64,000 nt of DNA. Origin: Oligoflexales bacterium (GTDB lineage Bacteria > Bdellovibrionota_B > Oligoflexia > Oligoflexales > RGVZ01). The position numbers were made by a program, and so were the translations under genes. Below, in pieces: positions 1-64,000 of this stretch (positions are counted from its first letter, which is position 1; each line of letters starts with the position of its first letter). The stretch covers positions 310,001-374,000 of the forward strand of contig CANLUT010000001.1 of NCBI GenBank assembly GCA_947494335.1. The letters run 5' to 3'. A model generated the notes under the pieces. The model worked only from the letters and a program-made list of their open reading frames with translations. It made no database searches and was not told the DNA's origin.

Positions 1-702
1 ATTTTCTGCCCACAACAGTTTAGCGTTTAGTATGCCGGCCAGTCCTTGCGCATCATTCGTTAGACCAGAATATTTTGCAGCGGTGTAAACATCAATCCTC
101 GAAACAAAAATGCTGTAGACGCTTTTAAAGGTGTCCAGGCTTTTACGTCTTTGGGCGCCTTTCCAGACGGCGTCCCTTGCTTGCTCGTATTGGCGTTTAG
201 AAAATATCAGAGTTACGTTTAACGGGATCTCAGCGGCAGCAAGTTCCTCTAATGACGCTAATCCAGCGGGAGTAGCAGGAACTTTGATCATGCGATTCGG
301 GTGGTTTTTAGACCAAGCTTTTCCTAGCTCCACATAACGCGCCGCGCGTTGTTCAACGGGCATGGTGTTCGATGTGTCCTCAAGGAGAGGATCAAGCTCA
401 AAGCTAACGTATCCATCGTCTCCTTTTGTCGTGTCGAAGATGGGTCGAAAAACTTTTTCAGCGTCGGTGACAAGATAGTCGGTCATTAGCCAAGCGGCTG
501 CTTCAGCTGGCTGGCCATCTTTTGCGAAGCTCATCAGCTTTGAATCAAAGCGACCTGTTTTAATCAGGTCCGCGATGATGATGGGATTACTGGTGGCACC
601 CGTAGCACCCAAGGCAAAGTTAGAGGACACTAGCGTCGGATCGACGCTATCCAGCCAAAGACGAGTGCCGGACTTGATAAGAGATCGAATGCTTGCGCTC
701 AT
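1..702 (-). CDS. tal: Transaldolase (partial, C-terminus outside window)
   Basis: Transaldolase of the non-oxidative pentose phosphate pathway, which moves a dihydroxyacetone unit between sugar phosphates through a Schiff base on lysine. Reading the minus strand from the ATG at 702 gives 234 residues with no stop before the window edge. Family marks are the N-terminal LWLDSVDPTLV, the ATSNPIII strand at residues 36-43, IKVPAT with the presumed Schiff-base lysine at residue 140, and LNVTLIFSKRQYEQ after it. The start has only a weak purine stretch upstream. It lies 41 bases downstream of the FmdB-like gene on the same strand, so the two may be co-transcribed. The symbol is generic because the subfamily cannot be fixed from a fragment. 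Confidence 0.88.
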   Translation of the reverse strand, partial: MSASIRSLIKSGTRLWLDSVDPTLVSSNFALGATGATSNPIIIADLIKTGRFDSKLMSFAKDGQPAEAAAWLMTDYLVTDAEKVFRPIFDTTKGDDGYVSFELDPLLEDTSNTMPVEQRAARYVELGKAWSKNHPNRMIKVPATPAGLASLEELAAAEIPLNVTLIFSKRQYEQARDAVWKGAQRRKSLDTFKSVYSIFVSRIDVYTAAKYSGLTNDAQGLAGILNAKLLWAEN

Positions 703-743
703 GTCATTAAACCCACAAAAAGAATGGTCAAATTCAAATACGC

Positions 744-1022
744 TTAATGCTTATGCATAGCACATCCGCTGCCGCATTGGTGCGGTTTTTCTTCTTGTCC
801 ACCAAGAGGCCGATCTGATGGTCCGACGGGTGCTGTTTGACCGGATTTTGAGACAAATGGGCTAGGGCTCTTCACTACGGCTGCCACAGGGACAATTTGC
901 TTGGACAAGCTACAGGAAGACTTTGAACAGCCGGGTCCTTGCTTTGGTGGTGATTCAGCCATTTTGTGCTGAATATCGAAGGTCTGGTCACAAGTTGAAC
1001 AACGGTAGCTGTAGATTGGCAT
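744..1022 (-). CDS. FmdB-type small zinc-ribbon protein
   Basis: A 92-residue protein that opens with MPIYSYRCSTCDQTFDI, the classic start of the FmdB/CxxC regulatory zinc-ribbon family. The first cysteine pair is C8/C11. A second ribbon half is less regular, with several cysteines around residues 32-37, and a low-complexity stretch leads to a Cys/His-rich tail (CGSGCAMHKH). The tail could bind metal on its own. AAGGA lies 9 bases before the ATG. Members of this family have no settled function; some sit beside amide-metabolism genes. Here it precedes transaldolase, which gives no clear hint of its role. Confidence 0.75.
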   Translation of the reverse strand: MPIYSYRCSTCDQTFDIQHKMAESPPKQGPGCSKSSCSLSKQIVPVAAVVKSPSPFVSKSGQTAPVGPSDRPLGGQEEKPHQCGSGCAMHKH

Positions 1023-1093
1023 CGTGATTAATCCTTGGTGAAAACATTCGGAAATAAATCTATCATGAAGACTGTTAATAAGCAGCGAACGCG

Positions 1094-1122
1094 TTGACTT
1101 TCTCAGTCGTTACAGCTATTTC
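1094..1122 (+). promoter_or_regulatory. Candidate sigma-70 promoter of purD-maf
   Basis: TTGACT at 1094-1099, a 17-base spacer, then TATTTC at 1117-1122. The -35 box is good but the -10 box is poor. It lies about 50 bases before the purD start in a 150-base divergent intergenic region. Confidence 0.3.
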
Positions 1123-1172
1123 AGCCGTGCCTGTGGGTAGCTTGGCGCAAACTTCTTGTTAGGTGAGATACC

Positions 1173-3101
1173 ATGCGAGTCCTGGTCATTGGTTCTGGTG
1201 GTCGCGAGCATGCTTTGGCTTGGAAGCTTAGGCAATCACCCCTTTGCCAAGAGCTCTATGTTTGGCCTGGCAATATCTGTAGCCAGCGTGTGGGTAAGCG
1301 CCTAGATCTTCCAGAAAACGCAAATTATAAGCATTTAGCTGCGTCGGCTCTCGACGCTAAGATCGACTTGGTCGTCGTGGGCCCCGAGGGACCTTTATCG
1401 TCCGGGATCGCGGATATTTTAACAGCCCGAGGACTAAAGGTTTTTGGACCGACACAAAAGGCGGCCCAATTGGAAAGCTCCAAAGTCTTCGCTAAGCGCA
1501 TCATGATGGAGGCGGGGATCCCGACCGCCGCGTTCGAGGTGGCTACATCTAAAGACGAGTGTTACGACCGCGCGATGCAAATTTTAAATCGTGATGGCGG
1601 TGTGGTGTTGAAGGCGAGTGGACTTGCCAGCGGCAAGGGTGTTTTCGTCTGTCACAATGAAGATGACGTTAACAAAGGGCTCGACCGTTTGTTTGAACCA
1701 ACGATGAGGGCGGCATCAGAGCAAATCGTTGTTGAGGAAATGTTATTTGGGCGCGAGGTCAGCTTTTTTTGTTTCTTGGGTAAGGGTGGCGTTTCGCGTA
1801 TCGGCTTTGCAGTTGATCATAAGCGTCTTCGTGCCGGAGACAAGGGACCTAATACTGGTGGCATGGGTTGCTATACCCCAGTGCCATGGTTACCTGGAGA
1901 CGCAGCTGATCAGGTTGATTCTCTGATTGTGGAACCATTACTAAAGACTCTTTCGAAAAATGGAATTGAATACACGGGATGCCTTTATGTCGGACTTATG
2001 TGGTCGGACAAAGGGCCGTCAGTGGTGGAATTCAATGTCCGCTTAGGTGACCCCGAAGCGCAAGTTCTAGCACTCTCGGACCGTACGGATTGGTTGCCGA
2101 TCATGGCGGCCAAAGTCGGTACAGTTACCAAACGAGAGACCCATTATCAATCACCCTTGCCTGTTATTGGTTATGTGATGGCATCAAGCGGATATCCCTT
2201 CGGTGAGCAGCCAGATGTCGATCAAGTATTACCTTTGGATCTGATCGAAGATACGTCCGATGGAGCGATGGTGTTTTGCGCAAGCGTAAAGTCGGCGTCA
2301 TCAGGGATTAAGACGGGGAGTGGACGAGTTTTTTTGATTGCAGCGTCTGGACAGACCTTTAATGCGGCAAAAGATAAGGCTTTAGGTCGGATCGGGAAAA
2401 TTAGTGGGCTGTGGCCCCAGGCCCAATGGCGTAGTGACATTGGACAGTCAGTGCTTCAATATGAGGATGCTGTGCAGTCTTCGGTCGTGCGCTGTCCGAT
2501 TGTTCTTGGGAGTTCGTCGCCTCGTCGCCGGGAACTTCTAGGTCACCTTGGTCTTAATTTTACAGTCATGAAACCACTGACCGAGGAAACTCCTCGTCAA
2601 GGCGAGTCTGCTGCCGATTATGTTGCGCGTAACGCGTACGAAAAAAATGAGTGGATCTGTGAGCAAGTAGCAGCGTCCCATCCTCAGGGGATTGTGGTTA
2701 TCAGTGCCGATACGATTGTGGTGATTGATGGCAAGATATTGGAAAAGCCACTATCTCCGGCTGATGCGAAAGGAATGCTCTCACAACTCAGCGGTCGGCT
2801 GCATACCGTGTTGACGGCTGTGAGAATTGCATCTGTCAACCCTTCAGGAATCCAAAAACACAAGGAATTCACGGTGGCAACCGATGTGTTTATAAAGAAA
2901 TTATCCGGAAAAGAGATGGATGGTTACATTGCAACAGGCGAGCCATTTGATAAAGCCGGAGGCTACGCGGCGCAGGGTCTTGGTAGTTTTATGGTGCAGG
3001 AAGTTAGAGGATCATTTTCCAACGTGGTTGGTTTGCCGCTGGCTGAAGTGGCAGACAGTCTGCAAACTGACTTTGGAATACCTCTATGGCGCGACCGTTG
3101 A
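1173..3101 (+). CDS. purD-maf: PurD-Maf fusion: GAR synthetase joined to a Maf nucleotide pyrophosphatase
   Basis: Residues 1-435 form a complete phosphoribosylamine-glycine ligase (purine synthesis step 2, ATP-grasp). They show MRVLVIGSGGREHALAWKL at the start, KASGLASGKGV, GGMGCYTPVP, EFNVRLGDPEAQ, and the usual end near WRSDIGQ. Residues 441-642 form a complete Maf/YhdE-type nucleoside triphosphate pyrophosphatase, with LGSSSPRRRELL, ISADTIVV, EKPLSPADA, LSGRLHTVLTAV and GEPFDKAGGYAAQG. Maf enzymes are house-cleaning hydrolases of nucleotides, sometimes linked to division arrest. The join is one open frame; the ATG codons near it are out of frame, so separate translation of Maf is not obvious. 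AGGTGA lies 6 bases before the start. The gene runs convergently into the ABC1 kinase with a 10-base gap. Confidence 0.93.
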   Translation: MRVLVIGSGGREHALAWKLRQSPLCQELYVWPGNICSQRVGKRLDLPENANYKHLAASALDAKIDLVVVGPEGPLSSGIADILTARGLKVFGPTQKAAQLESSKVFAKRIMMEAGIPTAAFEVATSKDECYDRAMQILNRDGGVVLKASGLASGKGVFVCHNEDDVNKGLDRLFEPTMRAASEQIVVEEMLFGREVSFFCFLGKGGVSRIGFAVDHKRLRAGDKGPNTGGMGCYTPVPWLPGDAADQVDSLIVEPLLKTLSKNGIEYTGCLYVGLMWSDKGPSVVEFNVRLGDPEAQVLALSDRTDWLPIMAAKVGTVTKRETHYQSPLPVIGYVMASSGYPFGEQPDVDQVLPLDLIEDTSDGAMVFCASVKSASSGIKTGSGRVFLIAASGQTFNAAKDKALGRIGKISGLWPQAQWRSDIGQSVLQYEDAVQSSVVRCPIVLGSSSPRRRELLGHLGLNFTVMKPLTEETPRQGESAADYVARNAYEKNEWICEQVAASHPQGIVVISADTIVVIDGKILEKPLSPADAKGMLSQLSGRLHTVLTAVRIASVNPSGIQKHKEFTVATDVFIKKLSGKEMDGYIATGEPFDKAGGYAAQGLGSFMVQEVRGSFSNVVGLPLAEVADSLQTDFGIPLWRDR

Positions 3102-3111
3102 CCGGTTTTTG

Positions 3112-4833
3112 TTAAAAGCGGCCTGAACGCATGATGGACACAACAATGTAAATTGCCAGCAATCCGGCAACCACAAATCCCCCTGTTCCGACGACGCCTA
3201 GTTTTGCCTCCGTAGATGCCGAAGCATAGCTTAGTATCGATGATCCAATTAATAGAGCGCCGAGGATGACGGCTACTGATAGACGGCTTCCCGTGCGGTC
3301 AATGGACCTAGTGAGTCTAAGGACATCTGGAGTATTGACGTTGATTTTTAATTGCCCGTCTAAGGCTGCGTTGAGCAGTCGTCTTGTTTGAAATGGAGCA
3401 TGTCGCAAAAGATTTGCGACGTCGCGACCGATCGCAAGAGCTTGATCTTGGAACTTCTTCGGTGAATAAAGCTCCGTCATGATGTCGCCCGCAAATTCTG
3501 AAACTAGCGCCATAATGTCGAAGTCGGGGTCAAGCCTCATGCCAACCCCCTCAAACGTAGACATACTTTTTACGAAGACAATCAAATCCTGAGGGAATGG
3601 TGTGTTGTGTTTGGCTGCGATACGTGCCAGATCCCAAAGTCTGGCTCCGCTTTGGGTTTGCTTGAGATTTAGACCAACAAATGGTGACAGTGCATTGGCA
3701 ACTTCATGCTGAAATTTGAAAATATCGAAGTTAGCTGCAGGATCTGCAATCTCAAGGTAATGATTGACCATACCCTCAAAGTCTTCTTTTGCAAGGCACA
3801 GGAGTAAACCTGCGAGATTCTCCCGGACTCGAGAGCTCAGGCGAATCACAGATCCGAAGTCGAGAAGGCCAATTTCGGAATCTTTCATCGCGAGAATGTT
3901 TCCAGGATGGAGATCACCGTGGAAAAAACCGTCAATAAACACCATTTTTAGAAACATACCCATACCGCGATGCATCAAGAGTGACACATCAACCCCTGCT
4001 GCCAGTAGCTGCTCTCGACCGTCAGCAGGCAAACCATCAACGTGTGACAACGTGAGAATTTTAGAGGTGGTTAATTCCCAAAATACCTCTGGAAAGTGAA
4101 CATGGGGTACATCGCTAAAGTTCGCTGCCATTTTGGACATGCTGCCGGCTTCGCGAATAAAGTCCAATTCACTGATGAGTGAATCGGCCAGGGCTTGAAC
4201 CATGGATGATGGTCTTAGAAATCGGCTCTCTGGAATATAGCGCTCCATGAGTTCCGCAATGGTGAGCATGAGATCAAGATCAGTTTCAATCAGCTGTTTG
4301 ATGCCCGGTCTTTGAATTTTGACGACCACTTTAGTCCCGTCGTGAAGGATTGCGGAGTGTACCTGTGCAATACTTCCAGCGGCGAGTGGCTGGGGGTCGA
4401 TTGACTTGAATTTAGCGATTTTTGATTGGCCTAAATCCTCAGTCAGGCGAGACTTGATCACATCATAAGGAAGGGTTTCAACCTTGTTGTGTAACCGGCG
4501 TAGCTCCTCAGTTATCTCTTTTGGTATTAAGTCTTCCCGCACGGCCAAAACTTGACCTAATTTCACGAATGCAGGTCCAAGCTCCTCGAAGGCTTTACGC
4601 AAGCGTGTGGGTATGCCCTCGATCTTGGCGTGAGCGCCAGTCCCAATCGGCTCGGCACTCGATGAAATGGAAGTGGCTTCTTCGAGCTCTTGCTCACTCA
4701 AGACCTTTCGCATTTCCATTCGTTCCAAAAATGTCCAATAGCCGTGTCGCGCGAACACATTCACTATTTGAGCAAAGCGCCCCATATTGCGAATTTGTCG
4801 TCTTAGTGGAATGTTTAGCGGAATTTTTTCCAT
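3112..4833 (-). CDS. ABC1/UbiB-family atypical kinase with C-terminal membrane anchor
   Basis: A 573-residue ABC1 (AarF/UbiB/COQ8) protein-kinase-like protein. It carries the family KxGQ signature (FVKLGQVLAVREDLIP), an Ala-rich loop reading AAGSIAQVH, the catalytic-loop HGDLHPGNIL, and the metal-binding LLDFGS. Two hydrophobic segments at the C-terminus fit membrane anchoring near RLSVAVILGALLIG and GGFVVAGLLAIYIVV. In ubiquinone-making bacteria UbiB supports quinone biosynthesis. This organism appears to make menaquinone by the futalosine route, so the role here is open, perhaps isoprenoid lipid handling. AGGA lies 9 bases before the ATG. A second ABC1 gene lies near 48.6 kb. Confidence 0.88.
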   Translation of the reverse strand: MEKIPLNIPLRRQIRNMGRFAQIVNVFARHGYWTFLERMEMRKVLSEQELEEATSISSSAEPIGTGAHAKIEGIPTRLRKAFEELGPAFVKLGQVLAVREDLIPKEITEELRRLHNKVETLPYDVIKSRLTEDLGQSKIAKFKSIDPQPLAAGSIAQVHSAILHDGTKVVVKIQRPGIKQLIETDLDLMLTIAELMERYIPESRFLRPSSMVQALADSLISELDFIREAGSMSKMAANFSDVPHVHFPEVFWELTTSKILTLSHVDGLPADGREQLLAAGVDVSLLMHRGMGMFLKMVFIDGFFHGDLHPGNILAMKDSEIGLLDFGSVIRLSSRVRENLAGLLLCLAKEDFEGMVNHYLEIADPAANFDIFKFQHEVANALSPFVGLNLKQTQSGARLWDLARIAAKHNTPFPQDLIVFVKSMSTFEGVGMRLDPDFDIMALVSEFAGDIMTELYSPKKFQDQALAIGRDVANLLRHAPFQTRRLLNAALDGQLKINVNTPDVLRLTRSIDRTGSRLSVAVILGALLIGSSILSYASASTEAKLGVVGTGGFVVAGLLAIYIVVSIMRSGRF

Positions 4834-4859
4834 AGCAAGATATCCTGGCGCTTATTCGG

Positions 4860-6944
4860 CTAGTTTGCAATCAATCCACTATGACGTAGCAAGGCTTTTG
4901 TACTTGGCTCACGCCCACGAAACTTTTTAAACACGTCCATGGGGTGTTCTCCGCCGCCAAGGGAGAGTACCGTCTGGCGATAGCGAAGTCCTGTCTCGCG
5001 GAGTGCTTGTTCCTTATCTAGCCCGACCTCCTCAAAGGCGGCAAACGCGTCGGCACTTAAAACCTCGGCCCATTTGTAGCTATAGTAGCCGGCGGAATAA
5101 CCTCCCGCGAAGATGTGGCCGAAGGCGCATAAAAATCGATTTTCCGGACGCGGCGGTAAAATGCTGGTGCGTTTTGCAATGCGATTAAATACGTCGTGAG
5201 GCGTTTCACTGCCGCCGACTTTGAATTTGTGATGTAGCTCCATATCAGTCAATCCAAGATGGAGTTGTCTCAGCATGATGCTGGCTGAACGATAATTGCG
5301 CGCTGCGAGAATCTTTTGGACATACTCATCTGGTAACGGCGCGTTCGTATCGACGTGGCCGCTAATAGACCTTAGAACTGGTGCGTGATAAAGCCAGTTC
5401 TCCATAAATTGGCTTGCTAGTTCAACGGCATCCCACTCCACGCCGTTGATCCCGGAAGCTCCAGCATCATCAATTGTTGTTAGCATGTGTTGCAAACCGT
5501 GACCGAATTCATGGAACAACGTGTGTACCTCGTCAAAGCCCATCAGCCCGGGTTTTCCTCCGACCGCAGGTGTTCCATTACAGACGAGGTGAGCGATTGG
5601 AAGGTCAATTTCATTGCCAACGCGTCTTCGGTTCATGCAGTCGTCCATCCATGCACCGGCACGTTTCAGACCGGGCCTGGCAAAAGGATCAAGGTAGAAT
5701 CCTGCGATCTGGCGATTGGTATTTTCGTCAAAAACTTTGAAGAACAAAACATCTGGATGCCACACGGGCGCTTGTGTAGGCGCTGCTTCAACACGGATGG
5801 CAAATATTTTGCGAACGAGTGCAAACATACCCTCCAACACTTTTGGAATAGGGAAATAAGGACGCAGTTCGTCTTCGCTATACTGGTACTTCTCTTCCTT
5901 CAACCGCTCTGCGTAATAGGGGATGTCCCATTCAAGCAGTTTTTCCTTGAACCCCTTGGACGTGGCATAAGCCTCCAGTTCGGCGTGCTCCTTTTTCCCT
6001 GCTTCCCAGGACGCTGTCAAAAGTTCATCGAGCAATTTGTCAACAGAGGCAACATTGCCCGCCATTTTCATAGCAAGGCTTTGTTCGGCAAATGTATTGA
6101 AACCCAAGAGCTTTGACTGTTCGTGTTTTAGTTTGAGTATCTGTTCGATGATTGGCGAGTTGTCGTGCTCTCCGCTTGATGCGATCGCAATGCGGGCCCG
6201 GTACATTTTCTCGCGCAGCTCCCGGCGCTTGGAAAACTCCATAAAGGGGAGATAGCTTGGGGCATCTTGTGTAAACCTCCATGGGCCTTTCTCGGGAGTT
6301 GAATCTTGAGACTTTGATGCCCGATTGTGCTCCTGACTTGCGAGAGCAAATACATGCTCAGGGAGTCCGTCCATTTCTTCGCGAGATGTGAGAGTCATGG
6401 ACCAAGATTTAGTGGAGTCGAGACTGTTATTGGAAAATTTAGTCTTCAGTGCAGCCAGTTCCTGAGCGATCTGGTTGTAGCGCTCCTTGGCAGTACCATC
6501 AAGCCCAACACCAGAAAGTTTCATGCTGAGAATATTTCTTTCTATAATGCGTTGGCGGGGCTTGTTGAGTGTCTTCCAATCAGCGCTAGATTGGATTTTG
6601 ACTAGGGCCTCGTAGATTTTCCTGCTCTGTGAAGTTCTGAGACCAAATTTCACAATCTCTGGTTGCATCGTTTCGTATGCTTTCCGCAGCTCATCAGAAT
6701 TCATAACACCCATCAAGTGTCCAACGGGAGACCAGACCCGGAAAACATCGTGATCGATCGCATCCAATGGTTGCATCAAAGAGTTCCAGGTAGGACTTGA
6801 AGATGTGCTAAGGGATGCTTCCAGCTGGTCAAATTGTTTATTTGCATCAGCTAATACTTCGGTGACCGCTGGAACTACGTGTTCAGCTTTGATTTTGTCG
6901 AATGGCGGAAGTCCCGCTTTGTAGAGTAGAGGATTTTGTCCCAT
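4860..6944 (-). CDS. prlC: M3-family zinc oligopeptidase (oligopeptidase A-like)
   Basis: A thimet-type zinc metallopeptidase that degrades short peptides in the cytoplasm. The zinc motif HEFGH is at residues 478-482, inside FHEFGHGLQHML, followed by a downstream glutamate region GVEWDAVELASQFMENW typical of M3 enzymes. The N-terminus NPLLYKAGLPPFDKI matches oligopeptidase A. An ATG at 6962 gives six more residues, but AAAGGA lies 9 bases before the ATG at 6944, so that start is chosen. About 694 residues is the normal family length, and no signal peptide is seen. Same strand as the following UbiB-like gene, 26 bases apart. Confidence 0.92.
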   Translation of the reverse strand: MGQNPLLYKAGLPPFDKIKAEHVVPAVTEVLADANKQFDQLEASLSTSSSPTWNSLMQPLDAIDHDVFRVWSPVGHLMGVMNSDELRKAYETMQPEIVKFGLRTSQSRKIYEALVKIQSSADWKTLNKPRQRIIERNILSMKLSGVGLDGTAKERYNQIAQELAALKTKFSNNSLDSTKSWSMTLTSREEMDGLPEHVFALASQEHNRASKSQDSTPEKGPWRFTQDAPSYLPFMEFSKRRELREKMYRARIAIASSGEHDNSPIIEQILKLKHEQSKLLGFNTFAEQSLAMKMAGNVASVDKLLDELLTASWEAGKKEHAELEAYATSKGFKEKLLEWDIPYYAERLKEEKYQYSEDELRPYFPIPKVLEGMFALVRKIFAIRVEAAPTQAPVWHPDVLFFKVFDENTNRQIAGFYLDPFARPGLKRAGAWMDDCMNRRRVGNEIDLPIAHLVCNGTPAVGGKPGLMGFDEVHTLFHEFGHGLQHMLTTIDDAGASGINGVEWDAVELASQFMENWLYHAPVLRSISGHVDTNAPLPDEYVQKILAARNYRSASIMLRQLHLGLTDMELHHKFKVGGSETPHDVFNRIAKRTSILPPRPENRFLCAFGHIFAGGYSAGYYSYKWAEVLSADAFAAFEEVGLDKEQALRETGLRYRQTVLSLGGGEHPMDVFKKFRGREPSTKALLRHSGLIAN

Positions 6945-6974
6945 GATTTGGGTTCCTTTCATTAAAAAATAGTT

Positions 6975-7505
6975 TTAATCCTCGTGGCGAAAAGCATAAC
7001 GCCAGAGCATATTTTGGCTTGAGATATAGTCGCTGTTTAGTCTGCGCAATCGATCTACGAGCTCTTCAGCGCAGGTTTTGTAAAAACGAAGCTGAAGATT
7101 TTCTCCCATGGATTCGAGGAACCGATTGAATGTACCGGCATCCAGAACAAAGCATTGAACCGTGGTTTCCGCCGTTACCGTTGCGGATCGTGGCGCTGAG
7201 TCAAACAGACTAAGCTCGCCAAAATAAGCCCCGCTCTCCAGTACCGCTAGCCTCGCCAGTGAGTTGTTGGCTGGGTCTGTCTTGTAAACACTGACGGTGC
7301 CATCAAGGATCACGTAAAGTCCTCGGGTCGCTTCTCCTTCGATGACTGCGTGACTTTGCGACCGCAAAACCTTGAATTGACCGTGCTCGTATAGACGCGT
7401 TAGTTCGGCTTGGTTAAATTTCCGAAATATCGTGATCTCTCCGAGTTTGGAAGCTCCCCACTCAGGATCCTTGAACTTTTCCATCACTGCGGCATCCGTG
7501 CGCAC
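6975..7505 (-). CDS. Stand-alone cyclic-nucleotide-binding-domain protein
   Basis: A 176-residue protein with a Crp/PKA-type cyclic-nucleotide-binding beta-roll at about residues 25-145. The phosphate-binding cassette reads FGELSLFDSAPRSATVTA. No helix-turn-helix follows, so it is unlikely to bind DNA alone; a short helical tail ends the protein. It probably acts as a ligand-sensing partner. It starts with GTG at 7505, preceded by GAGG 8 bases upstream, only 12 bases after the stop of the cystathionine beta-synthase gene, so the two are probably made together. The ligand is unknown, because the cassette alone does not prove cAMP or cGMP binding. Confidence 0.8.
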   Translation of the reverse strand: MRTDAAVMEKFKDPEWGASKLGEITIFRKFNQAELTRLYEHGQFKVLRSQSHAVIEGEATRGLYVILDGTVSVYKTDPANNSLARLAVLESGAYFGELSLFDSAPRSATVTAETTVQCFVLDAGTFNRFLESMGENLQLRFYKTCAEELVDRLRRLNSDYISSQNMLWRYAFRHED

Positions 7506-7517
7506 TCGTTCGTCCTC

Positions 7518-8468
7518 TTAGTTAAACCCCTCACTCTTCATCCAGGTGGGGTCTACAAACTTCGTCATGTAATTGCGAATACCGTCGGGCAATATAACGA
7601 CGCATCGCTGTCCTTTTTTGAGTTTTTTGGCAGCTTCCATGGTTGCCATCATGGCAGATCCTGATGACCCGCCACACAGTAATCCCTCTTCGCGTAAAAG
7701 CCTGCGCGCAAGCTCAAACGAGGTCTTGTCATTGGTTTTAACCCATGTGTCAACGACTTTGCGATCTAAAACTTCAGGAATAAAGTCGTAGCCAATGCCC
7801 TCCACTTTGTAGCTGTGAATCTCCGTCCCGCCGGCAAGAATAGAGCCCTCGGGATCGGCTCCCACAATCGTTACCTGCGGGCATGCTTCTCTCATTCGTT
7901 TGGCGACTCCGGTGATGGTTCCCCCGGTTCCTGCTCCCATGACCACCATATCAACCTTACCGCCCAGGTCCTCCAAGATTTCGGCCGCTGTTGTTTCATA
8001 GTGTACCTGTGGATTACTAGGGTTAGCATATTGGTTCAGAATGTGCGCGCGTGGTAGTTCTTTCTGAAGCCTGTTTGCAACGCCAATGTGGCTATCTGGG
8101 GAGTCCCAAGCCGCCTCTGTTGGGGTTCTAATAATTTCTGCGCCTAAAGCAGCCAGGGTCACTTGCTTCTCACGGCTCATTTTTTCCGGGAGTGTAATGA
8201 TCACTCGGTATCCAAGAACAGCACCAGCCAGGGCAATTCCGATGCCCGTGTTTCCGCTAGTTGGTTCGATGAGTGTGTCTCCCCGCTTGATTCTCCCGCT
8301 TTTCTCAGCGTCAAAGACCATGCGGTAGCCGATTCTGTCTTTAATAGAACCGCCTGGGTTAAGGAACTCGCATTTTGCGTAAACGTCGCATTCAAGTCCA
8401 TCGGTCACCCGGTTGAGTTTTACGAGGGGGGTGCGTCCGATTGCTTCGAGAATATTTTGAAATAACAT
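7518..8468 (-). CDS. Cystathionine beta-synthase-like PLP enzyme (catalytic core only)
   Basis: A fold-type II PLP enzyme of the cysteine synthase/cystathionine beta-synthase family, 316 residues. The PLP lysine is K43 in GGSIKDR; the substrate loop TSGNTG is at 70-75; a phosphate-binding GAGTGGT follows. Long stretches resemble the catalytic core of animal CBS rather than Cys[39 protein letters not shown] and the end [13 protein letters not shown]. The C-terminal CBS-pair regulatory domains are absent. It probably condenses serine with homocysteine, but O-acetylserine sulfhydrylase activity cannot be excluded. It heads a short operon with the cyclic-nucleotide-binding protein. Confidence 0.88.
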
Positions 8469-8592
8469 GAAACCTCTTTAAGTCGATGATGCTGTTATCA
8501 TTTCAGAATATCACGATTTCTGTCGAATGCTCAAGCGGCAAGTCTGCGAATTCTCACGTATTTAGTATTGTCGAATCAATGGCTTGTCAGGG

Positions 8593-8620
8593 TTGGGCGA
8601 TCGCTGTATCTCTGGATAAT
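8593..8620 (+). promoter_or_regulatory. Candidate promoter of the zinc-ribbon gene
   Basis: TTGGGC at 8593-8598, a 16-base spacer, and GATAAT at 8615-8620, in the divergent region between the CBS-like gene and the zinc-ribbon gene. The predicted start of transcription leaves a short leader with a G-rich ribosome-binding site (AAGAGGGGGGG). Confidence 0.35.
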
Positions 8621-8649
8621 TCAGTTTTCAAGAGGGGGGGGCCAGATCG

Positions 8650-9000
8650 ATGCCGAATTTAAAAGTTACCTGTTGGTCCTGCGGACACTCTTGGGAATTC
8701 TCTCCTCCTTTGGAGCGAGGTGATCTTTGCGCTGGGTGTCGCCGTGACGCGAAGGTATGCAAAAATTGCAAATTTTACGATCGTCACGCAAATCGTGAGT
8801 GTCGGGAATCGCAAGCAGAAATCGTCAAAGATAAAGAAAAGTCAAATTTTTGTGATTGGTTTGCTGCGGCGTGTTATTCGAGCGACATCCAAAATCAGTC
8901 TACCAGCAATCCTCTCGATGCTTTGTTTGGTGGATCTAGCACACCGAAGCCGCGTTCGAAAATCGAAGACGAGCTGGACGCATTTTTCAAGAAAAAGTAA
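8650..9000 (+). CDS. Small double zinc-ribbon protein, function unknown
   Basis: A 116-residue, cytosolic-looking protein. Cysteine pairs lie at C8/C11 (CWSC), C27/C30 (CAGC) and C37/C40 (CKNC), with further cysteines at 51 and 68. This is enough for two zinc sites: a ribbon from the first two pairs and a second site from CKNC plus the two later cysteines. The C-terminal part is low complexity and ends in a charged helix (KIEDELDAFFKKK). I do not recognise the family. It lies between divergent CBS-like genes and the pilus operon, 152 bases before pilM. Confidence 0.75.
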   Translation: MPNLKVTCWSCGHSWEFSPPLERGDLCAGCRRDAKVCKNCKFYDRHANRECRESQAEIVKDKEKSNFCDWFAAACYSSDIQNQSTSNPLDALFGGSSTPKPRSKIEDELDAFFKKK

Positions 9001-9084
9001 GCCGGAATTCGGCATTATTTTCCCATGTCAAAACTATGGCGCCGAGTTGTCAAATAATTGGCTAAAGCCTTGGTGCTCAATGGG

Positions 9085-9113
9085 TTGACGGGAGCATCCT
9101 TAGGTGAAAAAAT
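9085..9113 (+). promoter_or_regulatory. Candidate promoter of the pil operon
   Basis: TTGACG at 9085-9090, a 17-base spacer, and AAAAAT at 9108-9113 (four of six matches to the -10 consensus). Transcription would start near 9120, inside the palindrome described next. Confidence 0.4.
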
Positions 9114-9114
9114 A

Positions 9115-9137
9115 TTAATCAGAACAATTCTGATTAA
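9115..9137 (+). promoter_or_regulatory. Perfect palindrome upstream of pilM, candidate operator
   Basis: Inverted repeat with 10-base arms TTAATCAGAA and TTCTGATTAA around a CAA centre. It covers the expected transcription start of the pilM operon and ends 15 bases before the pilM ATG. No T-run follows, so it is not a typical terminator. Its position fits a repressor site or a 5' leader hairpin. Confidence 0.5.
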
Positions 9138-9152
9138 GACCTGGGGAAGAGA

Positions 9153-10223
9153 ATGTTTTTTAACAAATCTCTAGTTGCGATCGATATCGGTAGTTCCGCT
9201 GTAAAGATGCTGGAACTCACTGGTAATGATCAGCACCGTAAGCTCAAAAATTTTGCGCTTGAGGTCTTGCCACGTGGCGTAATTGACAACGGGGTTGTCG
9301 CTGACGAGTCTGCGCTGACACAAATCGTCAAAAAGATGGTTAGTAAACTTGGAGTTAAGGGGCGTCGAGTTTCAATCTCGGTCTCGGGAAGTGGCGTTAT
9401 TATTAAACGAGTGCGTGTCATGGTTGGTAAGGACGCAACCTTAGATGAACAAGTGAATTTTCATGCTGCTCAGGCATTTCAAGTTGATCTAAGTGAGCTC
9501 TATTATGATTACTTTGACATGGGTCCCTCCCCTAGGCATGAACAGGACATTGATGTTTTGTTAGTTGGTGCGCGACGAGAGTTGATCGAGCAGCATGTGT
9601 CCGTCGTAAAATCTGCAGGATTGCTTCCTGGCGTGATAGAGGCAGCACCTCTGAGCATTGCTAACATGTTTGAGTTGAATCATGGCATCGTGGATGGATT
9701 GGTCGCTCTCATCTCCGTTGGAGCCGGACATACCCAAATAAGCTTTATTGATAACGGTCGATTCCTCTACAGCTACGAGTCACCGGTTGGTGGTGAAACA
9801 TATACGTCGGCCATTATGCAAGCTTTGAGCATGGATCGTGATACAGCTGAATCTTTGAAGATCAGCGTCAGTGAAAACGGCGCTAACTTATCAGCTGATG
9901 TGCAAAGGGTCATAAATGAAACCAATAATTTAATCGTCAATGATGTGCGACAGATTTTTGGATTCTTCGCAGCCAGTCCTGATGCAGAGGGGGTCTCTGC
10001 AGCCAAATTTATATTCCTCTCTGGCGGAGCAAGTCGAACTCTGGGCTTAGATGCAGCGATTGCTGCTGCTCTCGGTGTTCCAGTTGTTTTTGCTAATCCA
10101 TTCCAGCGTGTGGATGTGAATGAGAAAAAATTTAAAATCGAACAAGTGCTGTCCCTCAGCCCTATGTTTGGCGTCGCTATTGGTTTAGGCGTGCGGGAGA
10201 AAGATGACAAGGTAGCGGTATGA
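9153..10223 (+). CDS. pilM: Type IV pilus assembly protein PilM
   Basis: A cytoplasmic actin-like ATPase-fold protein, 356 residues, the inner part of the type IV pilus alignment complex. It opens with SLVAIDIGSSAVKMLEL (phosphate 1 motif), has VALISVGAGHTQISFI (phosphate 2) and FLSGGASRTLGLDAAIAAALG (adenosine motif), and ends with MFGVAIGLGVRE, all typical of PilM. It binds the cytoplasmic N-terminus of PilN. It is the first gene of pilMNOPQ; its stop overlaps the pilN start by four bases (ATGA). GGGGAAGAG precedes the start. Confidence 0.95.
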   Translation: MFFNKSLVAIDIGSSAVKMLELTGNDQHRKLKNFALEVLPRGVIDNGVVADESALTQIVKKMVSKLGVKGRRVSISVSGSGVIIKRVRVMVGKDATLDEQVNFHAAQAFQVDLSELYYDYFDMGPSPRHEQDIDVLLVGARRELIEQHVSVVKSAGLLPGVIEAAPLSIANMFELNHGIVDGLVALISVGAGHTQISFIDNGRFLYSYESPVGGETYTSAIMQALSMDRDTAESLKISVSENGANLSADVQRVINETNNLIVNDVRQIFGFFAASPDAEGVSAAKFIFLSGGASRTLGLDAAIAAALGVPVVFANPFQRVDVNEKKFKIEQVLSLSPMFGVAIGLGVREKDDKVAV

Positions 10224-10897
10224 TCAAAACGCAGCTTTGTCCATCTGGTGAGCTTGAAGACAAAAACTGGTGGTATTTAGACCTGGGATTTCTACTTATC
10301 GTTATGGGTCTTAGTTATTACGCAGTCACTGGGTATATGGATACCAGGCGCGAAGCGATCCAGGTTTTAATCTCGAAAAAGCAGAATTGGGAGACCGAAT
10401 ATGCAACAAAAGCTCCCCATGTTGAGAAATTCAGGACATTGAATGAGGAGATGACTCTTCTAAATCAGAAAATCGGTGCGCTGAAGAAAATAACTACCTC
10501 CAAAGTTGATAAAGTTAAGCCTCTCGTCGCTCTAGATCAGCTTCAAACTCTATGGATGGACGGCGTCTGGTACGAGGATATTTCCTACGGTGAAACAGGT
10601 GATGTACTCATCAGGGGAGCTGGCCAAGACAGTTTATTGGTCGGTGAGTATATGTTAGGGGTTCGTGAAACCATGAATCCTGACACGCGCAATACCGATG
10701 TCCGGACGCAGTTGGGATTCAATAATCTTAAGCTGAAAATCGTCAAGTTAAACGACCAACCGGATGAATTTTTCAAGGATATTCAGACTAGAATGCAGTT
10801 TGAACTTAGTGGGTTGCATGTAGAGAAGCCGGCATCAGATACACCAAGCTTATCAATGGGGCCGCCGCCAAGATCGTTACGTAAAGTTGGATTTTAA
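10220..10897 (+). CDS. pilN: Type IV pilus assembly protein PilN
   Basis: A bitopic inner-membrane protein, 225 residues, that joins PilM to the periplasmic PilO-PilP-PilQ complex. A short cytoplasmic N-terminus (MIKTQLCPSG) is followed by one membrane segment at about 27-45 (YLDLGFLLIVMGLSYYAV), a coiled-coil region, then a periplasmic ferredoxin-like domain. The conserved N-terminal motif that docks PilM is normally INLLP; here it reads IKTQLCP, so it is divergent. Identification rests on position in pilMNOPQ, topology and size. Confidence 0.88.
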   Translation: MIKTQLCPSGELEDKNWWYLDLGFLLIVMGLSYYAVTGYMDTRREAIQVLISKKQNWETEYATKAPHVEKFRTLNEEMTLLNQKIGALKKITTSKVDKVKPLVALDQLQTLWMDGVWYEDISYGETGDVLIRGAGQDSLLVGEYMLGVRETMNPDTRNTDVRTQLGFNNLKLKIVKLNDQPDEFFKDIQTRMQFELSGLHVEKPASDTPSLSMGPPPRSLRKVGF

Positions 10898-10912
10898 ACC
10901 GGAGTTTTTATA

Positions 10913-11734
10913 GTGCTAGATGAGCTCAAAATTCGCTACAAACATAGCAAGCTGCATGTGCGGTTAGCTTTGTGCGCGCTCCTCGGCTTACTGCCAGCGA
11001 TATTGCTATATATGGATGAGTCGACCATTGTCGATGAGGAAGTTGGCAGAGCTGAAGCAGAGGAGAAAGCGGCTGCAGCCAAGCTAACTCAGGCTGATGC
11101 AACCTTGAAGAATTTGCCAAAAGCAGAGAGTGAGCTAGCATTCACTCGAGAACAATTGAAGAAGGCTGAAGAGCGGCTACCTGACAGCGTCGTGATTGAT
11201 GAGGTTCTGCGCTCTCTCGGTAAGTCAGCTAAGTCATTTGGAGTTAACGTCGTTTTGTTTGAGCCACTGGAAGAGGTGGTTCGAGGGGATAACTACAAGT
11301 ATGCCGAAGTCCCATTGAAGATCTCCGTGGAAAGCCATGATTACGGACAAATCTGTGAGTGGTTGGACGATGTTGCTGGCAGTAAATCGAAGGTCTATCT
11401 GAAGTCTTGGAAATTGGGTCGTAAGGCAAGCGTCACTCGCAATACGCAAAATACCTCTTTCGGTGGACTGGGGGGTGAGGCGATACCTGGACAAGTTTTG
11501 TCTGAGAGTCAGATAGCTGAGAGAGAAGGTAAAAAGGCCCGGGAAAACCTGAGGCTCGTATTGGATGCCAATGTATCTTTATTCAAACTCGCATCTGCCA
11601 ATCAGATTGCGCAAAGCGCAGCAGGTGCGACAAATTCTGCTGGAGGGGCTCCCGGTCAAACACCAACACCGCCGGTGAGTGGCGGCGAGCAGCCAATTGA
11701 TCCCACCAAGCCCCCTGCCGGGGGTGCCTTATGA
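10913..11734 (+). CDS. pilO: Type IV pilus assembly protein PilO
   Basis: An inner-membrane partner of PilN, 273 residues. One membrane segment near residues 15-35 (LALCALLGLLPAILLYM) is followed by a long Ala/Glu/Lys coiled coil (about 43-90) and a periplasmic ferredoxin-like domain with VPLKISVESHDYGQICEWLDDV, the usual PilO core. The last 45 residues are a Gly/Pro/Thr-rich tail, longer than usual. It starts with GTG at 10913 after GGAG 8 bases upstream. Its stop overlaps the pilP ATG by four bases. Confidence 0.9.
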   Translation: MLDELKIRYKHSKLHVRLALCALLGLLPAILLYMDESTIVDEEVGRAEAEEKAAAAKLTQADATLKNLPKAESELAFTREQLKKAEERLPDSVVIDEVLRSLGKSAKSFGVNVVLFEPLEEVVRGDNYKYAEVPLKISVESHDYGQICEWLDDVAGSKSKVYLKSWKLGRKASVTRNTQNTSFGGLGGEAIPGQVLSESQIAEREGKKARENLRLVLDANVSLFKLASANQIAQSAAGATNSAGGAPGQTPTPPVSGGEQPIDPTKPPAGGAL

Positions 11735-12927
11735 TTAAGATCGGCTTGCCTAACATTTTGTCCGTGTATCTGCTGCTGGCGAGTCCACTGGCCATTGCGG
11801 CGGATCAGATTGAGCGTCCCGCAAGCCAGTTGATGGTTCCTAGCGAGATTTCATCATCCGTTGGGCGAGGCGAAACATCAAAATCAAAGCTGGTGCCGAT
11901 CGTCAGGCCGCCACAAGGTACGACTTCCATTAAAGGTCCGAGTGCGAAAGTTAAAATGAAATTAGCCAATCCCATTCCGGCACGAAATGTTGCATCATCG
12001 CAGCGAACTTTGATGCCTAGACGACCTGCGTCCGCCTCCAATGGGATCACTGGCAATGTCACACCGCCTGTGGCCACATCTAAAATTAAAAAGGCTCCAG
12101 CTCGGATTGCACAGGCGGATGATACGTCTGCGCAAGTGCCCCCCATGTCATCGAGTGACGACCCATGGGACAGTGCGTCCCAGCGATTTGATCAAAATGA
12201 TCCAGCCGCATCCGTGACCCAAGGCGTCAGGGTTGAAGACATTATCGAAGCGACAGCTGAATATCGATACTCAGGTGCTCGCAAGAAGAATCCGTTTATT
12301 CCCGAAGTGATTATGGGCCGTGCTCCCCAGCAAAAAGAGTTGAATCCCAACGATGTTGAAATACCGATTATCAACCCGCTGCAGTCTTTCAGCGTAAGTC
12401 AGCTCGCCGTCATAGGGGTCTGGGAAGGCGACGATGGAGTTTGGAAGGCTCTAATTCAAACGCCGACCAATCAGGGGATAGAGACAAAATTGGGAGATCC
12501 TGCAGGAAATAGCGGCGGTCGAATAATGAGTATCACGCCTGAGTCTGTTGTCGTTAGAGAGTTCTCTGTCAGGGCTGATGGAACCCGCGAGTATCGAGAT
12601 ATCCCGTTATACATGGGTAGTGACAAGCCGGTGAGCGAAAACTCTAATGTAGGCGGTCGATTGATTCTTCGGCCAGGATCTTCAACGCCGGAAATAGAGC
12701 CTCCAGCAGGAGGAAGCATCAAGCCACTGCCGCCCGTTAGTTTGGCTCCGACAGCTTCAAATGGAGCTTTGAAGACGGTGATTCCTGCGTCCGAATTGGC
12801 GCCTCCAGTTTATCAGTATTCAGATTCTCCATCTGATGCCACTGGCGCGACCCCAGAATACTCTGGACCAACTCGAATGGGATCATTACCAGCAAGTGAC
12901 TTAGAAACAAATGGGGGTTCAAAATGA
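11731..12927 (+). CDS. pilP: Pilotin-like inner-membrane protein PilP, with long disordered flanks
   Basis: The periplasmic protein linking PilNO to the PilQ secretin. The conserved PilP beta-domain lies at about residues 178-295 (GARKKNPFIP, LQSFSVSQLAVIGVWEG, LGDPAGNSGGRIMSITPESVVVRE). It is preceded by a signal-like N-terminus ending near LAIAA and about 150 low-complexity residues rich in Pro, Ser, Ala and Lys, and followed by about 100 Pro/Ser-rich residues. At 398 residues it is more than twice the usual PilP length (roughly 170-180). No lipobox cysteine is seen, unlike many PilP proteins. It overlaps pilO and pilQ by four bases each. Confidence 0.9.
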   Translation: MIKIGLPNILSVYLLLASPLAIAADQIERPASQLMVPSEISSSVGRGETSKSKLVPIVRPPQGTTSIKGPSAKVKMKLANPIPARNVASSQRTLMPRRPASASNGITGNVTPPVATSKIKKAPARIAQADDTSAQVPPMSSSDDPWDSASQRFDQNDPAASVTQGVRVEDIIEATAEYRYSGARKKNPFIPEVIMGRAPQQKELNPNDVEIPIINPLQSFSVSQLAVIGVWEGDDGVWKALIQTPTNQGIETKLGDPAGNSGGRIMSITPESVVVREFSVRADGTREYRDIPLYMGSDKPVSENSNVGGRLILRPGSSTPEIEPPAGGSIKPLPPVSLAPTASNGALKTVIPASELAPPVYQYSDSPSDATGATPEYSGPTRMGSLPASDLETNGGSK

Positions 12928-15848
12928 AAAAACCACTATTGCAGCATGCTTGGTTTGTTTTACCAAATGTCGCCATTCTTGCCGCAATTCACTTGGCGGG
13001 TGGTGCTTTGAGCAGCTGTGCGTCAACTGGCGCACAGCAGCAGGGTTCAGACCTGCAACAAGGACAGTCAGAGACTGTATCTAGTCAGAGTGGTGAGTCT
13101 GAAAATGAATTGGGCGGCGATGAGATGGTCGAGTCAAATGCTGATCTGGCGGAAGGCGAAAATATAGAAGGTGGCGCCAACGGTAACTTTGCAGCCGGGA
13201 ATGTGGGCACATCTGATGGGGGCAATGAGTTATCAGAGTCAATTAACAATGTTGTATCCGATGATGTGACCACGGAGGCCTCAAATAATCCCTTGGCAGG
13301 GGCTAACGCGTCCTTGAATATTGGTGGCAATGCTAACACGGCTGCCACAAGCGGCTTACAATCAAATTTACCACCCTTGAATCAGGCTGCTCCGCTTCCA
13401 ACGGCAGGCAATGCGACCGTTCAAACAGAGTCTTCCACAAATCTCGCCCAGGAGCCTGTCCAGGCCGTGACAAACCCGTCTCCTCAACAATCTGTTCAAA
13501 ACCAGCAAGGCACCGCCGGGTCAATTGGAACATTGTCATGGGTTGGATATGGATATAATAAAAATGACAAACAACTGCAGGTTCAGATCGTAACCGAAGG
13601 CTCGCCAACTTATCGAATTTTTCGTGAAGTCAATCGTGGGGGGCAGTCTGAAATTGTCGTTCGCTACCAAAATACAAAGCTCAGAAGAAAAATTAGACGG
13701 GATTTGGACGCTTCAGAGTTTCGATCACCAGTCGCTTATATACGCATGCGTCACGATCCTTCTTTCATGCACACTGATGTTATCTTAACTTTAAGAGAAG
13801 ATACCCAGCCAACGATTACCACCAAGGGTAGTAGCGTTATGTTGGCTTTTGAGATTTCAGATAAATGGTTTGCTCCCACAGGTGATGCCAAGCCCGTGTC
13901 GTCTGCCCAGATTATCGAGGATGATGCTCAAGGCTTGACGGTGGGCGGCGCTAAAGAGTCTTTACCTGGTGAGCCAGAGAAAAAGCGTGCCGCCTATATT
14001 GCTGATCCAGGTGAAGACAAGTTTTCAGGGGAATCAGACATCAAAAATTCTCCTTTAGTTCCTAAGCAAGACTCGGACAACGAGCTTATTCCAGAAGGTA
14101 TGAACAAGGATCGAGAAGCTGATCCGCAGGAAATGCTCCAGAATGACCTGCCCTCGATACAGGAAGCCTATTATTCAGTCTTGGGAGTTGCTCAGGGTGA
14201 CTTCCAATCGGATATTCCGTCAAACGGCGGATTTGATACAAGCTCACTATTAGAGGACGCTCCTCAAGCTTTCTCGGTCGCAGATCCAGCAACTCCTGCT
14301 CCTGGAACCGAAGTTGATGGAGTTGCGGCAGGCACACCCGCACCGGCTGCGGTGTCTAACAAGAAAGCCATGCGTTTAGATTTTCGCGATGCACCAGTGA
14401 GTCAGATCATTCGCATGATTGCCAATGAAAGTAACCTCAATATTGTTATTGCCCCTGAAGCAGGAGCCAAACGAACGAGTATTTCTCTAAAAAATGTTCC
14501 GTGGGATGTCGCATTAAAAGTGGTGCTCGATTCCAATAGAATGGGAATGCAGGAGATCTCTCCGGGAGTGGTTCGTGTTGACTTTCTGAAGACGTTTACT
14601 GAAGACAAAGAAACAGAGGAGAAGGCAAAGCAGGCCACGGAAGCTTTGATCCCAACTAAAGTCCTGGTTATGCCTTTAAATTATGCTAAGGCTGAAGACG
14701 CAGTAAGGCTCGCCAAAGAAATGCTTCCAAAACCAACTGACCCATCGAATGTCGCCCAGAAACGAAATTACGACAGGTTTAAAGCACAAGCAGATTTGCG
14801 ATCAAATTCAGTCATCGTGGAGGCAACTCCCAATGTTCTAGCAACGGTTAAGATCTTATTGGAGAAGCTCGACTCTCAGACGCCTCAGGTGCGAATAGCG
14901 TCACGTCTCGTTGAGATTAGTTCCAAGCTTACTGATGGGCTCGGATTTACATGGGGTGCGCCATTTAGTTTTGACCCGGGTCGCGGCTTGGGCTTCGGCA
15001 CTTTGCCTTTCCCAAACTATATAACCTCGCGGTTTTCTGTTGATACCGGCCTGCCTGGTGCTCCAGGCAAGGGAGGATCTGCAGCAATTCGATTGGGTTC
15101 CATCAACAATTCTCTTGCACTTGATATGCGGCTGAAGATGTATGAAGAGCAAAATCTATCAGAAACGATTCAGACTCAGGACGTGGTTGTTCAAGATAAT
15201 GAAACAGCGGAAGTCATCGCTGGTACCCGTGATTTTCTGGCAGTTCCAGGCGTGGCGGGGTCTCAGGGGACAGTTCAAAATGTGGAATACAACCTAAGTT
15301 TGAAGGTAAAGCCGCACATCACTGCTGATGGTGCTGTGCAAATGAAGCTTGAAATTAAGGGTGACTCGCCCGGCAAAGCTCCTGTGGATGGGCGACCTCC
15401 CCCTGTTCTGACGCGTCATCTGAACACAACACTGCTTAAACAAAGTGGTGAAACAGCTGTCATCGGCGGACTTTACGATTCGACTGCGAGCAAGATTATT
15501 TTGGGCGTGCCGTTTTTAAGCAGTATTCCTCTGATTGGGGCATTATTCCGCACAACGGATAATTCGAGTGCCAAGAAGGATCTCTTAATCATGGTCACGC
15601 CGACGGTCATTGGTCAAAGCGCTGCATCGTCGGGAGGCTCTGCCGCCATTGATATTCCTAGCCCGGGAGTGAATTCAGCAGGTCTTGGCTCCAATATTAA
15701 TACTGAGGACAATACCTCGTCCAATGAGGTCCCACCGCCCCTATCTAATTCGGCTGAACCGTCCTCTAATCCAGCAAATGCCACCCAAAACGGTAACAAC
15801 GCTAATTCAGTTCCAGCAAACTTTTCAAATGAGTCAAATGAACTATAG
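12924..15848 (+). CDS. pilQ: Type IV pilus secretin PilQ
   Basis: The outer-membrane secretin through which the pilus passes, 974 residues. Order: export signal with possible lipobox (GALSSC, about residue 32); a long Ser/Asn/Gly/Gln-rich region to about 200; an AMIN peptidoglycan-binding domain (about 200-310); a second low-complexity linker; the STN/N0 domain near residues 475-545 (MRLDFRDAPVSQIIRMIA); a secretin N1 domain (SNSVIVEATPNVLATVKILLEKLD); then the secretin barrel with SGETAVIGGLYDS and VPFLSSIPLIGALFR. A Ser/Asn-rich tail of about 70 residues follows. The size is above the usual 700 because of the low-complexity segments. The lipidation call is tentative. Confidence 0.95.
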   Translation: MKKPLLQHAWFVLPNVAILAAIHLAGGALSSCASTGAQQQGSDLQQGQSETVSSQSGESENELGGDEMVESNADLAEGENIEGGANGNFAAGNVGTSDGGNELSESINNVVSDDVTTEASNNPLAGANASLNIGGNANTAATSGLQSNLPPLNQAAPLPTAGNATVQTESSTNLAQEPVQAVTNPSPQQSVQNQQGTAGSIGTLSWVGYGYNKNDKQLQVQIVTEGSPTYRIFREVNRGGQSEIVVRYQNTKLRRKIRRDLDASEFRSPVAYIRMRHDPSFMHTDVILTLREDTQPTITTKGSSVMLAFEISDKWFAPTGDAKPVSSAQIIEDDAQGLTVGGAKESLPGEPEKKRAAYIADPGEDKFSGESDIKNSPLVPKQDSDNELIPEGMNKDREADPQEMLQNDLPSIQEAYYSVLGVAQGDFQSDIPSNGGFDTSSLLEDAPQAFSVADPATPAPGTEVDGVAAGTPAPAAVSNKKAMRLDFRDAPVSQIIRMIANESNLNIVIAPEAGAKRTSISLKNVPWDVALKVVLDSNRMGMQEISPGVVRVDFLKTFTEDKETEEKAKQATEALIPTKVLVMPLNYAKAEDAVRLAKEMLPKPTDPSNVAQKRNYDRFKAQADLRSNSVIVEATPNVLATVKILLEKLDSQTPQVRIASRLVEISSKLTDGLGFTWGAPFSFDPGRGLGFGTLPFPNYITSRFSVDTGLPGAPGKGGSAAIRLGSINNSLALDMRLKMYEEQNLSETIQTQDVVVQDNETAEVIAGTRDFLAVPGVAGSQGTVQNVEYNLSLKVKPHITADGAVQMKLEIKGDSPGKAPVDGRPPPVLTRHLNTTLLKQSGETAVIGGLYDSTASKIILGVPFLSSIPLIGALFRTTDNSSAKKDLLIMVTPTVIGQSAASSGGSAAIDIPSPGVNSAGLGSNINTEDNTSSNEVPPPLSNSAEPSSNPANATQNGNNANSVPANFSNESNEL

Positions 15849-15870
15849 GCCTGTGAATTAGGAGTAATCT

Positions 15871-16407
15871 ATGAAAACGATGTATCTGAGCTGCCTACTT
15901 GGTCTCGTGACCATCGGATTACAAAGCTGTTCGGCAAATGCCCCACAAGACGGTATTTGCGTCCGTTCCTGTGGAAGTCGACCTATTGGTGGCGGGAAGA
16001 TAAAAGGTGTTGCCTTAGATGAAAAAGGTGTTGTCTACGAGAACTGTCAGGCTGGGTCGGAGCTTCCGCAGCTTACGTATCGATTCTATATTTATGAGGA
16101 CCTATCTGACTCCAATTTGGGGGGCACCAGTAATTCGGGATCATCGGGTCAATCAGCTGGTGACACCAATGCTCAGTTTCCAAATCGAATGGGTAAGGCT
16201 GGGATTTCAATTACTCCGCTCGTTGGCGGCTTCAACCGCATTGATACGCCACCAAAAGACTGGTGTACAGACTCCTGTGGTTATGCAGAAGTTACTTTTA
16301 CGCCGACATGTTTCGAGCAGGAGACAAGTGTTGGCGTTGTAGCACCTGGTATGATGTTTGAGGGGGAGGGACCTCCCTCAACGCCTTTTAACGTAAAATT
16401 CGAATAA
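15871..16407 (+). CDS. Cys-rich lipoprotein in the pil operon, function unknown
   Basis: A 178-residue lipoprotein with a signal peptide ending in lipobox LQSC (lipidated C20). Six further cysteines at 30, 34, 59, 132, 136 and 147 could make three disulfides, which fits a periplasmic or surface place. Two CxxxC pairs flank the domain, and a Ser/Gly/Asn loop at about 82-100 interrupts it. It begins 22 bases after pilQ on the same strand, so it is probably made with the secretin; one idea is a secretin partner or pilotin, but nothing in its sequence matches a known pilotin. No family recognised. Confidence 0.8.
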   Translation: MKTMYLSCLLGLVTIGLQSCSANAPQDGICVRSCGSRPIGGGKIKGVALDEKGVVYENCQAGSELPQLTYRFYIYEDLSDSNLGGTSNSGSSGQSAGDTNAQFPNRMGKAGISITPLVGGFNRIDTPPKDWCTDSCGYAEVTFTPTCFEQETSVGVVAPGMMFEGEGPPSTPFNVKFE

Positions 16408-16427
16408 ATAAGCTGACGAGGACGAAC

Positions 16428-17426
16428 GTGGGTCTTGATGCGTCAACATGGATCAAGATGGCTCGACAGTTACCACTGTCTCGAGCTGAGCAGGAAGTCG
16501 TACGCAGATTCGAAGAGGATCCAGCAGGACGACAGTTTTTGCCTCTTAGCGATCTTCTTCGGTCGCATAAATTATCTGATGAGTCTATTGAGCTTCTGAC
16601 CCAGGGAGTCCAGGATCACCCGGGATTTTCTGTGGCTCGCGTTGTCCTTGCGCGTGAGCTGTTTCAACGAGGATTGGTCCTCGATGCTTGGAACGTTCTT
16701 GAGCACGCCCCACTACCATTGACCGATAATGTGCTTGCGCAGAAGTTGCGTTACAAGATGGCCGTATTGCTGGGTGATGAATCATCGGCAAGAGCCGCTT
16801 ACCAGCACCTACGGATCCAGCAGGGGATCGATCCTGAAATTAAGAAAATTGCCGATCAGCTCGATATGGATGGGCTGCTCATGACTCGCGATGCTTTCCA
16901 GATAGACCTTCAGCGTCGAGGCGTTGATCTTAAACTTCCTATGATGCAAATGTCCACGAACTCTTTTGATGGGTCCAGCAGTCAAAAACGAGATTCTGAG
17001 TCGCTCGTTACCGCGAGAGGTCGGGAGAAAAAGTTTATTCTCGAGTATGAGTTGGATGAGTCTACGCGGCGAAGTGTAGAAAGCTTTCATGTGGTTCCTC
17101 TAAATGAGGTATTTGTTCCTGGCTCTGAGCCGAGTCCCGGTGCTTCAAAATCATCTGCAGTCGAGCTAGATTCCACGACTCTGGCGGAAATATATGCAAA
17201 GCAGGGGTTTTACTCCAAGTCACTTGCCATTTATCGTCGGCTTCTCAGGATGGCGCCTCACAATGATCTTCTTAGGCTCAAGGTATCCGAGATGGCTCGG
17301 CTTGAGAAGCAGCAACGCGACCATGATCTGGAGGCCGACCCTGTGCTATACGAACGAATGGAGGTCGTAGATATTATCGATCGACAAATACGTTTCATGA
17401 ATCAAATGCTTGAGAGTCTTAAATAA
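16428..17426 (+). CDS. TPR-repeat protein in the pil operon
   Basis: A 332-residue helical-repeat protein without signal peptide. TPR-like units are visible at about residues 50-130 (ESIELLTQGVQDHPGFSVARVVLARELFQRGLVLDAW) and 250-295 (LAEIYAKQGFYSKSLAIYRRLLRMAP), the second being a clear TPR. The middle is charged and low in order. It starts with GTG at 16428, with GAGGA upstream, 20 bases after the Cys-rich lipoprotein. The context suggests a cytoplasmic scaffold for the pilus machine. It lacks the lipobox expected of PilF/PilW-type pilotins. Confidence 0.78.
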   Translation: MGLDASTWIKMARQLPLSRAEQEVVRRFEEDPAGRQFLPLSDLLRSHKLSDESIELLTQGVQDHPGFSVARVVLARELFQRGLVLDAWNVLEHAPLPLTDNVLAQKLRYKMAVLLGDESSARAAYQHLRIQQGIDPEIKKIADQLDMDGLLMTRDAFQIDLQRRGVDLKLPMMQMSTNSFDGSSSQKRDSESLVTARGREKKFILEYELDESTRRSVESFHVVPLNEVFVPGSEPSPGASKSSAVELDSTTLAEIYAKQGFYSKSLAIYRRLLRMAPHNDLLRLKVSEMARLEKQQRDHDLEADPVLYERMEVVDIIDRQIRFMNQMLESLK

Positions 17427-17452
17427 ATTTTTGTACTCCTAAAGGTTCTCTG

Positions 17453-17917
17453 ATGGCTCGCCTTGTAAAACAAAAAATTTTGATAGCAAGCGGCGTCAAC
17501 CTCGATCTATTGGGAAAAAGACAACCAGAGATCTATGGACATGATACCCTGAAGGATATGGAAGCACTTGTTCGATCGCAGTGGAAGAAAAGATATTCCA
17601 AGGCGAAATTTCAGTTGGTCTTTTTTCAGACTAACGATGAGTCAAAGCTTCTCAAAGAATTCGGTAAGAACTACGCGGCCGCTGTGATAAATGCTGGCGC
17701 GTGGACGCATACGAGTCTGGCGATCGCAGATCGATTGGTTGGATTACAATTGCCGTTTGTTGAGGCGCATGTTTCACACGTTTCAAAGCGCGAGCCATTC
17801 AGGCAGCAAAGTTTTCTGAAGCCCCATGCTATAGCCCTGGTCGAGGGTCACGGGATCAAGTCTTACTGGCTTGCTCTGGAGAAACTCATGGAGCATCTCG
17901 AGCGCGAGGTCATTTAA
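17453..17917 (+). CDS. aroQ: Type II 3-dehydroquinate dehydratase
   Basis: Converts 3-dehydroquinate to 3-dehydroshikimate in the shikimate pathway; 154 residues, normal length. The sequence is divergent (SGVNLDLLGKRQPEIYG in place of the usual NGPNLNLLG), yet the catalytic set of the family is present: R23 and Y28 on the lid loop, N80, H86 in WTHTS, H106 in EAHVSH and R117. It closes the pilus operon, 26 bases after the TPR gene, and ends two bases from the convergent pgeF. The chorismate synthase gene aroC lies 2.3 kb away on the other strand. Confidence 0.9.
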   Translation: MARLVKQKILIASGVNLDLLGKRQPEIYGHDTLKDMEALVRSQWKKRYSKAKFQLVFFQTNDESKLLKEFGKNYAAAVINAGAWTHTSLAIADRLVGLQLPFVEAHVSHVSKREPFRQQSFLKPHAIALVEGHGIKSYWLALEKLMEHLEREVI

Positions 17918-17919
17918 GT

Positions 17920-18669
17920 TTATCGACCTCGAATCCAAGTCCAATTGCTTCCGCAGGCTTTGCCGTCTCGTCTATAGCTATGCCAGCGATGGTGTTGGCC
18001 AATAGTTTCCATGAAAGTGCATGACTGCAGGACTTCAATATTTACCGGCTGCAGCCCATTTTCGAGCAACTGACATACTGCAGCCAATCCTAAATCTACG
18101 TGCCAGCGATCCAAGTTACCTTTTGCGGTTGCTAAATGGATCCCTGATGTTGACAGTCCACATTCTTGGCTATTCAACGCTTCAATCACCTCAGGTCCAA
18201 CTTCAAATCGTTCGCGAGAAATACTCGGGCCAACTACTGCGATCAGTTCACGATCGGGGTTGGCATTCATCGCAGATTCTACAGTCTTCCCGATAATTCC
18301 TTTGGTTAACCCTCTCCATCCAGCGTGAATGGCTGCGACCCAATGTCCGTCCTTGGTTGCCAGTAAAACTGGTAAGCAGTCGGCTGTTTTGATTGCAACT
18401 GTGATTCCAGAGGCAGTGCAAATAGCATCGGCAACCGGACGCTCCTCTGATTCATAGGCTGTCTTTTCACTGGCGATTACAAGGTCTGCACCATGAATTT
18501 GAGTCACGTGGTGCGGGAGTAGCTCTGCTAGTTTGAATTCTGGTATAGAACGTCCCAGGACACCGTGTGAAATACCGTGATGTGAGAACAGCGGACTGGT
18601 CTCCGCAGACGGAGACCAGTGGACACTTTTCAAAGCTTCAATGAGGTTCAATTTTTCGCGTTTGGTCAT
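17920..18669 (-). CDS. pgeF: Peptidoglycan editing factor / multicopper polyphenol oxidoreductase family
   Basis: YfiH/PgeF family, 249 residues. Motifs in order: HHVTQIHGADL, TADCLPVLLATKDG, AAIHAGWRGLTKGI, VGPSISRERFEVG and RWHVDLGLAAV, then TFMETIGQHHRWHSYRRDG near the end. The Cys and His residues of TADC, IHAGWRG and the first HG motif form the family metal site. Homologues remove wrongly inserted amino acids from peptidoglycan precursors or act as purine nucleoside phosphorylases; which applies here is not clear. It lies 20 bases downstream of the Do-like protease gene. Confidence 0.9.
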   Translation of the reverse strand: MTKREKLNLIEALKSVHWSPSAETSPLFSHHGISHGVLGRSIPEFKLAELLPHHVTQIHGADLVIASEKTAYESEERPVADAICTASGITVAIKTADCLPVLLATKDGHWVAAIHAGWRGLTKGIIGKTVESAMNANPDRELIAVVGPSISRERFEVGPEVIEALNSQECGLSTSGIHLATAKGNLDRWHVDLGLAAVCQLLENGLQPVNIEVLQSCTFMETIGQHHRWHSYRRDGKACGSNWTWIRGR

Positions 18670-18689
18670 TGTCGTCGCTCTGCGAAGCC

Positions 18690-20180
18690 CTATTTATTTT
18701 TCAACGGAACAAAGAAATACTGGCCTGCGCGTTCTATCCGAAGCAGCACCCTCGAGCCAGATTGTTTAACCATTGATTTAAAGGCCGAGACGTCGCTGAC
18801 AGGTTTGCCATTTACGGTCAAAATGAGATCTCCTTTTTGGAGCTCGAGCCTTTCGGCTTCACTACCTTCCATGACTTCTACAATTAAAAGACCTTTCTTG
18901 CTATCGAGGCGATATTTATCTCGAGCCTCGGCTGATAGGGATTGCAGCATCATTCCGAAGGGCGCGTCCTCTTTGCCAATAGATTTTGTTTTTGTTGGCG
19001 TAGACTCGTTGGGAAACTCTGCAACCTTTGCCGCAATTTCACGATTTTTACCATTCCGAACAATTGAGAAGACGGCGTTTGAACCTGGTGCCATCAAGCC
19101 AATTGAGTTTGTCGCATCGCTTGGATTTTTGACAAGCTGCTTATTGATTGCTGTGATGACATCGCCTGGCTCAATTCCAGCCTTATCAGCCGGTCCACCT
19201 TCCACAACCCTGGCAACGATACTTCCAGAAACGTCTTTGGGTAGATTGAGCCCCTTTTGCAATTCAGGATCTATGGGCTGTAGTTGAACACCGATATAAC
19301 CGCGCGATACTTTGCCGGTATTGATGAGCTGTTCTGTAATGCGTCGGGCAAGATTACTTGGAACGGCAAATCCAATTCCATTGTAACCACCGCTACGCGA
19401 GTAAATGGCTGTATTCATGCCAATGACTTGTCCGGCAGTGTTCAAAAGAGGTCCGCCAGAGTTTCCGGGATTGATGGCAGCGTCGGTTTGAATGAAGTTT
19501 CCCATGCTCGTGATTTGCAGACTGCCGCGGCCCATTGCGGAGATGATCCCGAAGCTGACGCTCGCCTCAAGCCCATAAGGAGCACCGACGGCAATCGCAA
19601 AATCACCGACGTTGACGCTGTCACTGTCGCCCAAAATAAGCTGAGACAGGCCATTTTTATTGAATCCCTTCTCTTTGATTTGAACTATGGCAACATCGGT
19701 GTTTGGGTCACGTCCAACGATCTTCGCTTCCCTGGTTTCCCCGTTAGAAAACTTCAATTGAATAACATCAGCATCTTGCACGACGTGATTGTTCGTTAAT
19801 ACGTAGCCTTGATTTAGATCGATAATGAATCCAGACCCAAGTCCTTCCTCTCGACGCTCTCTCGGCTCACCTCTGCCACCGGGCCCACGGCCATTTCCCG
19901 GCATTCCAAAGAAAAATTCAAACGGATCGATCATGCCGGGGGGAAGACCCCTCGTTGTTTTATAAACGCTAACAAAGACGACGGCCTTCTCAGCGTGTCT
20001 GGCAACAGTTGAGACGCCCTTGGATATTTTCTGGAGCGCTTGGATGTTTTCATCATTAAGTGGTTTTTCTTGATTCGACGGTAAGTTGTAGCTGAACGAT
20101 TTGTTCGAGCTAGCGATCGTCAGAGTCAGGAACAACAGTGCGAAGGCTTGTTTGATAAGTGATCTTGAAAACAATCGCAT
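18690..20180 (-). CDS. degP: Do/DegP-family periplasmic serine protease with two PDZ domains
   Basis: An HtrA/Do protease acting on misfolded envelope proteins, 496 residues. A signal peptide covers residues 1-30. The catalytic triad is H132 (LTNNHVV), D162 (DPNTDVAIVQI) and S241 (NPGNSGGPLL). Two PDZ domains follow, at about 290-385 (GYIGVQLQPID, VEGGPADKAGIEPGDVI) and 400-495 (VMEGSEAERLELQKGDLILTVNG). A Gly/Arg-rich loop at about 95-112 replaces the LA-loop region. AGGAG lies 7 bases before the ATG. The choice between DegP, DegQ and MucD types cannot be made from sequence alone. Confidence 0.93.
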   Translation of the reverse strand: MRLFSRSLIKQAFALLFLTLTIASSNKSFSYNLPSNQEKPLNDENIQALQKISKGVSTVARHAEKAVVFVSVYKTTRGLPPGMIDPFEFFFGMPGNGRGPGGRGEPRERREEGLGSGFIIDLNQGYVLTNNHVVQDADVIQLKFSNGETREAKIVGRDPNTDVAIVQIKEKGFNKNGLSQLILGDSDSVNVGDFAIAVGAPYGLEASVSFGIISAMGRGSLQITSMGNFIQTDAAINPGNSGGPLLNTAGQVIGMNTAIYSRSGGYNGIGFAVPSNLARRITEQLINTGKVSRGYIGVQLQPIDPELQKGLNLPKDVSGSIVARVVEGGPADKAGIEPGDVITAINKQLVKNPSDATNSIGLMAPGSNAVFSIVRNGKNREIAAKVAEFPNESTPTKTKSIGKEDAPFGMMLQSLSAEARDKYRLDSKKGLLIVEVMEGSEAERLELQKGDLILTVNGKPVSDVSAFKSMVKQSGSRVLLRIERAGQYFFVPLKNK

Positions 20181-20248
20181 AAAAAGACTCCTAAAAAATT
20201 TTTCCGGCTCAGCATCGTCTGCTGAAATAAATCATAATTCTATTCAAA

Positions 20249-21349
20249 TTAGGATTCCATGAACCCCGACACAGCCTTCCACCTCAGTAAGTGGTCCACT
20301 ACGACCAGCGCAGCCATGGCTTCAACCATGGGGACAGCTCTGGGTAAAACGCAAGGATCATGGCGCCCTGACTCAGGCTTGAATGTAATTTCATTGCCTT
20401 GCCTGTCAACGGTCCGTTGCGTTTTAAAAATTGTGGAAACTGGCTTAAAAGCGATATTAATGCCAATAATTTCGCCATTTGAGATGCCCCCAGCAACCCC
20501 TCCCGCATGATTGGTTGTTGTGCGTATCGCGTCTCCAATTTTTACCATCTCATCATTGTGTTGGCTGCCAGTCATTTTGGTGCCACTGAAGCCGCTGCCA
20601 ATCTCAAAACCTTTGGAGGCGGGAAGGCTAAGCATCGCCTTTGCCAGGTCAGCCTCAAGCTTATCAAATACTGGTTCGCCAATACCAGCCGGAAGGCCGC
20701 GTATCACGCAGCGAATAACGCCGCCCACGCTATCGCCTTGTGCTCGCATATTTTTAATCAAGTTGATCATCTCTTGTGAGGATTTTGCGTCGGGACAGCG
20801 CACTAGGGATTGGTCCACCAAAGTACGATTGACGGAGATGTCATCGACGCTAGTGGCTTCAATGTCTTTGACAGCTTGAACCCAAGCCACAATATCGACC
20901 GTCGGGACTAGTGAGCGTATCAATTGAATGGCAGCAGCACCAGCGGCAACGCGTCCAATAGTTTCTCGTGCACTGGCTCGACCGCCACCACTCTGTGCAG
21001 TCAGTCCATATTTTTGGAGCATTGTGTAGTCTGCGTGCCCAGGGCGCAAAGCGGCATTAATGTCTTTATAATCTGACGGTTTGAAGTCCTGGTTTTTGAC
21101 AAAAAACGTGATTGGGCCACCTAATGTTCGACCGTTTTCTATGCCACTTAAGCAAGTGAGTTGATCTGATTCTTGGCGTGAGGTGGTTAAATCCGACTGT
21201 CCAGGGCGCCTGCGATCAAGCTCGTTTTGGATGGCAACCAAATCCAAAGGAAAATTTCCCGGCACTCCGTCAATAACCACACCAAGTCCAGGTCCATGGC
21301 TTTCGCCAAACGTTGTAATTCTAAATAAATGTCCGAATGAGTTACCCAT
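20249..21349 (-). CDS. aroC: Chorismate synthase
   Basis: The FMN-dependent enzyme that makes chorismate from EPSP, the last shikimate step; 366 residues, normal length. Family marks: [27 protein letters not shown] at the N-terminus, the [15 protein letters not shown] loop, [52 protein letters not shown], and the C-terminal [23 protein letters not shown]. Complete and intact. Its start overlaps the end of kdsB by 8 bases, so it is likely translationally coupled to it. A weak hairpin (TCAGCA/TGCTGA, 20209-20225) lies just downstream. Confidence 0.97.
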
Positions 21350-22091
21350 TAAAACGTTTCCTTGCGAGACTCAGATCATCAGCCGTATCAATTCCAATCG
21401 AGGGAGATTTTGCCTCCACGATTTTAATGGACCAACCCGCACTGATAGCTCTGAGTTGTTCGAGTTTCTCGCTCTCTTCAAGGGGCGACGTTGGTAACGC
21501 ACAGAACGATGCCAAAGCCTCGCGACGATATGCGTAGACGCCCAGGTGTTGCCAGAAGACAATATTTCGCGATCCAGATCGCTGTGCATCCCGATCAAAC
21601 GGCACCGGGGCCCGGCTGAAATAAATGGCTTCGTTACGATGACTCACGACAATCTTAACGACGTTGGGGTCGTTATAGTGACTCCAATCAGTGTTTTTAT
21701 ATCCAAGAGTGGCCATGGGTGCCGACGTGGCCTCGAGTGCACTCATTAGTTTTATGAGATCATTGGTGTTAATGAAGGGCTCGTCTCCTTGAACATTCAA
21801 CACAAATGCTTCGTTCTGGAAAGACTGAGCTGCGGCATGACAGCGATCGGTACCACTGGGAAGAGTTTCAGCTGTCATGACAAATGGAATTTCATGGCTC
21901 GTGCAAACTTCGGCTGTTTGGGAATGGTCAAGAGCCACCACAACTCGGGCGCCGAGCTTACGAAGTGGTTCCAAGTTTTCATAAACGCGAACTAACAGGG
22001 GCTTTCCAGCAAGGTCCGCCAAAGGCTTTTGCGGAAGACGCTCGGACTTGAGACGTGCGGGAATGATGACCAGCCATTGAGTAAATTTCAT
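21342..22091 (-). CDS. kdsB: 3-deoxy-manno-octulosonate cytidylyltransferase (CMP-KDO synthetase)
   Basis: Activates KDO with CTP for LPS inner core assembly; 249 residues, usual length. The nucleotide-binding N-terminus [25 protein letters not shown], the NVQGDEPFI motif, and [11 protein letters not shown] plus the [12 protein letters not shown] segment are all in place. Its presence indicates LPS with KDO, so an outer membrane. It is the first gene of a kdsB-aroC pair and is divergent from the sigma-factor-like gene, with 201 bases between them. Confidence 0.95.
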
Positions 22092-22199
22092 TCAGTTTGC
22101 CTTCTAACCTTGAGTCGGCACAAGCCTTGTGCCCAAAGCAGCAGGTTGGCACGCTTGTTGTTATTTGTCTAGGGCCGTATGGGGTAATGGTAACCGCGC

Positions 22200-22229
22200 T
22201 TGTTTTAACTCCCAAATAATTGGTATGAT
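22200..22229 (+). promoter_or_regulatory. Candidate promoter of the sigma/anti-sigma pair
   Basis: TTGTTT at 22200-22205, an 18-base spacer, and a good -10 box TATGAT at 22224-22229. It lies 64 bases before the sigma-like gene, which has a strong ribosome-binding site (GGGAGGGTGA). The -35 box is weak. Confidence 0.4.
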
Positions 22230-22292
22230 AGAGAAAAGTATTTTTTTTACATGAACTATTGATGGTTCTTTCATTGTTCCAGGGAGGGTGAA

Positions 22293-22745
22293 ATGGCGCA
22301 GAGCCTCACCAACGGTTTCAGCGGTAAGCAGCTGGAGCTATACATGCACGATTATTATGAGCGCTCAGACCTGGTTTTTAGGCTTGGCGCTGTATTAACT
22401 GGCAGTCGCGAGGGCGCTGAGAAGCTGACCGAAGAGGCGTTTCGGCTGTTGGCGGATGACTTCGCAAAGCTTTCTTCCGAAGGCTTACCTCAAAAAACAT
22501 TAATGATGTGCGCAATGCGCGCTTGGAAACAATTGAAACAGGGTAAGTTTCATGAGTGGCAGGTTCCCATTCTTCAAAGTTTGAAGCCAATGCCAGAAGA
22601 TCAACGAGTCGCGTTGTTTTTGGTCGAGATGGCTGGATTAGAAATGAGCGATGCTGCGAAGCTCTTGGGGTGCGATGAGACCAAGTTCAGGTCACTGCTG
22701 GCGGGAGCTCAGAAGTTTTTGGCTACTAATGCGGTAAAAGTATAG
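22293..22745 (+). CDS. Divergent ECF-type sigma-70-like factor
   Basis: A 150-residue protein with the ECF sigma layout. A region-2-like part (LYMHDYYERSDLVFRLGAVLTGSREGAEKLTEEAFRLLADD, about 17-57) is followed by a short linker and a region-4-like helix-turn-helix (PEDQRVALFLVEMAGLEMSDAAKLLGCDETKFRSLLAGAQKFL, about 103-146). It is shorter and more divergent than textbook ECF factors, so promoter recognition may be altered. The next gene, 16 bases on, encodes a single-pass membrane protein of anti-sigma type, which supports the assignment. Confidence 0.72.
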   Translation: MAQSLTNGFSGKQLELYMHDYYERSDLVFRLGAVLTGSREGAEKLTEEAFRLLADDFAKLSSEGLPQKTLMMCAMRAWKQLKQGKFHEWQVPILQSLKPMPEDQRVALFLVEMAGLEMSDAAKLLGCDETKFRSLLAGAQKFLATNAVKV

Positions 22746-22761
22746 CGAAAGGTGTGTATTC

Positions 22762-23613
22762 ATGGCGTCGAACGTTAGTGAATTGCAGGGTGAAGATCTT
22801 TTTTTTGGATACATCGCGGAATACCTGGACGGTGAGTTGCCGTCGGACGTGAGCGGAAAGTTTAATGAGTTGCTTGCGACTCGTCAGGACAAGGTCGAAG
22901 CCTTTCAGGAGAATCGAGGAAAATTTCAGTCAGCACTCGGTGATCTGGGTGGTTCGGAGGCGTTGAAACACAAGCTCCGGAATTTGGGGCAAGATGATCA
23001 GATTCGCGAAACTCAGGAAATCAGCGCAATCGCGGAGGCTGAGCGAACCGAGTTTCGCGGGACATTAATCCGTCGGATCATTTTAGCCTCGGTTTTGTTT
23101 GGTCTAGTAGGGGTTGTCGCCTATGTTCTGATGCCTCGCCCAGCAGCTAAGTTTGATGTGATAGAGTATCTGGGATACGAGGCGCTGGCACTTGAAGAAG
23201 ACCCAGAAGGTCGCCTGAATTTACCGACCAGTGACCTTGAGGAAGTGAAGCAATTCGTTGGTAACATTCCTGGCCTAGCATTCACGCCAAACGTCCTTCG
23301 TCCACTGAAGGGCTGGAATCCCGAGGGTGTTGCGGTCATTGACTATGATGTGATGAAAGTAGTGGCCGTCAACTATGTTAGTCCTGAGCGCAACCAAGAG
23401 CGTCTGCATCATTTCATGGTGCCAGGCAGGATGTCGACGATGCCTTTCACAGGGACCGAAGGCGACTATCGCGGAATCCGTTTCCGTCCGTATACGGGAG
23501 AAAAGTTGAATTTAGTGGTTTGGCAGCATTCATCGGACATGATTTCGATACTGGCGGGTCGACGTGGTACCGCTGAGTTGTACGAGTTGGCGAGAGCCGG
23601 TACTCCTGAGTGA
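22762..23613 (+). CDS. Putative membrane anti-sigma factor
   Basis: A 283-residue single-pass membrane protein. The N-terminal cytoplasmic part (1-110) begins with a helix resembling the anti-sigma N-terminus (DLFFGYIAEYLDGELPSDVSGKFNELLATRQ), but it lacks the HxxxCxxC zinc motif. A membrane segment lies at about 114-130 (IILASVLFGLVGVVAYVLM), and a periplasmic domain of about 150 residues follows. That domain has no recognised fold but contains a beta-rich stretch (GVAVIDYDVMKVVAVNYV). It is coupled to the sigma-like gene upstream. Confidence 0.65.
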   Translation: MASNVSELQGEDLFFGYIAEYLDGELPSDVSGKFNELLATRQDKVEAFQENRGKFQSALGDLGGSEALKHKLRNLGQDDQIRETQEISAIAEAERTEFRGTLIRRIILASVLFGLVGVVAYVLMPRPAAKFDVIEYLGYEALALEEDPEGRLNLPTSDLEEVKQFVGNIPGLAFTPNVLRPLKGWNPEGVAVIDYDVMKVVAVNYVSPERNQERLHHFMVPGRMSTMPFTGTEGDYRGIRFRPYTGEKLNLVVWQHSSDMISILAGRRGTAELYELARAGTPE

Positions 23614-23622
23614 TCGTAAACC

Positions 23623-24240
23623 ATGCCCTTCCAGGAGTCTTTAAATCCTGAATTGATTATAGCCGCCTATCGGGGCGGCTATTTTCCTATGCCTGATCCT
23701 GACTCTGGTGAGATTCTGTGGTTCAACCCTGATCCCAGAGCGATCATCCCTTTAGAGAGTTTTCACGTGTCGCATTCGTTGCGGCGCCTGGCCCGGAAAA
23801 AAAAGTTCGTGGTGACTTTTGATCAGAAATTTTCTCAGGTAATTGAGTCATGCGCGGATAGACCTGCGACCTGGATTACGGCTGAGATTAAAGTCTCTTA
23901 TACAGCCCTGCATCGCGCGGGGCTTTGTCATAGCGTTGAGGTTTGGGATTCGCAGCAGCAATTGGTCGGGGGACTCTATGGTCTCTCCCAGGGTGGCGTG
24001 TTTAATGCAGAAAGTATGTTTAGTCGGGAGACTGATGCATCCAAGATTGCGCTTTGGGCTCTGGTAAATCGACTCAAGGAGCTTGAATTTCAGCTGTTGG
24101 AGGTTCAGTTCATGACCGACCATCTGCGTCGCCTTGGTGCCATGGAGATCCCTAGGCAGGAGTATTTGCGCCGTCTAAACGATGCGTTACAGGTGCCTAC
24201 CGAGTTTAAGGCGCCAGCAGGTCCTTATAACTGGTTGTAA
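23623..24240 (+). CDS. aat: Leucyl/phenylalanyl-tRNA-protein transferase
   Basis: Adds Leu or Phe to N-terminal Arg/Lys of proteins, marking them for ClpAP in the N-end rule. 205 residues, normal length. Family marks: LIIAAYRGGYFPMPD, ILWFNPDPRAIIPLE, HVSHSLRR, the WITAEIKVSYTALHRAGLCHSVEVWD core, GGLYGLSQGGVFNAESMFSRETDASKIALW, and DHLRRLGAMEIPRQEYL. Ten bases separate it from the anti-sigma gene, so it may share that transcript. The probable terminator or leader hairpin at 24311-24354 follows. Confidence 0.96.
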   Translation: MPFQESLNPELIIAAYRGGYFPMPDPDSGEILWFNPDPRAIIPLESFHVSHSLRRLARKKKFVVTFDQKFSQVIESCADRPATWITAEIKVSYTALHRAGLCHSVEVWDSQQQLVGGLYGLSQGGVFNAESMFSRETDASKIALWALVNRLKELEFQLLEVQFMTDHLRRLGAMEIPRQEYLRRLNDALQVPTEFKAPAGPYNWL

Positions 24241-24283
24241 TTAGAAAGATTATTTTTACTAATAGAATTCATAAATTTCATGA

Positions 24284-24312
24284 TTGACACGGCAGGTCTG
24301 CTTGACTAAGAA
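24284..24312 (+). promoter_or_regulatory. Candidate promoter of the Tyr-rich lipoprotein gene
   Basis: Consensus -35 box TTGACA at 24284-24289, a 17-base spacer, then a weak TAAGAA at 24307-24312. If used, the transcript leader of about 50 bases would include the hairpin and T-run at 24311-24354. Confidence 0.35.
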
Positions 24313-24354
24313 GGGCCCGTCTTATCGAGTATTGTGCCCTTTTATCTATTTTTT
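24311..24354 (+). terminator. Terminator-like hairpin before the Tyr-rich lipoprotein gene
   Basis: Arms AAGGGC (24311-24316) and GCCCTT (24336-24341), with a 19-base loop and a T-rich run (24340-24354). It could end the aat transcript, or act as an attenuator in the leader of the next gene, whose ATG is only 18 bases beyond the T-run. The stem is short, so this is tentative. Confidence 0.45.
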
Positions 24355-24371
24355 GATACGGAGATTATTTT

Positions 24372-24911
24372 ATGCGTTTTTTAGTAACTCTAGCTGCCGT
24401 TGTAGCGCTTGCTTCTTGTGGTTCCATGAATGAATCCAACAAGCCAGCTATCAGCGAAGAGGCAGCAATCGCTAAAGCTGCAGAGCTTCCTTCCACGGTT
24501 CTCGTTCGCGTTCCAGTCGGAAAAGATGGAAAAGAAATCCACGACATGGCGGACCTTCGCACAGTAAGCAACAACAGCCTCACAGCAAGTTCTGTTGCAT
24601 CTGTTTTCGATGCTGCCAAGTCACCAGACGTAACAATTGACGAGCTAGATAAAACATCGTCAACTGAGAGCACTTGTGGATGGCGTCGCTGGCGTCGTTG
24701 CGCATCTTGTGGATACGTTGCAACTCGCTACACATACAGCTACAACTGGTCTTTCTATCAACCAGCGTACTACAACTATGGTTACTACTATGGTTATAAC
24801 TACGCGAATACCTACAACTACGCAGGGTATAACTACTATCAGTACAACAGCTCCTTTGGCTCTAGCTATAGCGGCTACGGCTACGCGCCTGGTTATGGCT
24901 ACGCGTACTGA
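24372..24911 (+). CDS. Tyrosine-rich surface lipoprotein, function unknown
   Basis: A 179-residue lipoprotein with signal peptide and lipobox LASC (C16). Residues 17-100 are Ala/Ser/Lys-rich. A Cys/Trp/Arg cluster CGWRRWRRCASCG sits at 102-114. The last 65 residues contain 25 tyrosines with Asn, Gly and Ser (repeated YNY, GYG and YYN units), and no Lys or Glu. The tail may form an adhesive or amyloid-like surface layer, or be cross-linked through tyrosine, but this is inference. TAC and AAC codons dominate the tail, which fits strong expression. GGAG lies 9 bases before the ATG. A strong terminator follows. No family recognised. Confidence 0.82.
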   Translation: MRFLVTLAAVVALASCGSMNESNKPAISEEAAIAKAAELPSTVLVRVPVGKDGKEIHDMADLRTVSNNSLTASSVASVFDAAKSPDVTIDELDKTSSTESTCGWRRWRRCASCGYVATRYTYSYNWSFYQPAYYNYGYYYGYNYANTYNYAGYNYYQYNSSFGSSYSGYGYAPGYGYAY

Positions 24912-24987
24912 TTTTTTCGCACAGCGTTTCAGGAGTTGCGCATTAATCTATAAATTAACCGCTTCTTCATGAGATAGCCTCCAATTT

Positions 24988-25024
24988 AAGAGGGTGATTC
25001 GGTTACGAATCACCCTCTTTTTAT
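24988..25024. terminator. Strong rho-independent terminator between convergent genes
   Basis: A perfect 13-base-pair stem AAGAGGGTGATTC / GAATCACCCTCTT with loop GGTTAC, then a T-run at 25016-25024. It lies between the Tyr-rich gene and convergent dedA and probably serves both strands, though the minus-strand T-run is poor. Confidence 0.85.
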
Positions 25025-25050
25025 TGTTAAGTACTGAAATAAGTTATGGA

Positions 25051-25674
25051 TCAGCTTTGGACTCTCAGATAGCGCTTTCGCACGAAGTATACGATAAAGA
25101 AAATACTAATAATCGCAGCAAGACTTGCGTAAATACCGGTCTGAGCCTTTTTAATCACGACTTCTAAATGCTCGAGGTTCGAGCCAAAAAGAAAGCCAAC
25201 GTACACCCACAATGGAACAGAGATGAGTGCTGCAAATCCATCAAGAAGAAAAAACTTCCAGAACGGCACATGGTAGCTGCCAGTCGCAAAAAACAGTGGT
25301 GTCCTAAGGCCGGGCATAAAACGAGCCATAAAAATGACTTTGTCGCCATATTTTTGCAAGATAGCTTTTACGGCGGCATCCCGCTTTTCTGGAAGAATCA
25401 TCGAGAAAAATTTGGTTTTGCGAAGTTTGGTTCCATAGTGGCTTCCGAGCCAGAAAATGATTCCATCTCCCAGCAATACGCCGAACATGCAGAGAGCCAC
25501 TGTGATGTTGAAGTCGATAATATTCCGCGACGCAAGAATTCCAGCGGTCACAAGTGTTATATCTTCTGGGAGCGGCAGACCGAAACCACAGGCAAGCAAT
25601 ACCGCTAAAATCACAAAGTAACTGTGTGTTCCGTACGGTTGGATAAAGTTCAAAAGATCGATCAATAATTTCAT
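25051..25674 (-). CDS. DedA-family membrane protein
   Basis: A 207-residue polytopic membrane protein of the DedA/VTT superfamily, whose members flip or transport polyprenyl phosphate and phospholipids. Family features: the PLPEDITLVTAGIL loop (Glu/Asp re-entrant motif), DGIIFWLGSHYG, and the FMARFMPGLRTPLFFATGSYH motif with conserved Arg and Gly-Ser. It is the last gene of the long mevalonate/menaquinone cluster, 15 bases after the small membrane protein. A role with undecaprenyl carriers would suit the isoprenoid neighbours, but is inferred. Confidence 0.87.
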   Translation of the reverse strand: MKLLIDLLNFIQPYGTHSYFVILAVLLACGFGLPLPEDITLVTAGILASRNIIDFNITVALCMFGVLLGDGIIFWLGSHYGTKLRKTKFFSMILPEKRDAAVKAILQKYGDKVIFMARFMPGLRTPLFFATGSYHVPFWKFFLLDGFAALISVPLWVYVGFLFGSNLEHLEVVIKKAQTGIYASLAAIISIFFIVYFVRKRYLRVQS

Positions 25675-25689
25675 GGATATCGACCTTGG

Positions 25690-25992
25690 TTACCCTTGTC
25701 CCATAAGAGACTTGAAAAAAGATTTAATGGCAGAAGGGTGAATCTCGATGATGCCAGCTAGAATCGCTGACGTGAAAATAACTCCCATCAAAAACGATGC
25801 AATGAAAATAATCGCAATCAATTGTGGTGTCGTCCATTGAGTCCGGAATAATCCGCGACCAAATTTCCGTCCAAGCTTTTTCTCCATCTCAAGCATGTCG
25901 CTATCGAAAGGCGGGAGCGAGGTGGAATCATGACGCAATTCCATGGATAGGTCGCCTTTGGGGTCTGGAGGTAGTCTCGTGTCCTGATGCAT
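25690..25992 (-). CDS. Small single-pass membrane protein, function unknown
   Basis: A 100-residue protein with a polar N-terminus (residues 1-53, rich in Asp, Pro and Arg), one membrane helix at about 55-82 (LIAIIFIASFLMGVIFTSAILAGII), and a short charged end. No motif recognised. It lies between mqnE (64 bases upstream) and dedA (15 bases downstream) on the same strand, so it is probably co-expressed with them. Confidence 0.65.
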   Translation of the reverse strand: MHQDTRLPPDPKGDLSMELRHDSTSLPPFDSDMLEMEKKLGRKFGRGLFRTQWTTPQLIAIIFIASFLMGVIFTSAILAGIIEIHPSAIKSFFKSLMGQG

Positions 25993-26056
25993 GCGTTAAA
26001 CTCTCCGTGTCACTCGCCAAAGTTATCCATTTATTTTACTACGGCCCTTCAATAAC

Positions 26057-28213
26057 TCAACCAACAGCGATCCGATCGGGCACATGACGCAAGCGTTCAA
26101 GTCGTTGCCTCATGGCATCTGGAGTCTCCTGGCGATTCAGGCGGCCGCAGGTTAATTGGGGCGCAACTCCAGAGGCCCTGATGTCTTCAATAATTTGTTC
26201 AATACTTAGGTCTCGACGCGAAACGAAGCCCAAGCCAGCGCTTCCGAAGGCCGATAAAGTGGAAATCAGTTTTACAAACGATTTCTGGCTCTGATCGGCG
26301 CCAATGCCTTGATTAGGGCTTAGTGCGGGGACGCCATCAGCAGGAGTCCATATCTGAACGTGGTTTGGCAAAGACAGTCTCGTAAGAGCCAGCGCCTTTA
26401 GGTACTCGCTCGGCATGATTGTCGCGTCGCGGTTAACCCGGAAGCTCACTGCAAAGCTGGTCTGGTCCAGCGACAATCGGCTCCGTAGATTCGTCACGTC
26501 TTCGGCCCAAAGGGACCAGTTCATGACATTACCAGAGGACTGGAGCACGAGAGCCGGCACGGTTGTCAAGTCTGCGCTTTTCGCGCTTTGCATAACCTGC
26601 CATTTGTCTTCAAGAGCCATCGTTTGATCCGTGGGGCTCTCTTCAAGGATGTCAAGGCCGCTCCCACGGAGGTTGGCCAAATGCTCTGTGACCTTCTGAC
26701 AGCTCTTCTCTGCGGAAAGCTTAGCTGCTGAGATACCGCGGAGTACGATCTGTGACTCCGGAGCCGCCTGATGACATGCGGCTGTGATGGGCGTAAGGTC
26801 GTTTGCTTGCGTCATTAAAGTTGTATCGAGCACGATGACTAGCGTTCTTGTGTTTGAGTCCATGCAAGGAGATTCAAGCAATAGTTTGCGCACTAAGTGA
26901 TGAACGCTTTCAGGGGTGCTTTGGTTGTCGAGTTCGATAACATGAGACTCGGTGATCGAGTGCGCTGCAAGTGCAAGTTGACCAGAGGCATCCAAAGCAG
27001 CAGAGACCTTGTGGAAGGGAGCTTCGCTCGCAATCTGCCAAAGTTCCGATGGCGCAAGAGATCCACCGGTTTCAAGAGCTTCTAGCCTTTCCATAATACT
27101 CTCTGAACAGGTTTCCTCTGCAACGGGTGCCATGTGCTGTCGATCATGGTCGTGGATTGGCTCATATAGTGTTGTGCGTTCAACAGGTATACGACCGCTT
27201 CGACGAATGAGGCTTTCCAAATTTGAGCGCGTCATGATCATCCCCGCGCGTCCACCAGCTGCTCTGGAAATTTTTTCTTCAAGTACAGTTCCATCCAAGT
27301 CGTTTGCTCCAAATTGCAGTGCAAGTTGAGCAATATCCTGACCCAGCATGACCCAATAGCTTTTGATATGACGGAAATTGTCCAAGTACAGTCGTGCTAC
27401 AGCAATTGTTCTCAGGTCGTCGGCGCCAAACGTGTATCGATTGATACCCATTTCGTTCTGAAAGGGTTGGAATGCAAGAGGGATAAAAACATTGAAACCC
27501 TTTGTTTCATCTTGGAGTTCCCTGAGACGACGCATATGATCTACGCGATGCTCAAAGGATTCAATGTGTCCATAGAGCATGGTGCAGTTACTGCGCATGC
27601 CAAGGTTGTGCGCTGTCCTGTGTGTATCGACCCATTGTTCGCCGGATACTTTGGTGTCACAGATTTGGTCACGGATCTCTGGGTGGAAAATTTCGGCTCC
27701 GCCCCCTGGGAATGAGCCGAGTCCAGCTTCGCGTAACTCTGTCATAACCTCTGCGATTGTTTTTCTCGCTTTACGCGCCATCCAATCCAGCTCAACCGCG
27801 GTAAATGCCTTGAGATGAACGTCCGGATAAGCTTTGTGCATCGCCGCAATCATGTCGACGTAGCGCTGAAAGTTCCATCGGGGGTGAAGTCCGCCCACCA
27901 TGTGTAGTTCGGTTGCACCTTGTGCAACGGCCTCTCCGGCCTTAGCAATCATTTCGTCGATTTCGTAGGCGTAGCTGCCTTCTTCCCCAATTTTTTTGCT
28001 GTATGCACAGAACTTACAAGAGAGTGAACAGATGTTTGTTGGGTTTATGTGGCGATTGATATTGTAGAATACGGCAAGACCGTTTTTACGCAAGTTGACT
28101 CGATTGGCCAGTCGTCCCAATGCTTTTAGTGGAGCGTGCTGAAATAGCCAAAGAGCATCCTGCTCATTAATTCTTTGACCTTGCTCAATTTTTAAAGAGA
28201 TATCCCGCATCAT
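26057..28213 (-). CDS. mqnE: Aminofutalosine synthase MqnE with a C-terminal cluster-less radical-SAM-like domain
   Basis: Residues 1-355 are MqnE, the radical SAM enzyme that makes aminofutalosine for menaquinone by the futalosine pathway. The 4Fe-4S motif is C62-C66-C69 (CSLSCKFC), with GLHPRW, AFTAVE, FPGGGAEIF and SYWVMLGQDIAQLALQFGANDL of the MqnE/MqnC/CofH group. Residues 373-690 repeat the same fold pattern: SLAPSELWQIASEAPFHKVSAALDA, a HLANLRGSGLDILEESPTDQ block, the MPSEYLKALALTRLSLPNHVQIW block and IIEDIRASGVAPQ. The Cys motif is absent there, so the second half cannot hold a cluster. Usual MqnE is about 370 residues. A separate active MqnC is not in this window. It lies 21 bases after mqnD. 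Confidence 0.88.
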   Translation of the reverse strand: MMRDISLKIEQGQRINEQDALWLFQHAPLKALGRLANRVNLRKNGLAVFYNINRHINPTNICSLSCKFCAYSKKIGEEGSYAYEIDEMIAKAGEAVAQGATELHMVGGLHPRWNFQRYVDMIAAMHKAYPDVHLKAFTAVELDWMARKARKTIAEVMTELREAGLGSFPGGGAEIFHPEIRDQICDTKVSGEQWVDTHRTAHNLGMRSNCTMLYGHIESFEHRVDHMRRLRELQDETKGFNVFIPLAFQPFQNEMGINRYTFGADDLRTIAVARLYLDNFRHIKSYWVMLGQDIAQLALQFGANDLDGTVLEEKISRAAGGRAGMIMTRSNLESLIRRSGRIPVERTTLYEPIHDHDRQHMAPVAEETCSESIMERLEALETGGSLAPSELWQIASEAPFHKVSAALDASGQLALAAHSITESHVIELDNQSTPESVHHLVRKLLLESPCMDSNTRTLVIVLDTTLMTQANDLTPITAACHQAAPESQIVLRGISAAKLSAEKSCQKVTEHLANLRGSGLDILEESPTDQTMALEDKWQVMQSAKSADLTTVPALVLQSSGNVMNWSLWAEDVTNLRSRLSLDQTSFAVSFRVNRDATIMPSEYLKALALTRLSLPNHVQIWTPADGVPALSPNQGIGADQSQKSFVKLISTLSAFGSAGLGFVSRRDLSIEQIIEDIRASGVAPQLTCGRLNRQETPDAMRQRLERLRHVPDRIAVG

Positions 28214-28234
28214 TGAGGTTGTCCTCCCATAGAC

Positions 28235-29092
28235 TTAATTTACAAGGTGGCGCTCAAGTTCGATTGGCGCAAATAAACCACAGCGTGCGCCTTCGCTGAA
28301 TAGTGTTTGGATGCCGGTTAGAACGTCAGGTTGAAATTCCAAGCTGCGCTCGTTGACGTACATAGAGATGTAACGGTCTCCCAGCTCAGGACTGAGTGTA
28401 TCTTTAGCCGCTGCAGACGACACCGCAGCAGCAATTGTTTGACTGCGACTTGCTAGTCCGGTTTCTATGCTTTTGCGGTATATACGGTTGAGCCTGGTTG
28501 CGACCTCTGCTTCAATATTTCGACTAACAGCGTTGGCACCTAAAGGAAGGGGTAGGCTAAATTTTTTGTGCCAAAGTTTGCCTAAATCCGTAATCTTACG
28601 AAGGCCAGCAGATGAAGGATCAAGCTGCAGCTCATGAATAAGAATCCCGGCTTCGACATCACCGCGAAGAACGGCGTCTTTGATATTCATAAAATACATG
28701 GGAACTGGTTCAAACGGACCAAATAGCGACTGAGCAGCAATGTGCGCCGACGTATTGATTCCTGGCACGGCGACTCGTCTACCAGCGAGATCATCGACGC
28801 GTAAATTGCTGCATGGTGATGTCACGATGGCAGGGCCAAACTCATCGCCCACACTGGCTCCAACCGGCATCATTAGGTAGCGATCACGCAAGGTTGGGTA
28901 GGCGCCAACGCTGATTGCTGTGATGTCATATTTGTTCGTGAGGGCCGCTTCGTTCAACTCCTGAATGTCTCCTACCGTGAAGGAGAACTCAAAATCCTCC
29001 CAGTCGACTCTGCGCTCTTTAAGGGCTAGAATCATGAATGCATCATCCGTATCTGGACTATAAGCTATAGAAATTGGTCTTTTAATGCTCAT
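28235..29092 (-). CDS. mqnD: 1,4-dihydroxy-6-naphthoate synthase MqnD
   Basis: A periplasmic-binding-protein-fold enzyme that turns cyclic de-hypoxanthinylfutalosine into 1,4-dihydroxy-6-naphthoate in the futalosine menaquinone pathway. 285 residues, usual length. Family marks: IAYSPDTDDAFMILAL, VGDIQELNEAAL, DITAISVGAYPTL, GPAIVTS, VAVPGINTSAH and AGILIHELQL. The ATG at 29092 is preferred because GAGG lies about 8 bases before it. A longer frame reaches into the upstream gene without such support. It starts 10 bases after mvaK1. Confidence 0.92.
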   Translation of the reverse strand: MSIKRPISIAYSPDTDDAFMILALKERRVDWEDFEFSFTVGDIQELNEAALTNKYDITAISVGAYPTLRDRYLMMPVGASVGDEFGPAIVTSPCSNLRVDDLAGRRVAVPGINTSAHIAAQSLFGPFEPVPMYFMNIKDAVLRGDVEAGILIHELQLDPSSAGLRKITDLGKLWHKKFSLPLPLGANAVSRNIEAEVATRLNRIYRKSIETGLASRSQTIAAAVSSAAAKDTLSPELGDRYISMYVNERSLEFQPDVLTGIQTLFSEGARCGLFAPIELERHLVN

Positions 29093-29102
29093 GGTGAAGA
29101 CC

Positions 29103-30134
29103 TCAGGGTATGAATATGGGGTGTACACGGTCACTGCCCATATCCTGCCGCAGTGCAGCAATGACCTTGTCGCATTTGTTGGTTGGTATAAGGGCTAACA
29201 CGCAGCCACCACCACCGGCGCCTGTGACTTTTGCCGCTGAGGCGCCGTAGCGTAACGCATTGGCCACGACGTCAGCAATTGGTTCCGTCACAACTCCTGC
29301 GTTAGTCAACAAATCGTGACACTTTGCCATGGCGTCTGCCAGTAATTCAGATTCACCCTCGCGCAGTGCCCGTGCTGCGTCAGTTGTAATGTCGTTGAAC
29401 GTTGAAATGACAGTTGAGCCCTGATCTCTAAACCATGGTTCAGCCTTGCGGACCATGTTGATAGTTGGAGAGCGAACTCCTGTGTCCAAGAGGGCAAAGC
29501 ACCATGGAAGGTTGCTTGATCTTGGTCGGTTTACAATTAAGGCTTCTGCATCGCGACCGCGTTCAAATAAAATAGCCTGTTCCAAACTCACGACGGAGGT
29601 GTCAAGACCTGACGGGTTGCCATGGAATCGTCTTTCGAGGCGGTTGGCAAGTTGAGAGAGTCGCGCTGGTGTCAAAGTAATTCCACAAATCTGACAAAGG
29701 CCACGCAGTAGACTAACGCAGAGACTTGCAGACGAACCAACGCCAGCTCCAAGCATCAGCGTGCTGTGTCCATCGATAGATACATTGAACGGTGCAAGTC
29801 CAAGTACTTCAAATGCCTCTTGAACCATCGCAATCAACTGATCGTTGACAGGTTTGCCACCAATTTGAAATTTTATTTTAGGCGTGTTGGTTGCCACACG
29901 ATCGGTGAAAATCCTCAGGTTCATTGATTTCGACAATAATGGAATGGCAATGGCCCTTGCTCCGTAGACAACAGCATGCTCGCCGACGAGAATGATCTTT
30001 CCAGCAGCCCGCGAACTGGCATCACTACGAACTGGACCTATCGTGCGTCCTAATTGCTGCGTAAACGTGAAGTGTAAAGTTTTCTCATGTCCCAGTGCTC
30101 TTTGACTCTCAGGCGTCCAAAGGAATTCAGACAT
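29103..30134 (-). CDS. mvaK1: Mevalonate kinase
   Basis: A GHMP-superfamily kinase phosphorylating mevalonate, 343 residues. Family marks: AGKIILVGEHAVVYGARAIAIPL at the mevalonate-binding start, LMLGAGVGSSASLCVSLLRG (ATP loop GxGSSA), FHGNPSGLDTSVV (catalytic Asp) and KVTGAGGGGCVLAL. The 44 residues before AGKIIL are extra and not part of the usual fold. A near-consensus ribosome-binding site GGAGGTGA precedes the ATG, 6 bases after its GGAGG core, in the end of mvaD, so the start is firm. Third kinase or decarboxylase gene of the mevalonate set. Confidence 0.92.
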   Translation of the reverse strand: MSEFLWTPESQRALGHEKTLHFTFTQQLGRTIGPVRSDASSRAAGKIILVGEHAVVYGARAIAIPLLSKSMNLRIFTDRVATNTPKIKFQIGGKPVNDQLIAMVQEAFEVLGLAPFNVSIDGHSTLMLGAGVGSSASLCVSLLRGLCQICGITLTPARLSQLANRLERRFHGNPSGLDTSVVSLEQAILFERGRDAEALIVNRPRSSNLPWCFALLDTGVRSPTINMVRKAEPWFRDQGSTVISTFNDITTDAARALREGESELLADAMAKCHDLLTNAGVVTEPIADVVANALRYGASAAKVTGAGGGGCVLALIPTNKCDKVIAALRQDMGSDRVHPIFIP

Positions 30135-31200
30135 TTGTCACCTCCCCGAACAGCTCTTTTGCGGTCCCACGAGCTAACGTAGGTCCAGGTCCAATTTGAT
30201 CCATAATGACTCTGACCTGAGGCCACGCTTCAGCAACTCTTTTTGCGACGCTAGCATAGGCGTTTGTTTCGCAAATCAGATGAACGTTCGGCCCTGCGTC
30301 AATGGTAAACCATGCTGGAAGACCGCCGGTAGAGCGTTCCTGTCTTACCCATGCCAGAAACCTGGCTGTGTCCTCTTGAATGTAATTTGCAGCCGGTGTC
30401 CCGGTCATCGCAACAGCGTGCATTTCAAGAGCATCGGATTCGATTTGCTCGCCCAATGCTTCTATGTTGCGCGACTTAATCGCAGCCCTGACTCGTTCCA
30501 TTCGTGAGTGAATGCCGGCAAGTCGAGCTGGAAAAAAAGGACTTCCCCATGCGGCCTTGTGTGCATCGGATGAAGACGTGTGCTTTGAGTGACCAGAAAA
30601 CACGATGACCAGATCGGATAAGCCCCAGTGGCTTGACGGACAAATTTCAACAATTTCTTGGGAATTTGCGGTATCACCTGCCGCCCAATGAACAAATCCA
30701 CCAAAGATACTTCTACCGGCACTTCCACTACCCATGCGCGCCAGGTGAGCAAGACGCTGTCGCGGCATTCCCAACACGGCAAGCTTGTCCCATTCTGTTT
30801 CGCCGGTCAGGGCAGCCGTTGCTGCCAATGTCAAAGCGGCAAAACCACTGGCACTGCTCGCGATGCCACATGCAGTTGGAAACGTGTTTTGCGAGGTAAT
30901 ATCGAGGGCAGACGTAACGCGCAGTTCTTCACGAAGACGGCCAAGGTGTTCGAATACCTTGTGGGATGATGACTTACGATCTGACGTTAATTCCTGTCCC
31001 TCGAAACGGAAAATGTCGCGAGATCCAGGAATTTTTTTTGCGCTGGTGATGGTTCGGCAGCGTGTCAGAGTCATAGATAATGAATCGTTAGCGGGCCATT
31101 GAATAGCCGCATCACGTTTCCCCCAATATTTGACGAAGGCGATATTGCTGGGGGCTGAGGCAGTAAATGTCATGTTCTCAGGAGCCATTGAATCAATCAC
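30127..31200 (-). CDS. mvaD: Diphosphomevalonate decarboxylase
   Basis: A GHMP-fold enzyme that decarboxylates mevalonate diphosphate to isopentenyl diphosphate. Family marks: SAPSNIAFVKYWGKRDAAIQWPANDSLSMTL (typical MvaD start), GIASSASGFAALTLAA (ATP loop), MGSGSAGRSIFGGFV (catalytic Asp region variant), and FTIDAGPNVHLIC. The GTG at 31200 is chosen because AAGGAG lies 7 bases before it; an in-frame TTG at 31206 and the ATG at 31188 are alternatives. It overlaps the end of mvaK2 and the start of mvaK1. Confidence 0.94.
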   Translation of the reverse strand: MIDSMAPENMTFTASAPSNIAFVKYWGKRDAAIQWPANDSLSMTLTRCRTITSAKKIPGSRDIFRFEGQELTSDRKSSSHKVFEHLGRLREELRVTSALDITSQNTFPTACGIASSASGFAALTLAATAALTGETEWDKLAVLGMPRQRLAHLARMGSGSAGRSIFGGFVHWAAGDTANSQEIVEICPSSHWGLSDLVIVFSGHSKHTSSSDAHKAAWGSPFFPARLAGIHSRMERVRAAIKSRNIEALGEQIESDALEMHAVAMTGTPAANYIQEDTARFLAWVRQERSTGGLPAWFTIDAGPNVHLICETNAYASVAKRVAEAWPQVRVIMDQIGPGPTLARGTAKELFGEVTNV

Positions 31201-32269
31201 GATCAAGCTCCTTCGTCACAGGCTGAACAATACTTCTCGATTTCGAGCCAGATTTTTCAGGAATCACTTTGGAAACAATACGCGCACCAGAGTCGGAAAA
31301 TGGAACATTGAGGCGATGCCAGCCAATCGTCCACAACTTCTGTGTAACGGCGCCTATGTCGGCGGTACGTCCCACAATCAAAATGGCATCTTCTCCACCT
31401 GCTCCAGTAGGCTTCCATGTCCAAGTCTGATCACATCCAGGTATTCCCTGTAATTGATCAGCAACTGAGGATGGAAAGTGTGGGCTGCCTACGAAAAGCT
31501 GACGCATCGCACCACATCCTTGGATCAATCGCTTCAAGTTATTTGCCTGGGGCCATTGGACCGAGACATTGAAAGCGTCAATCAAAGATTCAGAGACGTC
31601 CAAAAGCCGCTCGGTCCGATTGGCGCCTTCGAGCCAAGACGAAGTTGTTAAGGTGGTATGTGCGGTGGGAGCTCCCTGGCCACCAACGAAAACGTGCACA
31701 ATATCCGCGAGATCATTCAAGTCATGCCTGAACCAATGAGGCTTCCACTTGTTGTCCTGGTATTCGTAGTTGAATTCAACAAGACCACCTGCAAACTGGG
31801 TAGCAATATCGTAGCCACTGGCAATGCCTTGGCCTTCAGATTGCAGTGTCCAGGCCGCATGCACAGCATCAATGGGAAGACCGCCAGGTCGGGAGGCGTC
31901 TGGCCCGTTTTTTAGGATGTAAAATGCTGTGCAAACACCCAAGCGTAAGGCGGATGAGGAGCCGATCCCGTGTTTGATTTCGATATCTGAAGATACCTCG
32001 ACGGTTCCGCCGTGCATCCCGCATCGTCGTGCAGCAAATTGTACCGCGCGGCAAAGCATATCTACCTGCGGTGTATGGTCGTCATAAACGAATTTTGGCT
32101 CTGGCCAAAGGTTGCTGTGAATCTCCCAGTGGGCAGCGTGATTATCCCAGTTCACTTTGACAGTCATTCCGCACGAGAGTGTAACCGCAAGAGCGTGCCC
32201 ACCCCGAAGCACAGCGTACTCGCCTGCTAGCATGACTTTTCCGGGAACGAAGACTTCAATGTGTTTCAA
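31193..32269 (-). CDS. mvaK2: Phosphomevalonate kinase
   Basis: A GHMP kinase making mevalonate diphosphate, 358 residues. It shows VPGKVMLAGEYAVLRGGHALAVTLSCGM at the substrate end, KHGIGSSSALRLGVCTAFYIL (ATP loop), SGYDIATQFAGGLVEF, and PTGAGGEDAILIVG. Kinases of this sort are easily confused with mevalonate kinase; the operon order mvaA-K2-D-K1 and the LAGEYAVL motif favour phosphomevalonate kinase. It begins 29 bases after mvaA and its stop overlaps mvaD by 8 bases. Confidence 0.88.
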   Translation of the reverse strand: MKHIEVFVPGKVMLAGEYAVLRGGHALAVTLSCGMTVKVNWDNHAAHWEIHSNLWPEPKFVYDDHTPQVDMLCRAVQFAARRCGMHGGTVEVSSDIEIKHGIGSSSALRLGVCTAFYILKNGPDASRPGGLPIDAVHAAWTLQSEGQGIASGYDIATQFAGGLVEFNYEYQDNKWKPHWFRHDLNDLADIVHVFVGGQGAPTAHTTLTTSSWLEGANRTERLLDVSESLIDAFNVSVQWPQANNLKRLIQGCGAMRQLFVGSPHFPSSVADQLQGIPGCDQTWTWKPTGAGGEDAILIVGRTADIGAVTQKLWTIGWHRLNVPFSDSGARIVSKVIPEKSGSKSRSIVQPVTKELDRD

Positions 32270-32298
32270 GAGTTGGTCGGTCCTCTGTTGGTTGTTGC

Positions 32299-33567
32299 TT
32301 AATTAGTGGAGTTAACGCGCGAGCCATGGTGCTGTAACAGATCCAGATTCTTCTGATGAAGGCTCATGTGTCCACGCTGAATTCCCTCGGATGCCAATGC
32401 GCGCAAAGCTGATAGATTTTGTGCCAGGCCCGTTGCTACAACAATCTGAGCGAGCATCTTTGCGTTGGGATGGCCCATTAGTTTTAGGGCAGATTGCGCT
32501 GTCGGGTGAAGCTTAGTCACGCCCCCAACCACTCCGACCGCCATTGGTAGTTCCAATTGGCCATGGAGGTCGCCATGTAAGGTTTTTTTCCAAACAGCAA
32601 GCGGGCGGTACTTGCCGTCTCGACAAGCCCACGCATGAGCTCCGGCTTCTACTGCGCGCCAATCGTTACCCGTTGCAATCAATACTGGGTCAATGCCATT
32701 CATGATGCCTTTGTTGTTTGTCGTGGCACGATGAACATCGTAGTAGGCAAAAAGATAGGCCTTCTCAATGCGATCGACTACGTCTGTACCTTTAAACTCT
32801 GGGGAGTCAAAGGTGCTGGCCGGAACAAAACATTCAGCGCGTGCCAGTCTGCGTTCAGTCAGGTTCGTGAGAATACGTAGTCCTATGTCACAGGGCAAAA
32901 GCTCTGGCATCAGTGCGGATACTCTCTCACACATGGTGTTGACGATATTGGCCCCCATCGCATCGCGGGTATCTATGTGCAGATGGATGACGAGACTTTT
33001 CATCTCAGGGATATAGTGCCAATCAAGATCACAGGCACCCCCGCCGCGGGCTAACAGGCTGTCGTGTCCTCGATTGGCAAATGCGATCAGTTCATTTTTT
33101 TTCTCGGTTAAAACGGCATCAAAATCACAAGTTTTCTTCAAAAATAGCTGAATCTGGCCGGTCATCACTGGCTCGGTGGCGGACGCTTTGAATCCTCCAC
33201 CCAATCTTGCGAGTTTTGCGCCGTGGCTTGCAGCTGCCAAGACACTAGACTCTTCAACGGCCATCGGCACAAGGACATCGTGCCCATTAATGAGGAAGTT
33301 TGTCGCCACGCCAAGGGGTATTGAAAATGTGCCGATTGCATTTTCGATGAAAACGTCAGCTAATTCGCCGTTGAGACTTCCAAACTGACCAAGGTGGAAA
33401 CGATCTGAATCACTCAAATTTGCCGCTTTGACAACCGTCGAAAGTCTCTCTCCAATAGGCAGTTCATAAAAGCCAGGAAGTCGTGACTGGACTTTTGTAT
33501 CTTGCTTGTGTTCGGACCCAGATTGAGACGAATGATCCACTTTGGGTTTTAGTTGAGACGTGTCCAT
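32299..33567 (-). CDS. mvaA: Class II HMG-CoA reductase
   Basis: Reduces HMG-CoA to mevalonate, or the reverse, in the mevalonate route. 422 residues, class II length. Catalytic residues of the family are visible: E75 in ENAIG, K286 in NNKGIMNGID, D302 in GNDWRAVEAG and H404 in MSLHQKNL. The DAMGANIVNTM cofactor motif is present too. It is the first gene of the cluster. There is no Shine-Dalgarno motif just upstream, but a good sigma-70 promoter ends about 28 bases before the ATG. HMG-CoA synthase and isopentenyl diphosphate isomerase are not in this window. Confidence 0.95.
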   Translation of the reverse strand: MDTSQLKPKVDHSSQSGSEHKQDTKVQSRLPGFYELPIGERLSTVVKAANLSDSDRFHLGQFGSLNGELADVFIENAIGTFSIPLGVATNFLINGHDVLVPMAVEESSVLAAASHGAKLARLGGGFKASATEPVMTGQIQLFLKKTCDFDAVLTEKKNELIAFANRGHDSLLARGGGACDLDWHYIPEMKSLVIHLHIDTRDAMGANIVNTMCERVSALMPELLPCDIGLRILTNLTERRLARAECFVPASTFDSPEFKGTDVVDRIEKAYLFAYYDVHRATTNNKGIMNGIDPVLIATGNDWRAVEAGAHAWACRDGKYRPLAVWKKTLHGDLHGQLELPMAVGVVGGVTKLHPTAQSALKLMGHPNAKMLAQIVVATGLAQNLSALRALASEGIQRGHMSLHQKNLDLLQHHGSRVNSTN

Positions 33568-33594
33568 AGCTAATTACATAATCCGACTGGAGTT

Positions 33595-33623
33595 ATTACA
33601 GAACGAGCCATTCCTCTTAACAA
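33595..33623 (-). promoter_or_regulatory. Predicted sigma-70 promoter of the mevalonate/menaquinone operon
   Basis: On the minus strand: -35 box TTGTTA (33623-33618), a 17-base spacer and -10 box TGTAAT (33600-33595, five of six matches). Transcription would start near 33588 and give a leader of about 20 bases to the mvaA ATG. Confidence 0.55.
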
Positions 33624-33806
33624 AAAAAGAAGGTTGGTGTCCAGCCTTGGCTAAGATCCAAATAAGTCCAATAATTTTAGTGGTTTGATATTCAGCAAAT
33701 TGTGGATACACTGATCTTCGAAATGAGCTGAGAACGAGTGTTACGCCCACAAAGCTTGGTGGTTTTCCGAAGGGCTGATGGGCAGTCTTTTAATAGGTTG
33801 AAATAA

Positions 33807-34553
33807 TTGGATAAAGAAGGCCAAAAGGAAAATAAGCCCGAGGACTCCCGAACTCTAGTAGAGATGGAAGACCCTTTTGAACCGTCGCCAGAAGATTTTC
33901 TACCAACTCCGAAGCCAGAGCCCACTGCATTTGAAATGATGCCCCGGCAGGGTAGTGCACTGCCTGGTGCTGTTTTTGTGTCTTTAATGACGGGTTTGAG
34001 TATTGCGCGCTGGAGGATGCCGGAGCGTTTTGCAGACCTGGATGTGACGCGGCAAAGTATAATGGATGCTCACGAATATTGGCGGATGTTAACGGCCATC
34101 TTTGTCCATGGTGACATGGGACACCTACTGCACAATGTTCCTGTGTATCTTTTTTTTGCATGGATTCTTCAGGCCTATTTTGGTTTGCTTGCAGCTGTGG
34201 TCTTTCCCCTTGTTATTGGTTTTCTTTCGAATGGACTCACGGTCTACTTCTATGATGACCACGTTCGACTTTTGGGCGCTTCGGGGATGATTTACGGCAT
34301 GGTTGCCATGTGGCTTGTGCTCTATGTCTATTTTGACCGTAATGCATGGTGGGTGAAGCGTGTAGCGCGAGCCGTTGGCTTTTCTTTGCTTGTGATGTTC
34401 CCACAAACCTACGACCCAAAAGTGAGTTACCTGGCTCACATTTCAGGTTTTGCGATTGGGCTCGTGCTTGCATGGATGTCTATTCCGATTATTCGCAGAT
34501 ATGGACCCATAGACTTTGATAATTCTGCCAAATATAGGGACATGGATTTATGA
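33807..34553 (+). CDS. Rhomboid-family intramembrane serine protease
   Basis: A rhomboid protease, 248 residues. The core motifs are HGDMGHLLHN (101-110), the active-site Ser in GASG (S159) and the His in YLAHISGFAIG (H211). Six or so membrane segments follow a polar, Pro/Glu-rich cytoplasmic N-terminus of about 50 residues. The TTG start at 33807 is uncertain, with only a weak AGG upstream. Substrates are unknown. It lies three to four bases from rmuC (overlap at ATGA), so the two genes are coupled. Confidence 0.88.
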   Translation: MDKEGQKENKPEDSRTLVEMEDPFEPSPEDFLPTPKPEPTAFEMMPRQGSALPGAVFVSLMTGLSIARWRMPERFADLDVTRQSIMDAHEYWRMLTAIFVHGDMGHLLHNVPVYLFFAWILQAYFGLLAAVVFPLVIGFLSNGLTVYFYDDHVRLLGASGMIYGMVAMWLVLYVYFDRNAWWVKRVARAVGFSLLVMFPQTYDPKVSYLAHISGFAIGLVLAWMSIPIIRRYGPIDFDNSAKYRDMDL

Positions 34554-35881
34554 ATGAACTCTCCCTCACCACAATACTGACTGCCATCAACCTTCTGCTA
34601 CTCGGGTGGTTTTTCTACCGCTGGCAACGGGTATCAGTCGAAGCTGATCAGGACCTAACAAAAAAAATCATTCAAGAGTCCAACCAATCCATGACGCAGC
34701 AAGTGGCCGAGGAGTCCGTGCGGTTACGCGCAGAATTGGCAGCATCCCAAAGAACCCTGCGCGAAGAGGTTTCGAGCACGATTCGTCAGGGGCACGAGTT
34801 GATGAGTGGTCATTTAATGAAAATGTCTGAGAACCAACTTCGTCAACTGGAGGCCCTCTCGAAACAGTGGTCTTCAATCGCAGAGGCCAATGATCTCAGG
34901 ATGCGTGATCTTCAAAAAACGGTCGATGAGCGGCTTTTACATATCGAGAAACAAAGCGGAGAGCGCCTTGAGTCGATGCGTAAAACTGTGGAGGAGAAGC
35001 TGGAAGGAACACTTGAAAGGCGCTTGGGTGAGTCTTTCAAGCTTGTGGGTGAGCGTTTGGAGCAAGTGCAGCGCGGTCTTGGAGAGATGCAAGCATTGGC
35101 CAACGGTGTGGGAGATCTAAAACGCGTCCTCACCAATGTGAAGACGCGAGGGACATGGGGCGAAGTGCAGTTGGCGATGTTGCTTGAGCAAATGCTAACG
35201 GCAGACCAGTATGAAAGTAATGTTAAAGTTTCCAAATCTGCTGAAATCGTCGAGTTTGCTGTCAAGTTACCAGGACGCGACGATAATGGTGGAACGGTTT
35301 ACCTGCCGATAGATAGCAAGTTTCCTCAGGAGTCTTATCAGCGACTCTTGGATGCGCTTGATGCCGGTCATGCCGAGCAAGCTGCGCTCGCCCGCAGGGA
35401 GCTTGAGCTGGCGGTGAAAAGTGCAGCCCGTGACATACGGGATAAATATGTGCATCCGCCACTGACCACAGACTTTGCGATCATGTTTTTGCCAACCGAG
35501 GGGCTTTACGCCGAGGTTTTGCGTATCCCAGGTTTGATGGAGCGTATGCAGGGTGATTTCCGGATCACGATCGTCGGTCCGACAAATCTTGCAGCTTTAT
35601 TGAACAGCCTCCAGATGGGATTTAAGACTCTCGCCATTCAAAAACGTTCGAGCGAAGTTTGGAAAATCCTTGGCGCTGTCAAAACTGAGTTTGGAAAGTT
35701 TGGTGATATTTTAGACGGCGTGCAAAAAAAGTTGGGTGAAGCTGCAGTGAAGATTGAGGATGCATCAAGAAAGTCACGTACCATTCAAAGTAAATTGCGT
35801 CAGGTGGAGGAGTTGCCGGCGACACAGGCATCCGTGATGATTGGTGGAGCCGATCCCGTCGTGGGTGCTGAGCAAGATTAG
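34550..35881 (+). CDS. rmuC: RmuC-family DNA recombination protein
   Basis: An RmuC homologue, 443 residues. In E. coli RmuC limits inversion recombination at short repeats. Layout: an N-terminal membrane helix (about 5-22), a long coiled coil to about 180 (QSMTQQVAEESVRL, LEKR-type repeats), then the nuclease-like RmuC domain starting at GDLKRVLTNVKTRGTWGEVQLAMLLEQML, with LPIDSKFPQESYQRLLDA and PTNLAALLNSLQMGFKTLAIQKRS. It overlaps the rhomboid gene by four bases. Confidence 0.93.
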   Translation: MNELSLTTILTAINLLLLGWFFYRWQRVSVEADQDLTKKIIQESNQSMTQQVAEESVRLRAELAASQRTLREEVSSTIRQGHELMSGHLMKMSENQLRQLEALSKQWSSIAEANDLRMRDLQKTVDERLLHIEKQSGERLESMRKTVEEKLEGTLERRLGESFKLVGERLEQVQRGLGEMQALANGVGDLKRVLTNVKTRGTWGEVQLAMLLEQMLTADQYESNVKVSKSAEIVEFAVKLPGRDDNGGTVYLPIDSKFPQESYQRLLDALDAGHAEQAALARRELELAVKSAARDIRDKYVHPPLTTDFAIMFLPTEGLYAEVLRIPGLMERMQGDFRITIVGPTNLAALLNSLQMGFKTLAIQKRSSEVWKILGAVKTEFGKFGDILDGVQKKLGEAAVKIEDASRKSRTIQSKLRQVEELPATQASVMIGGADPVVGAEQD

Positions 35882-36004
35882 CACCAACAACCTGCTGGTC
35901 GATTCGATGCACTTCCTTAGATTTGATCGTTGCCCAAATGTGCCAAGTGAACAATAATATTGCCGGAGTTTCCTCTTTTGATTTTAACTCTTAGAGGGCC
36001 GCCA

Positions 36005-36616
36005 ATGCGTGCCACGAATCCATTCGATCATGCCGAGCTTGCAAAGCATCTCAGTGTTCAGCAAAAAGCTGCGTGGGATCTGGATACCTGCGTGAATTGG
36101 TCAATCGGCGTTGACCCTTCGAAGATTTTAGTACTCCTCGACGACGAAAGTATCGCTTTTTCTGGTGTTTCTGCGGAGCAGTTCTTCGAAGAAGAAACAA
36201 AACACGCGGCAGCTTTTAAGAAGTATCTAAATATTTCTTGCGATTGCATGGGTCTTTGTGCAGAAGATCTCGACCTTTTGTGGCCTAGATCGTTCGGTAG
36301 CCGCTTTCAATCACTCATCATTAACACTGGTAAGTTAGGTTGCCGAGCGTTTTGGTGGGTTGTCTCCAATGTCGAGGAAGTTTTCATTGATATTTACAAA
36401 GAAATTTTCCGTAGGCGTCCGGACGTTGATCCTCTTTTTTACCATCCGCATCGCTCCCTCATGGAAGAAGACAGTCGCCATGCCAACGGCGCGTGCTTGA
36501 TGCTGGAGCTTATGGATCGCAGACAGAAAAGGTTTGCACGGCTCGTGGGATCGCAAGGCGGATTTCACATGGGCTCAATTGGCGGCGATGCCATTGGTGG
36601 TGTCAGAGTTGCATAG
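36005..36616 (+). CDS. Possible ferritin-like diiron protein
   Basis: A 203-residue helical protein, family uncertain. Acidic-His pairs that could ligate a diiron site are spaced along helices: E64/H67 (EEETKHAAAF), E124/E125 (NVEEVFIDIYKEIF) and the EEDSRH stretch with E154/E155/D156 and H159. The last pair is DxxH rather than the canonical ExxH. The ATG at 36005 is chosen over an upstream TTG because AGAGGG lies before it. It is separate from rmuC (123 bases) and rarD (68 bases). Diiron oxygenase-type chemistry is inferred, not shown. Confidence 0.55.
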   Translation: MRATNPFDHAELAKHLSVQQKAAWDLDTCVNWSIGVDPSKILVLLDDESIAFSGVSAEQFFEEETKHAAAFKKYLNISCDCMGLCAEDLDLLWPRSFGSRFQSLIINTGKLGCRAFWWVVSNVEEVFIDIYKEIFRRRPDVDPLFYHPHRSLMEEDSRHANGACLMLELMDRRQKRFARLVGSQGGFHMGSIGGDAIGGVRVA

Positions 36617-36684
36617 ATTTTTTAAGATCCGCGACGTTCGGCACAAACATCCGTTTATTGATGTTCTGGCAAATTGGAGTATTT

Positions 36685-37575
36685 ATGACGCACGAGAGAT
36701 ATAACGCCTCAGCTTGGGCATCCGGGATAGCAGCTTATACTGTTTGGGGCGTGATGCCACTTTATTGGCATTTGTTCAAAGGTACGCCGGCATTTGTCGT
36801 GTTCATTCACCGCTGCATTTGGAGTTTGCCATTTCTTGTTTTGCTATCATTTATCAGCGACCGACAATCCAAAGACGTCCTGGCACTGGATCGGGGACGA
36901 TGGCCATGGCTGGTACTGTCCGGACTTTTGATCGGCGCTAATTGGTGGCTCTATATTCTTGGGGTTGAGCGGCAACAAGTCGTTGAAATGAGCTTAGGTT
37001 ACTTTTTTTCTCCGTTACTGAGCGCTGCTTTGGGCGTTTTAGTTCTACGGGAACGCTTGACTTGGGGCCAATGGCTTGGTGTATTGCTTGTGGCAATTGG
37101 TGTTGGAATCTATGGTCGTAGCGTGGGACACTTTCCGATTTTAGCGCTGGCTCTGGCTGGAACTTTCAGCTTTTACAGTTTAATTCGGCGTTGGGTGCGG
37201 GTCTCGCCCTTAAGCGCTTTGACGACGGAAGCAGCGGTTCTTTTTGCTTTTGCTGGCTTCTATTTGTTGACCACCCCGAATGATCCAGATTTCGCTGAGG
37301 CATGGCGCAATCATCACTGGTTATTGGTCTTTAGTGGCGTCATTACGGCACTTCCTTTGCTATGGTTTGCTTATGCCGTGCGTGGGCTGACGTTAACCTC
37401 GCTGGGGATAATCAATTATATTTCTCCTACTGGTAAATTTTTGGTAGCCGTAATTGTTTTGGGTGAGATTGTTTCGATCTCGGATCTTTGGAGTTTTGGT
37501 GTCATTTGGGGCGGCATCGCGGTTTATTTAGCGTTCACTTATCGGCGCTCTCGTTTACCTCTGCAACCAGAGTAA
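36685..37575 (+). CDS. rarD: RarD-type EamA transporter
   Basis: A drug/metabolite-transporter superfamily membrane protein, 296 residues, with ten predicted membrane segments. RarD marks: SGIAAYTVWGVMPLYWHLFKG at the first helix, LIGANWWLYILGV, VVEMSLGYFFSPLLSAALGVLVLRERL, WLGVLLVAIGVG and LTLTSLGIINYISPTGKFLVAV. The ATG at 36685 is chosen because GGAG lies 5 bases before it; longer frames overlap the upstream gene without support. Substrate is not known for most RarD proteins. Confidence 0.9.
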   Translation: MTHERYNASAWASGIAAYTVWGVMPLYWHLFKGTPAFVVFIHRCIWSLPFLVLLSFISDRQSKDVLALDRGRWPWLVLSGLLIGANWWLYILGVERQQVVEMSLGYFFSPLLSAALGVLVLRERLTWGQWLGVLLVAIGVGIYGRSVGHFPILALALAGTFSFYSLIRRWVRVSPLSALTTEAAVLFAFAGFYLLTTPNDPDFAEAWRNHHWLLVFSGVITALPLLWFAYAVRGLTLTSLGIINYISPTGKFLVAVIVLGEIVSISDLWSFGVIWGGIAVYLAFTYRRSRLPLQPE

Positions 37576-37584
37576 GAATCATTG

Positions 37585-38952
37585 ATGAAGTTTTTTATTT
37601 TCATCTTGATAGCCTTTATTCTCTCGGTTTGGGTTCCGGTTGAATCGGCCTGGCGTCACTTTTGTTTTAATAATTACGATCTGGGGATTTATGCTCAAGC
37701 CATCGAGTTGTTAAGCCTGGGCCATCTAAATCCATGGTTATCAACGCGCGATGTATTTTTGTTTAATGACCATTTTGACCCCATATTATTTCTATTGATT
37801 CCGTTTAAAGGGCTGACACCATCAGGTTTGCTGGCTATTCGTTTCGAAATGATATGCCTTATCGCTGCAGCTGCGTCACCTGCTTGGTTGTTGAGTCGAG
37901 GGATGATTTCACAGTCTTTAGCAGTGATGTCTTCCGTCATGATTTTGTGGAGTCCTATGGTTATGGATGCTGCTTTTTATCCTGCCCACCCGGGGACTTG
38001 GTCGTTAGCGCCGCTGTCATGGATGCTAGCGTTTATTCTTGCTAAAAAATATCGTTGGTCTTTTGTCATGTTCGGGCTGACCCTCCTCTGTAAGGAGGAG
38101 TATCCGTTTGTCGGGATGGCTGTCGGACTCGGTCTAATTATGATGGGCGAGAAGCCCTATGGTTTCGTGTTTACGGCAGCTGCTCTTGTTTGGGCAGTGT
38201 TAGTTTTTGCTATTAGACCCGCCCTGATAGGGCCTTCCAGTATGTACACTGATGCTGTTTCAGGATTTCAGGGATGGGATGTTTTAGGTTCGCGCGATGG
38301 TGCCTTACTGTTGCTTCGACGCTTGCTCGAGTTGGCTATACCGTTATCGGTTATTCTTTATGGTGCAAAGAGGTTGACCCTCATGGATATGATTGTTCCG
38401 GGGCTCGTCCTTTTGACCCTTTTGGGTATTCGCTTTGCTGGTGGATATTGGGGAAACCATCGAGTTGCCCCACTAGCTGTTGTGCTTGCTTACTTGATGA
38501 TTTTTACAATTCGATCAGAGACCATTAAACCCAGAAACGTTATAGTTTGGAGCGTTTTGACGCTTACTTTAGCCTTCTCATCACTGGAGATTGGAAGCAG
38601 ATTTTGGCGGGCAAAGTCTTTTAAAAAGCACTGCCCACAAAATCCTGAGCGACTGAGCGAGATTCAGCAGACTCTTAATTTATTAAGGCATGATTCAAAG
38701 GGGCCTACCTTGGCGCAGGGTAATCTAATTCCCCATGCTGTGGACCTATCGGGCATCTCCCAGGTAGGAGCCACTCATGGGCGTAATTTTAGTTACCTGT
38801 GGATTGAAAAGGGTGCTGATAGAAATACATGGCCATTATCAAAAGAGGAGTTCCAAGCTCTTGAAGATCAGTGGAGCGGAGATCCTACGGTGACCAAGCT
38901 CTTTGATGGAAGTCATGTGACACTGATGGGGCGACGGTTGCCTGGTGATTGA
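37585..38952 (+). CDS. DUF2079-family multi-pass membrane protein
   Basis: A 455-residue membrane protein with about ten hydrophobic segments and a soluble C-terminal part of about 110 residues. The N-terminal FNNYDLGIYAQAIELL and the later KEEYPFVGMAVGLGL are typical of DUF2079 proteins, which look like membrane glycosyltransferases of GT-C type. The KEE/DxD-like acidic residues are at the expected loops. ATG at 37585, with an in-frame TTG just before it as an alternative; it lies 9 bases after rarD. It ends 23 bases from the convergent response-regulator gene. Confidence 0.72.
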   Translation: MKFFIFILIAFILSVWVPVESAWRHFCFNNYDLGIYAQAIELLSLGHLNPWLSTRDVFLFNDHFDPILFLLIPFKGLTPSGLLAIRFEMICLIAAAASPAWLLSRGMISQSLAVMSSVMILWSPMVMDAAFYPAHPGTWSLAPLSWMLAFILAKKYRWSFVMFGLTLLCKEEYPFVGMAVGLGLIMMGEKPYGFVFTAAALVWAVLVFAIRPALIGPSSMYTDAVSGFQGWDVLGSRDGALLLLRRLLELAIPLSVILYGAKRLTLMDMIVPGLVLLTLLGIRFAGGYWGNHRVAPLAVVLAYLMIFTIRSETIKPRNVIVWSVLTLTLAFSSLEIGSRFWRAKSFKKHCPQNPERLSEIQQTLNLLRHDSKGPTLAQGNLIPHAVDLSGISQVGATHGRNFSYLWIEKGADRNTWPLSKEEFQALEDQWSGDPTVTKLFDGSHVTLMGRRLPGD

Positions 38953-38975
38953 TGTGGGTTTTGTCTTGGAATATT

Positions 38976-40427
38976 TCAAACGTCGGACGTATCCCGCTGA
39001 ATTCCTAGTTTTTTCATCAATCGATGCATGTACGCACGCTCGAGATCAAGCAAACGAGCCGCTTCGCTCACGTTGTTTTTGGCTTGTTTTAAAACAAAGC
39101 GTAGATACTCGCGATCGACAAGTTCATGAAACGATTCCCAGCTTTGCAGACCAATCTCGAGTGTGATGGACGGATTTTCCGATTCACTGATGGTGGCCAC
39201 TGTTTTTACCGAAGGTACGTTCTGGGGGCTGTCCAAAGTTTCAATCGTATCTATGATTGGGTCTGACGAGAGAATGGCAGTTCTTTCGATCACATTACGT
39301 AGCTCTCGTATGTTTCCCGGCCAGTTGTAGTTTTGTAACTGTTCAATGGCCTTTGGAGAAAACTCTTTCGGCCCGAGCGAATGCTCATAGCTACATTCCG
39401 CAAGAAACTTCCTACTCAATAGGGGGATATCTGTGGCGCGTTCGCGAAGTGCCGGACTGTGAATGGAAACTACGTTAAGCCGATAGAAGAGGTCCTCTCG
39501 AAAATCTCCCGATTGTGCCATGGCCTTCAGATCACGGTTGGTTGCGCAAATGACTCGTACATCCGAGTTGATTGTTTTATCGCTACCGATGCGCATAAAT
39601 TCCCCGTTTTGAAGAACTCTAAGGAGCTTAGCCTGAAGGTCAAGTTCCAGTTCCCCAATTTCGTCAAGGAATAGAGTCCCGCCATCTGCGCGCTCGAAAA
39701 CCCCATGTCTTTGTTTGACAGCACCGGTGAATGCACCTTTTTCATGTCCAAAAAGCTCACTCTCCATCAAGTTCTTCGGAATAGCAGCACAATTAATCTT
39801 AATCATGGGGCGGTGGGCTCGAGGTGAGGCTCTGTGAATGGCCCGCGCAATTAATTCTTTTCCTGTGCCGCTTTCGCCTGTAATCAGAACTCGTCCACTT
39901 GTCGGACCAACTTTTGCTACCAAAGAAAGTATATCTCTTAGTTTTGGATGTTCACCCAAAAGTTCAGTTCCGGTGGTATCTTTTACGAGGTTAGCATTAG
40001 CCTTCTCAATTCGATTAAACTCGAGACAACGCTTGACGCTAACCAGAATACGCTCAGGCGTAAAGGGTTTTTCGATGAAATCAAATGCACCTATCTGTGT
40101 TGCCTTGAACGCCTCTTGAGTTGTTCCTTCTCCACTAATGACAATGACGTGATTGGCGTACTGTCCGTCTTTGAGCTGTTTAAGTAAATCAAGGCCATTT
40201 CCATCAGGCAGACGGATATCGAGAAGTATGATATCGTAGGGGAGCGAAGCGCATGGGGCAGATTCGTTGTGCAGACCTAGCACAGCTCTCGCATTGGAAA
40301 GATTCTCAGACACAGTAACGCTAGCGCCCTCGCCCTCCAGAATAACCTGAAGGCTTAGTCTGATATTACGATGGTCGTCGATCACCAGTGTGCGCGACCC
40401 CGTCAACGATCTTGATTTCTCAGTCAT
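38976..40427 (-). CDS. Sigma-54-dependent response regulator, NtrC/NtrX type
   Basis: A 483-residue NtrC-family regulator. The receiver domain (1-130) has the acidic pair D17/D18, phospho-acceptor D70 and K120. The AAA+ domain has Walker A GESGTGKE (184-191), the sigma-54 contact loop GAFTGA (231-236) and Walker B FLDE (253-256). The C-terminal Fis-type helix-turn-helix ([22 protein letters not shown]) is present. Its ATG overlaps the stop of the kinase gene by four bases. Pairing with an NtrY-like kinase suggests the NtrX subgroup. Confidence 0.92.
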
Positions 40428-41923
40428 TGGCGATGTCCCCTTCTAAATCTTGGAATACTGATCATGAATACCGTGTGACCTGCACCTGTATCAACCGAAA
40501 TTCTTCCGCCATGTTCTAAAATGATTTTCTGGCAGATTGCCAGCCCAAGGCCCATGCCCGGGACGGGACCTGTGTGCTTTGTCGTCACGTAGGCCTCGAA
40601 GATCCTGTCACGGAGATCGGAAGGAATTCCTGGGCCGTGATCTTCCACCTCGAAGATAATTTGATACGGTTCTTCCAGCAGGCGAACGACAATGGGTGAA
40701 GCAGATGTAGGATCAGCCTCGGCTGCATTTTTTATAAGATTATGCAGAGCTTGTCGGATCAGTTGATCGTCCAATTCAGCCTCAACGCGGTGAGTTGGGC
40801 CCTCGTAGCTAATCTGATGCGGAGCGTATGAGTCAGCGGCCAGCGCAATGGCTTTTTGGGCAGATTGCACAGCATCACAGAGTTCTAGTCTTGGCGATGG
40901 TAGCTGAGCGAATTGTGAAAAGTCATCAACCATTCGCCGCAAGCCAGAGACTTCTTCCAAGATGACATCGTGCGCCTTATCCAGTAACCGGGAGAACTCA
41001 TCGTTAGAGCCATCGTAGCGTCGTTTCAGTTGGCTCGTCATGATCTGAATAGGTGTCAGTGGATTTTTGATTTCATGAGCCATTTTCCTGGCAATTGTTT
41101 GCCAAGAGGCAAGCTTTTCGAGACTCATGGTTTGGGTTCGATTGTAGTCAAGCTCGTCTGCCATGCGATTAAATTGAAGTGTGAGAAGCGCGAGCTCGTT
41201 TTTCCAATGGAGATCAAATCGAAATAGGGAGTCGCCCTCTGAGTACCTCGTGAACCCTTGGACCAGCTTTTCAATTCGGGTCTTGCTCCGTAGAGCCATG
41301 TAGATGAATGCAAACAGTAGCAGAGAACACATGACTGCAAGTGTAGCTGCGAGGGCCTTGATAAGTGCTGGTCTGATTTTACTTCGCAGTTCCAGTCCGA
41401 TGATCTGGTATCTTTGTAATATTTCTTCTGCGACCCGATATTCTTCGGCCTGTTGAATCCCCGAGAAATGCACCACGTGATTTCCCACGGCCAAGTCGTT
41501 ACGATCAATCCACTGAGCCGTTTTAAAATTCTTCTCCCCCCGATCGATTTTGCGCGACTCCGCACCCATCATTTTCAGCGCGTCAATATTGACGAGCGCC
41601 TTTTCGAGGTCGGGTACTGCAACATTCTCAGGATCTTTGAACTGCTGCTTGAGGCGGACGGTCAATAGCTCCTGCCGGAGCTTGTAGGCGTCCTTCATTC
41701 CATCCATTCCTGAACGCAGAGCCGACTCCACGGCATTGTCATGGACGATGTGCAGTAGCATATCGATATTTCGTACGGCAAGAACCGCCGCAGTTAGATA
41801 ACCTGTCAGTACCGTTATCATTGCGATGCCCGCTAGACGCACGACAGTCCATTGGTGCCATCGAATACGTTTTAGCATCGTGCTCGGTCTCTGAGTCTCA
41901 ATTTTACTCCGAGCTGGATTCAT
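40424..41923 (-). CDS. Sensor histidine kinase, NtrY-like
   Basis: A 499-residue membrane kinase. Two membrane segments at about 27-47 and 187-210 flank a periplasmic sensor of about 135 residues with no recognised fold; a HAMP-like linker follows. The dimerisation box has H283 in ARKMAHEIKNPLTPIQI. The ATPase has NLIKNAAEAD (N-box), DHGPGIP (G1), and MGLGLAICQKIILEHGG (G2), all complete. The first cytoplasmic residues contain little beyond a basic patch. Encoded between the DUF4390-like gene and the sigma-54 regulator, overlapping each by four bases. Confidence 0.92.
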   Translation of the reverse strand: MNPARSKIETQRPSTMLKRIRWHQWTVVRLAGIAMITVLTGYLTAAVLAVRNIDMLLHIVHDNAVESALRSGMDGMKDAYKLRQELLTVRLKQQFKDPENVAVPDLEKALVNIDALKMMGAESRKIDRGEKNFKTAQWIDRNDLAVGNHVVHFSGIQQAEEYRVAEEILQRYQIIGLELRSKIRPALIKALAATLAVMCSLLLFAFIYMALRSKTRIEKLVQGFTRYSEGDSLFRFDLHWKNELALLTLQFNRMADELDYNRTQTMSLEKLASWQTIARKMAHEIKNPLTPIQIMTSQLKRRYDGSNDEFSRLLDKAHDVILEEVSGLRRMVDDFSQFAQLPSPRLELCDAVQSAQKAIALAADSYAPHQISYEGPTHRVEAELDDQLIRQALHNLIKNAAEADPTSASPIVVRLLEEPYQIIFEVEDHGPGIPSDLRDRIFEAYVTTKHTGPVPGMGLGLAICQKIILEHGGRISVDTGAGHTVFMISIPRFRRGHRQ

Positions 41924-42585
41924 TTCGATCCATCCATTTTACCAATCGGACTAGACTTAGTATCCGCTGGGGCTTCGTTAGATCGTATTGAAGGGATCTT
42001 TATCTCCAGTTTGACAAATCCTTGGTATTGAAAGTCACCGAGCATGTGTGCGTAGAGTCCTTGCATGAATCCTGATTGCTGTTGGACAAGCCATTTTTTT
42101 ATTTTGGCGGATTCGTCGGGCGAGCTTTGGCGAATTTGCATGATTCCGTAAAAAGTTCCACCCGCCGACATTTTCTCAACGATTAACTTTGAGTCGATTG
42201 TCATTTGGAGGCACTTCTGAGCCCAACCGCTAAAGTCCTTAACAAACGTGGTTTCGATTGGAAGCGGCTCGACTCGAATGGTTTGGTAGCGTTCTTCCCA
42301 TGTGTCGTATTTTACGCTGCAGACAACCCTTAGGTCCGGAAGCGTATCGCGTGGCTGTATTTTACTATCATTGATGGCAACCAATGTGAACGTGCTGAAT
42401 CCCGAGTTGGCAATATCTTTCTGCGATGTTGTCAGGGAGTCGGATAGATCGACGAGCATGGCGGGCAGTCCGTTTTTCTTTATCCAGCGTGCTGTCGTTG
42501 TAATTGTTCGCGTATCCTCGGCGTTGAGGTTAACGGGGATAATCGCAAGCAAAAACATTAGAATGTTACGATAAATAGGATTCAT
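41920..42585 (-). CDS. Periplasmic DUF4390-like protein upstream of NtrY/NtrX
   Basis: A 221-residue exported protein with a signal peptide (MNPIYRNILMFLLAIIPVNLNA). The mature part is beta-rich with an N-terminal NGLPAMLVDLSDSL that resembles the start of DUF4390 proteins. From memory, DUF4390 genes in betaproteobacteria lie beside ntrY and ntrX, as here. The ATG at 42585 overlaps the stop of the barrel-protein gene by four bases; a longer frame starting inside that gene is not supported. It may be part of the sensor or envelope quality system, which is inference. Confidence 0.65.
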   Translation of the reverse strand: MNPIYRNILMFLLAIIPVNLNAEDTRTITTTARWIKKNGLPAMLVDLSDSLTTSQKDIANSGFSTFTLVAINDSKIQPRDTLPDLRVVCSVKYDTWEERYQTIRVEPLPIETTFVKDFSGWAQKCLQMTIDSKLIVEKMSAGGTFYGIMQIRQSSPDESAKIKKWLVQQQSGFMQGLYAHMLGDFQYQGFVKLEIKIPSIRSNEAPADTKSSPIGKMDGSK

Positions 42586-43772
42586 CTGACAGGTTCCAAC
42601 GGTGTGTTGTCCCATGGACGATCACCCGTGACACGGAAGCTGATGTCGCCGATGAAGCCTGTGGAGTGGTAGCGATATCCTATAACGCTTTCAGTCCCGT
42701 GGAGTTTCAGAGTTTTGTAACGATCCTGTCCATTGCGAACAGCAAGATAAAATAGAGACCGTAGTCCACGACTGACGGATGTTAGCGGAACCTCAATTTT
42801 CCCCTCGGCTCTCGTGGTGATCGCTTTTGAGCCGCTAGTTATTGATTTTCCCGAAGCGCTTATTGCTGCATGAGTCCAAAATGCCCAAGTGCCAGCTATC
42901 TCTGATTCAAAAACTGACTGCTCTTTTTTAAGAAATGACGGAACGGCGGCGAGTGATAGTCGGTATCCCGTACTCGGGAGAAATCCTAGAAACCGCGTTT
43001 CTCTGATGATTCCTACTTTCGGTCCGGCAACGATATCAGGCCATTCATTGAGTCGGTATCTGCGGTGTGTGTTGCTATACCATGCAACTCCATACATCAC
43101 ATCAACCCCACCGCGACGTCTAGTCCAAAGTCCCTGTGCTTTGAGGCCAAACGCCTCAGCCTCAAAGTATCTTTCGCGGGCTTCGACAACCGCTAAGGCT
43201 GCATCAAACTGTATTGACTCAGCAAGGAATCGGGGTAGTCCATAAGCGAGATGCCCGGCGACCAGGTTACCGCGCGCATCAATATCACCAAGCGCTGCTC
43301 CACGATGAGATGCAAGAAAGAGGTTTCGCGATATGATTCCGAGTTTGTAGCCTCGGAATACTGAGTCCTCGCCAAATGCGGGTGTTGGTTCTTTAAGTGA
43401 AAGTCCAAACTCCCCGCCAAGAGCCCAATCTGACAAAACGTCATCGTCATCTTCAACCGTTATAACTAATTTAGTCAAACCAGGTTTGGATCCCTTTCGT
43501 AACTTGAAAACAATATCTTTGAATAAGCCTGATCCCATCAGCTTTGTTCGCGACGCAGAGATCCATGCGTCAGTCATCTCCGCGTCGGGGGTTATGCCAA
43601 GTTGTGTTGCAACTTGGTCATTCGTCATCCGTGTAGAGCCTACGAATTCGAAACTTTCGAGTCGGTAGTTTGGTTGTGCTGGAAGCTCCCAGCAGAGGGA
43701 CATGGATCCCAGTGTGATTAGAATCACCTTGGTAAAAAAGACGGAGATGCTAGCTCTGAAGTTCGTCATCAA
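42582..43772 (-). CDS. Small POTRA-plus-barrel outer-membrane protein
   Basis: A 396-residue exported protein. After the signal peptide, a single POTRA-like domain lies at about 35-112 (YRLESFEFVGSTRMTNDQVATQLG, WISASRTKLMGSGLFKDIVFKLRKG), followed by beta-strand-rich sequence, as in BamA/TamA and Omp85 relatives, with much less length than BamA (about 800). It could be a minimal surface-protein assembly factor. First gene of a four-gene chain that leads to the NtrY/NtrX pair with four-base overlaps. The chain starts 51 bases upstream of the 43823 gene end, so transcription may read from there. Confidence 0.68.
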   Translation of the reverse strand: MMTNFRASISVFFTKVILITLGSMSLCWELPAQPNYRLESFEFVGSTRMTNDQVATQLGITPDAEMTDAWISASRTKLMGSGLFKDIVFKLRKGSKPGLTKLVITVEDDDDVLSDWALGGEFGLSLKEPTPAFGEDSVFRGYKLGIISRNLFLASHRGAALGDIDARGNLVAGHLAYGLPRFLAESIQFDAALAVVEARERYFEAEAFGLKAQGLWTRRRGGVDVMYGVAWYSNTHRRYRLNEWPDIVAGPKVGIIRETRFLGFLPSTGYRLSLAAVPSFLKKEQSVFESEIAGTWAFWTHAAISASGKSITSGSKAITTRAEGKIEVPLTSVSRGLRSLFYLAVRNGQDRYKTLKLHGTESVIGYRYHSTGFIGDISFRVTGDRPWDNTPLEPVR

Positions 43773-43822
43773 ACATGAACCCGAAGTTAAAATTGGTGAC
43801 GATCAGTCTAGCACAATTTTAG

Positions 43823-46312
43823 TCATCGTTCACAGAGCGCACGTCCCGTAGGATTGCGGATTCCCCAGCCCAAAAGTTGGCCTTTTCCACCCTCAAAACC
43901 ATCGACGACGCGTATTGACCATTTCCCGTTTAGCGGAGTCCCATCCAGAAGCGTCAGATCCTCGACGGGGTGTAGAGTCGTTGGGTAGTTTCCAATCAGG
44001 TCGCGCTGGGAGCGCTCACCGCTTAAAAATGATTTTAAGACAATTTCATGCCCAGCTGGTGTTATGATGACAATTTTAAGGTCTGTAAGCGAGGGGTGTT
44101 TAATAGCCACATCAACAGAAAATCCGCCGCGGATCACAGGTTCCCCCGGAAGTTGAATGTCAATTGAGTCAGTTATTCCCGTTTGGCTGTGATCAGGTAT
44201 GGCGATGTTTGGAGTTGCCTTTGCGAAATCCTCTTCAGCGCCCGGAATCCCCAGTGTGAACTCAATGGGGATCAGCTTTTTCTGATTGAATTGATCGGTC
44301 AATTCGGCTTCCAATTGGGTGAAGGATCCACAAGCAACATCCGGATGAATTGAAATCTGAAATGGGGTTTTGGTCGTGGCGCGTCCAAGTTCCTCGATCT
44401 TGTCAAAAGTCGATGTTCCTCGAGAAATGCTCGCCCATTCTGATTTTGAGGTTAGTGTGGCCCTGACACCTTGAGCGGCCAGATCACCTATATTTAACAG
44501 CTCTAACGTCATGGATATCGTCTCTCCAGGATCTGGCACACCATTTTTCCCAGCGTGCTGGAATGTTTTATTCGTGTAAATCAGATCCGCTGCGGGTGGG
44601 GACATAATGAGATGCTTGTGAAAGTTCTGAGTGAAAACCCGAGCGTGCGGCCCTTCAGGAAACAACAAGCTGGCAGTTTGAACTAGAGCATTAGCCCAGT
44701 CATTCATGGTTAGTCCGTGCGCGAGGCCAAACTGACTTTCGATCACAATCAAATCAACGTCGTCTTTGTTGACGCCCTGATTGACAAGTTCATCGAGTGT
44801 CATAACGAGGGGAGTAGACCAAATTTCATCGCTGATAATACCGTCACTCCCGCGATCGTGAGCATGGTATTGTGTGCCGCGTTTGTAACGAGCATCTGTG
44901 CGGTCCGTGCGGCGACCTTCCCAGCAGCCAGAGCTGCCATCCCAATTAAATACACGAAATTTATCGCCGCTCAGATTGCGCTGATCGGAGTATCCATAAC
45001 TGACGGCCCAATAGTCACCAAAACCCTCGCCCATGGCACCGGTATCACCATCTTGCCAGTAAGGGTTAATGGCAGCGTTGATGGCATGTCCCATCTCGTG
45101 CAGGATAACGTCCGGGTCTTCGTTATCATCGACGCATCCATGCCCAAAGCTGAGGGCATTGATTGTTGGAGTAAAAAATGAATTATCTTGACCATCAAAA
45201 CCATCAGGATCCGCTATCAGGACTCCTTGGAAAAGCCTCGTTTCGTTTTGGTAGCCCAGACGTTCAAGTGTTCTGACGGATTGGTCAAGGTGCCACCAAG
45301 TCATGGTGTCATTAAATGAATTTTCGCCACGTTTAGAATCCCATGTTCCATCGGCGGTCTTACTTATGCCAGAAAAAGGCGAGTCCCAATCATTCAAGCT
45401 GACACGACGACTGATGAGCTCGTATCCGTTTTCTGTTTTTGCAATTCCCTCGAGGTCGACCGTTTGGTAGGCGGGCAAAAACCTTCCAGGAGGTGACGTG
45501 TTAGCTAGTGATGAGTCTGCAAGGGCCGTTCTTGGATCTACTTTGAATAACGTTGCTTGGCCTACGACATAATTTGGCGATGTTAGGCGCAGCGTTTGTT
45601 TCACTTTACGGCTGTTTAACTCTTTTTTGGCTTCGTCTAGGGAGACATCGTAAACCCGTCGGTCCTTTTGCTTGGCAATCTGACCTGAGCGTGGATCAAT
45701 CCAAATTTCCCAAGATCCTGCCGGTGCTGTGGTCTCAAGATTGACGACCCACCACTTTTTCCGGACTCCAGCGACCAAATCTGTAGCCAAAACAGCCCTC
45801 GGATCACTTAAAAGTTTTCCGGTAACGCGAATATGCTCCCACGCTACTTTGATAGCCTGATCCCCTGTAAGGCGAACATCTGATGGGTAAGACTGATTGA
45901 CATTTACCGGGTCCAGTCCATTATAGGCGCGGTAAATTTTAGAGCCATCGCGAGTTAGAGAAACGATCAGCACACTGTTTTTCACGCTTCCGGTACCATC
46001 GGGAGTTACGAATGTGTAGTGGATGCCATGAGCACTTTGCCGTGTAGATTCCAGACGGAGCGTATCGAGCTTTTCAGAAATTCCGAGTTGACTGGCTTCT
46101 TGCTTAATCCAAGCCCGTGCGAGGTTGTCATGAGACAGACCATTGGACTGAAAATTGGCGTCGAGAATTAATTTAGGTCGACCATCGAGCCATTTGGTGG
46201 ATCGATAGGGCTTGGGACTTTGAAAACTTGACGTCCAAGATGATCCGCTATGCCGAGGGCCACAGCCACCTAAAGATAGAATCACTCCAACCACGAGAAG
46301 ACAGCGGATCAT
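43823..46312 (-). CDS. Secreted M36-like zinc metalloprotease lipoprotein with P domain
   Basis: A large exported protease, 829 residues. A lipobox LGGC (C17) ends the signal peptide, so the start at 46312 is preferred over one 13 codons upstream; GAGG lies about 8 bases before it. Order: FTP/PepSY-like propeptide (to about 240), the catalytic domain with HEMGH (405-409) and the third-ligand motif GEGFGDYWAVSYG, a middle beta-sandwich, and a proprotein-convertase P domain at the C-terminus (about 700-820; GGFSVDVAIKHPSLTDLKIVI, LLDGTPLNGKWSIRVVDG). Fungalysin-type (M36) is the best family match. Confidence 0.85.
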   Translation of the reverse strand: MIRCLLVVGVILSLGGCGPRHSGSSWTSSFQSPKPYRSTKWLDGRPKLILDANFQSNGLSHDNLARAWIKQEASQLGISEKLDTLRLESTRQSAHGIHYTFVTPDGTGSVKNSVLIVSLTRDGSKIYRAYNGLDPVNVNQSYPSDVRLTGDQAIKVAWEHIRVTGKLLSDPRAVLATDLVAGVRKKWWVVNLETTAPAGSWEIWIDPRSGQIAKQKDRRVYDVSLDEAKKELNSRKVKQTLRLTSPNYVVGQATLFKVDPRTALADSSLANTSPPGRFLPAYQTVDLEGIAKTENGYELISRRVSLNDWDSPFSGISKTADGTWDSKRGENSFNDTMTWWHLDQSVRTLERLGYQNETRLFQGVLIADPDGFDGQDNSFFTPTINALSFGHGCVDDNEDPDVILHEMGHAINAAINPYWQDGDTGAMGEGFGDYWAVSYGYSDQRNLSGDKFRVFNWDGSSGCWEGRRTDRTDARYKRGTQYHAHDRGSDGIISDEIWSTPLVMTLDELVNQGVNKDDVDLIVIESQFGLAHGLTMNDWANALVQTASLLFPEGPHARVFTQNFHKHLIMSPPAADLIYTNKTFQHAGKNGVPDPGETISMTLELLNIGDLAAQGVRATLTSKSEWASISRGTSTFDKIEELGRATTKTPFQISIHPDVACGSFTQLEAELTDQFNQKKLIPIEFTLGIPGAEEDFAKATPNIAIPDHSQTGITDSIDIQLPGEPVIRGGFSVDVAIKHPSLTDLKIVIITPAGHEIVLKSFLSGERSQRDLIGNYPTTLHPVEDLTLLDGTPLNGKWSIRVVDGFEGGKGQLLGWGIRNPTGRALCER

Positions 46313-46424
46313 GGGGCATACCTCGACAGGATTAAATGTCGGGAAAGTCACCCGAGATTTATCGAGGGTATAACAAGACTACATTTAAGTGTCCAATATT
46401 AAGACCGGAAATACTGATAAATGC

Positions 46425-47528
46425 TCACCAACGACCTAAAGAATCGGCCTCTTTCATTGCCTCAGCAACGAGAGATGGACTGACCTTGAATGGTTCATTG
46501 TGGATGGTTTCTCCAGGCTGGCAAGTACGTTCTCCGATAATAAGAAGGTCCTTTTGTGATGGTGAGTCCAATCCAAGTTGTTTCAGACTTGTTGGCAAAC
46601 CAACCTCTCTCGAAAAACCAATGACCTCGTCCAGTTCATGCTTCGGAGCGCCCTCCAGTACAAGTTGTGTCAAAACTCCGAACGCCACTTTCTCCCCGTG
46701 GTAATAGTCATGAGTCGCAGCCATGGCTGTTAGTCCATTGTGAACCGCATGTGCTGCGGCAAGGCCTGATGATTCAAAGCCGAGTCCAGAAAGAAGGGTG
46801 TTTGCTTCTATTAAACGTTCTAGTGATTCGTTTGTTTTCCCACTTTTCACAGCGCGTATAGCATCGGGTCCGTCAGCAAGAAGCGTCTTGTAGCAAAGTT
46901 CTGCCAATGCCAATGCTGATATTGTGCTTGCACCGCCGCGCATGTTTTTGACTTTATTTTTAAAGCAGGTTCTTGCTTCAAACCATGTTGCAAGTGCATC
47001 ACCCATACCAGCGACAAGTAACCTTGCTGGAGCTTTGGCGACCACGCTGGAATCAACCAGCACAAGATCAGGGTTACGGCGATGGATCCTGTACTCCGAA
47101 ACCTCGCCGTTTGCGTAATAGACAACAGAAAGTGCGCTGCAAGGGGCATCACTGGAAGCAAGGGTGGGAGCGCTGCAAAATCCAAGATCCAGTGCCGCAG
47201 CTGCAGCGCGACCAGCATCTAATACCTTGCCCCCTCCGCATGCCACGATCACATCGACTCGATGTTGTTTTGCGGTGTTTTCAATTGTAGTAATTTCCTC
47301 CGCCGTGCATTCCCCACCAAATGAGTGGACGCCGTAGTTTAAACCAGCAGCTGAGAAGGTTTCACGCCAGACCTCTGCAAGGAGCTTTTCTGCACTTGAA
47401 CTAGCAACTAAGAGAACAGGACCAGAGAACCCGACATACTTGAGTTCCTCAGCTAGTTGACGAGTAGCCTCGGGGCCTTGGATGTAACGCCCTGGGGCGG
47501 AAAAAACTGCAAGTGACGACATAGGCAT
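46425..47528 (-). CDS. gldA: Iron-containing glycerol dehydrogenase-like enzyme
   Basis: A family III (iron/zinc) alcohol dehydrogenase, 367 residues. GldA marks: GGGKVLDAGRAAAAAL (NAD site), the PTLASSDAPCSALSVVY segment, VAGMGDALATWFEA (metal Asp), SSGLAAAHAVHNG and YYHGEKVAFGVL (metal His). These are the same motifs as in glycerol dehydrogenases, so oxidation of glycerol to dihydroxyacetone is likely. No neighbouring dha genes are seen. It follows amn on the same strand, 185 bases downstream. Confidence 0.9.
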   Translation of the reverse strand: MPMSSLAVFSAPGRYIQGPEATRQLAEELKYVGFSGPVLLVASSSAEKLLAEVWRETFSAAGLNYGVHSFGGECTAEEITTIENTAKQHRVDVIVACGGGKVLDAGRAAAAALDLGFCSAPTLASSDAPCSALSVVYYANGEVSEYRIHRRNPDLVLVDSSVVAKAPARLLVAGMGDALATWFEARTCFKNKVKNMRGGASTISALALAELCYKTLLADGPDAIRAVKSGKTNESLERLIEANTLLSGLGFESSGLAAAHAVHNGLTAMAATHDYYHGEKVAFGVLTQLVLEGAPKHELDEVIGFSREVGLPTSLKQLGLDSPSQKDLLIIGERTCQPGETIHNEPFKVSPSLVAEAMKEADSLGRW

Positions 47529-47628
47529 GGCTTTCTGCGGAAGAAGGTAGCGAGTTTAGTCACCAATGCTTCCGTCTTGATCTATTTTGATTTTAATTGG
47601 TCGCTGTGCATGTGGTGATTGTATAGTA

Positions 47629-47643
47629 GCTTTGTTACAAAGC
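47629..47643. repeat. Palindrome between amn and gldA
   Basis: GCTTTGT-T-ACAAAGC, perfect seven-base arms about a single centre base, in the 185-base gap between amn and gldA and about 100 bases upstream of the gldA start. It may be an operator; no T-run follows it on either strand. Confidence 0.3.
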
Positions 47644-47713
47644 ACGATGAGCAGGGTGCATTCCAAGATCAACACGCCATTCTAAATCTCGGCAGCAATC
47701 AGATTAGCCAGCA

Positions 47714-48487
47714 TCAAAATTTGAAGTGTTTGATTCTCTCGCCTTTAGCGCCAATTTCCGTCATGGCCTGGATGCCGATTTCAATATGAAGATCAACAAA
47801 CTCGCTGGTCACTTTTTTATCACTTTCTTCGGTTTTGACACCGTCGGGCGTCATGGGCACGTCTGAAACCAATAAAAGGGCTCCCCGCGGAATGTCATTT
47901 GCAAAGCCAACTGAGAAAATTGTCGCGGTTTCCATGTCAATGGCGATGGGCTTGAGTTTGCGTAATCGCTCTTTGAAGCCAACGTCGTGCTCCCACACTC
48001 GACGATTGGTGGTGTACACAACGCCGGTACGATATTCTAAACCGTGTTCAATCAGCTTATCTGATACAAACTTGTGCAATTTGAAAGATGGCATGGCCGG
48101 TACTTCCGGTGGCAGGTAGTCGTTACTCGTGCCTTCGCCCCGAATAGCGGCCATGGGGAGAATGAAGTGACCAATTTCAGTTGAGTGCTTGAGGCCGCCA
48201 CATTTGCCAAGAAATAGAACTGCTTTAGGGCGAATGGCTGTCAATAGATCCATGACTGTGGCCGCATTGGCCGAGCCCATTCCAAAGTTAATAATCGATA
48301 GTCCGTCATCGTTTGTTGAGGTTTGCATAGCTTTATCCAAGCCGCGCACCTGAGATTTAAATTTATTGGCAAAAATTGACACATAGTTGCCGAAGTTAGT
48401 TAACAGAACATAATCCCCAAATTCTTCCATGGGGGTGCCCGTGTACCGTGGTAGCCAATTTCTAACGATCTCGTCTTTTGTATGCAT
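47714..48487 (-). CDS. amn: AMP nucleosidase, short form
   Basis: A phosphorylase-superfamily enzyme that cleaves AMP to adenine and ribose 5-phosphate. 257 residues, as in Bacteroidetes-type AMP nucleosidases that lack the N-terminal regulatory domain of the E. coli form. It has LSIINFGMGSANAATVMDLL, VLFLGKCGGLKHSTEIGHFILP, AIRGEGTSNDYLPPEVPA and the catalytic IDMETATIF near the C-terminus. Since the futalosine pathway needs a nucleosidase, a moonlighting role can be imagined, but the motifs fit AMP. It is divergent from the ABC1 gene. Confidence 0.88.
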   Translation of the reverse strand: MHTKDEIVRNWLPRYTGTPMEEFGDYVLLTNFGNYVSIFANKFKSQVRGLDKAMQTSTNDDGLSIINFGMGSANAATVMDLLTAIRPKAVLFLGKCGGLKHSTEIGHFILPMAAIRGEGTSNDYLPPEVPAMPSFKLHKFVSDKLIEHGLEYRTGVVYTTNRRVWEHDVGFKERLRKLKPIAIDMETATIFSVGFANDIPRGALLLVSDVPMTPDGVKTEESDKKVTSEFVDLHIEIGIQAMTEIGAKGERIKHFKF

Positions 48488-48622
48488 CGATCCTTGTGAC
48501 CTCGTCCAAAATCAATCTATCACTGTCAAAAGTGGTAGAAGATGTAGTCCAATTCTAGCTTTTGTATCATTATAAGGGATCGGACTAGAAAAATACATGT
48601 TCCGCTGGTGGTCAGGTGCCTT

Positions 48623-50062
48623 ATGACAAGAAAAAAAAATAAATACTCGCGATCAGGTACTGGGCGATCATTTGATCCTGTTGCAATCCCGCGGGAGATG
48701 TGGCGCCTAGGAACGGGATGGGTGACGTTTGCGTCCATTGGTATTCCGTGGCGTTTGGCGCGTGCGGTCGTTCATGATTCATCATTGGTGCCTTGGGGTG
48801 ATGGTAAGGTGTTTGCCATCGTGGGGGATGCCCTACTGTCGGTTATTGATGCCTGGGGCCCGCTTTATGGCAAAGCCATGCAGGTTTGGTTGTCTCGATT
48901 GAATAAGGACGCGCAGCCAGTGATTGATGCCCTCAATCTTGACCGTGTTTATGGAGATTGGCCTCCCATGCATTGGATGGAAGTGCAGGGGATTCTTGAT
49001 CGTGAAATACCGAACTGGCGAGACGAACTCATTGTGGATTCACGACCAATCGGTGTTGCCAGTATGTCGCAAGTTCACGGCGCCACTGACTTTAGCGGTG
49101 ACAAATGGGTGGTCAAGTTACTGAAGCCCTCTGCTCGCAGTCGTATGACCGAGTCCATTGCAGCTCTTGAGACGGCGATTTCCATCGCTGAGCCATTAGC
49201 CGTGACGAGAGTGTCCAGACGCTTTCTCGCAGATGTGCGTGATCTTTGCGATGGTCTGCGACGAGAGATGGACCTTGAGCATGAACGCAAAACTATGTTG
49301 CGCGTACAGGAGTTCATTCTTTCAAAGCGGCAGAAGTCTCTGCGCGTACCCATGATTCATCCACGTCTTGGTAGTCGTCAGGTGATCGTGATGGAGCGCC
49401 TTGACGGTATCAAGTTAAGTGATATTGTTTCGGGTAAAGTCGAAGTTCCTGAACAAAAGCGAAAAAACCTCGCAAAGCGATTATTGAGTGAACTACTTGT
49501 TCAGATCTTTGAATGGGGTCTTTTCCATGCAGATCCTCATGCAGGTAATTTGATGCTTCTTGAGGATGGAACAGTTGGCCTCTATGATTGGGGGCTTGCT
49601 GGCGAGTTGCTGGATTCGGATCGCAAATTTATTGCCGGTATTCTCAAAGCCATCATGGCCTTGGACATTGAGAAGCTCATTGATGTTCTTGCTGATATGG
49701 GGCAGCAGGCTCAAGGCAAAATTCCAGAGCGGGAAAAGATTCGCGCGGAACTACATAAACTTGTAAAAATTGTCGATGACGCCAAAGCTTCTGGTGGTGA
49801 GATGCCCTCACTGAATTCACTGGTCGATGCCGCACTCGAAGGCGCAGATCGAATGGGAATCCCCATTCCAAGTGGACTTTTAATGATGGCCAAGAGTTTG
49901 CTGACCGTTGAGGGTCTGGCGCGCGGTATTGATGCGGACGTTCCCTTAGCCCGGGTTGCTGGTCCCGTATTATTTAGAGCTGCTGATCCTGGATTTTCGG
50001 ATTTTGTCGCTCTTGCCAAGCAGCTACCAAATATTCTTGGTCGCTACATGCGGAAGGATTAA
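48623..50062 (+). CDS. Second ABC1-family atypical kinase, with altered KxGQ motif
   Basis: A 479-residue ABC1/UbiB-like protein. The KxGQ motif is changed to GPLYGKAMQVWLSRLN, and the Ala-rich loop reads GVASMSQVHGA. The catalytic-loop FHADPHAGNLM and the metal-binding LYDWGLAGEL are retained. No clear membrane anchor is seen, unlike the ABC1 protein at 3.1-4.8 kb. The ATG at 48623 (AGGTG shortly upstream) is preferred over a GTG at 48608. The next gene starts 4 bases after its stop, with its ribosome-binding site inside this gene. Confidence 0.85.
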   Translation: MTRKKNKYSRSGTGRSFDPVAIPREMWRLGTGWVTFASIGIPWRLARAVVHDSSLVPWGDGKVFAIVGDALLSVIDAWGPLYGKAMQVWLSRLNKDAQPVIDALNLDRVYGDWPPMHWMEVQGILDREIPNWRDELIVDSRPIGVASMSQVHGATDFSGDKWVVKLLKPSARSRMTESIAALETAISIAEPLAVTRVSRRFLADVRDLCDGLRREMDLEHERKTMLRVQEFILSKRQKSLRVPMIHPRLGSRQVIVMERLDGIKLSDIVSGKVEVPEQKRKNLAKRLLSELLVQIFEWGLFHADPHAGNLMLLEDGTVGLYDWGLAGELLDSDRKFIAGILKAIMALDIEKLIDVLADMGQQAQGKIPEREKIRAELHKLVKIVDDAKASGGEMPSLNSLVDAALEGADRMGIPIPSGLLMMAKSLLTVEGLARGIDADVPLARVAGPVLFRAADPGFSDFVALAKQLPNILGRYMRKD

Positions 50063-50066
50063 TTCT

Positions 50067-51209
50067 TTGAGACTAAGTATGCCTAAATCTATTTTTTGTT
50101 TTTTTGTGGTCCTTTGTTTGTCCGTCCCACAGGCGGCAAGAGCTTTTGATGGTCTGGGTATTATGGGTGATAGCAGTTCGACAGCAGCAGGATCCCATCC
50201 AAAACTCGAATTCGATTCTAAAAATCTATGGGATGTTTTTTCTGGCAAGATCGACTTGGTTGTAGATAAGTCTATGGTTCCTGTCGATTTCCTTGGGGAC
50301 GTCACGGAAGAGCTTCCAACCCCTCCAAAGCGAATTGGGCCAGCGCGCCGAGAAAACGATGGCGGCAGTGGTTGGATTTGGCATCACCTATCCCAAAATA
50401 TTTCTGCTCGCACGTTAGAATCCCATGCGCTCTCCTATGGTTATTTGCTAGGTCGTAGGCTTCGCATCCCGCCTGAGGATATTTTACTGGCTGGTGAGAA
50501 TGGATCCACAACAGCCCATGCTTGGACCCATGCTGCTCGTTTAATTGATGCTCGTCAGGGCGATTTACCGTCAAAAGTCATATTTTTTTACACGGGAAAT
50601 GACTTGTGTGCGATGCAGATGGCTGGAGTCACCACTCCCGACGATTTCGGCAGTGAGCTTCTCAAAGGGATGAAATATTTGGCTTTGAATGGTCATGCGG
50701 CGAGTCGAGGTACAAAAATATTTATTCCAGGTTTTTTAAGCGTGACCAGTCTGTTGCATGAACCGTCGATACTTGCCAAAAAAATTAAACTCTATGGCGA
50801 AGAACTGACCTGCCAAGAGGCGCGTAAGCGGTATTTCACTCGAGATCCCAAGTCAGCACCACCAGTGGAGATCTCTGATCCGCGATATGTTTATTTTAGT
50901 GAGATGATGCCACCGAGCCCGGTAAAGTTCTGTCAGACTTTGTTTGGTCCAGGTTGGGATGATTCTGCGCAAGTATCGCAGCTTGCCAACCGTATTCGTT
51001 CATTCCGCGAGGTCCAGAAAAAAGTTGTCGATGAGTTTAATGACTGGCGCGGTAAGAAGTTGCCGGCAAAATCATTTGAGGCGGTCTATGTCGCTGCCAC
51101 AGAGGGTCTTAGTTTCGTTGCAGCAGATGTCGGCGCAGACTGCTTTCATCTGTCTGCACAGGGTCAGGCTAAGATTGCGAGCGCCCTTTATTCAGTCATA
51201 AAGCCTTGA
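50067..51209 (+). CDS. Secreted SGNH hydrolase of phospholipase-B type
   Basis: A 380-residue exported SGNH/GDSL esterase. Signal peptide to about residue 26 (ARA/FDG). The four blocks are present: G34-D35-S36 in GIMGDSSSTA, G143 in LLAGENGS, N178 in YTGNDLC, and D358/H361 in DCFHLSAQGQ. The FFYTGNDLCAMQM and DCFHLS wording is close to animal phospholipase B1 domains. A TTG start at 50067 has GGAAGGA 8 bases upstream, better than the ATG at 50079. It follows the ABC1 gene almost directly, so lipid-related roles may be shared. Confidence 0.82.
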   Translation: MRLSMPKSIFCFFVVLCLSVPQAARAFDGLGIMGDSSSTAAGSHPKLEFDSKNLWDVFSGKIDLVVDKSMVPVDFLGDVTEELPTPPKRIGPARRENDGGSGWIWHHLSQNISARTLESHALSYGYLLGRRLRIPPEDILLAGENGSTTAHAWTHAARLIDARQGDLPSKVIFFYTGNDLCAMQMAGVTTPDDFGSELLKGMKYLALNGHAASRGTKIFIPGFLSVTSLLHEPSILAKKIKLYGEELTCQEARKRYFTRDPKSAPPVEISDPRYVYFSEMMPPSPVKFCQTLFGPGWDDSAQVSQLANRIRSFREVQKKVVDEFNDWRGKKLPAKSFEAVYVAATEGLSFVAADVGADCFHLSAQGQAKIASALYSVIKP

Positions 51210-51296
51210 CCTAAATTAACGTAAGCGGCTGGCTAGCCTTGAGGTAAAGGCCCGAAATTATTTGCAAATGGGTTTCTATTCCCGACACAAATTCTC

Positions 51297-51326
51297 TTGC
51301 CTGTACCGGGCATGTTGCTTTATAGT
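51297..51326 (+). promoter_or_regulatory. Promoter of tRNA-Leu(CAA)
   Basis: TTGCCT at 51297-51302, an 18-base spacer and TATAGT at 51321-51326, 20 bases before the tRNA gene; transcription would start near 51333. Confidence 0.55.
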
Positions 51327-51345
51327 CTGGGTCCTTCGTTTCCAG

Positions 51346-51429
51346 GCTCGGATGGCGGAACAGGTAGACGCAGTGGATTCAAAATCCACCGTTCGCAAGG
51401 ACATGTGAGTTCGATTCTCACTCCGAGCA
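51346..51429 (+). tRNA. tRNA-Leu (anticodon CAA)
   Basis: Acceptor arms GCTCGGA (51346-51352) and TCCGAGC (51422-51428) pair fully, with A as discriminator. The D-arm has TGGCGGAACAGGTAGACGCA. The anticodon stem GTGGA/TCCAC holds loop TTCAAAA, so the anticodon is CAA (reads UUG). A long variable arm and T-arm GTGAG-TTCGATT-CTCAC follow, as in leucine tRNAs. The 3' CCA is not encoded. No clear terminator is seen beyond it. Confidence 0.96.
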
Positions 51430-51454
51430 CTTTAATTTCCTATCTATTTATGAC

Positions 51455-52123
51455 TTACGTGCAGTCCACAGGGGTCTTTTCCGCGGATTTGTCAGGAAAT
51501 GTGAGATTGCTGTCAGCACACGCGGGAATGTCTGTTGCTGAGCCACAAACCTTGCCAGCGTGAATTTGGTACTCAGCGGAGCCACTTTCGCCGCCAGAGA
51601 ATTTCTTGCCAAGAAAGAAAGGGATAAGAACGGTTTTGCTGCCAAGTGCCGCCGATGTTGTTGCCTCAGCACATTGATCTAATGCAGCATCGACTCCAAT
51701 CTTTGTTTTAATCTTGTCCTTTACTTGCTTCATGTTGTTCTCAATGGAGCTTGCCTCAAAATTTGCGCCAGTAAATGCTGCAACAACATCCGCTTCCGTG
51801 CAAGGAGCCTTAATTTTGAGGCTTTCAATACATACTCCAGTGATTCGATTAAACACCTTGCCAGCTGCATTACATTTGGTAGCAGCCTCGGTGCCAAGGA
51901 TTTTGGCCCAGCACTTTTCTTCACCAGTTTGCTCCGCCGCTGGCTTACAGAAGTTATTGGCAGCTGTTGGTACGCAATCTGAAGTGGTGATAGGTGGTTT
52001 TGTGGGACCCCTCTCTTTTTTAGTTGCTGCTGAATCTTGAGACTGAGGTGCTGAACAGCCAAAATTAAGCACCGCTAAAAGTTTGACCTGCAAAAGCATC
52101 GCGAAGTAGCTTGGAACTCTCAT
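51455..52123 (-). CDS. Cys-rich lipoprotein, function unknown
   Basis: A 222-residue exported protein with a short signal peptide ending at FGC (C23, a non-standard lipobox), then a Ser/Gln/Lys stretch and a domain with several cysteines (CVPTAANNFCKPAAEQTGEEKCWAK, CNAAG, CIESL, CTEAD, C near the end). The start at 52123 is fixed by GGAGG 8 bases upstream. It converges towards the tRNA gene. Nothing in it matches a known family. Confidence 0.75.
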   Translation of the reverse strand: MRVPSYFAMLLQVKLLAVLNFGCSAPQSQDSAATKKERGPTKPPITTSDCVPTAANNFCKPAAEQTGEEKCWAKILGTEAATKCNAAGKVFNRITGVCIESLKIKAPCTEADVVAAFTGANFEASSIENNMKQVKDKIKTKIGVDAALDQCAEATTSAALGSKTVLIPFFLGKKFSGGESGSAEYQIHAGKVCGSATDIPACADSNLTFPDKSAEKTPVDCT

Positions 52124-52343
52124 TTGTGGAACCTCCAGTTGAGTTATCGGTAGATTCATTTCAGTAGTTGAGTGTATTTGCATAGCTATAAATAAGGTGA
52201 ATAAATGCAGTCGTTTATGATTGTTTTGCATGGCTCTTTTGCAGGGTTAAGATCCGAATAATTTTGATCGGGCTCCTTGAATCCCAATTGGACGTCGCAT
52301 TAAACTAGTAACAAGCTTTTTTTCAGTAATGGTCAGGTAGTTT

Positions 52344-52742
52344 ATGAGTGATTGGTTTGAGGTTGAAGCAGAGGGCGAAAGGTCTCCCAAAAGCAAATGG
52401 CTTTTGATCGATGAGTCTCCGTTCGTCCGTGCACAGTTTAAAGAGGCTTTTTCCTCTCAGGTATTCGAGCTTTTAGAGGCAAAAGATATTTTGCGTGCTG
52501 CTGACATATTGTCGACGCATCAAGTTCAGTTGATTATTTGCGATATTAATTTGTTGAGGATGAATGGGATCGCTCTCGTGGAGAGCATACGACGGAGTTC
52601 TAAAAGTAAGATTCCCCTGTATATCCTTTCAGAGGCGACGAAAGTTGACATGTTGGATGAGTCGGAAAAATTTGGCGCAGCGGGCTGGCTCACAAAGCCA
52701 CCCGTTGCCAAAGAAATCGCTGCGATCGTAAAGAAAATTTAA
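52344..52742 (+). CDS. Single-domain response regulator (CheY-like)
   Basis: A 132-residue protein with one receiver domain after a short acidic N-terminus (1-17). The acidic pocket is in LLIDES, the phosphorylated Asp in ICDINLLRMNG, and the conserved Lys in WLTKPP. No output domain. It may control a motor or phosphorelay; no kinase is adjacent. AGGTAG precedes the ATG by a few bases. Confidence 0.85.
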   Translation: MSDWFEVEAEGERSPKSKWLLIDESPFVRAQFKEAFSSQVFELLEAKDILRAADILSTHQVQLIICDINLLRMNGIALVESIRRSSKSKIPLYILSEATKVDMLDESEKFGAAGWLTKPPVAKEIAAIVKKI

Positions 52743-52755
52743 GACTCAGTGGAGC

Positions 52756-53373
52756 TTAAAAAACGCGGTCTCTCAGAGCTTTCGATTGATTTGCTGGCAT
52801 GGCCTTTGAGATCGAGCCCCAGTATGCTTTTGTTTCCTGATGGCTTGCTGCAAGTTTATTTGCAATCTGAGTCGCTCGAGGATCGTCTAGCTTAGCAAGG
52901 GTTTCGAGAATTCTCTCATAGACAAATAGCGGGTTCCCGTTGCGGGTGTTACGGGGGTCTACATAAGCATTTTGTAGTGCGACCAATAGCTCGGCTGATG
53001 CTCGACCGGCATAGCGCTTGCCGATGCTCGTAGCAGCCTCAGCGCGAATAACCATGGCGTTATCGAGCAGGGCATCTAGTAGCACTCCTTTGCAGAAACT
53101 TTCCTTTAGCCCGCCTCCGCAGCGCTTGATCCAACCCATGCGCCACTGCCACGACCAATCACGGAGACTTTTAGCACCACGATCTTTCTGAAATTTCCAG
53201 AATTTCAGGGCTTCACTATCTGTCATCTTGTGAAAATGCTGCCACTCTGCCTTGCTCGGCGGAACTTTTGGATCAAATGCTTGAAGTTCCTCGTTGGCCC
53301 GAAGAGCTGAGGCGTGTCCGAAAATGATGACCGCGAGGGTGAGGAGACAGGATTGGGCTTTCTTTGTTTTCAC
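52756..53373 (-). CDS. Exported HEAT-repeat-like protein
   Basis: A 205-residue protein with signal peptide (to about 26, LRANEE). The mature part is helical, with HEAT-like units at about 90-180 (LLDALLDNAMVIRAEAATSIGKRYAG, ERILETLAKLDDPRATQIANKL). A W-rich stretch (DWSWQWRMGWIKRCGGG) precedes them. It converges with the receiver gene, 13 bases apart. Function is unknown; HEAT-like folds often bind proteins. Confidence 0.65.
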   Translation of the reverse strand: MKTKKAQSCLLTLAVIIFGHASALRANEELQAFDPKVPPSKAEWQHFHKMTDSEALKFWKFQKDRGAKSLRDWSWQWRMGWIKRCGGGLKESFCKGVLLDALLDNAMVIRAEAATSIGKRYAGRASAELLVALQNAYVDPRNTRNGNPLFVYERILETLAKLDDPRATQIANKLAASHQETKAYWGSISKAMPANQSKALRDRVF

Positions 53374-53526
53374 TTTTACAAACCCCTAAAATAAATGAAC
53401 TAATTAAAATAATTTTAGTTTTTTCTAAAGAGCTTACTCAAAGTTCCGATCCCTCGTGTGCGTGGAAGGTTTTTTGGCCGTCTTGGCCACAAGACCCCGT
53501 CGTAAAAGGCTTTGAGGAGGCGCGTT

Positions 53527-54078
53527 ATGAGCGAACAAAACTGGTTTGTGTATCAAGGCAATCAACAATTGGGCCCCTTTTCAACAGGTCAGGTCGTCCA
53601 AATGATTGATAGTAAGATGATCGCTCAAGATGCATACCTTTTCAAGGTCGGTTGGAAGGATTGGCGCCCCCACGAGGATTGTATGGAGGAGCTAGGCTTG
53701 AAAGGCTCCCCAGCGGCAAAGCCTGCAAGTGCTGAGCGCCGTAGCGCCGCACCGCGAGCGACGATTCAAGGCCGGGTCATTGTTCACAACAATGGACAGA
53801 TGATTATCGGAAGCGGAGTGAATATCTCATCCACAGGAATCTTCGTGGAGACGAAAGATCAAATGTTCACGGTTGGCGAGAAGTTGAAACTTTCCGTCCG
53901 TATTGATGGTTTTGTGAAGGCCTTCAATGTTGTGGCGCGTGTGGTCAGGTACAACTCTGACCCTCGTTTCCCAGTCGGGTTCGGGCTGAGTTTCGAGGGT
54001 CTGGATCGCGGCATCACAGACGAAATAGACAAGATGGTGGCCTCCAAACGTAGCTCTTCAGCAATCAAGGTGTCTTGA
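53527..54078 (+). CDS. GYF-PilZ protein, predicted c-di-GMP binder
   Basis: A 183-residue protein with an N-terminal GYF_2 domain (residues 1-58: NWFVYQGNQQLGPFSTGQVVQMI, WKDWRP) that usually binds peptides, joined by an Ala-rich linker to a PilZ domain (about 68-170). The PilZ c-di-GMP signature has N99-x-S101-x-x-G104; the Arg motif reads ERRSAAPR, one residue longer than RxxxR, so binding should be tested. The ATG at 53527 is set by GAGGAG just upstream. PilZ proteins often control motility or pili, which fits the pilus operon elsewhere in the window. Confidence 0.85.
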   Translation: MSEQNWFVYQGNQQLGPFSTGQVVQMIDSKMIAQDAYLFKVGWKDWRPHEDCMEELGLKGSPAAKPASAERRSAAPRATIQGRVIVHNNGQMIIGSGVNISSTGIFVETKDQMFTVGEKLKLSVRIDGFVKAFNVVARVVRYNSDPRFPVGFGLSFEGLDRGITDEIDKMVASKRSSSAIKVS

Positions 54079-54142
54079 GTTTCCATTGGGGTGCCTTCGT
54101 GCCCTGGTATTTCTGAGCCGTCGTGCTCTATGAGGTCAGATT

Positions 54143-55351
54143 ATGGTTTCCGCTAAATCGAAAAAAGCAATGACATGGAAGAACCTGACAGATGTTGGGT
54201 CGGCCAAAAAGCTCGTAGATGTGGGCTACTTGTTGCCATGGTCAGAGGGGCGTTCAGTGGTCAAAGTGCTAGGCGAAGAAGGTTCCTGCGACCTTGTGCG
54301 CTACATCGCCATTCGACTTGCAGATCGATATTCAGATCGTTTGGCAGCAGAAATTCTTGTGGAATCGTTGTACGCAGTGTTGACAGCTGCTAGCAATGAG
54401 AAGGTCATGATCGCATTTTTGGAGGAGCTGTTCGACAGCGATCAATTTGAAAATGTCACCCGACATCTGGTGGAAATTTCACTCGGTGGCGAGGTGGGCG
54501 AAGACGACTTATCCAAAGCAGTTGTGTCAGCGGCGGTGGCTTTAATTTGTGAGATTGGATTGAATATCCAGAGAATCGAAGACGAAGACCCAGGGCGGAT
54601 CGATCGCGCGAAAGCTTTAAGTGATCACATTGCCGCTTACTTGCTGAGTGTCAGCAACACAAACGTCCAGGCCGTGCGGTTGAGTCTCCTGAGATATTTC
54701 AGTCAGACAGAGTATGGTATCTCCGGTAAAACGAATTACACGCGATTGATGGTGAGATTTGGACATTCTATTATGGAGTCCCTCTTCCAGCAATTGTTCG
54801 TCAAAAAGAGCGAGCGCGTGGCAGTTCAATTCTTATTGGAAAATTTGCCCTGCGCTTTGGAGGCGGGTAGTGATACCCAGAAAATCATTCACGAGACATT
54901 TAAGCAGCACATGTTCAAAGAGTCTGAGCGTTTCTGCTTATTCATGCACGAACTTGGCAGCCATCTCATGTCTCTAGGTAGTGAGTCGGAATTGTGTCCC
55001 GCTGCTCAGTCCTTTGCACGACATTTGATTGCGTTATTTAAAGTGACAAGTGACTTGGGTCACAAAGAGTTGGCGCGCGAGGTCTTACAGGAACTCCACA
55101 AATTTGGACCTTTTGGCGATATTCGGCACTGGATTCGTTCTCTGGAATCATCGGCAGAAATTCGCAGGACGTTCCGCGAGCTTGCGACTGATTACCGGGT
55201 CAAAATTGTGGAAACAGGCAAGTCAGGCAAAGTGGTCAGTCAGTTCCGAATGTCCAAACGCGGGCGTAAGCCGAGCTTGTCGAAAGGAGACTTTGGGTTC
55301 CTTGAGCAAGTAACGACTCTGGGTGACTACGAAGTTCGCTACTCTGCCTAG
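54143..55351 (+). CDS. Large helical protein, function unknown
   Basis: A 402-residue protein without signal or membrane segments. Helix-rich throughout (VRYIAIRLADRYSDRLAAEILVESLYAVLTAA, FLEELFDSDQFENVTRHLVEI), suggesting an ARM/HEAT-like solenoid at about 40-340. The C-terminal 60 residues are basic (MSKRGRKPSLSKG). It lies 64 bases after the GYF-PilZ gene on the same strand and may act with it. I do not recognise the family. Confidence 0.7.
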   Translation: MVSAKSKKAMTWKNLTDVGSAKKLVDVGYLLPWSEGRSVVKVLGEEGSCDLVRYIAIRLADRYSDRLAAEILVESLYAVLTAASNEKVMIAFLEELFDSDQFENVTRHLVEISLGGEVGEDDLSKAVVSAAVALICEIGLNIQRIEDEDPGRIDRAKALSDHIAAYLLSVSNTNVQAVRLSLLRYFSQTEYGISGKTNYTRLMVRFGHSIMESLFQQLFVKKSERVAVQFLLENLPCALEAGSDTQKIIHETFKQHMFKESERFCLFMHELGSHLMSLGSESELCPAAQSFARHLIALFKVTSDLGHKELAREVLQELHKFGPFGDIRHWIRSLESSAEIRRTFRELATDYRVKIVETGKSGKVVSQFRMSKRGRKPSLSKGDFGFLEQVTTLGDYEVRYSA

Positions 55352-55360
55352 ATTGCAGTA

Positions 55361-55930
55361 TTATTGGGCTCCGCCCTCTGCGGGCTGGGTCTGATTGAGC
55401 TCAGGTTCGCTGATCACTCCGGGCTTTGCTTTGATTTCGGAGTCCTGAGATACCGGGAAATCAATCGAAGTTTTGGCTCCGACGACGTCACGAATAAACC
55501 ATGCCCCTTTTTCTTTTATCAAGGCCACAGTGTTTTCAGTCTGAACCATGGGTGCAGCGCTGGAGTCGGCGGGGCGTTGGTCAGCGACGCCTAGGTCCTT
55601 ATATTTAAGTCTGAAGGTGATCTCTGTTTCGCGAGGGGTTCGATCCCGTCGCTCGATAACGGCATAAGATTCAATTTCGTAGTGGCGACGGATATAAGCA
55701 TTCATGATGGTGTCTTCTGAGGCTGCGTTGATGGCATCCTTGAGTCTACCGGTCGTGTACTGAGCTAAGTTTTCTCGCTCGGATACGCGCTTCATGTTTA
55801 GTGCTGTGTTCAAGTAAGACTCGACGACTTTCTCAGGCGCCATTGTTTGGCGTTCGCTGCCACAGCTTTTGGTGCAGCCAGTAATGACAAGCGCTATCGT
55901 AAGAAGATGGGTGAGGGTTGCTCTCAGCAT
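55361..55930 (-). CDS. Lipoprotein of unknown function (about 189 aa)
   Basis: A 189-residue lipoprotein with lipobox VITGC (C19). The mature domain starts with EKVVESYLNTALNMKRVSERENLAQY and contains alternating strands (ESYAVIERRDRTPRETEITFRLKYKDLGV), as in NTF2- or SnoaL-like folds. The ATG at 55930 is chosen over one 12 codons upstream because AAAGGAG lies 7 bases before it. It converges with the helical protein gene, 9 bases apart. Confidence 0.72.
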   Translation of the reverse strand: MLRATLTHLLTIALVITGCTKSCGSERQTMAPEKVVESYLNTALNMKRVSERENLAQYTTGRLKDAINAASEDTIMNAYIRRHYEIESYAVIERRDRTPRETEITFRLKYKDLGVADQRPADSSAAPMVQTENTVALIKEKGAWFIRDVVGAKTSIDFPVSQDSEIKAKPGVISEPELNQTQPAEGGAQ

Positions 55931-55997
55931 CGACGAACTCCTTTTAACACATTCCAAAGCAAACAATCGTCAATTTCTGCAATTGATACTACCACAT

Positions 55998-56843
55998 CTA
56001 AGGCGTTCCTGCAGCTGTGGGTGTCGGGTTTGTACCTGACGCGGCTCTTTGCCGTTCAAGTTCCTGACCCAGAGTCATTTTGGGTAGTTTTGTAGGGACA
56101 CCTGACGCTGGACGCTCCTTGATCCTCCGATAGCGGTAGACGCCGTCGCTTCCAGTCTCGCCGGTTGAAGCTGTCTCCGCAGATTTTGGCGATGGGGACT
56201 TGCTTGTCGACTCTAGAGACGGTGACGAGGAGGGCTGACCTTGCTGTTCGGTGGTGGGGGAATGAATGCGCGATTTGCGGGTTCTCTGGCCACCGACAAG
56301 TGGTAACGGTTTGACCTCAGGAGTCTCCTGATTCTGGGCGGCTTCCTGGAAGGACGTTTCAAATGAACTCACGTCCCTGGACTCCCACTCCCTCAAGGTG
56401 AATTTTCTGGCTTTTGAGAGGTAGTCTATATCAGAGTTGATGCCATATAGGCGGTCATCAATAAGAACCATAGTCGGAGATTCACTGTAGAAAGCTTTTG
56501 GTTTGATGGCTACCGGTATATTGACCTGCTTCAGGTAGCCTAATCTGGACAAGATGTGTGTGGCCTTGTCTTTGCCAATCAAAACGCTAACGTTAACTTT
56601 CCGATACTGGGCAATATAAAGCGAAGAAACAACTTCCGCATCAGTTAGAAAGTTTGTTGATAGCCAGACTCGCTTGGATGCCCCGCTAATGCGAGATAGT
56701 AACTCAGATCTTGCATTTGCAAACGATTCGAATTCGATAACGGCTGGCTTGCTAGCCTCTTCTGCCATGGATTGAGAACTAAGGGTTCCCGCAATGACTA
56801 TCGACTGAATGAGACGAAGCATCCCACAAAAGCGGTGTTTCAT
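55998..56843 (-). CDS. Exported phospholipase D-like protein with degenerate active site
   Basis: A 281-residue exported protein. After the signal peptide a PLD-type half-domain lies at about 35-150 (ARSELLSRISGASKRVWLSTNFLTDAEVVSSL, KVNVSVLIGKD), but the HxKxxxxD motif is replaced by SPTMVLIDDRLYGINSDID. Without the His and Lys, phosphodiesterase activity is unlikely. The last 110 residues are Ser/Pro/Thr-rich and disordered. The ATG at 56843 overlaps the rsmB stop (ATGA), which fixes the start and suggests coupling. Confidence 0.72.
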   Translation of the reverse strand: MKHRFCGMLRLIQSIVIAGTLSSQSMAEEASKPAVIEFESFANARSELLSRISGASKRVWLSTNFLTDAEVVSSLYIAQYRKVNVSVLIGKDKATHILSRLGYLKQVNIPVAIKPKAFYSESPTMVLIDDRLYGINSDIDYLSKARKFTLREWESRDVSSFETSFQEAAQNQETPEVKPLPLVGGQRTRKSRIHSPTTEQQGQPSSSPSLESTSKSPSPKSAETASTGETGSDGVYRYRRIKERPASGVPTKLPKMTLGQELERQRAASGTNPTPTAAGTP

Positions 56844-58201
56844 GTCGATGTCCCTTTCCACTTCACGATGAAGGCACCGAATCCATCCATGTTGTCTTGG
56901 TTGCCTGCATAAATCATCAAAACGTTATCTCGCGTCACATAACGTTTAAAGTAGTCAGGCAGTCGCGACACGGGGCTGACAATCTCGACTTTAGTACCAA
57001 AGTGCTCCTTGATCCATTTCAGTTGGAGCTCGGTTTCGTCAGTCTCAAAACTACAGACTGAGTAGATCATCTCGCCGCCAGGCTTTAGCATCGACATAGC
57101 ATGCTCAATCATCACCCGCTGTTGTTTGACCATATCTTTAATGCCAGCCTCTGTTTTATGCCATTTGCCTTCAGGATGGCGTCTAAGTACCCCGAGTCCT
57201 GTGCAGGGGGCATCGAGTAAAACTCTATCGACAGGTTGGCTGGGTTTAAATTCCAGAAAATCCTTGAAAACCCATTCAATCTGATCGTCGCAGCCTAAAC
57301 GTTTTGCGGTCTCGCGCGCTCGCTCCATCTGCGTTTCACTTTTTTCCACGGCAATAATTTTACATGACGCGTCGGATAGCTCGCGCATATGGGTTAATTT
57401 ACCCCCTGGACCAGCAGCGGCGTCCACCACAGTAATATTATTTTGTAGTCCAACGAGATGCGGTATCAGCTGGGAGGCCTGATCTTGAATTGTGTAAAAG
57501 CCTTGTCCAAATAGCCCCTCACTTCCAAGGTCCGGATGCTTTTTGAGAATGAGACAGCCTTTCAAGCTAGCTCGTTCAGACTGCACCTGCTCGTCTCGGA
57601 GAAGCTGTTCTTGTAGATCCTGAGGCTTGATTTTCCTGCTATTGACACGGATGAAGAGGGGAGGTGGTTGCTGGTTGCCGTCCAGCATGGTCTCCATTCT
57701 CTCGAAGTTGAATCGATCAAACCAACGGGCTACAAGCCAGTCTGGGTGAGAAAATTGCAGCGCAAGATATTCAACGGGCTTTGCTTTCTTGTCTGGCTTT
57801 GTAAAGTATTCCGCACGACGCGCAATTTGCCGAAGAACCCCGTTCACAAAAGGTACTGCGGAGGCTTCCCCCTTTTGGCGCACATATTCGACGCTCTCGT
57901 TTACTGCTGCACGATCAGGAATCCGATCCATGTAAAATATTTGGTAGGTACCGAGAATGAGAGCAGCTCGCACTTGGGATGATACCGTCTTGAGATCTCG
58001 TTTCTTGGCCGTGTGCTGAAGGATCCAATAAATCTTTTTGTACCATCGTAGTCCACCAAACAATATTTCTTTGGTGAGATTACGGTCGATTCTCTTAAGG
58101 TCTTTGGCATTTGCAGAATAGAGTTCTTCAAGAACTTCGTCTGGCTTACGATTTTGCTCCATGACGGCCACGAAGGCGTCAAATGCAATGAGGCGGGACA
58201 T
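56840..58201 (-). CDS. rsmB: 16S rRNA (cytosine-967 C5) methyltransferase
   Basis: An RsmB/Sun homologue, 453 residues. An N-terminal NusB-like RNA-binding domain (about 1-140) leads to a SAM methyltransferase. Motifs: DAAAGPGGKLTHM (SAM loop), DAPCTGLGVLRRHPE (release cysteine) and YSVCSFETDETE (catalytic cysteine). The ATG at 58201 is used here; a TTG at 58219 with GGAG upstream is an alternative and would add six residues. Its stop overlaps the start of the PLD-like gene by four bases. Confidence 0.92.
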   Translation of the reverse strand: MSRLIAFDAFVAVMEQNRKPDEVLEELYSANAKDLKRIDRNLTKEILFGGLRWYKKIYWILQHTAKKRDLKTVSSQVRAALILGTYQIFYMDRIPDRAAVNESVEYVRQKGEASAVPFVNGVLRQIARRAEYFTKPDKKAKPVEYLALQFSHPDWLVARWFDRFNFERMETMLDGNQQPPPLFIRVNSRKIKPQDLQEQLLRDEQVQSERASLKGCLILKKHPDLGSEGLFGQGFYTIQDQASQLIPHLVGLQNNITVVDAAAGPGGKLTHMRELSDASCKIIAVEKSETQMERARETAKRLGCDDQIEWVFKDFLEFKPSQPVDRVLLDAPCTGLGVLRRHPEGKWHKTEAGIKDMVKQQRVMIEHAMSMLKPGGEMIYSVCSFETDETELQLKWIKEHFGTKVEIVSPVSRLPDYFKRYVTRDNVLMIYAGNQDNMDGFGAFIVKWKGTST

Positions 58202-58414
58202 GGTGACTTTTGCGCTCAAGGTGCTTATTTCTCCAAGGTGCTAGCTCACGCCAATCCGATCTGCGATTTTGGCTTATCATTATTGTACGTTATCCCTGAT
58301 GGTGTGGATAGTTAGGAGCCGCCATCTGCTAGAGTTTTTGATCAAGCACATGACATTCATTGAAAAACTGGGCTAAAATTTCGAAGTTCCAATTCAAATG
58401 ACCGGGGGTGAGGG

Positions 58415-58729
58415 ATGAAACTTGGGTTTTTCATGTCAGTCTCGCTGTGCGTAAGTCTTTTCTCTATTTCAACTTTGGGTCTTTCGGGAACAAATGCGTG
58501 CTATTACCCAGCTCAAAAATTTTGTGTTGAGGACGGCGCGGAGTTTGTTGAGTCTGATTGTGGGGCTGATGGTGGAGAGGAAGTGGAGCAATGCCCAGAG
58601 GAGTATCGATTGGGAAGTTGCACCATCGATAAAGAAGGAAAAAAAGTAATCGTTCGCTACTATCAGGGAACACAAATCAACCCGAGACAGTCATGTCGTG
58701 GGTTTGGTGGGGTCTACATTCCTGACTAA
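58415..58729 (+). CDS. Small secreted six-cysteine protein, function unknown
   Basis: A 104-residue exported protein. Signal peptide to about residue 24-26; the mature part has cysteines at 29, 37, 49, 60, 69 and 94, probably three disulfides. It is acidic in the middle (EDGAEFVESD, GGEEVEQ) and basic later (KEGKKVIVRYYQG). GGGGTGAGGG lies just upstream of the ATG. No match to a known family seen by eye. Confidence 0.7.
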   Translation: MKLGFFMSVSLCVSLFSISTLGLSGTNACYYPAQKFCVEDGAEFVESDCGADGGEEVEQCPEEYRLGSCTIDKEGKKVIVRYYQGTQINPRQSCRGFGGVYIPD

Positions 58730-58751
58730 CGTCAAAGGATGATGCGCTGAT

Positions 58752-59867
58752 CTAATAGATCACTGATTGGTAGAGATTGAAGGTTTTTTCAACCATGGTG
58801 TCAGAGCTGCAGGAGCTGAGAGCCCACGTATGGCCTTGCTCAGCAAGTTTTTTTCGCAGCGCAGGGTCAACGGCGAGATCAAGAAAAAGACTGTAAAGGC
58901 TTTCGGCATCACCCGGTGGTGCCAGCAGTCCCGTTTGTCCGTGACGAATCAGCTCCGGGATACCCTCAACAGAGCTGCCCACGACAGCAGTTTTAGCCAT
59001 CATGGCTTCGACAATTGTACTGCCGAGTCCTTCGGAAAGACTTGGGATGGCAAATACATCGCTGCCGAGTAGAAGTCGCGGCACATCTTTGCAAAAACCA
59101 GGCATGACCAAATGACCGCTCTCGAGCAAGGCGCGTCCCGCAACTTTGAGTTTGGAGCTGAGCGGTCCTTCTCCAGCAATGATCAATCTTGCCCCGGGAC
59201 GCTCTCTCACCAACGTGCGAAACCCTTCAATGAGAATAAAAAGTCCCTTATCTGGCACTAACCTTGAGGCCGAGAGAATAAAAAAGTCACCATCTGGGGC
59301 AAGCCCCTTCATACGAAGGAGTTCCGCTCGCGCTTCGTCGCGCACGTGGTCGTCACAAGGGAATGGTTTTTTTGAACTACGAATCGTCGTGATACGACCT
59401 GGCTCAATGCCTCCACGCTGCAAAACAGACTTAATGTATTCAGAGACGGCAATAAAGCGATCTACCGCAGGACCTGTAAACTTGACTCTGGATAACCAGT
59501 TGCTGCGAATTTTTGCCGGAATACGTCGATGAACCACCAGTGTTATCTGCGGCAAGAATAATGTCTTAACCCAGTAAGCAAAGGTGTGACTCTTTCCACA
59601 GTGGGTATGGAGAATTTGAATTTTGTTTTTTAAACAATAGTTGCGCAGGCGAATCATGGCCAGCGGATTAAGCGCTCCCGATCGTGGGAGCTGGCAGTAG
59701 CCAGAAATATTTTGTCGAACTTTATACCAGAGCTTTGAGTTTTTGGGAGATGCCAGAAAGTGTTCGATCGGAAGATTCGCAGAGTCTCTGATAAGGGTTG
59801 TGATCTGACTTTGACCACCGCCCCAGACTTCCGAACTGTCAATGTGTAGAACGCGAATTTTACTCAT
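58752..59867 (-). CDS. Family 4 glycosyltransferase
   Basis: A GT-B glycosyltransferase, 371 residues. The donor-binding end has FAIPSLSEGLGSTIVEAMMAKTAVVGSSVEGIPELI with the two family Glu residues; the acceptor end has HIDSSEVWGGGQSQITTLIRDSANL, and a middle SRLVPDKGLFILIEGF. It probably acts on lipid-linked sugars or LPS. The ATG at 59867 has no ribosome-binding site; the best promoter just upstream would put transcription start within a few bases of it (see findings). It lies downstream of rpsA on the same strand. Confidence 0.88.
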   Translation of the reverse strand: MSKIRVLHIDSSEVWGGGQSQITTLIRDSANLPIEHFLASPKNSKLWYKVRQNISGYCQLPRSGALNPLAMIRLRNYCLKNKIQILHTHCGKSHTFAYWVKTLFLPQITLVVHRRIPAKIRSNWLSRVKFTGPAVDRFIAVSEYIKSVLQRGGIEPGRITTIRSSKKPFPCDDHVRDEARAELLRMKGLAPDGDFFILSASRLVPDKGLFILIEGFRTLVRERPGARLIIAGEGPLSSKLKVAGRALLESGHLVMPGFCKDVPRLLLGSDVFAIPSLSEGLGSTIVEAMMAKTAVVGSSVEGIPELIRHGQTGLLAPPGDAESLYSLFLDLAVDPALRKKLAEQGHTWALSSCSSDTMVEKTFNLYQSVIY

Positions 59868-59875
59868 ACTGGTCA

Positions 59876-59903
59876 ATTATACAAAACCGGGTACATGTAA
59901 CAA
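59876..59903 (-). promoter_or_regulatory. Candidate promoter of the glycosyltransferase gene, inside the rpsA terminator
   Basis: On the minus strand TTGTTA (59903-59898), a 16-base spacer and a perfect TATAAT (59881-59876). The -10 box ends 8 bases before the glycosyltransferase ATG at 59867, so the mRNA would be almost leaderless. The -35 box lies in the loop of the hairpin at 59884-59920. Confidence 0.5.
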
Positions 59904-59920
59904 GTACACGTACCCGGTTT
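59884..59920 (-). terminator. rpsA terminator hairpin
   Basis: A perfect 11-base-pair stem AAACCGGGTAC / GTACCCGGTTT around a 15-base loop, downstream of the rpsA stop on the minus strand, with a short TTTTG run after it. The T-run is modest, so efficiency is unclear. Confidence 0.65.
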
Positions 59921-59948
59921 CTTCAACTCACTTTAGGAGCAACTAGCG

Positions 59949-61688
<1,740 letters not shown>

Positions 61689-62016
61689 GCTCTAAACTTC
61701 TTTCTTTCCATCAAGGGGTTTCGACAACAGGTCATTCTGTTGGCAGTGACTCGACGGAGCTCGGTTGATAGCACGTAATCCTCGGTAAAGTCAAAGTAAA
61801 TCAGGGTTTTCAGAGCGTTTAAAGCAAGCTGCTGGTCCAGTTTTTTTGGATCCCATGAGTTGGGATAAATACGCGATATAAATAAATTTTTTAGCCGTCC
61901 TTGGTCTGATGATTGAAAACTCTCAGTTGCCCGGGGGCATGGCAAATGGCGATAATCTCTGGCATAATCAGAGTGTTCAGCTTTGAAAAATTTGGCTTCA
62001 TGCAGGCGGGCTTACC
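61689..62016. other. 328-base intergenic region between rpsA and the DUF3108 gene
   Basis: A divergent region without a convincing gene. It holds the probable promoter of the DUF3108 gene (61927-61956), and should hold the rpsA promoter, for which I see no clear match. An open frame on the minus strand that crosses into rpsA has no supported start. There is no clear RNA structure. Confidence 0.6.
61927..61956 (+). promoter_or_regulatory. Candidate promoter of the DUF3108 gene
   Basis: TTGCCC at 61927-61932, an 18-base spacer and GATAAT at 61951-61956; a second -10-like CATAAT follows about 15 bases on. Lies about 60 bases before the TTG start. Confidence 0.4.
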
Positions 62017-62877
62017 TTGTTGCTCAGTCAGTGTTCGAGAATACTTTTAATCGGCCTTTTAGCGGGGTCATCAGCAGCTGCATTTGCTGCTGCGACTGCC
62101 GACGTAAAGGTAGTTTGCCCAAATCCGCTACCCAAAGCCCCAACAAATCTCTCCCGTTCTGACACTTACAAAGACACCCCGTTTAAAGCGGGTGAAGTCA
62201 GCGAGTATGCTCTGTCTTGGATGGGTATGCTTGCCGGATATGGGACGATTGAGATTCAAGCGCCACAAAAACTTGACGGCATCTGGCATCGAGCTTTCCA
62301 CGTCGAGGGACGAACAGGAGATTGGTTCAAAGGAATCTATGTTGCCAACGACCGAGCCTCAGCCCTCGCACGTCCTTGGGATTGGGGTGTAACGAAATTT
62401 TATATTGAGCAGCAGGAGGGCAAGTTCCTCGGCAAAAGCTTTTCGATGAAAAAGTGGCTCGATTTTTCGCACGACCGCTGCAAAGTTTCTGAGAAAACCG
62501 AACAGCCTGGCAAAGCGCTCCACTTGATTGAGCGGGATGTTCAATACGGCGCTGTGGATGTCATTGGAGCGACTTTAAAGCTTCGAACCTTCAACTATGT
62601 TCCGGGAAAAGCCGAGCGCTTTTTGGTCTATACGTCGGAGAAAAATTGGTACTTGGAAGCAACTCCAATCGCGGTCGAAAATGTCACGGTGCCTGCCGGC
62701 ACTTTCAAGGCCATGAAAGTCAAGCTGCAGACGTTTATCGGTAAAGAGATGCAGCAAAAAGGTGATGTGTATGTTTGGATTGCTAATGATCCGCAGCGCA
62801 CTCTTGTGCAGGTACAGGGCGAAATTAAAATCGGCTCCGTGTACATGCGCCTTTCAAAGTACACTCCAGGGAGATAA
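62017..62877 (+). CDS. DUF3108-family exported protein
   Basis: A 286-residue protein with a signal peptide (LLIGLLAGSSAAAFAA) and a beta-rich mature domain. The FKAGEVSEYALSWMGMLAGYGTIEIQ opening and later VENVTVPAGTFKAMKVKLQ and DVYVWIANDPQRTLVQVQGEIKIGSVYMRL match the DUF3108 pattern of periplasmic/outer-membrane-associated proteins. It starts with TTG at 62017 (an AGGCGGG stretch lies upstream); another TTG is next to it. It lies 3 bases before the PafA-like gene, so the two form an operon. Confidence 0.78.
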   Translation: MLLSQCSRILLIGLLAGSSAAAFAAATADVKVVCPNPLPKAPTNLSRSDTYKDTPFKAGEVSEYALSWMGMLAGYGTIEIQAPQKLDGIWHRAFHVEGRTGDWFKGIYVANDRASALARPWDWGVTKFYIEQQEGKFLGKSFSMKKWLDFSHDRCKVSEKTEQPGKALHLIERDVQYGAVDVIGATLKLRTFNYVPGKAERFLVYTSEKNWYLEATPIAVENVTVPAGTFKAMKVKLQTFIGKEMQQKGDVYVWIANDPQRTLVQVQGEIKIGSVYMRLSKYTPGR

Positions 62878-62880
62878 TCG

Positions 62881-64000
62881 GTGAAACATCTGATTGCAGG
62901 ACTTGGGCTTTTTGTCCTGAGTTCCTCGGTAATAGCAAAAAATTCGGCTACGAAAACATCTCTAACGCCGCGCGAAATATTTAGAAAGACGGCTAGCCAA
63001 TGGAGCGGAGAGATTTTTGTATTGCCCAAAAAAGGCAATTACATGCTTGAGGGGAAAGACTTTGAACCAAAGCGTTGGCACCCAAGCTCAATAAAAGGTG
63101 AACCGCTCGCACCTCATCCACTCAATATGCACGGTGTTGCTTGGGACTATGATTTACGAATTCCCATTGTCTTTTATGATCCATCGGGTCGCTGGATTCG
63201 GCCTGGCCAGTATCATGAGTTGGCGGTACAGCAGGATATTGTACCGACGTTGGCCTCCATTCTTGATATACCACCGCCAGCGCAAAGGGGAGGACGAGTT
63301 CTACGGTCCGCTCTTTTGAACAAGGTCGGCAAAAGTTCGAGCCTTAGGCCCCCAAAAGTAATTGTTGTTTTTATTCAGGATCAGATGGGGCGCCAATTCC
63401 TGGAAGCTCATCCGGGCCGAGCAAAGTTTTACGAGATGCTCATGGCGCAGGGAGCTCACTTTACCAATGGCAGTGTGGCTCATGTTGATGTTGAGACAAG
63501 TGTTGGTCACGCAGGAGTAAGTACGGGCACATGGCCCAGTGAACATGGTGTCGCCGGTAACAACTTTTTTCACAAAGGAATATGGCGTCAGCTTTACGCG
63601 TTTACGATGCAGACCGGGCCTGAAAGCAACGCGAGAGCAACAAACCCAGGTTTTTTCTTCACTCCGACGCTGTCAGATGTTTGGTCTTTTACGAGAAAAA
63701 ACAAGCCCGTGATTCTCTCTGTAGCTCCTGCGCCTCGCGCGTCAATTGCGATGGCGGGACACGGCGCGCTTTTCAACGGCGGCTCGAAGTCTTATGTCAC
63801 GTGGTTGGATGAATTTGGAAGTGATGGCTTATGGACAACTGAAACGTCTCACTATCAAATGCCGCGAGCTTTCGTCGGCCAAGGATTGATGCCGTGGCTC
63901 AAAGAAATTGTCGACAAAGATGGGAAGTGGCGTGGACACCAGTTGCTTCACATAGGTCGCAAGGAAGATGGATTACAGTTTGAAAATCGAATGGCGGGTA
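62881..64000 (+). CDS. Exported PafA-like alkaline phosphatase/phosphodiesterase (partial)
   Basis: Reading from the GTG at 62881 gives 373 residues with no stop before the right edge. A signal peptide is followed by about 150 residues of its own, then the alkaline-phosphatase-superfamily core. This core has VIVVFIQDQMGRQF (metal Asp), a threonine nucleophile in ETSVGHAGVSTGTWPSEHGVAGNNFF and AGHGALFNGGSKSYVTWLDE. These match type I phosphodiesterase/PafA enzymes, which carry Thr as the nucleophile. GGGAG lies 7 bases before the start, just after the DUF3108 stop. The substrate cannot be told from the fragment. Confidence 0.8.
   Translation, partial: MKHLIAGLGLFVLSSSVIAKNSATKTSLTPREIFRKTASQWSGEIFVLPKKGNYMLEGKDFEPKRWHPSSIKGEPLAPHPLNMHGVAWDYDLRIPIVFYDPSGRWIRPGQYHELAVQQDIVPTLASILDIPPPAQRGGRVLRSALLNKVGKSSSLRPPKVIVVFIQDQMGRQFLEAHPGRAKFYEMLMAQGAHFTNGSVAHVDVETSVGHAGVSTGTWPSEHGVAGNNFFHKGIWRQLYAFTMQTGPESNARATNPGFFFTPTLSDVWSFTRKNKPVILSVAPAPRASIAMAGHGALFNGGSKSYVTWLDEFGSDGLWTTETSHYQMPRAFVGQGLMPWLKEIVDKDGKWRGHQLLHIGRKEDGLQFENRMAG

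Follow-up and report, generated by a model that had tools for sequence, protein, structure and literature searches.

The closest described systems to the locus reported here include two enzymes of the menaquinone pathway. One is MqnE, aminofutalosine synthase (TIGR03700; PDB 6xi9 and 6xig); the first 350 residues of our protein make up a complete MqnE with its motif intact and a score above the curated cut-off. The other is MqnC, cyclic dehypoxanthinyl futalosine synthase (TIGR03699), often encoded right after mqnE; it is the best-matching family for the second half of the protein and its probable ancestor. Two radical-SAM halves of one pathway are likewise carried on one polypeptide in the bifunctional FO synthase CofGH/FbiC, both halves of which are active, cluster-bearing enzymes; in NCBIfam, NF006687 bears the name bifunctional CofGH. 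Radical-SAM proteins have, to our knowledge, been described almost exclusively as catalysts. Enterobacterial QueE sets a precedent for using such an enzyme without catalysis, as its second role outlasts the loss of activity: the R27A mutant no longer supports queuosine synthesis and still modulates septation (PMC11142719). In the open-licence literature on MqnE-MqnC fusions, radical-SAM pseudo-enzymes and Oligoflexia futalosine genes, no description of a build such as ours was found, in agreement with the original prediction, which knew of no described MqnE of this kind.

The window is a 64,000-nucleotide stretch of contig CANLUT010000001.1 from an Oligoflexales bacterium. The presence of an MqnE followed by an additional C half at 26057-28213 was confirmed, with the following layout.

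26057..28213, minus strand: fused gene, catalytic MqnE plus a probably MqnC-derived pseudo-domain (ATG start, 718 aa)
27164..28213, minus strand: MqnE half, residues 1-350, intact aminofutalosine synthase (TIGR03700, 494.5 bits; PDB 6xi9, E 2e-94)
28007..28030, minus strand: iron-sulfur motif CxxxCxxC, formed by C62, C66 and C69 in the MqnE half (from sequence)
27104..27163, minus strand: linker, residues 351-370, differing among species (alignment A1)
26060..27163, minus strand: C half, residues 351-718, a barrel probably derived from MqnC that lacks iron-sulfur and SAM motifs
26915..26932, minus strand: turn between beta1 and alpha1 in the C half, 6 residues long (428-433; DSSP, full-length model)
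26378..26407, minus strand: EYLKALALTR, residues 603-612, signature of the MqnC type (alignments and conservation)
26078..26089, minus strand: C-terminal RHxP motif, residues 709-712, common to most full-length fusions (alignment)
28235..29161, minus strand: mqnD-type gene directly upstream of the fused gene, gap of about 21 bases (PF02621, 184 bits)

Our main reading, to which we assign a probability of roughly two in three, sees in the C half a former MqnC that was fused to MqnE, lost its cluster-binding loop and now serves as a non-catalytic partner domain. The computations made here cover the fold of the C half, its MqnC ancestry, the missing motif and loop, its conservation, the selection acting on it and its persistence after pathway loss. 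As predicted, the first half holds the C62-C66-C69 motif; its match to TIGR03700 spans residues 6-353 and exceeds the NCBIfam cut-off of 434.55 bits, and the solved structure nearest to the full protein by sequence is also an MqnE (6xi9). The C-terminal 347 aa matched no NCBIfam family, and the C half had no match in Pfam or among PDB sequences. A sequencing or assembly fusion was ruled out, as over 20 independent genomes share this architecture. By eye, a mevalonate-pathway-like cluster (kinases, decarboxylase, HMG-CoA reductase) lies directly upstream of mqnD at 29103-33567 on the minus strand. Elsewhere in the window, a 642-aa open reading frame (1173-3101, plus strand) fuses PurD, with its GARS N, A and C domains, to a complete Maf domain.

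The C half was modelled with AlphaFold2 (pLDDT 85.5, pTM 0.86). The best matches of this model in the PDB were four MqnE chains (6xi9/6xig; TM 0.68-0.71 by query length, E ~1e-9), and the next were HydE and HydG. The predicted structure shows the C half to be a genuine barrel of the radical-SAM type, as had been proposed, and the fold search and the profiles described below tie it to MqnE/MqnC instead of an unrelated family. Neither the window protein nor any relative examined has CxxxCxxC in its C half, which bears out the claim of a second half devoid of this motif. In the full-length model, the spacing from strand 1 to helix 1 determined by DSSP is 28 residues in the MqnE half versus 6 in the C half, and the 28-residue loop is the site of the three cluster cysteines. 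By this model, the CxxxCxxC loop of the C half has been excised, not mutated. Since the whole loop is gone and not the cysteines alone, the C half cannot work as MqnC. It carries neither the cluster motif nor the loop of that enzyme, and against the TIGR03699 cut-off of 428.1 bits the C halves of relatives reached 37, 25 and 16 bits, while that of the window protein gave no match.

The C half had been said to follow the order of segments of MqnE and MqnC. All four of the correspondences listed for it line up in register when the profile of the C halves is aligned with that of MqnE: LAPSELWQIA with INEQDALWLF, GLDILEE with GLGSFPG, EYLKALALTRL with DDLRTIAVARL, and, at the C terminus, IIEDIRASGVAPQ with LESLIRRSGRIPVE. 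The resemblance exceeds chance: profile-profile E-values ranged from 1e-13 to 3e-22, in line with the fold search above and with the plain blastp match given below. When hhalign was run on profiles of similar size built from cleanly sorted sets, the C halves matched canonical MqnC with E 3e-22, MqnE from outside the order with 5e-17, the fused MqnE halves with 5e-15 and a divergent MqnC-like set with 1.5e-8. The MqnC score exceeded the MqnE score for 21 of 22 single sequences, many of them weakly. In the reverse search, the C-half profile gave weak matches outside the order; in the 14 outside genomes where this search and the TIGR03699 search both yield coordinates, all 14 fell on mqnC and none on mqnE. 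The MqnE clade of the maximum-likelihood tree leaves out the C halves with support of 100/100. The C halves themselves sit on long branches and form no supported sister branch to MqnC; it is the AU tests and the profiles that point to MqnC: grouping the C halves with the fused MqnE halves (p 0.006) or with all MqnE (p 0.025) was rejected, and grouping them with Silvanigrella-type MqnC was not (p 0.30). Furthermore, MqnC bears the signature [VE]EYL..LA.SR where MqnE has DDL..IAVAR, and EYLKALALTR of the C half is of the MqnC type. Judged by profiles, reverse search and AU tests, common ancestry with MqnC, and with it an origin of the C half as a decayed canonical MqnC, appears well supported. 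Of the two origins originally offered, a degraded MqnC or a duplicated MqnE, the former stands and the latter does not.

No MqnC over the cut-off was found in any Oligoflexales genome searched. The genome of the window possesses a second, intact MqnC-like gene (G000:C2:611854-612873, 362 aa), which scores 288 bits against the TIGR03699 cut-off, and this divergent gene is also present in most relatives. The proposed search for an intact mqnC elsewhere in the genome thus brought up a divergent MqnC-like gene and no canonical one. The divergent gene presumably does the MqnC step now. An apparent ribosomal protein L19 gene, recognised by eye, lies near it, with no other menaquinone genes (L002/L112). 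Because no gene exceeded the cut-off for MqnB, the futalosine nucleosidase, anywhere in the order, MqnB is uninformative as a marker of the pathway; the window contains a gene of the PNP_UDP_1 phosphorylase superfamily (PF01048) at 47714-48487 on the minus strand. The only menaquinone of Oligoflexus tunisiensis, type species of the order, is menaquinone-7 (PMC4179278).

Protein and profile searches detected the C half in 27 of 43 Oligoflexales genomes, spread over seven families (f1, f2, f6, f7, f8, f10 and f11), so that the build recurs in homologous genomes. In families f3 and f4, MqnE is followed by no more than a tail of about 95-150 residues; as short remnants are all that these families keep, the C half is dispensable in some lineages. 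Outside the order, no strong match to the C half was found among 383 genomes across the bacterial domain. In Silvanigrella-type genomes of the same class, a canonical mqnC directly follows or overlaps mqnE, and the same arrangement occurs in many Deltaproteobacteria and Nitrospirae. A Silvanigrella-type mqnE-mqnC pair, with 64% identity to the window MqnE, also stands on VGHE01000003.1 (L169), whose title 'Betaproteobacteria bacterium' is probably a misnomer. A second kind of fusion within the pathway was seen in genome G012 (L078, 7410-9875), where an 822-aa frame combines an MqnD-type domain, MqnE and a short C-terminal remnant. In addition, three genomes (G028, G037 and G022; L083, L084 and L085) encode stand-alone MqnE-like proteins of about 350-370 aa without a C half, which are about 35% identical to the window MqnE and below the TIGR03700 cut-off.

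Selection was assessed by dN/dS (NG86) in the four close pairs for which dS could be estimated for both halves. Values for the C half were 0.11, 0.12, 0.09 and 0.17, and those for the MqnE half were 0.02-0.08, indicating that the C half is constrained, though less than the MqnE half. The assumption that the second half is kept is borne out by this purifying selection.

All seven genomes of family f6 have a MenD above the cut-off; none of them has a PF02621 match that reaches its cut-off, or an intact MqnE or MqnC. Two of these genomes, G014 and G025, nevertheless encode a relative of the fused protein (589 and 608 aa) in which both cysteine motifs are lost. The neighbours of this gene include Aat (PF03588) and an exonuclease (PF00929). 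As the window also has an aat gene (23623-24240), about 2 kb from the fused gene, the f6 gene very probably occupies the same locus as the window fusion. Identity between G014 and G025 is 31% for the C half and 21% for the N half, whereas pathway-bearing relatives show the reverse order (for example, 30% for the C half and 69% for the N half between G032 and G010). Both halves are also dead in G040 of family f11, a genome 84% complete in which MqnA/MqnD-type genes are still present; placing its gene and those of f6 in one clade gave an AU p of 0.46. The roles originally suggested for the C half, namely structure, dimerisation or passing on the intermediate, each tie it to the menaquinone pathway, and two relatives have lost that pathway and keep the gene. 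Since the gene is retained in two genomes without MqnA, MqnC, MqnD and MqnE, the pseudo-half apparently serves a purpose other than menaquinone chemistry, and the dead half has probably taken on another job. This persistence after pathway loss is the most surprising part of the case. It is possible, and we propose it tentatively, that a two-barrel radical-SAM pseudo-enzyme was born in a menaquinone enzyme and outlived its pathway, with a wholly different cellular role, exerted through the MqnC-derived half, in f6, whose menaquinone would come from the classical route.

Four other explanations of the C half were weighed. It may dock the divergent MqnC-like enzyme and pass on pathway intermediates as a scaffold or channel. 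Its fusion beside MqnE, the partner step, and the co-occurrence of the MqnC-like gene in most fused genomes are consistent with such a role, but the protein persists in the two genomes devoid of MqnA, C, D and E, and f3 and f4 have the MqnC-like gene with a mere remnant tail; we regard this explanation as unlikely. Less likely again is that the C half is now a different enzyme with a cofactor-free activity. The barrel is a versatile scaffold, and a stretch new in the C half, P-[TA]-LSPxxGxG....QHPxxK, with a lysine invariant in alignment A1, stands in for the MqnC loop. Conserved features include E603, Y604, A607 and R612 of the MqnC-type EYL motif, W566, K648 and RHxP, in which H and P are nearly invariant (alignment A6). 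However, conserved residues are not enriched at the barrel mouth relative to the rest of the core (p 0.09), and several of the conserved polar residues have disappeared in the genus to which the window belongs. Because conservation does not favour the barrel mouth, a kept ligand-binding pocket at this position is unsupported.

A fossil C half without function, left to neutral erosion downstream of an essential MqnE, also seems decidedly improbable. It does evolve much faster than the MqnE half (51% versus 92% identity to the nearest relative), and the short remnants of f3 and f4 would fit such erosion, but the low dN/dS of the C half, full-length reading frames unbroken across seven families and the better conservation of the C half in f6 argue against it. 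A decayed internal tandem duplicate of MqnE is very improbable: MqnE profiles do match the C half, the MqnE half finds the C half of G032 by plain blastp (369 columns, E 5e-9) and the nearest solved structures are MqnE, though MqnE was the sole member of the MqnC/MqnE group that a PDB sequence search with the full protein brought up. Against this origin, the MqnC profile is ahead by five orders of magnitude, and the 14 reverse matches, the rejection by the AU test and the EYL..LA.TR signature all favour MqnC.

Under our preferred reading of the C half as a former MqnC, an ancestral adjacent mqnE-mqnC pair would have merged into a single reading frame before the Oligoflexales diversified, in their common ancestor; fusion of the neighbours may be the simplest origin, since the pair is adjacent or overlapping in outside genomes. 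A divergent MqnC-like enzyme encoded elsewhere in the genome would then have taken over catalysis, after which the fused MqnC half would have dropped the whole cluster-binding loop and persisted as a pseudo-enzyme under purifying selection. The C half may pack on MqnE as a pseudo-dimer that stabilises or regulates MqnE, may bind a protein or ligand partner, or both, and would have gained a molecular role free of menaquinone chemistry. The pTM of 0.88 of the full-length model suggests a defined arrangement of the two halves in the model.

A cluster-less barrel fused to a working one, together with relatives in which both are dead, forms a natural series on the cofactor-free fold, and this series bears on how an enzyme turns into a partner or regulator. 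It also matters for annotation: judged by mqnE these genomes seem complete, yet they have no canonical mqnC, and its probable replacement scores under the curated cut-off. Compared with MqnE elsewhere, which is mostly about 350-450 aa in a sample of 80 loci, the Oligoflexales fusion has about 360 extra residues. In contrast to MqnC, its C half has no CxxxCxxC loop, falls far under the cut-off even in the best-scoring relative and is fused to MqnE. QueE retains its cluster motif and enzyme activity, whereas the C half of the fusion has no loop to hold a cluster. Unlike CofGH/FbiC, the Oligoflexales fusion has one dead half.
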